NCBI GenBank assembly: GCA_943324565.2 | Contig: CALPMC020000026.1 | Coordinates: 1-32,320, forward strand | Origin: Chitinophaga pinensis | Lineage (GTDB): Bacteria > Bacteroidota > Bacteroidia > Flavobacteriales_D > Crocinitomicaceae | Direction: 5' to 3' | Length of the DNA stretch: 32,320 nt | Part shown: positions 1 to 32,320 of the stretch, piece after piece | Position numbering within the stretch: the first letter of the stretch is position 1 | Layout of the letters: every line of letters starts with the position of its first letter | Program-made: the position numbers and the translations under genes | The notes under the pieces: generated by a model | What the model saw: the letters and a program-made list of their open reading frames with translations, nothing else | Told to the model about the DNA's origin: nothing | Databases searched by the model: none

Positions 1-1
1 G

Positions 2-334
2 AGTGATAATTGTCCAGATACGGCTTACCAGCAAATCATTTTCGACAACGATCCATTTTATTATGTGCCGAATACTTTTATTCCAGATGGCGATGGTGTA
101 AATGATGTTTGGAATGTTGTTTTTTCTAGTCCTGAGGACGTCAAGAAATACACGATGCAAATTTTTGACCGTTGGGGAGAATTGGTTTTTGAAACGACAA
201 ACATCTATCAAGGTTGGGACGGAACGTACAGAAATAGCCAATGTCAAGATGGTACTTACGTGTGGAAATTGACCTTTTCTTGGGATGATTACCGCATTTT
301 CCAGAGCTTAGGACACGTGAATTTATTGAGATAG
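2..334 (+). CDS. C-terminal part of a T9SS type B-sorted (gliding motility-associated) secreted protein
   Basis: The reading frame is open from position 2 to the TAG at 332-334, so this is the last 110 residues of a larger protein that begins outside the window. The visible part is a gliding motility-associated C-terminal domain (CHU_C, T9SS type B sorting signal): VPNTFIPDGDGVNDVW, then IFDRWGELVFE, then GWDGTY, QDGTYVWKL and the terminal GHVNLLR. In this family the domain directs export through the type IX secretion system and delivery to the cell surface or medium. Such domains usually end large adhesins or extracellular proteins; nothing of the functional part is visible here. The family call is secure and the role of the whole protein is unknown. 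Confidence 0.93.
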   Translation, partial: SDNCPDTAYQQIIFDNDPFYYVPNTFIPDGDGVNDVWNVVFSSPEDVKKYTMQIFDRWGELVFETTNIYQGWDGTYRNSQCQDGTYVWKLTFSWDDYRIFQSLGHVNLLR

Positions 335-343
335 GGGAGAAGG

Positions 344-402
344 GATTACAGATTGGAAGATTACAAATTGCAGATTTAATTTGCAATCTGTAATCTGCAA
401 TC
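344..402. repeat. Interlocking inverted repeats in a convergent intergenic gap
   Basis: Between two convergent genes the arms GATTACAGATTG (344-355) and CAATCTGTAATC (384-395) are perfect 12-bp complements with a 28-nt loop. A second perfect pair, ATTGCAGATT (367-376) and AATCTGCAAT (392-401), overlaps the right arm, so the two stems exclude each other. A near copy, GATTACAAATTG (359-370), lies between. The position suits a bidirectional transcript end, but there is no clean T-run. The arms look like variants of one short unit repeated in both orientations. Confidence 0.6.
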
Positions 403-422
403 AAATAAACTAGTAATAATCT

Positions 423-1391
423 TTAATAACCAACTTTAGACCTCACTCTTTTCAGAACTTCTTTTGCAACATCTTTTGCTTTTAGCGCTCCGATTTCAAG
501 TGCTTTATCAATCTGAGAAACATCAGCCATTAATTCGTTGAATTTTTTTCTTGGCTCAGCATATTTTAATAAAATCAATTCGTAAAGAGCTTGTTTTGCG
601 TGACCATAACCGTAATTTCCACCCAAATAATTTCCACGCATTATTTCAACTTCCGATTCAGAAGCCAATAATTTGAAGAGTGCAAACGTATGGCAAGTAT
701 CTGGATTTTTAGGTTCCTCAAGAGGAGTACTATCTGAAACAATTGACATAACTTGTTTACGTAAGGCTTTTTCTGGTAAGAAAATATCGATGTAATTTTC
801 GCGTGATTTACTCATTTTTTCACCGTCTGTTCCTGGAATCAACATTGTATCTTCCTGAATTTTTTCTTGAGGCGCAATCAATGTTTCCCCATATTGTAAA
901 TTAAAACGACGAGCAACATCTGCTGCCATTTCTAAGTGTTGTTTTTGGTCTTTTCCAACAGGAACTATTTCGGCATCATATAGCAAAATATCAGCTGCCA
1001 TAAGAATTGGGTAAGTGAATAATCCGCCATTTACATCGTCTAAACGATCCGCTTTGTCTTTAAAACTGTGTGCAAGCGTCATTCGATTGTAAGGGTAGAA
1101 ACAAAGCAAGTACCACATTAATTCGGTTACTTCAGTCACATCACTTTGGCGATAAAAAACTGTCTTTTCAGTATCCAAACCAAAGGCCAACCAAGTTGCT
1201 GCAGTAGCATACGTATTTGAACGCAATTGCTCTCCATCCTTTATTTGAGTTAAAGAATGTAAGTCTGCAATGAATAAAAATGACTCATTTTCTGGTTGTT
1301 GAGCTAAATTAATTGCAGGAATTATCGCACCCAAAATATTACCCAAATGAGGAGTACCTGTGCTTTGAATTCCTGTTAAAATACGTGCCAT
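423..1391 (-). CDS. trpS: Tryptophan--tRNA ligase
   Basis: This class I aminoacyl-tRNA synthetase charges tRNA-Trp in the cytoplasm. At 322 residues it has the usual bacterial TrpRS length. The HIGH-type motif appears as TPHLGN (residues 13-18), the tryptophan-pocket stretch as AADILLYDA, the family block as VGKDQKQHLEM (about 145-155), and the second signature as an intact KMSKS (192-196). I chose the ATG at 1391 (MARILTGIQ), because TrpRS proteins begin just before this strand; an upstream in-frame start at 1424 would add a lysine-rich tail without homology. A promoter-like TTTG-N17-TAATTTTG lies immediately upstream. The gene is convergent with the T9SS gene and divergent from the acyltransferase gene. 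Confidence 0.97.
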   Translation of the reverse strand: MARILTGIQSTGTPHLGNILGAIIPAINLAQQPENESFLFIADLHSLTQIKDGEQLRSNTYATAATWLAFGLDTEKTVFYRQSDVTEVTELMWYLLCFYPYNRMTLAHSFKDKADRLDDVNGGLFTYPILMAADILLYDAEIVPVGKDQKQHLEMAADVARRFNLQYGETLIAPQEKIQEDTMLIPGTDGEKMSKSRENYIDIFLPEKALRKQVMSIVSDSTPLEEPKNPDTCHTFALFKLLASESEVEIMRGNYLGGNYGYGHAKQALYELILLKYAEPRKKFNELMADVSQIDKALEIGALKAKDVAKEVLKRVRSKVGY

Positions 1392-1406
1392 CTTAAACTT
1401 TTTTTT

Positions 1407-1435
1407 CAAAATTAATGATTTCAATTGAATGCAAA
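1407..1435 (-). promoter_or_regulatory. Bacteroidota-type promoter for trpS
   Basis: On the minus strand TTTG (1435-1432) is followed after 17 nt by TAATTTTG (1414-1407), a full match to the TAnnTTTG -7 element. Transcription would start near 1401, giving a leader of about 10 nt before the ATG at 1391. The spacing is slightly short of the favoured 19 nt. Confidence 0.55.
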
Positions 1436-1472
1436 CGTGTATAGTTTCTAATTGAAATTACTATATTTGACT

Positions 1473-2234
1473 ATGAAGACAATTATTGGGGTGTTTGGAT
1501 TGATTTGGAAATTCTATATTGCCATCATTTTTGTGTTTTTTGCAATTTTACTTTATCCTTTCTTCTTTGCCGTTCTTTTTCGTCCACATTGGAAGAAATT
1601 TAGTTTTTACCTCTTCATTTTTTGGAGTTGGATGATGCGAATATTTTGTTTTTATCGCGTTAAAACTATCGAAAATCATGAACTACCAGACGGACCTTAC
1701 GTGATTATCGCCAACCATACTTCTTATTTGGATATTTTCTTTATGTATTCTATTTTGCCAAAACATCCTTTCGTTTTTCTTGGTAAAAGTGAAATTTTAA
1801 ACTATCCGATTATTAGTACCTATTTCAAAAACCTAAATATACCAGTTTATCGTGGAGATAAAAGTAAAGCAGGAAGAAGTTATACACTTGCATCTAAGGC
1901 AGTTGCTGAAGGTTGGTCTTTGGTGATTTTCCCTGAGGGTGGTATTCCTGATCATCAATGTCCGAAAATGGTGCCATTTAAAGATGGGGCATTTAAATTA
2001 GCAAAAGCCCTAAACGTTCCTATAGTTCCTTTAACTTTTACTAATAATTATAAATTGTTTTCTGATCCAACTGAAATTCTTGGGCCTGCAAGACCTGGAG
2101 TTGCAAGATTGTATGTAAATCAGCCTATTTCAATAATGCAAATTCAAGAAATGGAAGTCAATGAATTAAGAAATTTAAGTTTCGAATTAGTGAATGCACC
2201 GATATTAAAAGAATATCCGCATTTGAAGGATTGA
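1473..2234 (+). CDS. plsC: 1-acyl-sn-glycerol-3-phosphate acyltransferase (PlsC/LPLAT family)
   Basis: This membrane enzyme would transfer an acyl chain to the sn-2 position of lysophosphatidic acid in phospholipid synthesis. Of its 253 residues, the first 36 form one or two hydrophobic membrane segments. The catalytic HX4D motif is NHTSYLD (His82, Asp87), followed by IPVYRGD (123-129, the substrate block), FPEGG (153-157) and VPLTF (block IV). All four LPLAT blocks are present. The ATG at 1473 is preferred over an in-frame TTG at 1452, which would add seven residues. A TATATTTG -7-like element ends 3 nt before this ATG, so the transcript may be leaderless, or the true start may be the upstream TTG. 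The exact acyl acceptor cannot be read from sequence. Confidence 0.88.
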   Translation: MKTIIGVFGLIWKFYIAIIFVFFAILLYPFFFAVLFRPHWKKFSFYLFIFWSWMMRIFCFYRVKTIENHELPDGPYVIIANHTSYLDIFFMYSILPKHPFVFLGKSEILNYPIISTYFKNLNIPVYRGDKSKAGRSYTLASKAVAEGWSLVIFPEGGIPDHQCPKMVPFKDGAFKLAKALNVPIVPLTFTNNYKLFSDPTEILGPARPGVARLYVNQPISIMQIQEMEVNELRNLSFELVNAPILKEYPHLKD

Positions 2235-2257
2235 ATCGTTAATTCTATAATTGGTAG

Positions 2258-2265
2258 TACTTTTG
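2258..2265 (+). promoter_or_regulatory. -7 promoter element of the TonB-dependent receptor gene
   Basis: TACTTTTG matches TAnnTTTG exactly and ends 17 nt before the ATG at 2283. The nearest upstream TTG (2231-2233) is 24 nt away, further than the usual 19, so only the -7 box is convincing. Confidence 0.4.
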
Positions 2266-2282
2266 TACTTCAAATTTAAGTA

Positions 2283-4655
2283 ATGAATTTTAGTTGTAAA
2301 GGTGTTGCTTTCGCAATGTTTGTTTTAGTACTTGTAAGTCAGTCTTTTATAGCCCAAAATTTACAAACGATAAAAGGAACCATTTCTGACAAACAATCGC
2401 AGCAAATCATTTTTGGTGCAACCATTCAAATTTTAGAATCTAGTCCTTTAAAAATTTCAAAAACAGACGCAAATGGAAATTATAGAATTTCGGATATTGC
2501 TCCTGGTCGCTATATCTTAAGAATTTCGTATTCAGGCTATAAAGAAGCAACTATTTCAAATATCATTGTATCTTCAGGCAAGGAAACGATTTTGGATATT
2601 CAGTTAGAAGAATCCATTGCTGAAATTGGCGAAGTAACAGTTCAATTTAAAAAGAACGGCTTAAATAATGAATTGACGAGTGTGAGTGGTCGTTCTTTTT
2701 CAATGGAGGAAGTGAATCGTTACGCTGGTGGACGTTCAGATCCAGCTCGATTAGCAGCTAATTTTGCTGGAGTAAGTTCTCCTGACGATACGCGTAATGA
2801 TTTGGTTATTAGAGGGAATTCTCCAGTTGGTGTTTTGTGGCGAATTGAAGGTTTAAATGTTTCAAACCCCAATCATTTTTCAACAATAGGAACAACGGGT
2901 GGACCTGTTTCAGCGATAAATACCAATTTACTTCGCAATTCAGATTTCATGACTTCTGCTTTTCCAGCGGAATATGGAAACGCAAACGCTGGTGTTTTTG
3001 ATTTAGGCTTAAGAAATGGTAATAGCGAAAAAAGAGAACATACATTCCAATTTGGTGTTTTGACAGGTATCGAATTAGTGACCGAAGGACCGATTAAAAA
3101 AGATAATGGCTCATCGTATTTGGTGGCATATCGCTATGGCTTTTCGAGTGTCGCTCAGTCGATTGGTTTACCTATAGGAACTGCCGCAACGCCTTATTAT
3201 CAAGATTTTTCGTTTAAAATCAATACTGGAAATACGAAGATTGGCAAGTTTACATTTTTTGGTATTGGAGCGTTAAGTAGAATTGATTTTAAACATGATA
3301 AAGTTGACAGTACAGATCTTTTTGCTATTCCTAATCGCGACAGTTATTTTACGAGTGAAATTGGTTTGCTCGGAGTTAAAAACGTTATTCGAGTAAATGA
3401 AAAATCTTATTTTAATACAGTTGTTGGTGTCAATTATGCAGGTTCAAGTTATTTACAAGACAGTTTAAATCCAGTAAAAGAACCTATTCGTACGATTGAT
3501 AATTTGACAAATCGAGCAAATTTCACTTTAAACTCTTCCTTTAATTCAAAAATTAGTGCCAAATTATTTATTAAAACAGGAATAATCGCGGAACTATTAT
3601 CGATTAAATTGAAGTATCGAAATAGAGAAAATTCGGTAGAATGGATAGAGTATTGGAATACGAATCAAAAAACAGGATTAATTCAAGCTTACGTTCACTC
3701 GAAATATAATTTCACTAACGATTTGACGTTGAATCTAGGTTTACATACACAACTTTTGACACTTAATAATTCATACGCCATTGAGCCAAGGGTTGGAGTG
3801 AAGTACCAATTTTCGAAAAGTAGCACTCTTAGTTTTGGTTATGGTATGCACAGTCAAATGCAACCTTTAGATGCTTATTTTTTCCAATCATTTAATCAAG
3901 GAGTTGCCCAGCAATTAAATCGAGGAATGGATTTCTCTCGAAGTCAGCAAGTTGTGTTGGGTTATGAAATTCTTCCGTTTAAAAGTTGGCGATTTAAGAC
4001 AGAAATTTATTATCAATATTTGAGCAAAGTGCCAGTTCAAAAAAATCCTACAAGTTATTCCATGTTGAATGCAGGTGCGACCTTCTTTCCGAACGATAAA
4101 ACTGATTTAGTAAATGAAGGAACGGGCGAAAACTATGGAGTTGAACTAACTATCGAACGATTTTTCAGCAAAGGTTTTTATGGTTTAATTACAGGCTCAA
4201 GATATGAATCTAAATACATTTCTTCTGATGGAATCAAGCGCAACACAGCTTTCAATGGTCGTTATGTTTACAATGTTCTAATCGGAAAAGAGTTCAAAGT
4301 TGGTAAGGAAAAGCGAAACGCAATAGCACTTGACGTTAAGTTCACGCATGCAGGAGGAAGATATTACACGCCTATCAATTTGGAGTTGTCTCAATTGGTT
4401 CAATTTCAAGTTAATAAGGGTGATGCATACGCTTATTCGGAGAAATATTCTGATTTCTTAAGATTGGACGTGAAGCTCGGTTATACGATGAATTCTAAAA
4501 AACGTAAAATTTCACAATCTTTGTCTTTTGATGTGAATAATGTAACGAACAGAAAAAACATTTTCGCTGAACGATTTAATCCGAGCACGAATAGCATTAA
4601 CATTGCCTATCAAATTGGATTTTTCCCAAATTTCGTTTATCGATTGCAGTTTTAG
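2283..4655 (+). CDS. TonB-dependent receptor with N-terminal carboxypeptidase-regulatory-like domain
   Basis: This 790-residue outer membrane receptor belongs to the Bacteroidota type in which an Ig-like CarboxypepD_reg domain precedes the plug. A signal peptide occupies residues 1-24 (hydrophobic core FAMFVLVLVSQSF, cleavage likely after IAQ). A CarboxypepD_reg-like domain follows at about 27-115 (KGTISD, TDANGNYRISDIAPGRY). The plug spans about 120-250 (VIRGNSP, PAEYGNANAG). The remainder is a beta-barrel ending in an aromatic residue (VYRLQF). Such proteins import scarce substrates (metal chelates, glycans, peptides) using TonB energy, or act as orphan outer membrane proteins. There is no adjacent SusD-like gene, so a SusC-type glycan role is not supported and the substrate is unknown. 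Confidence 0.92.
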   Translation: MNFSCKGVAFAMFVLVLVSQSFIAQNLQTIKGTISDKQSQQIIFGATIQILESSPLKISKTDANGNYRISDIAPGRYILRISYSGYKEATISNIIVSSGKETILDIQLEESIAEIGEVTVQFKKNGLNNELTSVSGRSFSMEEVNRYAGGRSDPARLAANFAGVSSPDDTRNDLVIRGNSPVGVLWRIEGLNVSNPNHFSTIGTTGGPVSAINTNLLRNSDFMTSAFPAEYGNANAGVFDLGLRNGNSEKREHTFQFGVLTGIELVTEGPIKKDNGSSYLVAYRYGFSSVAQSIGLPIGTAATPYYQDFSFKINTGNTKIGKFTFFGIGALSRIDFKHDKVDSTDLFAIPNRDSYFTSEIGLLGVKNVIRVNEKSYFNTVVGVNYAGSSYLQDSLNPVKEPIRTIDNLTNRANFTLNSSFNSKISAKLFIKTGIIAELLSIKLKYRNRENSVEWIEYWNTNQKTGLIQAYVHSKYNFTNDLTLNLGLHTQLLTLNNSYAIEPRVGVKYQFSKSSTLSFGYGMHSQMQPLDAYFFQSFNQGVAQQLNRGMDFSRSQQVVLGYEILPFKSWRFKTEIYYQYLSKVPVQKNPTSYSMLNAGATFFPNDKTDLVNEGTGENYGVELTIERFFSKGFYGLITGSRYESKYISSDGIKRNTAFNGRYVYNVLIGKEFKVGKEKRNAIALDVKFTHAGGRYYTPINLELSQLVQFQVNKGDAYAYSEKYSDFLRLDVKLGYTMNSKKRKISQSLSFDVNNVTNRKNIFAERFNPSTNSINIAYQIGFFPNFVYRLQF

Positions 4656-4657
4656 AA

Positions 4658-4682
4658 AAGATTATTACCGCAAAATAATCTT
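4658..4682. terminator. Bidirectional hairpin between convergent genes
   Basis: AAGATTATT (4658-4666) and AATAATCTT (4674-4682) form a perfect 9-bp stem with a 7-nt loop. It sits 2 nt after the receptor stop and 4 nt from the comEC stop on the other strand. The following sequence is AT-rich with short T-runs, so it could end transcription from both sides. Confidence 0.6.
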
Positions 4683-4686
4683 GGAA

Positions 4687-6621
4687 TTATTTTAATTCAA
4701 TAATTTTCGATCCACTCGAAAGTGACTTTTTGTTTTCCACCCAAGGCATTGCTAAATCATTTTTTGAAATTTGATTTTTATTTGAATAATGTATGGTGTA
4801 TTTCATTGAATCAATCTCCAAAATTCTACCTTGATTCGATTTTGAAATACTAACATTTTGATTGTCAATTTTTAAATTAGCATTTTTCTTATGAATAGAT
4901 ACATATTTAACTTCGCCGGGATAGTTTTTCAAATAAGAAGAAACAGTAAATTTTACTTTATCCAATTTTTCAACTGGCGTATCATAAAAACAAACGATAT
5001 CGGATTTGTTCTTAACAGTGATAACTAATTGATTATTATTGAAAATACAAATATGTTTTGCTTGTAAGTTTTCATAGCGTTGGTAAACAATAAGACCCAA
5101 AATAAGTAGAAACGAAGCCGCACTAACTTTCCATATTTTTGTTCTAGGTAATTGATTTACAACTAGAAACAAAACATAAGTTAGTAGACAGGTTGTTAAA
5201 AAAGAAAATGTAAATCCGTAAGCAACAGCTCCGGGTAATTGTTCAATCCAAACTAAAAATTGATACATTAAATAAATACTAACGAAAAGTCCAAAGCCAA
5301 TAACAGTATTAATAATTGGAACAAAACTAAAAGCAAAAAGTGCGATTCCTCCACCTAAAATGACACCTGAAAACAACATAATCCCGAGGTTCGCAACTGC
5401 AAAATAATTCGGAAATTGATGAAAATAATAGAGTGAAAGTGGAACAGTCATGAATTGTGCGGAAAGACCAACTGCTGTACCTTCCCAGAAAAATTTAATG
5501 ATTTTGTTTTTCGTTGGTACCCAATTCGTAACCTGTTTATTGAAAGTAAAAATCCCAAGCATCGCGATATAGGAAAGTTGAAAACCAATATCAAATAAAT
5601 ACAAAGGTTGAAAAATCAAAAGAACAAATGCGGTAAAGAATAAAGTATTGATTGGGTTATAGTTTCGTCCCATTATTTGAGCTAATGCTAAAACTGAAAA
5701 CATAAAAACAGCCCGAATAACACTTGGCGAAAAACCTGTCATTAGCGCATAAATCCAAAGAATACCAACAACGATAATAACTGCTTGTTTACGTTTAATG
5801 TATTTCCCAAAAAGCTTAAAAAAACCCAGAAAGATTGGAAGCATTATCCCTACGTGTAAACCTGAAACAGCTAAGGCATGCATAGCACCTGTTGCAGTAA
5901 ACGCATTTCTAATTTCAGAGTCAATAAGTGATTTGTCACCAAGAATTAAGGCAGTTCCAATTGCCAATTCTTCACCATCTAAATAGGTATCTAATATTGA
6001 AATAAAAAGTACATTTAAGTCAGTTATAAAATCGTAAAAAGTATTATTGGGTACTTTGTCAAGAAATTGAAAGTCAGCTTCTTGAAAGAAACACATTTCT
6101 TTTATTCCTTTACTTTTCCAGAATAATTGTAAATCAAAGTCTCCAGGATTGTTTTTATTTTCAATTGGAAATAAGGTAGTTGCCACTTGTAGAACATCGT
6201 ATTTATTGATCGCTTGTTTTGTTTCAGCGTAGAAAACCACACGCTTTTTACTTGCTTTCAATTTATTATCTTCTAAATGGCAAATTTGAGCAACACCTTT
6301 TGACCAACCTTCTTTTTTCTGATATTCATCAACTCGGAGTATTAAAACTCCATCTGATTTTTTTTCTTCAAAATGTATGTAATTGTAATTTTCTAAAGCT
6401 ATATATCCTAAGCAAATAAAGGAAATAGAGGTGAAAATTATAAAATAACGTTGAAGGTGTTTTCTTAAAATAATAAAAATAATAGCAGTTGAAATGGCAA
6501 GTATTGGAAATAAAATGCTTAATTCTTTACTGGCATAAAAGAAATTCAAAATTATTCCAAGCATCAAAAAACAACTCAAAAAAGCAAAAGGAAATCGATG
6601 AAAGGATGGAAATTTTATCAT
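4687..6621 (-). CDS. comEC: ComEC/Rec2-family DNA uptake channel protein lacking the metallo-beta-lactamase domain
   Basis: ComEC forms the inner membrane channel for single-stranded DNA during natural transformation. This 644-residue protein has N-terminal membrane helices (about 10-78), a soluble DUF4131-type region ending in the typical NPGDFD...KGI stretch (158-173), and then the Competence domain with the hallmark SGLHVG (253-258) followed by many hydrophobic helices to about residue 520. The last 120 or so residues are soluble and show no HxHxDH metal site, so the C-terminal metallo-beta-lactamase domain of longer ComEC proteins is absent. The start overlaps the recQ stop as ATGA, indicating translational coupling. 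Family assignment is firm. Active DNA uptake is an inference, as no other competence genes are in the window. Confidence 0.9.
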   Translation of the reverse strand: MIKFPSFHRFPFAFLSCFLMLGIILNFFYASKELSILFPILAISTAIIFIILRKHLQRYFIIFTSISFICLGYIALENYNYIHFEEKKSDGVLILRVDEYQKKEGWSKGVAQICHLEDNKLKASKKRVVFYAETKQAINKYDVLQVATTLFPIENKNNPGDFDLQLFWKSKGIKEMCFFQEADFQFLDKVPNNTFYDFITDLNVLFISILDTYLDGEELAIGTALILGDKSLIDSEIRNAFTATGAMHALAVSGLHVGIMLPIFLGFFKLFGKYIKRKQAVIIVVGILWIYALMTGFSPSVIRAVFMFSVLALAQIMGRNYNPINTLFFTAFVLLIFQPLYLFDIGFQLSYIAMLGIFTFNKQVTNWVPTKNKIIKFFWEGTAVGLSAQFMTVPLSLYYFHQFPNYFAVANLGIMLFSGVILGGGIALFAFSFVPIINTVIGFGLFVSIYLMYQFLVWIEQLPGAVAYGFTFSFLTTCLLTYVLFLVVNQLPRTKIWKVSAASFLLILGLIVYQRYENLQAKHICIFNNNQLVITVKNKSDIVCFYDTPVEKLDKVKFTVSSYLKNYPGEVKYVSIHKKNANLKIDNQNVSISKSNQGRILEIDSMKYTIHYSNKNQISKNDLAMPWVENKKSLSSGSKIIELK

Positions 6622-8492
6622 TTTTCTGCGCTATAATTCCCATTTTCGTATCGCACGCGTTCTTCTTTAACTAATTTGCGCAACATACTAGTTAATTCAT
6701 CTTCTTCACTTCTAAAATAACCTTTAACTTCTTGAATATTTGTTGGTTTTTGAAGAAATCTAATTAATTCTTTTTCATTCAAATTCTTGTTTTTGTATTT
6801 TGTTAGGCAGGCATCACATTTTCCGCATTCATTTGTTTGTTGTCCAAAATAGCCAATAAGTAATTGAGCACGGCATTTTTCACCTTCACAAAACTCCAAC
6901 ATATAATTCGCTTTGTCAATGGCAGTTATTTTTCGATCATGAAAAATTTCTGGTTTCAATGAAAAATCAGCATCTGCCAAACGTTCTATTAAAAAGGTTA
7001 TGGAAGGTAAATTACTTCTCCAACTAACATCTAAAATACCAAATTTTTGAATTTCATCAATTTGCTTTTTAAATTCCTGCTCACTTATTTTCAGTCGTTT
7101 ACATATCTCTGACTCATGAATAGCTTGATAAGTTTCAAAAACACCAGAGTAGGAACGAGTCAAGATTGAAGTAATCGGATAATATTTTTCATGGCTGATT
7201 TGAAAATTGTATAAATCTCGATTTTCAACCGTAAATTTTATTTTAGTTGGATGATAAAATCCCTCTGAAAGTAAGATGTTCCCATTGGATTCCAATAACT
7301 TAAGTGAATTATAAAGAACAGTATATTCTATATTAAATTGTTTACAGACGTACTTTAAATCTATTGGATAACTTTCGTCTTTTCCAGAACCTATTGCAAT
7401 TTTTAAGTGGTTACAAATTGCACGATAACAATGCATAACCGTTTCCTTGTATGGATATTTCTTTTCAATTTGCTCCAATAAATTCTTACCATCATTGGGA
7501 GCATAGTAAGCAATAGCAATCGACTCTTTTCCATCGCGACCACCACGTCCTGCTTCTTGGAAATAGGCTTCTGGTGATGCTGGAATTTCGTAATGTATAA
7601 CAAAACGCACATTTGGTTTATCTATTCCCATTCCAAAAGCGTTTGTTGCGACAATGATTTTTATTCGTTCACTGAGCCAAAAATTCAACATCTGACTGCG
7701 TTCTTCTGCGTTCATCCCACCGTGGTAAACTCCACAATTAATTCCGTTAGCGATTAGTATTTTCGCTACATCTTTAACGCTTTTTCGTGTTTGACAATAA
7801 ACAATTCCAACATCATTTGATTTTTTACAATAGTCAATAATATTTTGAATTTTATTTTCTGTTGGGTAAACGGTATAAGTCAGATTTTTACGTTCAAATG
7901 AAGCTTCGTGAATTTGAGGTTTATGAAGCTTTAGTTTTTCGATGATGTCAGCTCGAACTTTTTCATTCGCAGTTGCGGTTAAAGCAAGAAATGGAACTTC
8001 TGGATGTATTTCTCTCAAATCTGAAATACTTGTAAAAGCTGGACGGAAATCATGACCCCATTCAGAAATGCAATGCGCTTCATCTACCACAATTAGCCCA
8101 ACTTGCATTCGCTTGAAGCGCTCTATAAACAGAGGTGTTTTTAATCGCTCTGGCGAGGTGTATAAAAAATCTAAACCTCCAAAACGTGCATTATCCAAAG
8201 TGATGTCAATATCTCGATAGGACATTCCACTTGTAATAGCTTTTGCACGAATTCCTGCTTTTTCTAAGTTGATAACTTGGTCTTGCATTAAAGCAATCAA
8301 AGGAGAAATAACGATTGTAAGTCCTTCACGTGCTAAACCTGGAACTTGAAAACAAATTGATTTCCCACCACCAGTAGGCAATAAAGCAAGGACATCGTGG
8401 CCATTTATCGCATCATCAACAATTTCTTCTTGCATTGGTCGAAAGGAATCAAAACCCCAATATTTCGATAATATTTCAATGCTTTTTTTCAC
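6618..8492 (-). CDS. recQ: RecQ-family ATP-dependent DNA helicase
   Basis: This is a 3'-5' superfamily 2 helicase acting in recombination and fork repair. Visible motifs are motif 0 around FRPMQEEIV (17-25), Walker A LLPTGGGKS (37-45), DEAH (137-140) with the RecQ-specific CISEWGHDFR loop, LTATA (171-175), and motif VI QEAGRGGRDG (312-321). A four-cysteine zinc site lies at 535-562 (Cys535, Cys540, and CGKCDAC). About 180 residues with winged-helix character separate the helicase core from this zinc site, unlike E. coli RecQ, and there is no clear HRDC domain. The start is GTG at 8492: an in-frame stop lies just upstream with no ATG between, and the next Met would delete part of motif 0. The gene is coupled to comEC. 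Confidence 0.93.
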   Translation of the reverse strand: MKKSIEILSKYWGFDSFRPMQEEIVDDAINGHDVLALLPTGGGKSICFQVPGLAREGLTIVISPLIALMQDQVINLEKAGIRAKAITSGMSYRDIDITLDNARFGGLDFLYTSPERLKTPLFIERFKRMQVGLIVVDEAHCISEWGHDFRPAFTSISDLREIHPEVPFLALTATANEKVRADIIEKLKLHKPQIHEASFERKNLTYTVYPTENKIQNIIDYCKKSNDVGIVYCQTRKSVKDVAKILIANGINCGVYHGGMNAEERSQMLNFWLSERIKIIVATNAFGMGIDKPNVRFVIHYEIPASPEAYFQEAGRGGRDGKESIAIAYYAPNDGKNLLEQIEKKYPYKETVMHCYRAICNHLKIAIGSGKDESYPIDLKYVCKQFNIEYTVLYNSLKLLESNGNILLSEGFYHPTKIKFTVENRDLYNFQISHEKYYPITSILTRSYSGVFETYQAIHESEICKRLKISEQEFKKQIDEIQKFGILDVSWRSNLPSITFLIERLADADFSLKPEIFHDRKITAIDKANYMLEFCEGEKCRAQLLIGYFGQQTNECGKCDACLTKYKNKNLNEKELIRFLQKPTNIQEVKGYFRSEEDELTSMLRKLVKEERVRYENGNYSAEK

Positions 8493-8527
8493 GTTAATGA
8501 TTTTTTAAACACAACTAATTTGTTAGA

Positions 8528-8560
8528 TAAAGGTAGAAAAATTAGTTATTGTTTCACAAA
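8528..8560 (-). promoter_or_regulatory. Candidate promoter for recQ-comEC
   Basis: On the minus strand TTTG (8560-8557) lies within the last codons of the upstream CotH-domain gene. After 21 nt comes TACCTTTA (8535-8528), seven of eight positions of TAnnTTTG. It would start transcription about 30 nt before the GTG start of recQ. Confidence 0.4.
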
Positions 8561-11542
8561 TCGAATTGTTTCTATAAGTTCTTTATTTCTTAAAATTCTA
8601 ACAAAATAAATTGAACTTCTAAATGAATTTGCGTTCACGGAAGTCGTTAAACTCTCAGTTGAGAAGTTCCCTGTATATATAATTCTTCCACTTAAATCAA
8701 AAATTTCTAAACTGCATTCTTTTGCAACTGTTTCATTATCATGATGAATTTGCAAATCTCCCGAAGTTGGATTCGGAAAGAGGGAGAAATGAATATTTGG
8801 GCCATCAGGTATTTTACTGAAAATAGCTTTGAAATTTGTGTTGGTAATTGATACGTTACCTTCAAAAATAGGATTTAAAGTGTCAGTAACATAAGCATTC
8901 GGTTCCCAATGAGAGAATTGAAATCCAGGTTTAGCAATCGCTTTCATTTGTATCGGAACTCCATCAAAATAAAATCCATTCCAAGGGTAAAATGTTGGTT
9001 GAATGGTGTTTAATTGAATCTCACCTTTACTTTCTGGAAATACATTTAATGAAATTGCGACCTTTTTTTCAAGATTAAATTCAGTTACAATTTGATTTTG
9101 AACAACTAAATTTCTGCATGCAAGTTGATCTCTAAATGTAAAATGATTGTTTTTAAATTCCGCCATTTGTCCTTCAATGTTGTTTGGATCTCCCCAACGC
9201 TCAAACTGCTTTGGCATTTCGGTATTCATTCCGTCAAAAAATGTTTGTTCAATTGCCAATAAATTAGCTGTTTGATAACTTGTATTAATTTGGTCGGCAT
9301 AACGATTGATAAAGTAGTTTTTATAACTAGGATTTTGAATTGACCGAAGCCAAATATTAATGTATGGATTTGAAGTCGATTGATTTAACATATAGTTTAA
9401 ATGATTGTCAGTACAACTTGTCCATCCATTTGGTTGCATCGAAAGTTCTAAGTCTATCAATGCAAATCGCCATCTGTAATTGGTTTTATCAGAACGATAA
9501 ATTTTGATATTATTTTGTGGCCAATCCACATTTCCCATCCAAGATTCAGAAATAATATAATCGGTGTAATGTTTTAAATCAAAGTATTGGTCAGCGTTTT
9601 CCATATAGTTTAAACTTGTTGGACTTAAGTTTAAGAAGTCATCATACGAATCCAAGAAATTTTCAACAACTCCTTCAACTGCTCGCAAAACACTGCCATA
9701 AAAATAACTCATTGAAAGAATCTCAATTGAGTCTTTTTGTGGTGAATCATTGTAAATCTCAAAATATTCAGGATTAAATTTTTCACGTAATTCATAGAGT
9801 CCAAAGTATTCACCATTGATATAAACACTAACAGGACGATAGCCAGAATAATAATTATCCGTTCCTTGACTCATCATAAAGACTTGAGAAGCATCTTTAT
9901 AGGGTAATTCTAACCATTGATTACTTCCGTTTCGTAGATACAAATCACTGAATTTATTTCGATTTGAACGGTTAGGAATCAATTGTTGATTTACTGGTCC
10001 ACCACCTAATGCTCCGTGGTCAAAAGAAAGTCGAAATGAACGTTGAGGATTTCCACGACTGCCTCCAGCACCTCCATCCATTCTGATAGCTGTTTTTCGA
10101 TTAAAAAGTAAAGTGTGATTTTCATCTTCGTTTAAATAAGAAACAAAAGCTTGTTTGATGTCATCTGAATTTGGGTTGTCAAAGATTCCATTTGGACCAT
10201 AAAGATTGGAATTATTAGTTGATAAAAGAAGTATTGGTGTTGTGTGTTCTACATCAAATAAATAGGTTGAAGCTGTATTTTCACTCGGAATATAATTACT
10301 TGGATTTAAAGGAAATATGCGTGCATTTATAACTCGATTTATATTTATCGGAATAGCTTGAGTGTAGGTTGGTGAGTTAAATGTGGGAAAAGTTCCATCA
10401 ATGGTGTAAACTATTTTACTTGGAATTGTATTTGGATTTTGAATTTCAAGCAGAAAGTTACTCGTATTGATACTTGAATATTTCGAAAAAATTGGTGATT
10501 TCAATGTGTCATTAAAGATTGAAGTTCCATTATTACTTTGGTTTGGAGTACCATCCATCCACTTAATTTCTCCTGAACCATTTGGAAAGTGTCCAACTGA
10601 AACATCTGTAGTCGGGCTTTTTACTAATAAACTACTGATTACTTGATTGTCGGAGTTAATTAAATACACATTTTCACCTTGAGTGTCTATTTTAAAATTA
10701 GTGTGAAGTTTTGTTCCTGTTTCAGGAAGAAATTCGTTCGTTAGTTCCGTTAAATCAGTAGCTAAGAACGAGAAATCAATATAGTTATAGAATTCATTTG
10801 CCGAAGTTACTACATCAAAGGCAAGATTGTTAAAAGGTCCTGCTGTTAACCCGGCATCTGTTAGTTCACTCGCACGAAATAAGATTTGATGTCTTGCTCC
10901 CCAATAATAATTACCATAAGGCGCAGGATAATCTGTGTTTGCATTCTGAATTTGGTCAGTTCCAATTGTAAAACCATTGATTTTGACGTTTGGTCGTTGG
11001 TTGTAAAGTTGTCCAAGATTAGAATTACAAGCTGCAGGACTTCCATCGACAAATGCTCCTAAGGTTGAAGGAAAGGAAGTGGATGATTGGTTGAAAATTG
11101 AGTTTAAAGTGTACTGTGTGTTATTATAGGAACAAATATTTAAAATTACATTAGAAATACCATCCCAAACGAAAACAGAGTTGAAGATATGCGTATTCCA
11201 GCCATCAATAGGCGTATAATTTTGTTGAGAAAGAACAAATTGAAAAGCATTGCTTTCATATCTGTTTTTTTCGCTACAATGTATAATTTTAAATGCTCCT
11301 GGTTCTAAAACTAATGGAGGTAGCGGCCATTTTTGTGTTTCGCCAAGATTGTCTGTGAGGAAATGACTAGCGAGATTATATACCGAATTGGTAGGATTGT
11401 ATAATTCAATCCAATCTGGTTTGTCATTATTTTCATCTGCGACTTGGGAGTAGTTTTTATTGCTCCCTTCGTTAATTACAATTTGGGATAAAGCATTATT
11501 GGTAATTATGAAGAATAATAGAATCCAAAAGTTAATTTTCAT
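8546..11542 (-). CDS. T9SS-secreted multidomain protein with lamin-tail and CotH-like kinase domains
   Basis: This 998-residue secreted protein starts with a signal peptide (1-19, ending ALSQ). A lamin-tail domain follows (about 20-178; INEGSNKN, KPDWIELYNP, closing GSPAACNSN). Next come a region ending in a second lamin-tail-like closing motif (WMDGTPNQSNNGT, 328-340) and a chitobiase-C-like beta domain (about 355-430, VYTIDGTFPT). The CotH domain spans about 435-805 with YRPVSVYINGEYFGLYELRE (568-587), NNIKIYR and WRFALIDLE (691-699). After a beta-repeat region (828-910) it ends in a T9SS type A sorting domain (915-998, FPNPTSG to RFVKQ). CotH proteins are atypical secretory protein kinases; Asp697 and Glu699 sit where the metal-binding acidic residues are expected. 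Kinase activity and the target are inferred. Confidence 0.9.
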   Translation of the reverse strand: MKINFWILLFFIITNNALSQIVINEGSNKNYSQVADENNDKPDWIELYNPTNSVYNLASHFLTDNLGETQKWPLPPLVLEPGAFKIIHCSEKNRYESNAFQFVLSQQNYTPIDGWNTHIFNSVFVWDGISNVILNICSYNNTQYTLNSIFNQSSTSFPSTLGAFVDGSPAACNSNLGQLYNQRPNVKINGFTIGTDQIQNANTDYPAPYGNYYWGARHQILFRASELTDAGLTAGPFNNLAFDVVTSANEFYNYIDFSFLATDLTELTNEFLPETGTKLHTNFKIDTQGENVYLINSDNQVISSLLVKSPTTDVSVGHFPNGSGEIKWMDGTPNQSNNGTSIFNDTLKSPIFSKYSSINTSNFLLEIQNPNTIPSKIVYTIDGTFPTFNSPTYTQAIPININRVINARIFPLNPSNYIPSENTASTYLFDVEHTTPILLLSTNNSNLYGPNGIFDNPNSDDIKQAFVSYLNEDENHTLLFNRKTAIRMDGGAGGSRGNPQRSFRLSFDHGALGGGPVNQQLIPNRSNRNKFSDLYLRNGSNQWLELPYKDASQVFMMSQGTDNYYSGYRPVSVYINGEYFGLYELREKFNPEYFEIYNDSPQKDSIEILSMSYFYGSVLRAVEGVVENFLDSYDDFLNLSPTSLNYMENADQYFDLKHYTDYIISESWMGNVDWPQNNIKIYRSDKTNYRWRFALIDLELSMQPNGWTSCTDNHLNYMLNQSTSNPYINIWLRSIQNPSYKNYFINRYADQINTSYQTANLLAIEQTFFDGMNTEMPKQFERWGDPNNIEGQMAEFKNNHFTFRDQLACRNLVVQNQIVTEFNLEKKVAISLNVFPESKGEIQLNTIQPTFYPWNGFYFDGVPIQMKAIAKPGFQFSHWEPNAYVTDTLNPIFEGNVSITNTNFKAIFSKIPDGPNIHFSLFPNPTSGDLQIHHDNETVAKECSLEIFDLSGRIIYTGNFSTESLTTSVNANSFRSSIYFVRILRNKELIETIRFVKQ

Positions 11543-11559
11543 TTAACACCATTTTACTA

Positions 11560-11590
11560 TAAATGTAACAATAAAAAAAAAGCTACCCAA
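11560..11590 (-). promoter_or_regulatory. Candidate promoter of the CotH-domain gene, nested in a terminator
   Basis: On the minus strand TTG (11590-11588) is followed after 20 nt by TACATTTA (11567-11560), seven of eight positions of TAnnTTTG. The TTG lies partly in the loop of the upstream gene's terminator, and its T-run forms the spacer. The ATG is at 11542. Confidence 0.4.
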
Positions 11591-11603
11591 TTTGGATAGC
11601 TTT
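11573..11603 (-). terminator. Rho-independent terminator after the FG-GAP-like gene
   Basis: Read on the minus strand, AAAGCTATCC (11603-11594) pairs with GGGTAGCTTT (11588-11579) around a 5-nt loop with a single mismatch. The stem runs directly into a T-tract (through 11573). It lies 20 nt after the stop of the upstream gene at 11624 and is a textbook intrinsic terminator. Confidence 0.85.
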
Positions 11604-11623
11604 ACAAAGATTATTCTTTTAAA

Positions 11624-12481
11624 TTATTTTACGTATACTCTTTTGTTAACTGAACCTGATTCAAAATTTGCAGTAACTGAATAAATACCAAAATCAATTC
11701 CTTCGAAAGAAATTGTGGTATTAACATCAGAAATAGCTATTGTTTTAACTACTTGACCAGACATGCTAACCATAGAAATTGAACCTCCAATTAAATCTGG
11801 TGTTACATTGATAGTTGCATCATTTAAAGTTGTCTTGATTGTAACTTTATTTTCAACAGAAACATCTTCAATTCCAGCAGTTTGACAAGTATTAATCGCT
11901 TCACCTGGAGTTGCATTGAAGGCATATTCTTTCACTGTAATCGTTTCAGCATTTGCTGCAACAGAAAGTTTAACCCATGCATAATGAGTTCCGGAAGTAG
12001 CAGTAAATTTAACACCTAAGTATTTATCCGTAGCACCCAAGAAAGGAGTTGTTGTAGACGAAAAAGGTATTGATCCGTTAATTAACGCAGCATAACCAAA
12101 GTTTCCGTACGTATCATTTCCAAATATTGATGCAGCAGAAACAGCAACACCACAATCTAAGGCAGAAGCCATAACTGCAGTATCTGCAGCAATTATTGCG
12201 TTTGTAGCAGGAAAAGCAGCATAAGCTAATGCACCTCTGTATGTGAAAGATGAAGTAGCTCCTTCAATATGTCCAACACCAAATACGATATCTGGAGTAG
12301 CATCATTATTAAAATCGATTGCGTAAGGGTTAATTAACGTAGTATTTGAGTCAATAACTACGTCTGGATTAACATCCATATAGGTGATTTGTGCGTTAGC
12401 AGCACCTCCGGCTACGATTGCACCAGCAACAGCTGTGTAACCAGCTAATTTAGATTTGTTGATTGAAGTAATTTTTTTCAT
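11624..12481 (-). CDS. Small T9SS-secreted protein with a type A sorting domain
   Basis: This 285-residue protein has a cleavable signal peptide (1-31, small-residue-rich, ending GGAANAQ). A calcium-loop-like DFNNDATPDIVFG sequence (55-67) resembles FG-GAP/VCBS repeats. A glycine-, alanine- and threonine-rich middle region follows, and the C-terminal T9SS type A sorting domain (about 205-285) ends in VNKRVYVK. It would be exported by T9SS and held at or released from the surface. The function of the mature part is not recognisable: there is no catalytic motif, and the composition suggests a beta-rich structural or binding protein. It is a monocistronic unit, with a strong promoter-like sequence upstream and an intrinsic terminator downstream, suggesting substantial and independent expression. 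Confidence 0.85.
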   Translation of the reverse strand: MKKITSINKSKLAGYTAVAGAIVAGGAANAQITYMDVNPDVVIDSNTTLINPYAIDFNNDATPDIVFGVGHIEGATSSFTYRGALAYAAFPATNAIIAADTAVMASALDCGVAVSAASIFGNDTYGNFGYAALINGSIPFSSTTTPFLGATDKYLGVKFTATSGTHYAWVKLSVAANAETITVKEYAFNATPGEAINTCQTAGIEDVSVENKVTIKTTLNDATINVTPDLIGGSISMVSMSGQVVKTIAISDVNTTISFEGIDFGIYSVTANFESGSVNKRVYVK

Positions 12482-12501
12482 AAGCTTAATAATATTTTTT
12501 G

Positions 12502-12532
12502 TAAAAGTACAAAAAAAAAGTTTAACTACAAA
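12502..12532 (-). promoter_or_regulatory. Strong Bacteroidota-type promoter of the small T9SS protein gene
   Basis: On the minus strand TTTG (12532-12529) is separated by exactly 19 nt from TACTTTTA (12509-12502), seven of eight positions of TAnnTTTG with ideal spacing. The expected start is near 12495, about 15 nt before the ATG at 12481. The -33 box overlaps the stop codon of the upstream gene. Confidence 0.65.
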
Positions 12533-15081
12533 TTAGTTAAATATTTCTTTATTTTATTTAAATCAAAATTACAATTTAAGAATTCACTTAGAATTGATAT
12601 TTGCTCCATATCAGAATCTATAAGCTCATTCCAATTTAGAATTAGAACTTGTTGATTAGGTTGGGATTCTATCCATAAATCAATGATGTATTTTTCTTTT
12701 TCAATGATATTTAACATGTTTACCGAAATTGATTTTTCTGGGATCGATTTTTTTAATTTTGCAGTTCTAACTGGAAGAATTTCATCAAACGTTTGATCCA
12801 AATAAATTACTTTGTAGTTATAATTTACTGGTAAATCACTTAAATTCCGACTTGGAATATAAACTACCTTACCGATATTGTTTTCTAACCAATCATTGGT
12901 AAATAAAATCTTTGACGCTTCATTGAATTCATCCTTATCATAATCTATATTTAGTCCACCGAAATTCAGCAACCTTAGTAATTGCTCATATTCACAATTA
13001 TCAACTCCTGTACAAACAATAATTTCTCCTTTTATGTTGGATTTCAAAAACGCCAAATTTTGTTCGGCTAGTTCTGGTTTATTTAGTTTATTTTGATAAA
13101 TTTCCACCAACCATTTGTGCGCTTTTGTCATTCCAGGAGTTAGTCGAGTACAAACTTGAAAGGCACTAACAGCATCTTCAAATAAATCCAATTTCACCAA
13201 AGTCTCCCCTAAATGATAGTGAATATTTGGCTGAAAGAAATCTTGTTCCAAAGCCAATAGAAATTCATCAACTGCCTCATTGAATTGACTTTGGCGCAAA
13301 AAAGACATACCCAATCCATAATGAGCAGCGGTACTTCTATCATCTATTGCTAGCGCAGTAATGTATTGTTTTTCTGCTGCTTTAAAGTTCTTTCTAAGCG
13401 TATGTATTTGAGCAATACTGGTTGCAAGCTGAAGGTTGTTCGGATTTTTTTTCTGTACATTTTCCAATAAAGGAAGGGCCTTTCTTGGTCTATTCATTGC
13501 AAGATTCAATAGTCCTTCTAGGTATTCCAAATACATTGGTTCTTCAAACTCATTATTCCCAAATGGATCATTCTTTGAGTCTGCCTCCTTCTTACGATTA
13601 CTGCGTTCCTCTTGATCAACCGCCTTCAGTTTTTCAATAATTTCCTGGCATTTCATGTACATTTTCTTGCTTAAATAAGCAAAAGCTAATCGCTGTCCAT
13701 AACGCAATATATTAGATTCTTCAAAAATACGTTCCAGAATTTCAATAGCAGGTTTCAACCTACCACCATTAATCATATTTCGGGCAATATAGTATTCGTT
13801 TTCACGCTTACTTTTTTCAACTTGAAGTAATTTATCGTCTTCCATTGCTTCAATATAGCCCAACTCAACCAATTGTTGAAGTGCTTCTTGTGCTGCCCAT
13901 GGGTCCTCTCGCATCAATGTATCATGCTGACCAGTTTCACCCGGAACATCTTCCCAAGAGTCAATCATTTTAGCCATTTCTGGTGTTTCAAAACATTGGT
14001 AAAGTACCTTGCCCTCCATGTCTTTCCCAACAGATAAGCCAGCATGGTAAAGGATTGTTGGAGTAATATCAATAATACTTGCTCCAGAAATTTGTTCTCC
14101 TTGTTTTATTCCAGGACCTGCCATCACCAAAATTCCATAAGGACTATGTTCAACAGCTGGACCGGAGGGTTCCTGAGGAATATAAAGCGGGCGTTGATGA
14201 TCGGAATGAAATCCATGATCAGAGAGAAGAATTACAGTTGTATTTTCATCAATAATGGATAAAGTACGATCTAGCATCATATCATGAAAACGATATCCTG
14301 CCTCCACAACATCTTTATAATTTTCATAATCTTCAATCGGTATTTCAGGTCTTCTTGGTGGAAAATAGCGCATTGCGATATGACAAAAATGGTCAATAGC
14401 ATCGTGATAAACAGCCATAAAATCCCATTCAGTTTCAGCCATTAAATAAGTAGATGCGGAATGGATAGTTGCGGCGTTGGATAATGTTTTTAGAACAGAA
14501 AGCGTTTTATTAGCTTTTCGTAATTCAAGATTATCTACAATATTAGGTATGAATGGATGAGCCATTGCCAACGAAATTTCGTGCGGATGAACCCTAAACT
14601 CCTTCATTGTTTCACTCAAAGATTCCGGGTGAACGGTACCATTTGGCATTTCCCAATCTTCACCAAAGGCTTTTGTGGCAACTTGATACAAGTTTGAAAC
14701 CATAACTCCATTAATTGGTTCTGCAGGGTTACTTGGCCACCAAGCAACAACATTACTTTTCCATCCTTCTTGATTGAAAATGTTCCAAATTGCTTTTACT
14801 TTTCGGGATGTTGTAGTAACTGGCCTCAATCCTTCTCCATTTGGCGTTGGCTCAACAAAACCTCCAATTCCGTGTTTATCTGCCCGAACTCCGGTTGCAA
14901 TACTTGTCCAAAGCATGGGTGATAATGGTGGGTCGAGGGTTTGTAAGCGGCCATGAACCCCTCTTTTCATCAAGGATTCAATGGCGGGCATTTTTCCTTG
15001 TTCAATCAAAGGCATTATAATCTTCCAATCAGCAGCATCCCAGCCAATTACAAGTATTTTATTTTTTGTTTTTTTTGACAT
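12526..15081 (-). CDS. Alkaline-phosphatase-superfamily phosphohydrolase with TPRs and a sulfotransferase-like C-terminal domain
   Basis: This 851-residue protein has no signal peptide. Residues 7-370 form a COG3379/type I phosphodiesterase-like hydrolase domain. Metal and catalytic positions appear as Asp15 (VIGWDAADW), a probable nucleophile Ser54 (PPLSPMLWTS), Asp230 and His234 (DHFCH), Asp288-His289 (LSDHG) and His312 (EHSPYG). Residues about 425-680 are TPR-like helical repeats. Residues 685-851 align by eye with the sulfotransferase encoded two genes upstream: CTGV with TGLP, GKVV with GKVV, and YKVIYLDQTFDEIL with YRVLFMRRDIEEIL. The P-loop is lost (GLPRSGTS becomes GVDNCEYE). The start overlaps the preceding microprotein gene by 23 nt. 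The likely reaction is phosphate or sulfate ester hydrolysis; the substrate is unknown. Confidence 0.87.
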   Translation of the reverse strand: MSKKTKNKILVIGWDAADWKIIMPLIEQGKMPAIESLMKRGVHGRLQTLDPPLSPMLWTSIATGVRADKHGIGGFVEPTPNGEGLRPVTTTSRKVKAIWNIFNQEGWKSNVVAWWPSNPAEPINGVMVSNLYQVATKAFGEDWEMPNGTVHPESLSETMKEFRVHPHEISLAMAHPFIPNIVDNLELRKANKTLSVLKTLSNAATIHSASTYLMAETEWDFMAVYHDAIDHFCHIAMRYFPPRRPEIPIEDYENYKDVVEAGYRFHDMMLDRTLSIIDENTTVILLSDHGFHSDHQRPLYIPQEPSGPAVEHSPYGILVMAGPGIKQGEQISGASIIDITPTILYHAGLSVGKDMEGKVLYQCFETPEMAKMIDSWEDVPGETGQHDTLMREDPWAAQEALQQLVELGYIEAMEDDKLLQVEKSKRENEYYIARNMINGGRLKPAIEILERIFEESNILRYGQRLAFAYLSKKMYMKCQEIIEKLKAVDQEERSNRKKEADSKNDPFGNNEFEEPMYLEYLEGLLNLAMNRPRKALPLLENVQKKNPNNLQLATSIAQIHTLRKNFKAAEKQYITALAIDDRSTAAHYGLGMSFLRQSQFNEAVDEFLLALEQDFFQPNIHYHLGETLVKLDLFEDAVSAFQVCTRLTPGMTKAHKWLVEIYQNKLNKPELAEQNLAFLKSNIKGEIIVCTGVDNCEYEQLLRLLNFGGLNIDYDKDEFNEASKILFTNDWLENNIGKVVYIPSRNLSDLPVNYNYKVIYLDQTFDEILPVRTAKLKKSIPEKSISVNMLNIIEKEKYIIDLWIESQPNQQVLILNWNELIDSDMEQISILSEFLNCNFDLNKIKKYLTNL

Positions 15082-15211
15082 TTTCCTTTGATGAATTACG
15101 TATTTCTATTTTTTCTTTTTCTACGACCTCACGCCATTTACGTAAACCAACATGACCTAGAGCCAATAAGCCTAATGATCCTTGTGAAGTAATTTGATAT
15201 TCTTTTTTCAT
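15059..15211 (-). CDS. 50-residue microprotein between sulfotransferase and phosphohydrolase genes
   Basis: I do not recognise a family. The ATG at 15211 comes one base after the TAA of the sulfotransferase gene (TAAcATG). The TAA at 15059-15061 lies inside the phosphohydrolase gene, overlapping it by 23 nt. Both joints suggest translational coupling. The protein starts MKKEYQITSQGSLGLLALG, continues HVGLRKWREVV, and ends in a very lysine-rich tail (KENVKKNKK). The glycine/leucine stretch is too short and polar-flanked for a confident membrane helix. The frame is open further upstream to 15292, but that part overlaps the sulfotransferase gene. The function is unknown; a small adaptor or scaffold of the neighbouring enzymes is an inference from the packing. 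Confidence 0.7.
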   Translation of the reverse strand: MKKEYQITSQGSLGLLALGHVGLRKWREVVEKEKIEIRNSSKENVKKNKK

Positions 15212-15212
15212 G

Positions 15213-15764
15213 TTAATTTCTATTTCTATAAAGTGAAGGATTAACAGCCGAGGCGATATCCTGCCAATTAGCATCAATTTCCAAAAAATCAATGATTTTA
15301 TTCAATTCAACTTCTGTATTATTTATAAGTTCTTTATACCAAACATCAACGAATGGAATTTTGTATGTTTCAAAAAAAGTATAAGTTTTCTTTAAATGAA
15401 GTTCGTAAATTGTTTTGAATTTTTCTCGTTCAGAAGATTGGTCTTTGTCTAACATTTTCTCTTGTGAGCGCAAAATTTCCTCTATGTCTCTTCGCATAAA
15501 AAGAACACGATAGCTCAATGTTTTATCTAAAAAAAGTGGGAGTGGAGTAACGATTTTAACAACCTTACCTTCAGCATCTTTCAAAAATGAATTGTTTTTG
15601 ACAATACCTTTAACAGCCTCAAGTTCGTAATAGCCTTCTGGATTATTTATGTCTTTTTCACGATGACCATCTGACAAGATTGGAAGAGAAGTTCGTTCCA
15701 TTATTTGCATCATCAAAGAAGTTCCAGATCGTGGTAAACCAGTTACGATTGTTACATTTCCCAT
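15213..15764 (-). CDS. Small sulfotransferase-family protein
   Basis: This 183-residue protein has the PAPS-binding features of sulfotransferases. The 5'-phosphosulfate P-loop is GLPRSGTS (9-16) after a beta strand (VTIVT). The 3'-phosphate region is YRVLFMRRDIEEILRSQ (85-101), with Arg and Ser100 in the expected places. Other family hallmarks are NPEGYYELE (41-49) and a C-terminal NPSLYRNR. It would transfer sulfuryl groups from PAPS to an unknown acceptor in the cytoplasm. It is shorter than most sulfotransferases (250-300 residues), lacking much of the acceptor-binding part, so the acceptor site may be supplied by a partner. It heads the operon with the microprotein and the TPR hydrolase, whose C-terminal domain appears paralogous. 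Confidence 0.85.
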   Translation of the reverse strand: MGNVTIVTGLPRSGTSLMMQIMERTSLPILSDGHREKDINNPEGYYELEAVKGIVKNNSFLKDAEGKVVKIVTPLPLFLDKTLSYRVLFMRRDIEEILRSQEKMLDKDQSSEREKFKTIYELHLKKTYTFFETYKIPFVDVWYKELINNTEVELNKIIDFLEIDANWQDIASAVNPSLYRNRN

Positions 15765-15789
15765 TTCTAAATATAAATTTTGAATATAA

Positions 15790-15797
15790 CAAAGTTA
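15790..15797 (-). promoter_or_regulatory. -7 element of the sulfotransferase operon
   Basis: TAACTTTG on the minus strand matches TAnnTTTG exactly, 25 nt before the ATG at 15764. No TTG is found at the expected spacing upstream, so the call rests on the -7 box and its position alone. Confidence 0.4.
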
Positions 15798-15984
15798 CTT
15801 ATAATTGATGATTTAGAGGGGAAGCTAAATATAAAATTTTGCTATATCTTGTTGATTAATCAAAAATATTCGTGCTTTTTTCTTACAAGTTATAGATAAT
15901 TTTAAACGAATCTAGATACACGGGCTATTTTCTGATATTGATAACTCAGACTACTTAAATTTATCGAAAATCTGTATTCTGTAA

Positions 15985-16614
15985 TTAGGCGGTTTTATTA
16001 GTTGAAAAATTGCACAAATATTCGTTTAGACTTTCTTCCGCATTTAATCCCATTTTCTGTTTTATCTTGTTTTTATATATCCTAACCGTACCGATAGTTA
16101 TACCTTCAATAACAGAGATTTCTTTAGTACTTAAATGCAATCTAAAGTAAGTGCATAGAATTCTTTCTTTATAACTTAACTCTGGGTGAAATTGTTCTAG
16201 TGCTTTCTGGAACAGACCTTTATAGTCTAATGCAGTTGAATTCTTCACAATATGTTTTTTATCAATTTCACTCAGGTTTAGTAGTTTTAATTTCAATTCT
16301 TTTACAAGGTCTTTGGAATCAAAATTTTCTTTTGCATCAACTTCATATATTGTTTTTATAAGTTCGTCATCAAATGTTTTTTTTAATTCCAATTTTGTAT
16401 TTAAATCAGCAATCACCTTTTCTTCTTTTTTCAATTTGTCTTCAATTATTCTGGAGTCTGTATTGATGTCTTTTTTTGAACCCAAATCCGAATTTTTAAT
16501 TTCAACTTTCCTTTTTAAAATAAAGTTCGTTGAAAGTATCAAAGCAAATACTGAGATTAAAATAGCTACAATTAATAAAATGTTAAAAAGGTTATTGTTA
16601 AAAAAATCACTCAT
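15985..16614 (-). CDS. Membrane-anchored coiled-coil LuxR-type transcriptional regulator
   Basis: This 209-residue protein has a single N-terminal membrane helix (about 9-33, LFNILLIVAILISVFALIL). A charged lysine/glutamate-rich coiled-coil follows (about 50-105), then a C-terminal LuxR/GerE-like helix-turn-helix (about 145-200; ELSYKERILCTYFRLHLSTK, EISVIEGITIGTVRIYKNKI). Many Bacteroidota regulators carry TPRs before such a helix, coiled coil and HTH. Here the TPR part is missing, and only about eight residues precede the helix, so no extracytoplasmic sensor is visible. It lies downstream of two response regulators on the same strand, separated by 188 nt. DNA binding from the membrane is inferred from the architecture; the signal and targets are unknown. 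Confidence 0.8.
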   Translation of the reverse strand: MSDFFNNNLFNILLIVAILISVFALILSTNFILKRKVEIKNSDLGSKKDINTDSRIIEDKLKKEEKVIADLNTKLELKKTFDDELIKTIYEVDAKENFDSKDLVKELKLKLLNLSEIDKKHIVKNSTALDYKGLFQKALEQFHPELSYKERILCTYFRLHLSTKEISVIEGITIGTVRIYKNKIKQKMGLNAEESLNEYLCNFSTNKTA

Positions 16615-16802
16615 GTTTAAACTTTTTAATTTTACAACCTAGTTTGAAAAAAGAAGTTCTATATTTCTTTAAAAAAAAACCAAGCTAAAATTGTGTTCGT
16701 TACTATTGTATATGATTCGTTTATTATGAATTTGTAACTAATGTAAATATAATATTCCAAATTTTTTATGTTCTATAAATTTAATTATTGGTTCTTTACA
16801 AA

Positions 16803-17423
16803 TTAAATTAGTCCGTTTTTTTGAGCAAAATTAAACATTCCAATATTGTTGGAGACGTTAACTTTTTTATAAATTTTAGTCTTATAACCTTCAATCGTTT
16901 TTTCAGAAATGTTCAATGAATTGGCAACCTCTTTATTAGAAAATCCTTTGCAAACAAGTTGAACAATTTTTATTTCTTTTGAATTTAATGAATGTATGAG
17001 TTCATCCTCAAAATCAAGAAATAACTGTGAAATTTCGGGACTGAAATATACTTTATTATTTGAAGCTTTATTAATCGCTTCTAGCAATTGTTCTTTACTT
17101 GAATTTTTTGTTAAATATGCTTTTACTCCATACTTATATAAGTCTTTTATAATCGCCAACACGTTAAGCATGGAAATAACCACAATATTAACATTTGGAA
17201 TTCTATCAAGCATTGTTTTTATAGTTGAAATAGAATTGCCGTCCTTGAGGTTGATGTCCATTAATATAACATCAACTTTGTTTTGGATGCAAAATCCTAA
17301 AGTTGCTTCGCAAGTATCTGCCTCACCTATTATTTTAAAATTAGGCTCTTTTTCAATAGTTATTTTAAAAGCATCTCTAACGAGTTGATGATCTTCAGCA
17401 ATAAAAATTGTAATAATTTGCAT
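16803..17423 (-). CDS. NarL/FixJ-type response regulator (orphan paralogue)
   Basis: This 206-residue two-domain regulator has a receiver domain (2-120) and a LuxR-type HTH (about 143-203). Receiver active-site residues are present: acidic pair Glu10-Asp11, phospho-acceptor Asp56 (DVILMDINLKDG), Ser84 and Lys106 (LTKNSS). The HTH includes LNSKEIKIVQLVCKGFSNKE and SEKTIEGYKTKI. It is identical at more than half of positions to the response regulator at 17806-18435 and probably arose from it by tandem duplication. No kinase gene adjoins it directly, so it may share the neighbouring kinase pair. A 382-nt gap with a perfect inverted repeat separates it from its paralogue, suggesting its own transcription. 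Confidence 0.93.
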   Translation of the reverse strand: MQIITIFIAEDHQLVRDAFKITIEKEPNFKIIGEADTCEATLGFCIQNKVDVILMDINLKDGNSISTIKTMLDRIPNVNIVVISMLNVLAIIKDLYKYGVKAYLTKNSSKEQLLEAINKASNNKVYFSPEISQLFLDFEDELIHSLNSKEIKIVQLVCKGFSNKEVANSLNISEKTIEGYKTKIYKKVNVSNNIGMFNFAQKNGLI

Positions 17424-17805
17424 GATAATAAAAAGCTTTTTGAAATGTTATTTTTTAATCCTTTTTAAAAAGATTTTTAGTCAGATGACAATTGAAAATT
17501 TAATTGAATTTTTCGTTGTTCTAGCATATCAAACTTATTGAATCAGAATTGATTTTATGGATTTAAGCAAAAGTAATAAGTTAGCTTAAGGGTTTAGTGT
17601 TTTTTAAATTAGGGATTGCCCTAATTTAATTTTGTGTAAAAGCGGAATTTACTTAACAAATAACAGTCTTTTTTTTGGATGTAAAATTAATCTTCAAGAA
17701 ATAAACAATAATTACCGATACAAAAAAGTTGTTAAGAATAATAATAATGGCTAAAAACGCAAAATTTAATGCTAGATATTTTTATCATTAATTGACTACA
17801 ATAAA
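17424..17805. other. Gene-free gap between the two response regulator genes
   Basis: This 382-nt stretch is very AT-rich and holds no supported gene on either strand. Two symmetric elements are visible: the GGG/CCC inverted repeat at 17604-17629, and a short perfect palindrome CTTTTTAAAAAG at about 17460-17471, close to the downstream regulator start. I see no good TAnnTTTG promoter for the gene at 17423. The gap probably contains the control region of that gene. Confidence 0.6.
17604..17629. repeat. Perfect 11-bp inverted repeat, candidate operator
   Basis: The core AAATTAGGG-ATTG-CCCTAATTT (17606-17627) is a perfect 9-bp inverted repeat with a 4-nt centre, extended by two further T:A pairs. 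On the minus strand, the direction of the flanking genes, the stem is followed by A-rich rather than T-rich sequence, so it does not look like an intrinsic terminator. It could be a dimeric regulator binding site about 180-200 nt upstream of the response regulator gene at 17423. Confidence 0.55.
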
Positions 17806-18435
17806 CTATGAGTTGATTAATCCGTTTTTTTGTGCGAAGCAATAAATACCAATATTGTTAAACACTTTGAGTTTTTTAAAGATTTTGGTTTTATATCCTT
17901 CAATTGTTTTTTCGGACATTTTCATATTTATACCAATTTCTTTATTAGAAAAACCCTCGCAAATGAATTGAATTACTTTTATTTCTCTTGAATTTAAGGT
18001 GTTAATTGTTTCATTATCTCTTTCTAACAACAATTGAGCAATTTCTGAGCTATAATATTTTTCGTTATTGTATGCTTTTTTAATTGCTTCTATAAGTTCT
18101 TCCTTACTTGAATTTTTGGTTAAAAATGAACTGATTCCTGTTTTATATAAATCTTTTATAATGGAATAAACATTCAACATAGAAACAACTACAATTTTCA
18201 CTTTTGGAAGGGTATCAATCATTTGTTTTATGACTTCAATCGAACTTCCATCCTTTAAATTGATATCCATTATAATAACATCTACCTTGTTTTTTGAACA
18301 ATATTCAAGTGCTTCAGCTCCAGTTTCAGCTTCGCCAATAATTGAAAATTTAGAGTTGTCTTCAATTGTTAATTTCCAAGCATCACGAACTAATTTGTGA
18401 TCTTCCGCCAAAAAAATTGTTATCTTATTACTCAT
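17806..18435 (-). CDS. NarL/FixJ-type response regulator coupled to the kinase pair
   Basis: This 209-residue regulator has a receiver domain (4-122) with Glu11-Asp12, phospho-acceptor Asp57 (DVIIMDINLKDG) and the conserved Lys in FLTKNSS. The LuxR-type HTH (about 145-205) contains LNSREIKVIQFICEGFSNKE and SEKTIEGYKTKI. I chose the ATG at 18435 (MSNKITIFLAEDH); an upstream in-frame TTG at 18459 would add eight residues inside the kinase gene and is less likely. The ATG overlaps the last 8 nt of the upstream kinase gene (18428-20158), so translation is probably coupled and this is the cognate output of that kinase. Target genes are unknown; the membrane LuxR gene, the paralogue and the gap repeat are nearby candidates. 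Confidence 0.94.
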   Translation of the reverse strand: MSNKITIFLAEDHKLVRDAWKLTIEDNSKFSIIGEAETGAEALEYCSKNKVDVIIMDINLKDGSSIEVIKQMIDTLPKVKIVVVSMLNVYSIIKDLYKTGISSFLTKNSSKEELIEAIKKAYNNEKYYSSEIAQLLLERDNETINTLNSREIKVIQFICEGFSNKEIGINMKMSEKTIEGYKTKIFKKLKVFNNIGIYCFAQKNGLINS

Positions 18436-20158
18436 TTGTTTGAATTTTAATGTAAACAATTAATCCCATTTGATTGATGTTGAAAAAGCGTATTTTTCCT
18501 TCTAATAGATAGATTCTGTCTTGGATCGATTTTAAATTTAGATTCCCAATGGTGGACTCTTGATTATATTTTCCGTTATATGAGCAAATAACTACAAAGT
18601 CTGAATCAATTTGTTTAAATCGAAAAACTGTTTTTGTTATTTTTGAAGTTTCAATTGAAAAACGCATCAAATCTTGAACAATCCTATGAATATGTTTTTT
18701 CGATTTGTCATTAATGAATATTGGTTCAATAATGTCTGTTTCCACCCTGAATTTTATGACCGTAGAATTAAATCCTAAGATATAATCGGTTATGGAAGAT
18801 ACAAAAGATGCTCCAAAAACAAATTGAGTGGTAGATTCCAAGGCAATTTTACGAATATGTTCAATTGCAATTTTAAGTTTAGAAACAGAGTTTTCTAGAT
18901 TTTTGTTCGTCAAACCTGAGTTTTCGATATTTAAGCGTGCTGCAAATAAAAGTTGATTGATTCCGTCATGTAATTCAGTGTATAATTCTTCTTTATTTTT
19001 TTCTCTTTCTTCGATTAATTGTTCAGCGATCTTTATTCTTCGTTCAGAAGTTTTTTTTAATTCTTTTGTTAACTCAATCGATTTAGTTATATCTCTTGAA
19101 ATTACAATCGCAATTTGAAATTTACCATTTGAGTCATAAGTAAAAGTTATACAGCTTTCAATCCAAATAATTTTTTGGTTAGCTGAGAAAACTGGATGTT
19201 GAGTTTTTAATTTTTCTTGCTTCTGATCAATTGCATTGGTTATGTTAAGTATTAAATTCTGTAAATCTTCCGGATGAAAGTAATCCATTGTTTTAGAAAG
19301 TGAAATTGGAAAATCTTTAAATTTCTTACCAACCAAATTTTCAACAGCATCATTAATATAGATAGCTTGTAATTTTTCATTAAAAATCAATAACCCATCA
19401 GATGTGTTTTTATTAAAGTAATTTAAAAGATGATCACGTGAATTAATTTTATTTTGTAATTCAACTTGGTTAACTAGATTTTGAACAAATGAACCAATCT
19501 GTTGCGTATTAAGTTCGAATCGGTTAAAAAAACCTGTTAATTTATCTGAGTATTTATTTTTTGTAGATGTAAAATTATCTTCAAATTCACTTTTATTTGA
19601 TTTTTCTTTGGCTTCTTGTTCTTTAGGTAATTTAAAAATTGTTGAAGAAGAATTAGGTAAATCATCATTTTGAAAGGATACAGAAATTGCTTTTTGCCTA
19701 AGATTTATATGTTGTTTTATTTCCCCCGCTCTAAAAACCAATGTTGAAGTCAAAAAATGAGTACCAATTATTCTTGTTAATTTTCCTTCTTTGTTCGCAA
19801 GTGCTTGAGCTTTGACACGTATCCAAATTATTTCTTCATCTTTTTTGAACATACGAACTGTTTGGTCAAAAGGAATTTTAGGGTTTTCAATATGTAATTG
19901 AAGCATCTCTCTCGATAAGGCAAGGTCATCTTGATGAATAATTTCTTGCCATGAATCTGAAGTTAAAGGCATTTCAGTAGGATCAAAACCTAAGGTTGTC
20001 CAATAGTTTTTGCTCATCCATTCATGCTTTGGATTTTCAAGGTTCCAATACCAAATTCCATCTAAAACTTCATTGCAAATGAAATTAAAAGTTGAAATAT
20101 CATTTTTTATTTTTTGATTAAATTCTTGTTCTAAATTAACTGGTTCCACTTTTTTCAT
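18428..20158 (-). CDS. PAS histidine kinase with intact phospho-acceptor His but degenerate ATP-binding domain
   Basis: This 576-residue protein has no membrane helix and is probably a cytoplasmic sensor. It has a PAS domain with PAC segment (about 22-140, VLDGIWYWNLENP, IWIRVKA), a low-complexity linker, a second PAS (about 245-358, DGLLIFN to ISRDIT), a HisKA_3-type dimerisation helix, and a HATPase-like C-terminus. The phospho-acceptor motif is intact: ELHDGINQ with His397 and Asp398. The ATP-binding domain is degenerate compared with its neighbour: the N-box Asn is Phe500, the N-box Lys and His are Glu503 and Thr504, the D-box Asp is Tyr527, and the two glycines of GxG are Asn539 and Asn541. 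Autophosphorylation alone therefore looks unlikely. The stop overlaps the response regulator start. Confidence 0.9.
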   Translation of the reverse strand: MKKVEPVNLEQEFNQKIKNDISTFNFICNEVLDGIWYWNLENPKHEWMSKNYWTTLGFDPTEMPLTSDSWQEIIHQDDLALSREMLQLHIENPKIPFDQTVRMFKKDEEIIWIRVKAQALANKEGKLTRIIGTHFLTSTLVFRAGEIKQHINLRQKAISVSFQNDDLPNSSSTIFKLPKEQEAKEKSNKSEFEDNFTSTKNKYSDKLTGFFNRFELNTQQIGSFVQNLVNQVELQNKINSRDHLLNYFNKNTSDGLLIFNEKLQAIYINDAVENLVGKKFKDFPISLSKTMDYFHPEDLQNLILNITNAIDQKQEKLKTQHPVFSANQKIIWIESCITFTYDSNGKFQIAIVISRDITKSIELTKELKKTSERRIKIAEQLIEEREKNKEELYTELHDGINQLLFAARLNIENSGLTNKNLENSVSKLKIAIEHIRKIALESTTQFVFGASFVSSITDYILGFNSTVIKFRVETDIIEPIFINDKSKKHIHRIVQDLMRFSIETSKITKTVFRFKQIDSDFVVICSYNGKYNQESTIGNLNLKSIQDRIYLLEGKIRFFNINQMGLIVYIKIQTNE

Positions 20159-20167
20159 AGCCGGTTG

Positions 20168-21790
20168 TTAATTTGTTTTTGGAAATCTAATTGCTAAGTA
20201 AATTGCCAATCCTGTTTTTTTTAAACAGAAAAAACGAATAGTTCCATTCATTAAATAGACACGATTTTGGATGTTTTTAATACCAACACCAGAATCCATG
20301 TTGTATTCAAAATTCCCAATGCTATTATCCTTTGCAATTAAAACAAATGTATCTCCGATCTTTTTAAATCTAAAAACCATCTTTGATGCATTAGAATGTT
20401 TAGTAGCATTTTGCGCCAATTCTTGACAAATTCTAAAAATGTGTTTCTTTTGACTTTCATTTAATTCTTCAGATATAATAATTAAATTTTGAACTTCAAA
20501 TTGAATTTTTGAAGTGTTATTTATCAAATCAAAGTACGCTTTAATTTCGGTGACAAAATTGTTTTCCATAACGAATAATGAACTTGATTCAGTCGTTATT
20601 TTATGCAATTCATTAATTGCTGTTGTTATATGTTGAAAAGCTGCTTGAATATACGTGTTATTTTGATAGCCAGAAATTTCAATATCATTTTTAGCATCAA
20701 CTAGAATATGTTCAACTTTATGTTTTAAGTTTTTGTACAGTTCTTTTTTTCCGATCTCTTTTTCTTCGATAATTAAATCAGCAATCTCTTTATATTTTAA
20801 AGATTCTTGCTCCAATGAATACTCAATTAATTTTCGTTCAGTAATATCTCTTGAAATGATGTATGCTCGTTTGTAGTTTCCTTCAGAATCGTATTCAAAA
20901 TTCACGTGGTCTTCCATCCAAACTAATTTTCCTTCAGAATGATTTGCTAAATGTTCTCCTTTTACTGATTTTTCTTTGTCTAATAAAGCTTTTTCATAGA
21001 TTTTATGAATTTGAGCTTTGTGACTTGGATGAATAATTTTGAGACTTTCAGAAAGTTCAATTGGCAATTTTTCAATTCTTCTTCCTATATATTCTTCTAT
21101 TTGTTTGTTCGCATAGATTAACTGAAAGTTTTCATTAAAAACTAGAAATGAATCTTTAGTTGTTTCAACCAAATGAGCTAAAAGGTCATTTTTAGAATTT
21201 AATTGATTCGTAAGTTTTTTTTGCTCACTAACATCAATTAAAAACGATTGAATACTTGTGTTTTTTGCTTGATTTTCATGTGATTGACCGAAAATTTGAT
21301 TCTGATTTTGTTGATTTATTTGAGTTTCTACTTTGTCAAATGATTGGTGTAAATTATTTGATTGTTTGTCTAATTCCGATAAACTTGAAACATTCAATGT
21401 AGTATTCACAATTAGCATTCTTATTGGTTCACCAATTTCGTTTCTTACCGCAATTCCTTTGTATCGAATCCAGATAGTGCTTCCATTTTTATGCTGGCAC
21501 CTTACAATTTGACCAAAAGGTATTTCAGGATTTGCAAAATGCGACGCCATTAATTCTATAGTTTTCGCTAAATCTTCAGGATGAACTAGACTTGTCCAAT
21601 GTTTTCCATTTTCAGAAAAATCACTGATTTCATAGCCAAAAACTTTAAAAAAAGAAGAACTTACAAATTCATTATTTGGATTTTCTAAATCCAGATACCA
21701 AATTCCATCCAAAACACTTTTTTGAAGGAAATCAAATACTTGATCTCCCTCAGCTAATTTATCATAAAGTTCTTTTTCTAGATAATGCAT
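20168..21790 (-). CDS. PAS histidine kinase with intact ATP-binding domain but no phospho-acceptor His
   Basis: This 540-residue paralogue of the next gene has the same layout: PAS/PAC (about 22-135, VLDGIWYLDLENP, IWIRYKG), a Gln/Asn-rich linker (about 140-185), a second PAS (about 205-318, ISRDITERK), a dimerisation helix and a HATPase domain. The ATP-binding residues are retained: N-box QELAQNATKH (Asn461), D-box Asp488 with Gly492, and GVG (501-503) followed by IKNIQNRV. The phospho-acceptor motif is lost: where the neighbour has LHDGIN, this protein has LKHKVE, with Lys356 in the His position. An adjacent His357 aligns with the catalytic Asp instead. ATG 21790 is chosen; a GTG at 21799 directly after a stop codon is the alternative. 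The gap to the partner gene is 9 nt. Confidence 0.9.
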   Translation of the reverse strand: MHYLEKELYDKLAEGDQVFDFLQKSVLDGIWYLDLENPNNEFVSSSFFKVFGYEISDFSENGKHWTSLVHPEDLAKTIELMASHFANPEIPFGQIVRCQHKNGSTIWIRYKGIAVRNEIGEPIRMLIVNTTLNVSSLSELDKQSNNLHQSFDKVETQINQQNQNQIFGQSHENQAKNTSIQSFLIDVSEQKKLTNQLNSKNDLLAHLVETTKDSFLVFNENFQLIYANKQIEEYIGRRIEKLPIELSESLKIIHPSHKAQIHKIYEKALLDKEKSVKGEHLANHSEGKLVWMEDHVNFEYDSEGNYKRAYIISRDITERKLIEYSLEQESLKYKEIADLIIEEKEIGKKELYKNLKHKVEHILVDAKNDIEISGYQNNTYIQAAFQHITTAINELHKITTESSSLFVMENNFVTEIKAYFDLINNTSKIQFEVQNLIIISEELNESQKKHIFRICQELAQNATKHSNASKMVFRFKKIGDTFVLIAKDNSIGNFEYNMDSGVGIKNIQNRVYLMNGTIRFFCLKKTGLAIYLAIRFPKTN

Positions 21791-21828
21791 TATCGACACT
21801 TAATCTGGTTTTTGTTTTAGAATAAGAT

Positions 21829-22941
21829 TTAATCCTTTTTAAATGTAGGGATTAATTTTTCAACAGACAAAAAGGAAACGCCAATTAACATAAACTGAAT
21901 TGGTAATAAAGCTCTAAAGCCGTAAGAATCGATTGTAACGAATAAAATAGTAAGTGTGTAAAAACATATAATAAAGCTATTTAAAATAATTTCTGAGTAA
22001 GAAATAGTTATCCACTTTTTTATTCGAATGAAGAGATAATAGGAATAAAGAAGTATTAAAATAAGCCAATGAGGTCGCGGGAAATATTCAGGGTTTAAAA
22101 TGCTTAAAAAACCTAATGAAAAGAGAATTTTTTTATAAATTATGGTAAAATCTAGTGCTAAAAGTTGTTTCCATGAATCAGAAATCCCTTCGCTTGGCAA
22201 GAAAATCCAAGTTCCAGAAACAAGGTAATTTCTAATTCCTAGAGTGGATATTCCTAAAAAAAAGAAAAGTATCATTCCGAAAAGATTTTTCTTTTTTAGT
22301 TGTGGATTTTTAAAATAATAAATAACGATGAACAAAACATAAACAAAAGCAATTGGAAATAAAGTTGGTCGAATTAGTACTGAAAGCATCATAAAAAATG
22401 TCGCTAAAAATTGAAATTTCACTTTGCTTTTATCATATCCTAACTTTACAAAATAAACAAAAGTTGCTAATGTGAAGATTGCTAGGTTTTCACTTAAAAG
22501 TCTGAAAGAGTAGTATTTATATGTGTCAAGTAAAGCAACTGAAAATAAAGTCAAAAGCAGTGCAATTCCTGTGATTCCTGTTAATTCTTTTCTGAAAGCA
22601 TAATAAATCAATAAAATACTAAAAGCTAACATTAAACTTTGTATGAAATAAATTGGAATTAAGTTTTCTCCAAATAATAGAAAGCAAAAAGCCAAAAAGT
22701 AATTGTAAAAAAAACTTCCAGGTCCATAATAAACCGAAGATTGTGAGGGAATTAGTAAACCATTTTTTGAAATATCTTTAGCGTTGTCCCAATAGCGAAA
22801 CCAGTCATCAATGCCATTTGAAATGCCTGGTGTTGTTTCTGTTAAAGGATACAAGCGAATTATTGTTGCTACTAAAAAAAATCCTACAATAGCAAAAGCC
22901 AAATAATTACCGATTTTATAATAATAGGCTTTCGATTCCAA
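21829..22941 (-). CDS. GT-C (family 39/ArnT-like) membrane glycosyltransferase
   Basis: This 370-residue protein has about nine hydrophobic segments. The first (about 12-31) is followed by an external loop with the Asp-Asp pair GIDDWFRYWD (Asp45, Asp46), as in polyprenyl-phosphate-sugar-dependent transferases. Next are VYYGPGSFFYNY and the RLLSENLAIF region. It would transfer a sugar from a lipid carrier to a protein, lipid or glycan on the outer face of the inner membrane; the acceptor is unknown. The protein is somewhat short for the superfamily and lacks a C-terminal soluble domain. There is no ATG near the N-terminus; the TTG at 22941, one base after the upstream gene's TAG, is the only plausible start and suggests coupling to the SUFU-domain gene. 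It ends 38 nt before the kinase pair. Confidence 0.78.
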   Translation of the reverse strand: MESKAYYYKIGNYLAFAIVGFFLVATIIRLYPLTETTPGISNGIDDWFRYWDNAKDISKNGLLIPSQSSVYYGPGSFFYNYFLAFCFLLFGENLIPIYFIQSLMLAFSILLIYYAFRKELTGITGIALLLTLFSVALLDTYKYYSFRLLSENLAIFTLATFVYFVKLGYDKSKVKFQFLATFFMMLSVLIRPTLFPIAFVYVLFIVIYYFKNPQLKKKNLFGMILFFFLGISTLGIRNYLVSGTWIFLPSEGISDSWKQLLALDFTIIYKKILFSLGFLSILNPEYFPRPHWLILILLYSYYLFIRIKKWITISYSEIILNSFIICFYTLTILFVTIDSYGFRALLPIQFMLIGVSFLSVEKLIPTFKKD

Positions 22942-22942
22942 A

Positions 22943-23599
22943 CTATTTGCGATTTAAATCAGTGATTAACAAAGGATTTGTTTCCTTAAGTTTTGCCACT
23001 AAATCTTCAATTTGACCAACTGTCGGTGCTTCACCTAAGGCTTTTTCTTCTTCAGTAGTGATACCAACAATTTGTAGAAAAGTCACTTCTCCATAAGGTG
23101 TATTTATTTTTCCAAGTTCAGGATCAGCAGTAAAAATCAGAGCAGTAATTTCTGTTTCTGTATTCAATCGAATTGGACCTTTTGCAGAAACGAAATGATT
23201 TTCCTCAAACCAATTTCCAGAGGAATAAACATAACGTGCTAAATTATTCATAATTTGAATCGCCCAAATTGGATCGTCTTTATCTTCTTGAAATGGTACA
23301 ATTCGCATGGTGAATTCAAATCCCCACTTACTGAAATCATTTCCAACTTTTTCTTCATTATAGTATAATTCAGACATGCCATAGCTAATCAAATGTCGGT
23401 GAAATTCTTGATTTTTTGAATCATAAATACTCACGCCGTCAATTGGGTCGGTTCCACCAGCTATATAATGTAACCCGCACAAAGGACCATAATGACGCGG
23501 CTCAACTTCACCATAGATTGTTCCTAATTTCTCATCAATTGCTTTCCAACCTAATGTGTCGTCTTCGCTGTATTCTTTTTTGAATTCTTCTAAAGTCAT
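22943..23599 (-). CDS. Suppressor of fused (SUFU) domain protein
   Basis: This 218-residue cytoplasmic protein matches the bacterial SUFU-like domain. Typical stretches are HYGPLCGLHYIAGGTDPIDG, VSIYDSK, RHLISYGMSELYYNE, then KWGFEFTMRI, PIWAIQIMNNLARYV and FLQIVGITTEEE. In animals SUFU binds Gli factors. Bacterial homologues are thought to be protein-binding modules, often in immunity or toxin-antitoxin contexts, but no toxin is visible here. The ATG at 23599 (MTLEEFKKEY) is preferred; an upstream extension to 23677 would be basic, hydrophobic and unconserved. It is divergent from the SIMPL lipoprotein gene and tightly linked to the downstream GT-C gene. A TATTTTTG box (23612-23605) lies 5 nt before the ATG. 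Confidence 0.85.
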   Translation of the reverse strand: MTLEEFKKEYSEDDTLGWKAIDEKLGTIYGEVEPRHYGPLCGLHYIAGGTDPIDGVSIYDSKNQEFHRHLISYGMSELYYNEEKVGNDFSKWGFEFTMRIVPFQEDKDDPIWAIQIMNNLARYVYSSGNWFEENHFVSAKGPIRLNTETEITALIFTADPELGKINTPYGEVTFLQIVGITTEEEKALGEAPTVGQIEDLVAKLKETNPLLITDLNRK

Positions 23600-23604
23600 A
23601 ATCT

Positions 23605-23612
23605 CAAAAATA
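23605..23612 (-). promoter_or_regulatory. -7-like element before the SUFU-domain gene
   Basis: TATTTTTG on the minus strand fits TAnnTTTG but lies only 5 nt before the ATG at 23599, implying a leaderless or nearly leaderless transcript. No TTG is found at the proper distance. Confidence 0.3.
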
Positions 23613-23688
23613 AGAAAAACAATATTAAATGAAATTCTTCGATTATGCTTTATACTAATCAGTATCTTTATTTTCAAAAAACAAAATT

Positions 23689-24420
23689 ATGAAATGTAAT
23701 TTCTTTGTATTCGCACTTTTATCTCTTTTAATTTCAGCTTGTGGTGGAAACAATTTTCCTGAAGTTCCAAAAAAAATAATGGTAACAGGAAGTTCAGAAA
23801 TGGAAATTACGCCTGATGAAATTTATATGAATTTTACTATTCAGGAATATAAATCCAAAGCTGGAAAGAAAGTTTCCATTCAAGAAGTTAAAAAACAGTT
23901 CATTGAATTATGTAAAAAAGCAGGTTTAGCTTTGAGTGATATTCGTGTTTCTGGATATTCTGGAAGTGAAAACTGGGATTATTATTGGTATTATCGTCGG
24001 GATAATGAAATTTCTAGTAGTTTGAGCTATACAATTAAAGTAAAAACAATATCAAAAATTGACAAAATTGTAGCTGGTTTGGATAGAAATGCAGTTCAAA
24101 ATTTTTATTTGGTCCGCACATCACACAGTCAGTTGGAGAAATTGCGTAGAAAAGTCAAAGAGAATGCCGTGAAAGCTAGTAAAATAAAAGCAATATATTT
24201 AGCAAATGCAGTGGGTGAAGACGTGGGTGACGCTTTGTTAATAGAAGAAATTACAGAAGGAGATTTCGAGAGTGATCGTTCCTCCTTTAGCGAAGAAAAG
24301 TCTTATAATTCAAATACAATTACAACCGGTTCTTTTGATAAAGGTTATCCTTCCGGTAGCCCAAGTATTGACAAAATAAAAATTCGCTTTGAAGTTAAGG
24401 CTGAATATGAATTAGATTAA
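23689..24420 (+). CDS. SIMPL-domain (DUF541) lipoprotein
   Basis: This 243-residue protein starts with a lipoprotein signal peptide; the lipobox LISAC places the lipid-modified cysteine at residue 18, followed by GGN. The body is a SIMPL/DUF541 domain (about 29-243): KIMVTGSSEMEITPDEIYMN at the N-terminal strand, a central helical region (LEKLRRKVKENAVKASKIKA), and a terminal strand IKIRFEVKAEYELD. The family includes periplasmic and outer membrane proteins such as E. coli YggE, linked to stress tolerance, with no defined enzymatic role. It is the only plus-strand gene between 4656 and 31378 and is probably transcribed alone. Membrane attachment is likely; the function stays open. Confidence 0.88.
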   Translation: MKCNFFVFALLSLLISACGGNNFPEVPKKIMVTGSSEMEITPDEIYMNFTIQEYKSKAGKKVSIQEVKKQFIELCKKAGLALSDIRVSGYSGSENWDYYWYYRRDNEISSSLSYTIKVKTISKIDKIVAGLDRNAVQNFYLVRTSHSQLEKLRRKVKENAVKASKIKAIYLANAVGEDVGDALLIEEITEGDFESDRSSFSEEKSYNSNTITTGSFDKGYPSGSPSIDKIKIRFEVKAEYELD

Positions 24421-24681
24421 TCGCTTATAACGAAGTTGTTTTTATTCGTCGCAACGAAGTCACATATAATATCCTTCAAAACTAGTTGGGCATTATTCAA
24501 AACCTTTTTTTCTAATGCCGTATTTTATATGTAAAATGCTTTAACACTCTCACGAACATTAAACTTTACAATCATTTGAATTTAATATTCTATTCGGTAT
24601 ACGAAGGTTTAACGTAATTTTTGATGTTTGCAAATGAATTGAACTGCTTCTTGTAAAAAAAACAATGATCTGATTTATGAT
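24421..24681. other. Convergent intergenic gap with a weak inverted repeat
   Basis: This 261-nt gap lies between the ends of the SIMPL and GT2 genes and holds no supported gene. GGCATTA (24489-24495) and TAATGCC (24513-24519) could form a 7-bp stem with a 17-nt loop containing a T-run. This is weak as a terminator. Confidence 0.35.
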
Positions 24682-25851
24682 TTACTGATTTCTTTCTGTA
24701 GGTTCCCAAACGCTTGATCTAATTCCTTTTAAATAGTGAATAAAACCAATGAATAAAGCAATATTCATCGACGTGAAATGGGTTAGGAAACGCAACATAA
24801 CGAGGTGAATGTTCATCTTTTTCAAAACAAAATCAAATGTAATGGAGGAAAACATAATTAGAAGAAATATTCCAAAATACTTATAGTTTTCTTTGATTGC
24901 GAGTAAAAATGGGAAGACGAGTAAGATGAATAAAATTAAAAATGGGGTTAACCAACGTAAGACTTTGTGAGAAAAAAAAGCAAAAGCAGTTCCGTTGAAT
25001 CTTAGTAGAAGTGGCCAAAATTTCGCAAGATTTTGAAAGTTACCTGAAGAAATTCTTATTTTACGTTTGAATTCAGCATTAAGATTATTGGAAACATCTT
25101 CCAAAACAATCGCTTTTTCGTCACTGATACAACGTTTTTTGTTATTTAAAACTTGCATGCAGGTGTAAAAGTCATCGACCAAAAAGTTATCTGGAATAGG
25201 CTCAAAGTCAGTGCGCCGAATCGCAAAACAACCACCAAAAGGTCCCATCAAACTTCCCCAAATTTTACCTTCAGCGTGTTTGGTATTTACTTCATTGGAG
25301 ATGTAATTGCTTTCTTGATAAGAAATCCCATCGGCTTTTAAGTTGCGGTGTTTCATGAATGAATCAACCAAACTGATGTCAGGATTTTTAAAATGCTTAA
25401 CTAATTCAAATAAAGTAGAGGATTCAAAAATGACATTTGCGTCGGTAAGGAGTAAAATTTCACCTTTTGCTTTTTGATTTAAAAGGTTTATGATACCAAT
25501 TTTTCCTGTTCTGTTTGAGAATTCGAAAAAATGAAATCGATTATCAGAATCAGCATATTTTTTAATAATTGAATTTGTATTGTCAGTTGAACAATCTGAT
25601 CCTATAAGAATTTCAACTTTTGAGGAAGGATAACTTGACTTAAGAATGCTATTTATTTTTTCTTCAATTACCTGTTCCTCATTGTGAGCCGCCATTAAAA
25701 TACTAACCAAAGGAAGTTCTTCTTTATGGGTATAAACACTTGAATTGTTTTTAAAGAAACGACCAAGAAGCTGCGTAAAAATAGGGTAGAAGAGATAACT
25801 ATGAGCAATCAGTAAAAAGGCAATCCAGAAGAAAATTTCAAGTAGTAGCAT
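24682..25851 (-). CDS. Membrane-bound family 2 glycosyltransferase
   Basis: This 389-residue protein has an N-terminal membrane helix (1-22), a cytoplasmic GT-A catalytic domain (about 45-280) and three to four C-terminal helices (about 290-375). Nucleotide-sugar binding is shown by VSILMAAHNEE (49-59) and GSDCSTDNT (84-92). Metal and catalytic positions appear as TDAN (136-139), VDD (225-227) and LED (250-252), and RKIRISSGNFQNL (263-275) stands in the place of the QxxRW-like motif of processive enzymes. It would build a glycan from nucleotide sugars at the inner membrane. Product and sugar are unknown. It lies 48 nt after the TMTC-like glycosyltransferase gene on the same strand, so the two are probably cotranscribed. 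Confidence 0.9.
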   Translation of the reverse strand: MLLLEIFFWIAFLLIAHSYLFYPIFTQLLGRFFKNNSSVYTHKEELPLVSILMAAHNEEQVIEEKINSILKSSYPSSKVEILIGSDCSTDNTNSIIKKYADSDNRFHFFEFSNRTGKIGIINLLNQKAKGEILLLTDANVIFESSTLFELVKHFKNPDISLVDSFMKHRNLKADGISYQESNYISNEVNTKHAEGKIWGSLMGPFGGCFAIRRTDFEPIPDNFLVDDFYTCMQVLNNKKRCISDEKAIVLEDVSNNLNAEFKRKIRISSGNFQNLAKFWPLLLRFNGTAFAFFSHKVLRWLTPFLILFILLVFPFLLAIKENYKYFGIFLLIMFSSITFDFVLKKMNIHLVMLRFLTHFTSMNIALFIGFIHYLKGIRSSVWEPTERNQ

Positions 25852-25899
25852 TTAGTTTTTACTGATTAGACTCGGACAATGTCGTAAAAGAAATAAGAA

Positions 25900-28329
25900 T
25901 TAGTTTAGTAAGTTTCGTTTTTTTAAATCCTTTACGAATTGCGTCAATCTATTTACTTCATTATCAAGTGCAATTATACGACTTTCATCATCAGATGATT
26001 TATTGGTTTTATTCATTAAATCTTCTCGTTCTTTTTTTAAATCGTTCATCCCTTTTTTGAAATATTTCTTTGCCTCAATTAGCTGTCCAAGTGAATAATG
26101 CGCATTTGCTAACTGAATATATTGTGGAGCATTGTATTTAGATTTAAAATGTTTAAGATATTTCAATTGAACATCAATAAGCATGTTATAATCGGATAAA
26201 GACATAGCAAAACCATTCAATGATGAATAATACGATTCTAATTTTGGTTTAAGTTTATAAGTTTTATCAAAGTAAACAGTTGCCGAGTCAATGTAATTTC
26301 TTTTCAAAACTTCAAGACTTGATCTTAATTGACTTTCATTTATGGATAAATTAGTAGTCATATATTTTGCAATCAATGTTCTTAAACCATTTATAACTTG
26401 TATGTTAGCTTGTTGCTTGTTTGTAAGAAGCCCATTTAAATAGACAGCAACTTTTGATGAAAATTCAAAGTTTTTTAAAATCGGATCTATAGTTTCATAG
26501 TTTTTTGCATTAATTGTCAAGGTATTGACTGCATTGGAATTTAATCCTGTCTTTAAAATTGCAATTGCATTTGCTTCAAATTGTCGCAATAGACCCAAAG
26601 AACGATATATTTTTCGATTTCGATAAAAGTTGTCTACAGCTGTTGTTTTTTCTGACTTTATTGTTGGTGAAGGAGGAATCACTTTCAATATATTCTCATA
26701 TCCTTCTGCTATCTTACAATACGCGTTAGCAATATTCAACATTCCTTCATAATAGGTAGCGTTGAAGTCTGTAGACTTTTTGAATGATTTAATTGACTCA
26801 AGGTAATCGAAGTAAAATTCATAGTAAAGTGCGCCCCGATTATTCAAATTTGATTCGTAAGTTGAATATAAAGCAAGTGAACGATTATAGAAGAGTAGTG
26901 CTGAATCAACTTTTTGCATCATTTCAGTGAAGCGAAAAACCCCTTCTTTTTTCAAGAAATAAGCTTCTGTTTGCATTTCTGAACCTAAAATTGAATTGGA
27001 TTTAGCTGAATTTTTTAAATAATTAGAATCCGCAACATACAAGCTTTTCTTTGACTTCCAATCTTTGTTTCTGTTGACGGTAAAAATAAAAGATGGTAAA
27101 GCAATTACTGCAATAGATGAATATATTTTAAAATTGTTTTTTTCGTCAAACAAATCGATTTTCAGGATTTTATAAAGTAGTAAAACCAAGATAAAACAAA
27201 AAGCAATTGAGGCTGTAAATGTGAAACGTTCTGCAAAAATCCCAACCATTGGCGTTAATAAATTTGCCATGCCTCCAATAGCAATGAAGAAAAATAGAAT
27301 TCCGAATGAAAGGTATGATTTTTTGAAAAATCCATAAAGTGCAAAAACTCCTAAAGCTAGCACTAAAATTAGACTTGCATAAAAACGCCAATCGCTAAAT
27401 GTGACAATAGGAATCATATTAAAGCCATAGTAATAGCCCAATGGATAAGGGACAAACAGTTTTTCGATGTATAAATAATTCGTGTATATAAAAACAGGAA
27501 TTCGGTCTACAAACCCCATTTCATATAATGGATTTTCGACAAAATTAAATAGTCGAAGATTTTCTTCTTTAAGCAATGTTACTTTGATGATTTTGAAAAT
27601 GACTTGGGTTAAAATCAAAACCGAGAAAACAACACCAATTTTTTTCCAGCTTACTTCTCTGAAGAAATAAACCATCATTGGAATTATAATCACAAAAGGT
27701 ATGTTGGATTTTTTGCTTAGAATTGACAAAGTGATGAAACCTAAACCAATAAAAACGGAATACAATTGTCCCTTGTCGATGTATTTAAATGCTTGAATTG
27801 CTGCAAGTAAACCAAAAATTAGACTAAGCATTTCATCTCTGTTTTTTAAGTTATTTACTACTTCAGAGTGAATTGGATGAATCATAAAAAGTGCCACAAC
27901 AATCGCTGAAAAATAGGAAGCGCGTCCTTGAAAAAGCACATTTATAAGCTGAAAAAGTAATATGCCGCATATCGCATATAAGAGAATATTTATAAAATGG
28001 GAAATACTCGCTCTTTCTGGATTATCTGAAAAAAGTGACCATTCGATAGCGTAACTTAAAGTAACAAGTGGTCGATATTCGTAGTTTTGTTTCCCATCAA
28101 TGGCATAATTACTTGAGAAAATTGCTTTTATGCCAGTAATTCCTTTTTCGACATTTTCGTGATGTTTTCTATCGGTAGTTGTAACCAATTCATCATCGAG
28201 CGAAAAGCCATTGGAAATTGAGTTTCCGTAAAACAAAAAAGCAATTAAAAATGAAAAAATAGCGAAAGTTCGAACCGAAATCGTTTTTGCTTTGATACTT
28301 ACTTTTTGTTCTGAAATTTTCTTTGCCAA
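25900..28329 (-). CDS. TMTC-like GT-C glycosyltransferase with C-terminal TPRs
   Basis: This 809-residue protein has about ten to twelve membrane segments (about 20-415) and then a soluble TPR-like region (about 460-809) ending in a coiled-coil stretch. The membrane part carries signatures of TMTC/PMT-type mannosyltransferases: YGNSISNGFSLDDE (34-47, with the Asp45-Asp46 pair), YRPLVTLSYAIEW (85-97), HPIHSEVVNNLKNRDEM (151-167) and SKKSNIPF. In eukaryotes TMTC enzymes O-mannosylate secretory proteins, with TPRs holding the substrate; a periplasmic protein O-glycosylation role here is inferred. No ATG is available near the N-terminus, and TTG at 28329 is the likely start because an in-frame stop lies just upstream. 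It follows the DUF1801 gene by 33 nt. Confidence 0.82.
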   Translation of the reverse strand: MAKKISEQKVSIKAKTISVRTFAIFSFLIAFLFYGNSISNGFSLDDELVTTTDRKHHENVEKGITGIKAIFSSNYAIDGKQNYEYRPLVTLSYAIEWSLFSDNPERASISHFINILLYAICGILLFQLINVLFQGRASYFSAIVVALFMIHPIHSEVVNNLKNRDEMLSLIFGLLAAIQAFKYIDKGQLYSVFIGLGFITLSILSKKSNIPFVIIIPMMVYFFREVSWKKIGVVFSVLILTQVIFKIIKVTLLKEENLRLFNFVENPLYEMGFVDRIPVFIYTNYLYIEKLFVPYPLGYYYGFNMIPIVTFSDWRFYASLILVLALGVFALYGFFKKSYLSFGILFFFIAIGGMANLLTPMVGIFAERFTFTASIAFCFILVLLLYKILKIDLFDEKNNFKIYSSIAVIALPSFIFTVNRNKDWKSKKSLYVADSNYLKNSAKSNSILGSEMQTEAYFLKKEGVFRFTEMMQKVDSALLFYNRSLALYSTYESNLNNRGALYYEFYFDYLESIKSFKKSTDFNATYYEGMLNIANAYCKIAEGYENILKVIPPSPTIKSEKTTAVDNFYRNRKIYRSLGLLRQFEANAIAILKTGLNSNAVNTLTINAKNYETIDPILKNFEFSSKVAVYLNGLLTNKQQANIQVINGLRTLIAKYMTTNLSINESQLRSSLEVLKRNYIDSATVYFDKTYKLKPKLESYYSSLNGFAMSLSDYNMLIDVQLKYLKHFKSKYNAPQYIQLANAHYSLGQLIEAKKYFKKGMNDLKKEREDLMNKTNKSSDDESRIIALDNEVNRLTQFVKDLKKRNLLN

Positions 28330-28362
28330 AGGTATTTTTTTAACTATTTAAGAAGAAATGAA

Positions 28363-28803
28363 TTAACGCTTGTAATTTTTCTCGTAAGTTGCAATCCAAT
28401 CATTAACCGAAATTTTTGCAACCAACTCACCAATTAAATCAAATGGAATTGCTTCCACTTTTTTGAAACGAATACATGATTTTCCCATGTCTAATTTAGT
28501 CTTACTTCTATTGGCAAATTCACTCGTAAACCAATCCAAAAGCGAAGGGTCAGCATAAATTCCCATGTGGTAAAAGGAAATCGCATTTTTTTGATTTGCG
28601 AATGCCATAAAAGGCAATGGTAATTTTGGGTCACAATGATATCCGCTTGGATAAAGAGTATGAGGAACCACATAACCAACCATTCCATAACTGATGCATT
28701 CTTCAAAACCGGTTGGCAAATGCTTTAAAATGGTTTCTCGCAAAGTATTTATCCCTTCGATTCGATCTTCAGGAACAAGAGAAATGTATTCGTTTACGGT
28801 CAT
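28363..28803 (-). CDS. DUF1801 (YdhG-like) domain protein
   Basis: This 146-residue cytoplasmic protein matches DUF1801 over its full length. It has an N-terminal helix (VNEYISLVPEDRIEGINTLR), ECISYGMVGYVVP (35-47), PFMAFANQKNAISFYHMGIY, and KSCIRFKKVEAIPFDLIGEL near the C-terminus. The family has a beta-sheet core related to small ligand-binding or folding proteins; its biochemical role is not established. The gene starts 7 nt after the aminotransferase stop codon and is probably in the same transcript as the TMTC-like gene downstream. Nothing in the context points to a specific function. Confidence 0.88.
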   Translation of the reverse strand: MTVNEYISLVPEDRIEGINTLRETILKHLPTGFEECISYGMVGYVVPHTLYPSGYHCDPKLPLPFMAFANQKNAISFYHMGIYADPSLLDWFTSEFANRSKTKLDMGKSCIRFKKVEAIPFDLIGELVAKISVNDWIATYEKNYKR

Positions 28804-28810
28804 GTATTTT

Positions 28811-30013
28811 TTAAATTGCTGTTCTTCCTGGATAAACTTTCAAAGCTTCACGCAAACAAATCACTGCCTTTTTTAACGAATCTTGATTTAAAACGTAAGC
28901 AATTCGAGCTTCTTGTTGTCCAGCACCTTTTGTAGCGTAGAAACCATTAGCTGGGGCCATCATTACTGTTTGACCTTCAAATTCAAAATCTTCTAATAAC
29001 CATTGACAGAATTTCTCTGCATCGTCAACTGGGAATTTAGCCACACAATAAAATGCTCCACTTGGTTTTGGACAAAATACTCCTGGGATTGAATTTAATC
29101 CATCCACCATAATGTTTCTGCGTTCTACGTATTCTGCAACTACATTATCAAAGTAAGATTGAGGTGTATTTAATGCTGCTTCTGAAGCGATTTGATCGAT
29201 TGTTGGAGGAGAAAGACGTGCTTGTCCAAATTTCAAAGCGGCAGCCATCACCTCTTTATTTTTAGAAATCAAAGCACCAATTCGAGCACCACACATCGAA
29301 TAGCGTTTCGAAACCGAATCAATCATAATGACATTATCTTCAATTCCAACAAGATTCATTACAGAAAAAGGAACGGCGCCATCATAGCAAAATTCTCTAT
29401 AAACTTCGTCAGCATAAAGGAATAAATCGTGTTTTTTAACGATTGCTGCCAACTGCTCTAATTCTTCTTTTGAATATAAATAACCCGTTGGATTTCCTGG
29501 GTTGCAAATTACAATTGCCTTTGTCTTAGAAGTGATTTTTTTCTCAATTTCTTCAACTGGAGGAAGTGCAAATCCACTTTCTATTGAAGCAGTAACAGGA
29601 ACAACAGTCAATCCTGCTGTAACAGCAAATCCGTTATAGTTTGCATAAAACGGTTCAGGAATAATAATTTCATCGCCTGGATTACAGGTTGTCATAAAAC
29701 CAAAAATCAAAGCTTCCGAACCACCAGTTGTTATGATAATATCTTCCGGTTGTACATTAATACCTGTTTTGATATAGTATGCTGACAAACCATTTCTGTA
29801 GCTTTCAAACCCAGCAGAGTGACTGTATTCAATCACCTTTCTATCCATATTTCTGACAGCATTCAACGCTACTTCAGGTGTTTCGATATCTGGTTGACCA
29901 ATGTTTAAGTGGTAAACAATTTTTCCCGCTTTCTTCGCTTTTTCTGCGTAGGGAACTAATTTTCTAATCGGTGATGCAGGCATTAAAATAGCCTTTTCAG
30001 AAATTTTTGGCAT
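28811..30013 (-). CDS. PLP-dependent class I/II aminotransferase
   Basis: This 400-residue fold-type I aminotransferase of the aspartate/alanine family has all cofactor residues: GGSE (97-100), the NPGNPTG loop (171-177), YADEVY (200-205, with Asp202 and Tyr205), the Schiff-base lysine in DSVSKRYSMCGARIG (Lys236), and Arg244 for the phosphate. The length is standard. It would move amino groups between an amino acid and a 2-oxoacid in the cytoplasm; an aspartate or broad-specificity role is likely but substrate preference cannot be read from sequence. A TAAATTTG -7 element (30043-30036) lies 22 nt before the ATG, so it may have its own promoter in addition to read-through from the PAP2 gene 31 nt upstream. 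Confidence 0.94.
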   Translation of the reverse strand: MPKISEKAILMPASPIRKLVPYAEKAKKAGKIVYHLNIGQPDIETPEVALNAVRNMDRKVIEYSHSAGFESYRNGLSAYYIKTGINVQPEDIIITTGGSEALIFGFMTTCNPGDEIIIPEPFYANYNGFAVTAGLTVVPVTASIESGFALPPVEEIEKKITSKTKAIVICNPGNPTGYLYSKEELEQLAAIVKKHDLFLYADEVYREFCYDGAVPFSVMNLVGIEDNVIMIDSVSKRYSMCGARIGALISKNKEVMAAALKFGQARLSPPTIDQIASEAALNTPQSYFDNVVAEYVERRNIMVDGLNSIPGVFCPKPSGAFYCVAKFPVDDAEKFCQWLLEDFEFEGQTVMMAPANGFYATKGAGQQEARIAYVLNQDSLKKAVICLREALKVYPGRTAI

Positions 30014-30035
30014 ACGTTTTTATTAATAAGGTGAG

Positions 30036-30043
30036 CAAATTTA
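30036..30043 (-). promoter_or_regulatory. -7 element before the aminotransferase gene
   Basis: TAAATTTG on the minus strand fits TAnnTTTG exactly and lies 22 nt upstream of the ATG at 30013. No TTG stands at the usual distance, so strength is uncertain. Confidence 0.4.
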
Positions 30044-30044
30044 A

Positions 30045-30683
30045 CTAATTATTTCTTCTTTTTAGAATCGAATAATCCCATTTTTCGAAAGATCGATTTA
30101 AGAAATGAAACGCAAATTGTGAAACGAAAGCTCCAATGATAGAACCAGCCAAAATATCTTGAAAGAAATGTTGCGAAAGATAAACACGCGTAAACGAAAA
30201 AAGAATAGCTGCCACTAAACAAGCAACTTGAATCAATTTATTGTTTGAGTAGGTGAGGGCAAGCACTGTAAACAAAGCAAAACAACTTGTTGCGTGACCT
30301 GAAGGGAAACTATTATTAAAGTGATAAGTGAAATTTTCTATTTGGTGAAAATTTTCATTGTGTTGAAAATAATGCATGGGACGCATCGCATCGTTAAAAA
30401 TTATTTTTTTTAAAAACTGAGCGACTCCTGCTGAAATTAAGAAGGAAAGAAGTAAATGTAAACTCGTTCTGATTGATACACATAAAAATGCAATAATTAT
30501 GAGTGTGAAAAAGATTCCGTCACCCACATGCGTTGCGTATTTTGCAATTGAATCTAGGATTGTAGTATGGTAGGAATTTAAAAGTTGATGTAGTTCTAAT
30601 TTAGGAATTAGAAGCACTAATAAAATGCCACAAATCCAAAATAAGAAAACTCCAATTTTATAAATCGAGTAATTTGAAAACAT
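30045..30683 (-). CDS. PAP2-family membrane phosphatase
   Basis: This 212-residue integral membrane protein belongs to the PAP2 (type 2 phosphatidic acid phosphatase) superfamily. Three active-site motifs are visible: KKIIFNDAMRP, the central PSGHA (after FNNS), and TRVYLSQHFFQD with the catalytic His and Asp. About five to six hydrophobic helices surround them. Members dephosphorylate lipid phosphates such as undecaprenyl pyrophosphate, phosphatidylglycerophosphate or phosphatidic acid on the outer face of the inner membrane; which one applies cannot be told. The first motif has one extra residue compared with the KX6RP consensus. It starts 8 nt after the CPBP protease gene and is probably cotranscribed with it. 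Confidence 0.9.
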   Translation of the reverse strand: MFSNYSIYKIGVFLFWICGILLVLLIPKLELHQLLNSYHTTILDSIAKYATHVGDGIFFTLIIIAFLCVSIRTSLHLLLSFLISAGVAQFLKKIIFNDAMRPMHYFQHNENFHQIENFTYHFNNSFPSGHATSCFALFTVLALTYSNNKLIQVACLVAAILFSFTRVYLSQHFFQDILAGSIIGAFVSQFAFHFLNRSFEKWDYSILKRRNN

Positions 30684-30691
30684 ATCTAAAA

Positions 30692-31255
30692 TTAATTATC
30701 CGTTTTTGTTTCTTTGATCATAAAAGTAAATAAAACAGCATCGTACGAAAAATGTGCTGCGATTGAAAACCATATTCCAAACTGATTAAAACCAAGTGAA
30801 ATCAAGAATATAAACGGTAGAATTATTAAACCATAGATTGAAAAGCGCCAATTCCAAGGATTGAGATAGCCATGTAATGCAACAAAAAAGATGGAAGTAA
30901 TAAGCCAACCTAAATAAGGTTGCATTCCTGAACGGAACAGAAATTCTTCGCCAACCCCAGCACATAATGATAGAAAAATCCCGTGATGAAACTTCAAGTT
31001 CATTTCACCCACCATTTTATCAATTTTCATTGGTACTGTATCGAAGAATGGGGCTTGCATTAATAAATAAGCAATAAATCCATAAACAAATCCGAGTTCT
31101 AAACCAAGTCCGATTGGTATAACTTGAATGTTTTGAGGTTCCAAAAATTCAATCCATGAAATATCATCTATAAAGTAGCGAAGTAAAAATCCAGGAATTG
31201 GAAAAACAAGTAAAGTAACCCAACCAAAGAAAAGAATTTTGTTACGGAGCGACAT
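30692..31255 (-). CDS. CPBP-family intramembrane metalloprotease
   Basis: This 187-residue protein has about five to six membrane segments and the CPBP (Abi/CAAX prenyl protease-like) motifs: motif 1 GEEFLFRSGMQPYL (the Glu-Glu and Arg), motif 2 FFVALHGYLN (His), and motif 3 FSIAAHFSYDAV (His and Asp). These glutamates and histidines form the active site in the Rce1-type fold. Bacterial members are linked to peptide maturation, bacteriocin immunity or unknown processing. No bacteriocin or prenylated protein is visible nearby. It appears to head an operon with the PAP2 gene and is divergent from the sigma factor gene across a 123-nt gap. Confidence 0.87.
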   Translation of the reverse strand: MSLRNKILFFGWVTLLVFPIPGFLLRYFIDDISWIEFLEPQNIQVIPIGLGLELGFVYGFIAYLLMQAPFFDTVPMKIDKMVGEMNLKFHHGIFLSLCAGVGEEFLFRSGMQPYLGWLITSIFFVALHGYLNPWNWRFSIYGLIILPFIFLISLGFNQFGIWFSIAAHFSYDAVLFTFMIKETKTDN

Positions 31256-31378
31256 TATTTTTTTAACTATAATTTGCTAGATTAAAATGAAACACCTACT
31301 TTAGCTGAAATATTAAATCTAAAAGCCTATAGTTCAAATTTACTTTTAATTGTTGATTTTCGACAGAATTTGTAAATT

Positions 31379-31978
31379 ATGTTTTTAACAAATGAGAACG
31401 ATTGTAGCTTAATTCAATTGTATATTGCTGGTGATGAGAAAGCTTTTGAAGTATTATTACTTCGACACAAAGACCGTATTTTCAGATTTATCAAACACAA
31501 AGTCAAAGATTTTGATTTGGCGAATGATTTGTTTCAGGAAACTTTCGTGAAGATTATTAATACCTTAAAGTTGGGTAATTATAACGAAGAAGGCAAGTTT
31601 CTTCCTTGGGCATTGCGCATTGCACACAATTTAATAATCGATTTTTACCGTCGCCAGAATAAAGTCCGAATGATTTCAGAAAGCAATTCTTTGGATGAAG
31701 ATTATTCTGTGTTCTACAAAATCGCAGCGGAAGAGAAAAACTATTTGCAGCAAACAACTTATGATGAGTTAGAAAGTCAATTGGTTAAATTGGTGACTTA
31801 CTTACCTCGACCACAACGTGAGATGATTGAGATGCGTATTTTTCAAGATATGTCTTTTAAGGAAATCGCTGAAATGGAAAACATTAGCATCAATACAGCT
31901 TTGGGTAGAATGAGATATGCGTTGATTAATATCCGTAAATTGATTGAAAAACACAATATTGTAACTGAGATTGCTTAA
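31379..31978 (+). CDS. ECF-type RNA polymerase sigma factor
   Basis: This 199-residue sigma-70 family protein has region 2 at about residues 8-95 (YIAGDEKAFEVLLLRHKDRI, DLANDLFQETFVKI, FLPWALRIAHNLIIDFYRRQ) and region 4 at about 130-190 (LPRPQREMIEMRIFQDMSFK, EIAEMENISINTALGRMRYA). There is no region 1 or 3, which defines an ECF sigma. It would direct RNA polymerase to a dedicated promoter set. ECF genes are often followed by an anti-sigma gene. Here the next gene after a 212-nt gap encodes a secreted protein instead, so the control of this sigma factor may be transcriptional or by a distant partner. Confidence 0.93.
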   Translation: MFLTNENDCSLIQLYIAGDEKAFEVLLLRHKDRIFRFIKHKVKDFDLANDLFQETFVKIINTLKLGNYNEEGKFLPWALRIAHNLIIDFYRRQNKVRMISESNSLDEDYSVFYKIAAEEKNYLQQTTYDELESQLVKLVTYLPRPQREMIEMRIFQDMSFKEIAEMENISINTALGRMRYALINIRKLIEKHNIVTEIA

Positions 31979-32190
31979 GACTGTAAAAAAATTGAACTTT
32001 GTTTTTATTTCTAATTTTGAAATTTAATAAAGATTAGACCTTTAATATAGTTTTCAATATCTTATGAATAAAAGCACTTAGTCCTTCAAAATTCACTCTT
32101 AATCTTCTCTTTATAATTTAACTATTCAATCTTCATTTTTGGCTAACAAAATAATGGGATTGTAAACTGAACTTTGCAAAAATTTTTAAA

Positions 32191-32320
32191 ATGCAAAGAA
32201 ATAGTTTACTCAAATTGTCTCTTGGAATTGCGCTAGCTTTCTTCAGTGGAAAACTAAACGCACAAGCGACAATCGCTGGTTGGAATTACGACGGAATCAC
32301 AGGACAACCAACAAGTCCAA
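32191..32320 (+). CDS. Start of a secreted protein, truncated by the window edge
   Basis: An ATG at 32191 opens a frame that runs off the right edge, giving 43 visible residues. It begins MQRNSLLKLSLGIALAFFSG, a clear signal peptide with a likely cleavage after KLNAQ, followed by ATIAGWNYDGITGQPTSP. That start is typical of Bacteroidota secreted proteins, many of which carry T9SS sorting domains at the unseen C-terminus. The function cannot be told. A GAACTTTG box (32169-32176), one mismatch from TAnnTTTG, ends 14 nt before the ATG. Confidence 0.7.
   Translation, partial: MQRNSLLKLSLGIALAFFSGKLNAQATIAGWNYDGITGQPTSP

Follow-up and report, generated by a model that had tools for sequence, protein, structure and literature searches.

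Reciprocal losses of acceptor and ATP-site residues in two adjacent paralogous histidine kinases

Gene layout at the locus

The window, by which we mean the whole 32,320-nucleotide stretch analysed, carries two neighbouring kinase genes followed by a response regulator. K2 (P0002; 20168..21790, minus strand) encodes a PAS-PAS-DHp-CA kinase of 540 residues lacking the acceptor His, and K1 (P0001; 18428..20158, minus strand) a PAS-PAS-DHp-CA kinase of 576 residues, in which the acceptor motif is intact and the ATP site degenerate. Both kinases would be of about 60-65 kDa, and no membrane segment was noted in them. The regulator, RR1 (17806..18435, minus strand), is of the REC-LuxR/GerE type. The initial annotation was right about the catalytic residues and, as checking of the coordinates confirmed, about the 9-nt spacing between K2 and K1 and the 8-nt overlap of RR1 with K1; the gene order had to be corrected to K2, K1, RR1, every gene being on the minus strand.

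Orthologues of K2 (K2', P0006, 52% identity) and K1 (K1', P0007, 51%) occur in one other genome, G106, within a five-gene run whose order is identical in the two genomes. The run begins with a SUFU-domain gene (22943..23617, minus strand; 87.5% identity); a PMT_2-like membrane gene (21829..22941, minus strand; 70% identity) keeps its place directly upstream of K2, and RR1 and K1 overlap by 8 nt in G106 as well.

Immediately downstream in G106 lies a third kinase that is intact, K3', followed by a response regulator whose orthologue in the window is RR2 (16803..17423, minus strand), a second REC-LuxR protein. K3 itself has been deleted from the window except for a fragment (17674..17739, minus strand) that matches K3' residues 466-487 with 16 of 22 identical, scoring 35.0 bits, where the highest score among 1000 shuffles was 25.0. 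K1, K2, RR1 and RR2 all remain open frames despite this loss. A search at E<=1e-3 found no intact kinase of the family elsewhere in the window's genome, an assembly of 179 contigs and 98.9% completeness in which such a gene could be missed.

Complementary active sites in K1 and K2

The alignment of K1 with K2 covers both proteins in full (33% identity, 283 bits); it had first been noted along the PAS, dimerisation and HATPase parts. The residues first read in each protein were all found as described. K1 retains the acceptor side, with His397, Asp398 and Gln402 in the motif L396-HDGINQ-402 (18953..18973, minus strand), an intact HDxxxQ phosphatase motif, and Leu409 beyond it; the Asn, Lys, His and Asp of its ATP site and both glycines of the G2 box are gone, being replaced in the N-box by Phe500, Glu503 and Thr504 (18647..18661, minus strand), in the D-box by Tyr527 and in the G2 box by Asn539-x-Asn541 (18536..18544, minus strand). 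K2 has Lys356 at the acceptor position (20723..20725, minus strand) and keeps the N-box Asn461-His465, including Lys464 (20396..20410, minus strand), Asp488, and the G2 box Gly501-x-Gly503 (20282..20290, minus strand).

In K2, more than the His is gone: the Asp and Gln of HDxxxQ and the equivalent of the DesK regulator-docking Leu200 are also absent, making four acceptor-side residues. Its first D-box glycine, unmentioned in the first reading, is lost too (DNSIG; Ser490). The window's K2 scores 17.0 bits with HATPase_c against a cut-off of 26.4, and its branch is longer than that of K2' (0.55 vs 0.24). His357 and His361 of the window's K2 were considered as alternative acceptors and rejected, both being absent in K2'. 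Both K2 proteins have an unexplained His in alpha-2 (386/387). Another acceptor in K2, at either of these places, is still conceivable from the sequence.

The losses in both proteins persisted on realignment with three intact paralogues. Profile searches (Pfam, E<=1) gave the same division: HATPase_c matched K2, K2' and all three intact paralogues and neither K1 nor K1', whereas HisKA_3 (PF07730) matched K1, K1' and the three intact paralogues and neither K2 protein, these HisKA_3 matches being weak and all below the cut-off of 24 bits (13.3 for K1, 16.6 for K1', and 19.2, 13.7 and 13.8 for the paralogues). The acceptor His and the N, D and G boxes are found in one chain in K3' and in the paralogues from genomes G103 and G003, and in neither K1 nor K2. 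Judged by sequence, then, acceptor and ATP binding would reside on two proteins, as in a split kinase in the CheA3/CheA4 sense. The pair is not of the CheA type, as the K1 His lies in a DHp-like helix behind PAS domains and the Pfam matches include no HPt or CheA family; rather, the HDxxxQ motif and a DesK fold match would place K1 near the HisKA_3 class.

A model of K1 alone, used for the CA fold only, had a mean pLDDT of 62.8; block values of 65-83 were reached from residue 451 onwards, except at residues 531-540 in the G2 region, where the value was 49. In it, the CA domain adopts a Bergerat fold (match to the VraS CA domain, Z 17.4, 2.3 A over 130 residues), as expected if the domain is kept for structural reasons, and DesK is among the closest DHp-CA folds. 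A joined-chain K2-K1 model (pLDDT 49.9, pTM 0.31) was uninformative and was discarded; in its alignment, the intact relatives fell on the K1 half and the K2 half was almost without depth.

Descent, conservation and base rates

Among 86 genomes of the genus, the pair was found in G106 only besides the window's genome, at 51-52% identity. This sole orthologous pair shows the same reciprocal losses, except that K1' retains the D-box Asp; the loss of this residue, correctly read in the window's K1, is therefore not conserved, and what both K1 proteins lack is the Asn, Lys and His of the N-box and the glycines of the G2 box. That the reciprocity is seen again in orthologues this far apart makes it more than chance. 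The K1 and K2 clades, each known from two genomes, are supported at 100/100, and at 100/99 with the catalytic columns removed, and the losses are therefore older than the species split. Regulators of the RR1 type (E<=1e-50) occur in 4/86 genus genomes, and the kinase family (E<=1e-43) in the same four, the next match being at 1.5e-14.

Conservation between the orthologues is itself reciprocal. Around the acceptor and the N-box, respectively, 29/29 and 14/29 positions are identical in K1, and 19/29 and 26/29 in K2, a double dissociation with an interaction p of about 1e-7 when columns are treated as independent; for K2 taken alone, the contrast has p = 0.056. The best-conserved 25-residue stretch is the acceptor helix in K1 and the N-box in K2. 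No stop codon interrupts the 574 (K1) and 538 (K2) aligned codons, as against at least 22 and at least 18 (averages 37 and 34) in neutral simulations at equal divergence, which were simple and based on composition only. Wherever omega was computable in the structured domains, it came to 0.12-0.48; linkers gave 0.65-0.71, and dS was saturated in K1 PAS1. These values are rough because dS is near saturation. Both genes thus look selected.

With K1 as query, no relative was found in viral contigs. In GTDB contigs, at least 81 loci were confirmed and 80 kept, and the matches listed held two close family members, those of G103 and G003, with the next best at 30% identity over the last 196 residues. 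Among the 5 or 3 top-ranking candidates scored in each genome, there was no further full-length member in the family (240 genomes) or in the order (399 genomes from a larger group). For base rates, the fetched loci supplied 119 distinct kinase modules, of which 4 short ones were dropped and 115 long ones used, a set biased towards intact LHDG motifs. Within it, only the two K1s are without the N-box Asn and the second Gly of the G2 box, and only the two K2s without the acceptor His; 22 other modules failed a strict ATP-site test, 21 for want of the first G2 Gly and one through a D-box misfit. Adjacent kinase pairs were confined, among 130 kinase-match loci, to those of the window's genome and G106, and pairs therefore have no baseline.

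A putative mixed kinase, its alternatives and its precedents

The functional unit is probably a K1:K2 heterodimer, in which K2 phosphorylates K1 and K1 serves RR1. K1 and K2 would be duplicates of an ordinary PAS-PAS HisKA_3-type kinase that underwent complementary degeneration. The K2 CA domain would bind ATP and phosphorylate His397 of K1 across the dimer, and the intact acceptor helix of K1 would pass the phosphate to RR1, a transcription regulator of the LuxR type, which K1 may also dephosphorylate through its HDxxxQ motif, by analogy with DesK and NarX; conceivably RR2, whose own kinase is deleted here, might be served too. Of the obligate heterodimeric kinase initially proposed, the reciprocal losses have thus withstood realignment, profiles and the orthologue comparison, while we infer the dimer, its trans geometry and the K2-to-K1 phosphorylation. 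Handedness of the DHp loop is cited as a rule for cis or trans reaction (PMC5956149), and a loop favouring cis would make the heterodimer dead; for DesK, we found no report of trans-autophosphorylation in the open-licence literature.

Alternatively, K1 and K2 could be pseudokinases that each modulate an intact kinase, rather than mutual catalytic partners. RetS, described as having a degenerate CA domain with H-box and phosphatase motif intact (PMC5992135), resembles K1, and DivL, a pseudo-histidine kinase described as a binding partner of CckA (PMC12189002), could be the model for K2; in G106 the intact K3' could indeed be the real kinase. In the window's genome, however, K3 is a fragment, no other kinase of the family was found and the remaining four genes stay open, and modulation does not predict that the ATP box should be best conserved in K2 and the acceptor helix in K1. 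We consider this reading unlikely, and the K3 deletion adds support to the heterodimer.

In a further alternative, which is very unlikely, K1 would act by itself on RR1 as phosphatase or phosphotransfer protein, an unrelated kinase would supply it, and K2 would phosphorylate some other protein. The intact HDxxxQ would suit such a role, and elsewhere in the window's genome 15 matches to HATPase_c reach or exceed the cut-off, though not all of these need be kinases; however, its two other HisKA_3 matches are distant, the adjacent co-directional genes have stayed together across about 50% divergence, and their common PAS-PAS-DHp architecture would be expected to heterodimerise. That both genes are decaying remnants with accidental reciprocity is scarcely credible: K3 of the same cluster did decay and K2 has lost a D-box Gly, but the omega values and stop counts disfavour it, and the losses are common by descent to two species.

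Several known systems share parts of this arrangement. Of CheA3 and CheA4 from Rhodobacter sphaeroides, neither is reported to autophosphorylate alone, the mixture phosphorylates CheA3, and CheA3 is also a phosphatase (PMC3591291). Acceptor and catalytic functions are likewise on two proteins there, but these are described as CheA-class kinases in which CheA3 lacks whole P3 and P4 domains and CheA4 lacks P1, whereas K1 and K2 are both HisKA_3-like with a complete sensor-DHp-CA layout, and their loss is by residue substitution. Hik36-Hik43 of Synechocystis, termed a split histidine kinase, interact with one regulator, but are presented as CheA/PilL-type with an HPt part and encoded far apart (PMC7656254). 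In RetS-GacS of Pseudomonas, for which a DHp co-complex structure is solved (7n0e), GacS is an intact kinase down-regulated by RetS and there is no reciprocal loss. ChrS and HrrS of Corynebacterium glutamicum are paralogues reported to form native heterodimers by two-hybrid analysis; HrrS is intact, however, and the pseudokinase ChrS reportedly arose in the laboratory with its His dispensable, and truncated ChrS gave no two-hybrid signal (PMC9491836). A Caulobacter kinase without the His has been proposed as a possible heterodimer partner of HmrA (PMC11481889). DesK of the Bacillus subtilis DesK-DesR system (HisKA_3) has the acceptor chemistry of K1, its His188, Asp189, Gln193 and Leu200 mapping to His397, Asp398, Gln402 and Leu409, but differs in being a homodimer of one intact gene. 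Its phosphotransfer state is described as asymmetric, with one CA domain on alpha-1 of the other protomer, the second CA domain left free and only one site for the regulator (PMC5231405), an asymmetry that, by analogy, a K1:K2 heterodimer would hard-wire.

Few reports of histidine-kinase heterodimers are said to exist (PMC9491836), and in the DHp-kinase heterodimers seen in the literature one partner is intact, whereas in two species K1 and K2 have each retained only half of the reaction. Split kinases are known already; a natural reciprocal full-length pair was not found in the open-licence literature searched, and would be new relative to it. As a tentative extension, K1 and K2 might together form an obligate heterodimeric sensor kinase of natural origin, which arose by gene duplication and complementary active-site decay and outlived the intact kinase in the window's lineage. 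It might hard-wire the asymmetry by which normal kinase dimers work one site at a time. A K1:K1 dimer would then be a phosphatase only and a K1:K2 dimer a kinase, and a switch-like output would be set by the K1/K2 ratio together with two separate sets of PAS inputs; segregation of kinase and phosphatase is predicted to allow bistability (PMC3591291). If K1 and K2 do work as a mixed pair, the design would be unusual for a bacterial sensor, and the choice between cis and trans reaction, half-of-sites asymmetry and kinase/phosphatase segregation could be studied in a natural system, without engineered mutants.

Reciprocal active-site losses in two adjacent kinases

The sensor kinases K2 (20168-21790) and K1 (18428-20158) lie in a minus-strand run that begins with a SUFU-domain gene (22943-23617) and a membrane PMT_2-like gene (21829-22941), continues through K2, K1 and, directly after K1, the response regulator RR1 (17806-18435), and ends with the regulator RR2 (16803-17423). 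The initial annotation was right on both the 9-nt K2-K1 gap and the 8-nt overlap, which joins K1 and RR1. In each kinase, two PAS domains (Pfam profiles) precede DHp-like helical and CA regions (sequence alignment and the K1 model); the two are full-length paralogues with 33% identity from end to end.

K1 had been said to keep its acceptor His397 and K2 its ATP site. All residues listed proved correct on the proteins and the alignment, and the reciprocal losses persist on realignment with three intact paralogues, namely K3' of genome G106 and the kinases of genomes G103 and G003. In K1 the acceptor site reads ELHDGINQ, while the N-box Asn, Lys and His are Phe, Glu and Thr, the D-box Asp is Tyr and both G2 glycines are Asn. 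In K2 the N-box, D-box Asp and G2 glycines are all present, but the acceptor site reads NLKHKVEH; K2's one blemish is Ser490 in place of the first D-box Gly. When the DesK positions His188, Asp189, Gln193 and Leu200 (PMC5231405) were mapped, all four were kept in K1 and none in K2. The profile comparison proposed earlier gave the same picture: at E<=1, Pfam matched HisKA_3 but not HATPase_c in K1 and its G106 counterpart K1' (13.3 and 16.6 bits, both under the 24-bit cut-off), the reverse in K2 and K2' (HATPase_c 17.0 and 30.5 bits; cut-off 26.4), and both domains, HisKA_3 weakly, in 3/3 intact paralogues. Both K2s also carry a His in DHp alpha-2 (His387 in the window, 20630-20632; His386 in K2', locus L047), a position occupied by Tyr in the three intact paralogues.

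K2 and K1 share one reading frame, separated by just the TAA of K2 and 9 nt (20159-20170); this is probably chance, since the frames of K2' and K1' differ. Downstream of RR2, 15985-16614 encodes a small protein whose N-terminal part contains, by eye, a hydrophobic stretch; it has a LuxR/GerE-like HTH below cut-off (19.8 bits) and no receiver match. A sulfotransferase-like gene (15213-15764) adjoins one for a large protein (12526-15081) in which TPR repeats come after a type I phosphodiesterase domain.

Age and constraint of the pair

The kinase family was found at E<=1e-43 in 4/86 genus genomes (the window's own, G106, G103 and G003; next match 1.5e-14), and RR1-type regulators (E<=1e-50) in the identical four. 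No further full-length member emerged from 240 family genomes (best five candidates each scored) or 399 order genomes (best three each). The suggested search for adjacent pairs in related genomes found one in G106, whose K1' and K2' show the same reciprocal losses: K2' has NLKGAVEG at the acceptor site and an intact ATP site, and K1' has ELHDGINQ, N-box Phe, Glu and Cys, and Cys-x-Asp at G2. The orthologues differ at the D-box Asp, retained in K1' but Tyr in K1. Gene order there is likewise SUFU, PMT_2, K2', K1', RR1' (87.5, 70, 52, 51 and 85% identity to the window), again with an 8-nt K1'-RR1' overlap. G103 and G003 have one intact kinase each, near RR1-type regulators. In G003 (L034:2098-5822) the gene order is RR1 orthologue (80%), HNOB (haem-NO-binding) protein, family kinase, and the kinase matches HNOBA weakly, below cut-off (19.7 bits), so in that genome the signalling family may be linked to NO or a different gas signal.

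A tree of 19 DHp-CA modules gave 100/100 support to each of the K1+K1' and K2+K2' clades (100/99 with catalytic columns removed) and 100/99 (100/100) to the enclosing seven-member family; this support covers the clades and family, not branching order among paralogues. The losses are therefore older than the split of the two species.

Both genes appear constrained. No stops occur in 574 (K1) and 538 (K2) aligned codons, against at least 22 and 18 under simulated neutral drift to equal nucleotide identity (500 simulations each). NG86 omega, calculated at a dS near saturation, is 0.19 for K1 and 0.32 for K2; it rises to 0.71 and 0.65 in the loosely constrained linkers and stands at 0.48 in K2 PAS1. 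The K1 CA region is constrained (50% identity, omega 0.16), which argues that the inactive domain is retained as structure. Over 29-residue stretches, K1 orthologues are identical at 29/29 positions around the acceptor and 14/29 around the N-box Asn, and K2 orthologues at 19/29 and 26/29. With columns taken as independent, the interaction has p about 1e-7; in K2 by itself, acceptor versus N-box gives p = 0.056. Conservation in 25-residue windows peaks at the acceptor helix in K1 and at the N-box in K2; with 35-residue windows K2 peaks at 298-332 (end of PAS2 and beyond) and the N-box ranks second, and with 15-residue windows K1 has another fully identical stretch, 431-448.

A probable split kinase

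The likeliest reading is that K2 binds ATP and phosphorylates K1 His397 in trans, as the heterodimer of the initial annotation implies; K1 could then pass the phosphate on to RR1, and might also dephosphorylate RR1 through HDxxxQ. The DesK phosphotransfer state is described as asymmetric: one of the two CAs sits on the partner's alpha-1, the other is free, and the dimer has a single regulator site (PMC5231405). A heterodimer would thus fix an asymmetry that a homodimer already adopts. A cis-type DHp loop, by the rule cited in PMC5956149, would defeat this trans scheme. In the K1 model (pLDDT 62.8) the CA domain resembles that of VraS (Z 17.4, 2.3 A, 130 residues), and the DHp-CA part resembles DesK (Z about 16, rmsd 3.6 to 12.7 A, the hinge being unreliable); the joined K2-K1 chain (pLDDT 49.9) is too low for any dimer reading. 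Amin et al. showed by modelling that ultrasensitivity and bistability can arise from a split bifunctional kinase when the phosphatase is the free acceptor protein (PMC3591291), a role that K1 fits.

Known cases differ. CheA3/CheA4 and Hik36/Hik43 are CheA-class kinases split through whole-domain loss (PMC3591291, PMC7656254); RetS, DivL and the ChrS pseudokinase are each one degenerate kinase with an intact partner (PMC5992135, PMC12189002, PMC9491836). Among the open-licence papers searched, no natural full-length paralogue pair with reciprocal loss came up. Given subscription papers outside that search, and the 3.66% of HisKA proteins reported to have no HATPase match (PMC3591291), unstudied cases may well exist.

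Loss of the third kinase

In G106, the intact K3' sits between RR1' and RR2'. The window's RR1-RR2 interval (382 bases) holds, on the expected strand and at the expected place, a fragment matching K3' residues 466-487 (16/22 identical). It scores 35.0 bits with composition adjustment off, and none of 1000 dinucleotide shuffles exceeded 25.0. The ancestor therefore had K3, which disappeared in the window's lineage. A search of the window's genome at E<=1e-3 turned up no other family kinase (genus-wide search at 1e-6); an overlooked copy is possible, as the assembly is in 179 contigs. Elsewhere this genome has two distant HisKA_3 matches and 15 other HATPase_c matches; one HATPase_c match (C18:18600-18911) is reported with one in-frame TAG. 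If the system still functions in the window's organism, the two half-kinases must either jointly supply its kinase activity or rely on an unrelated kinase.
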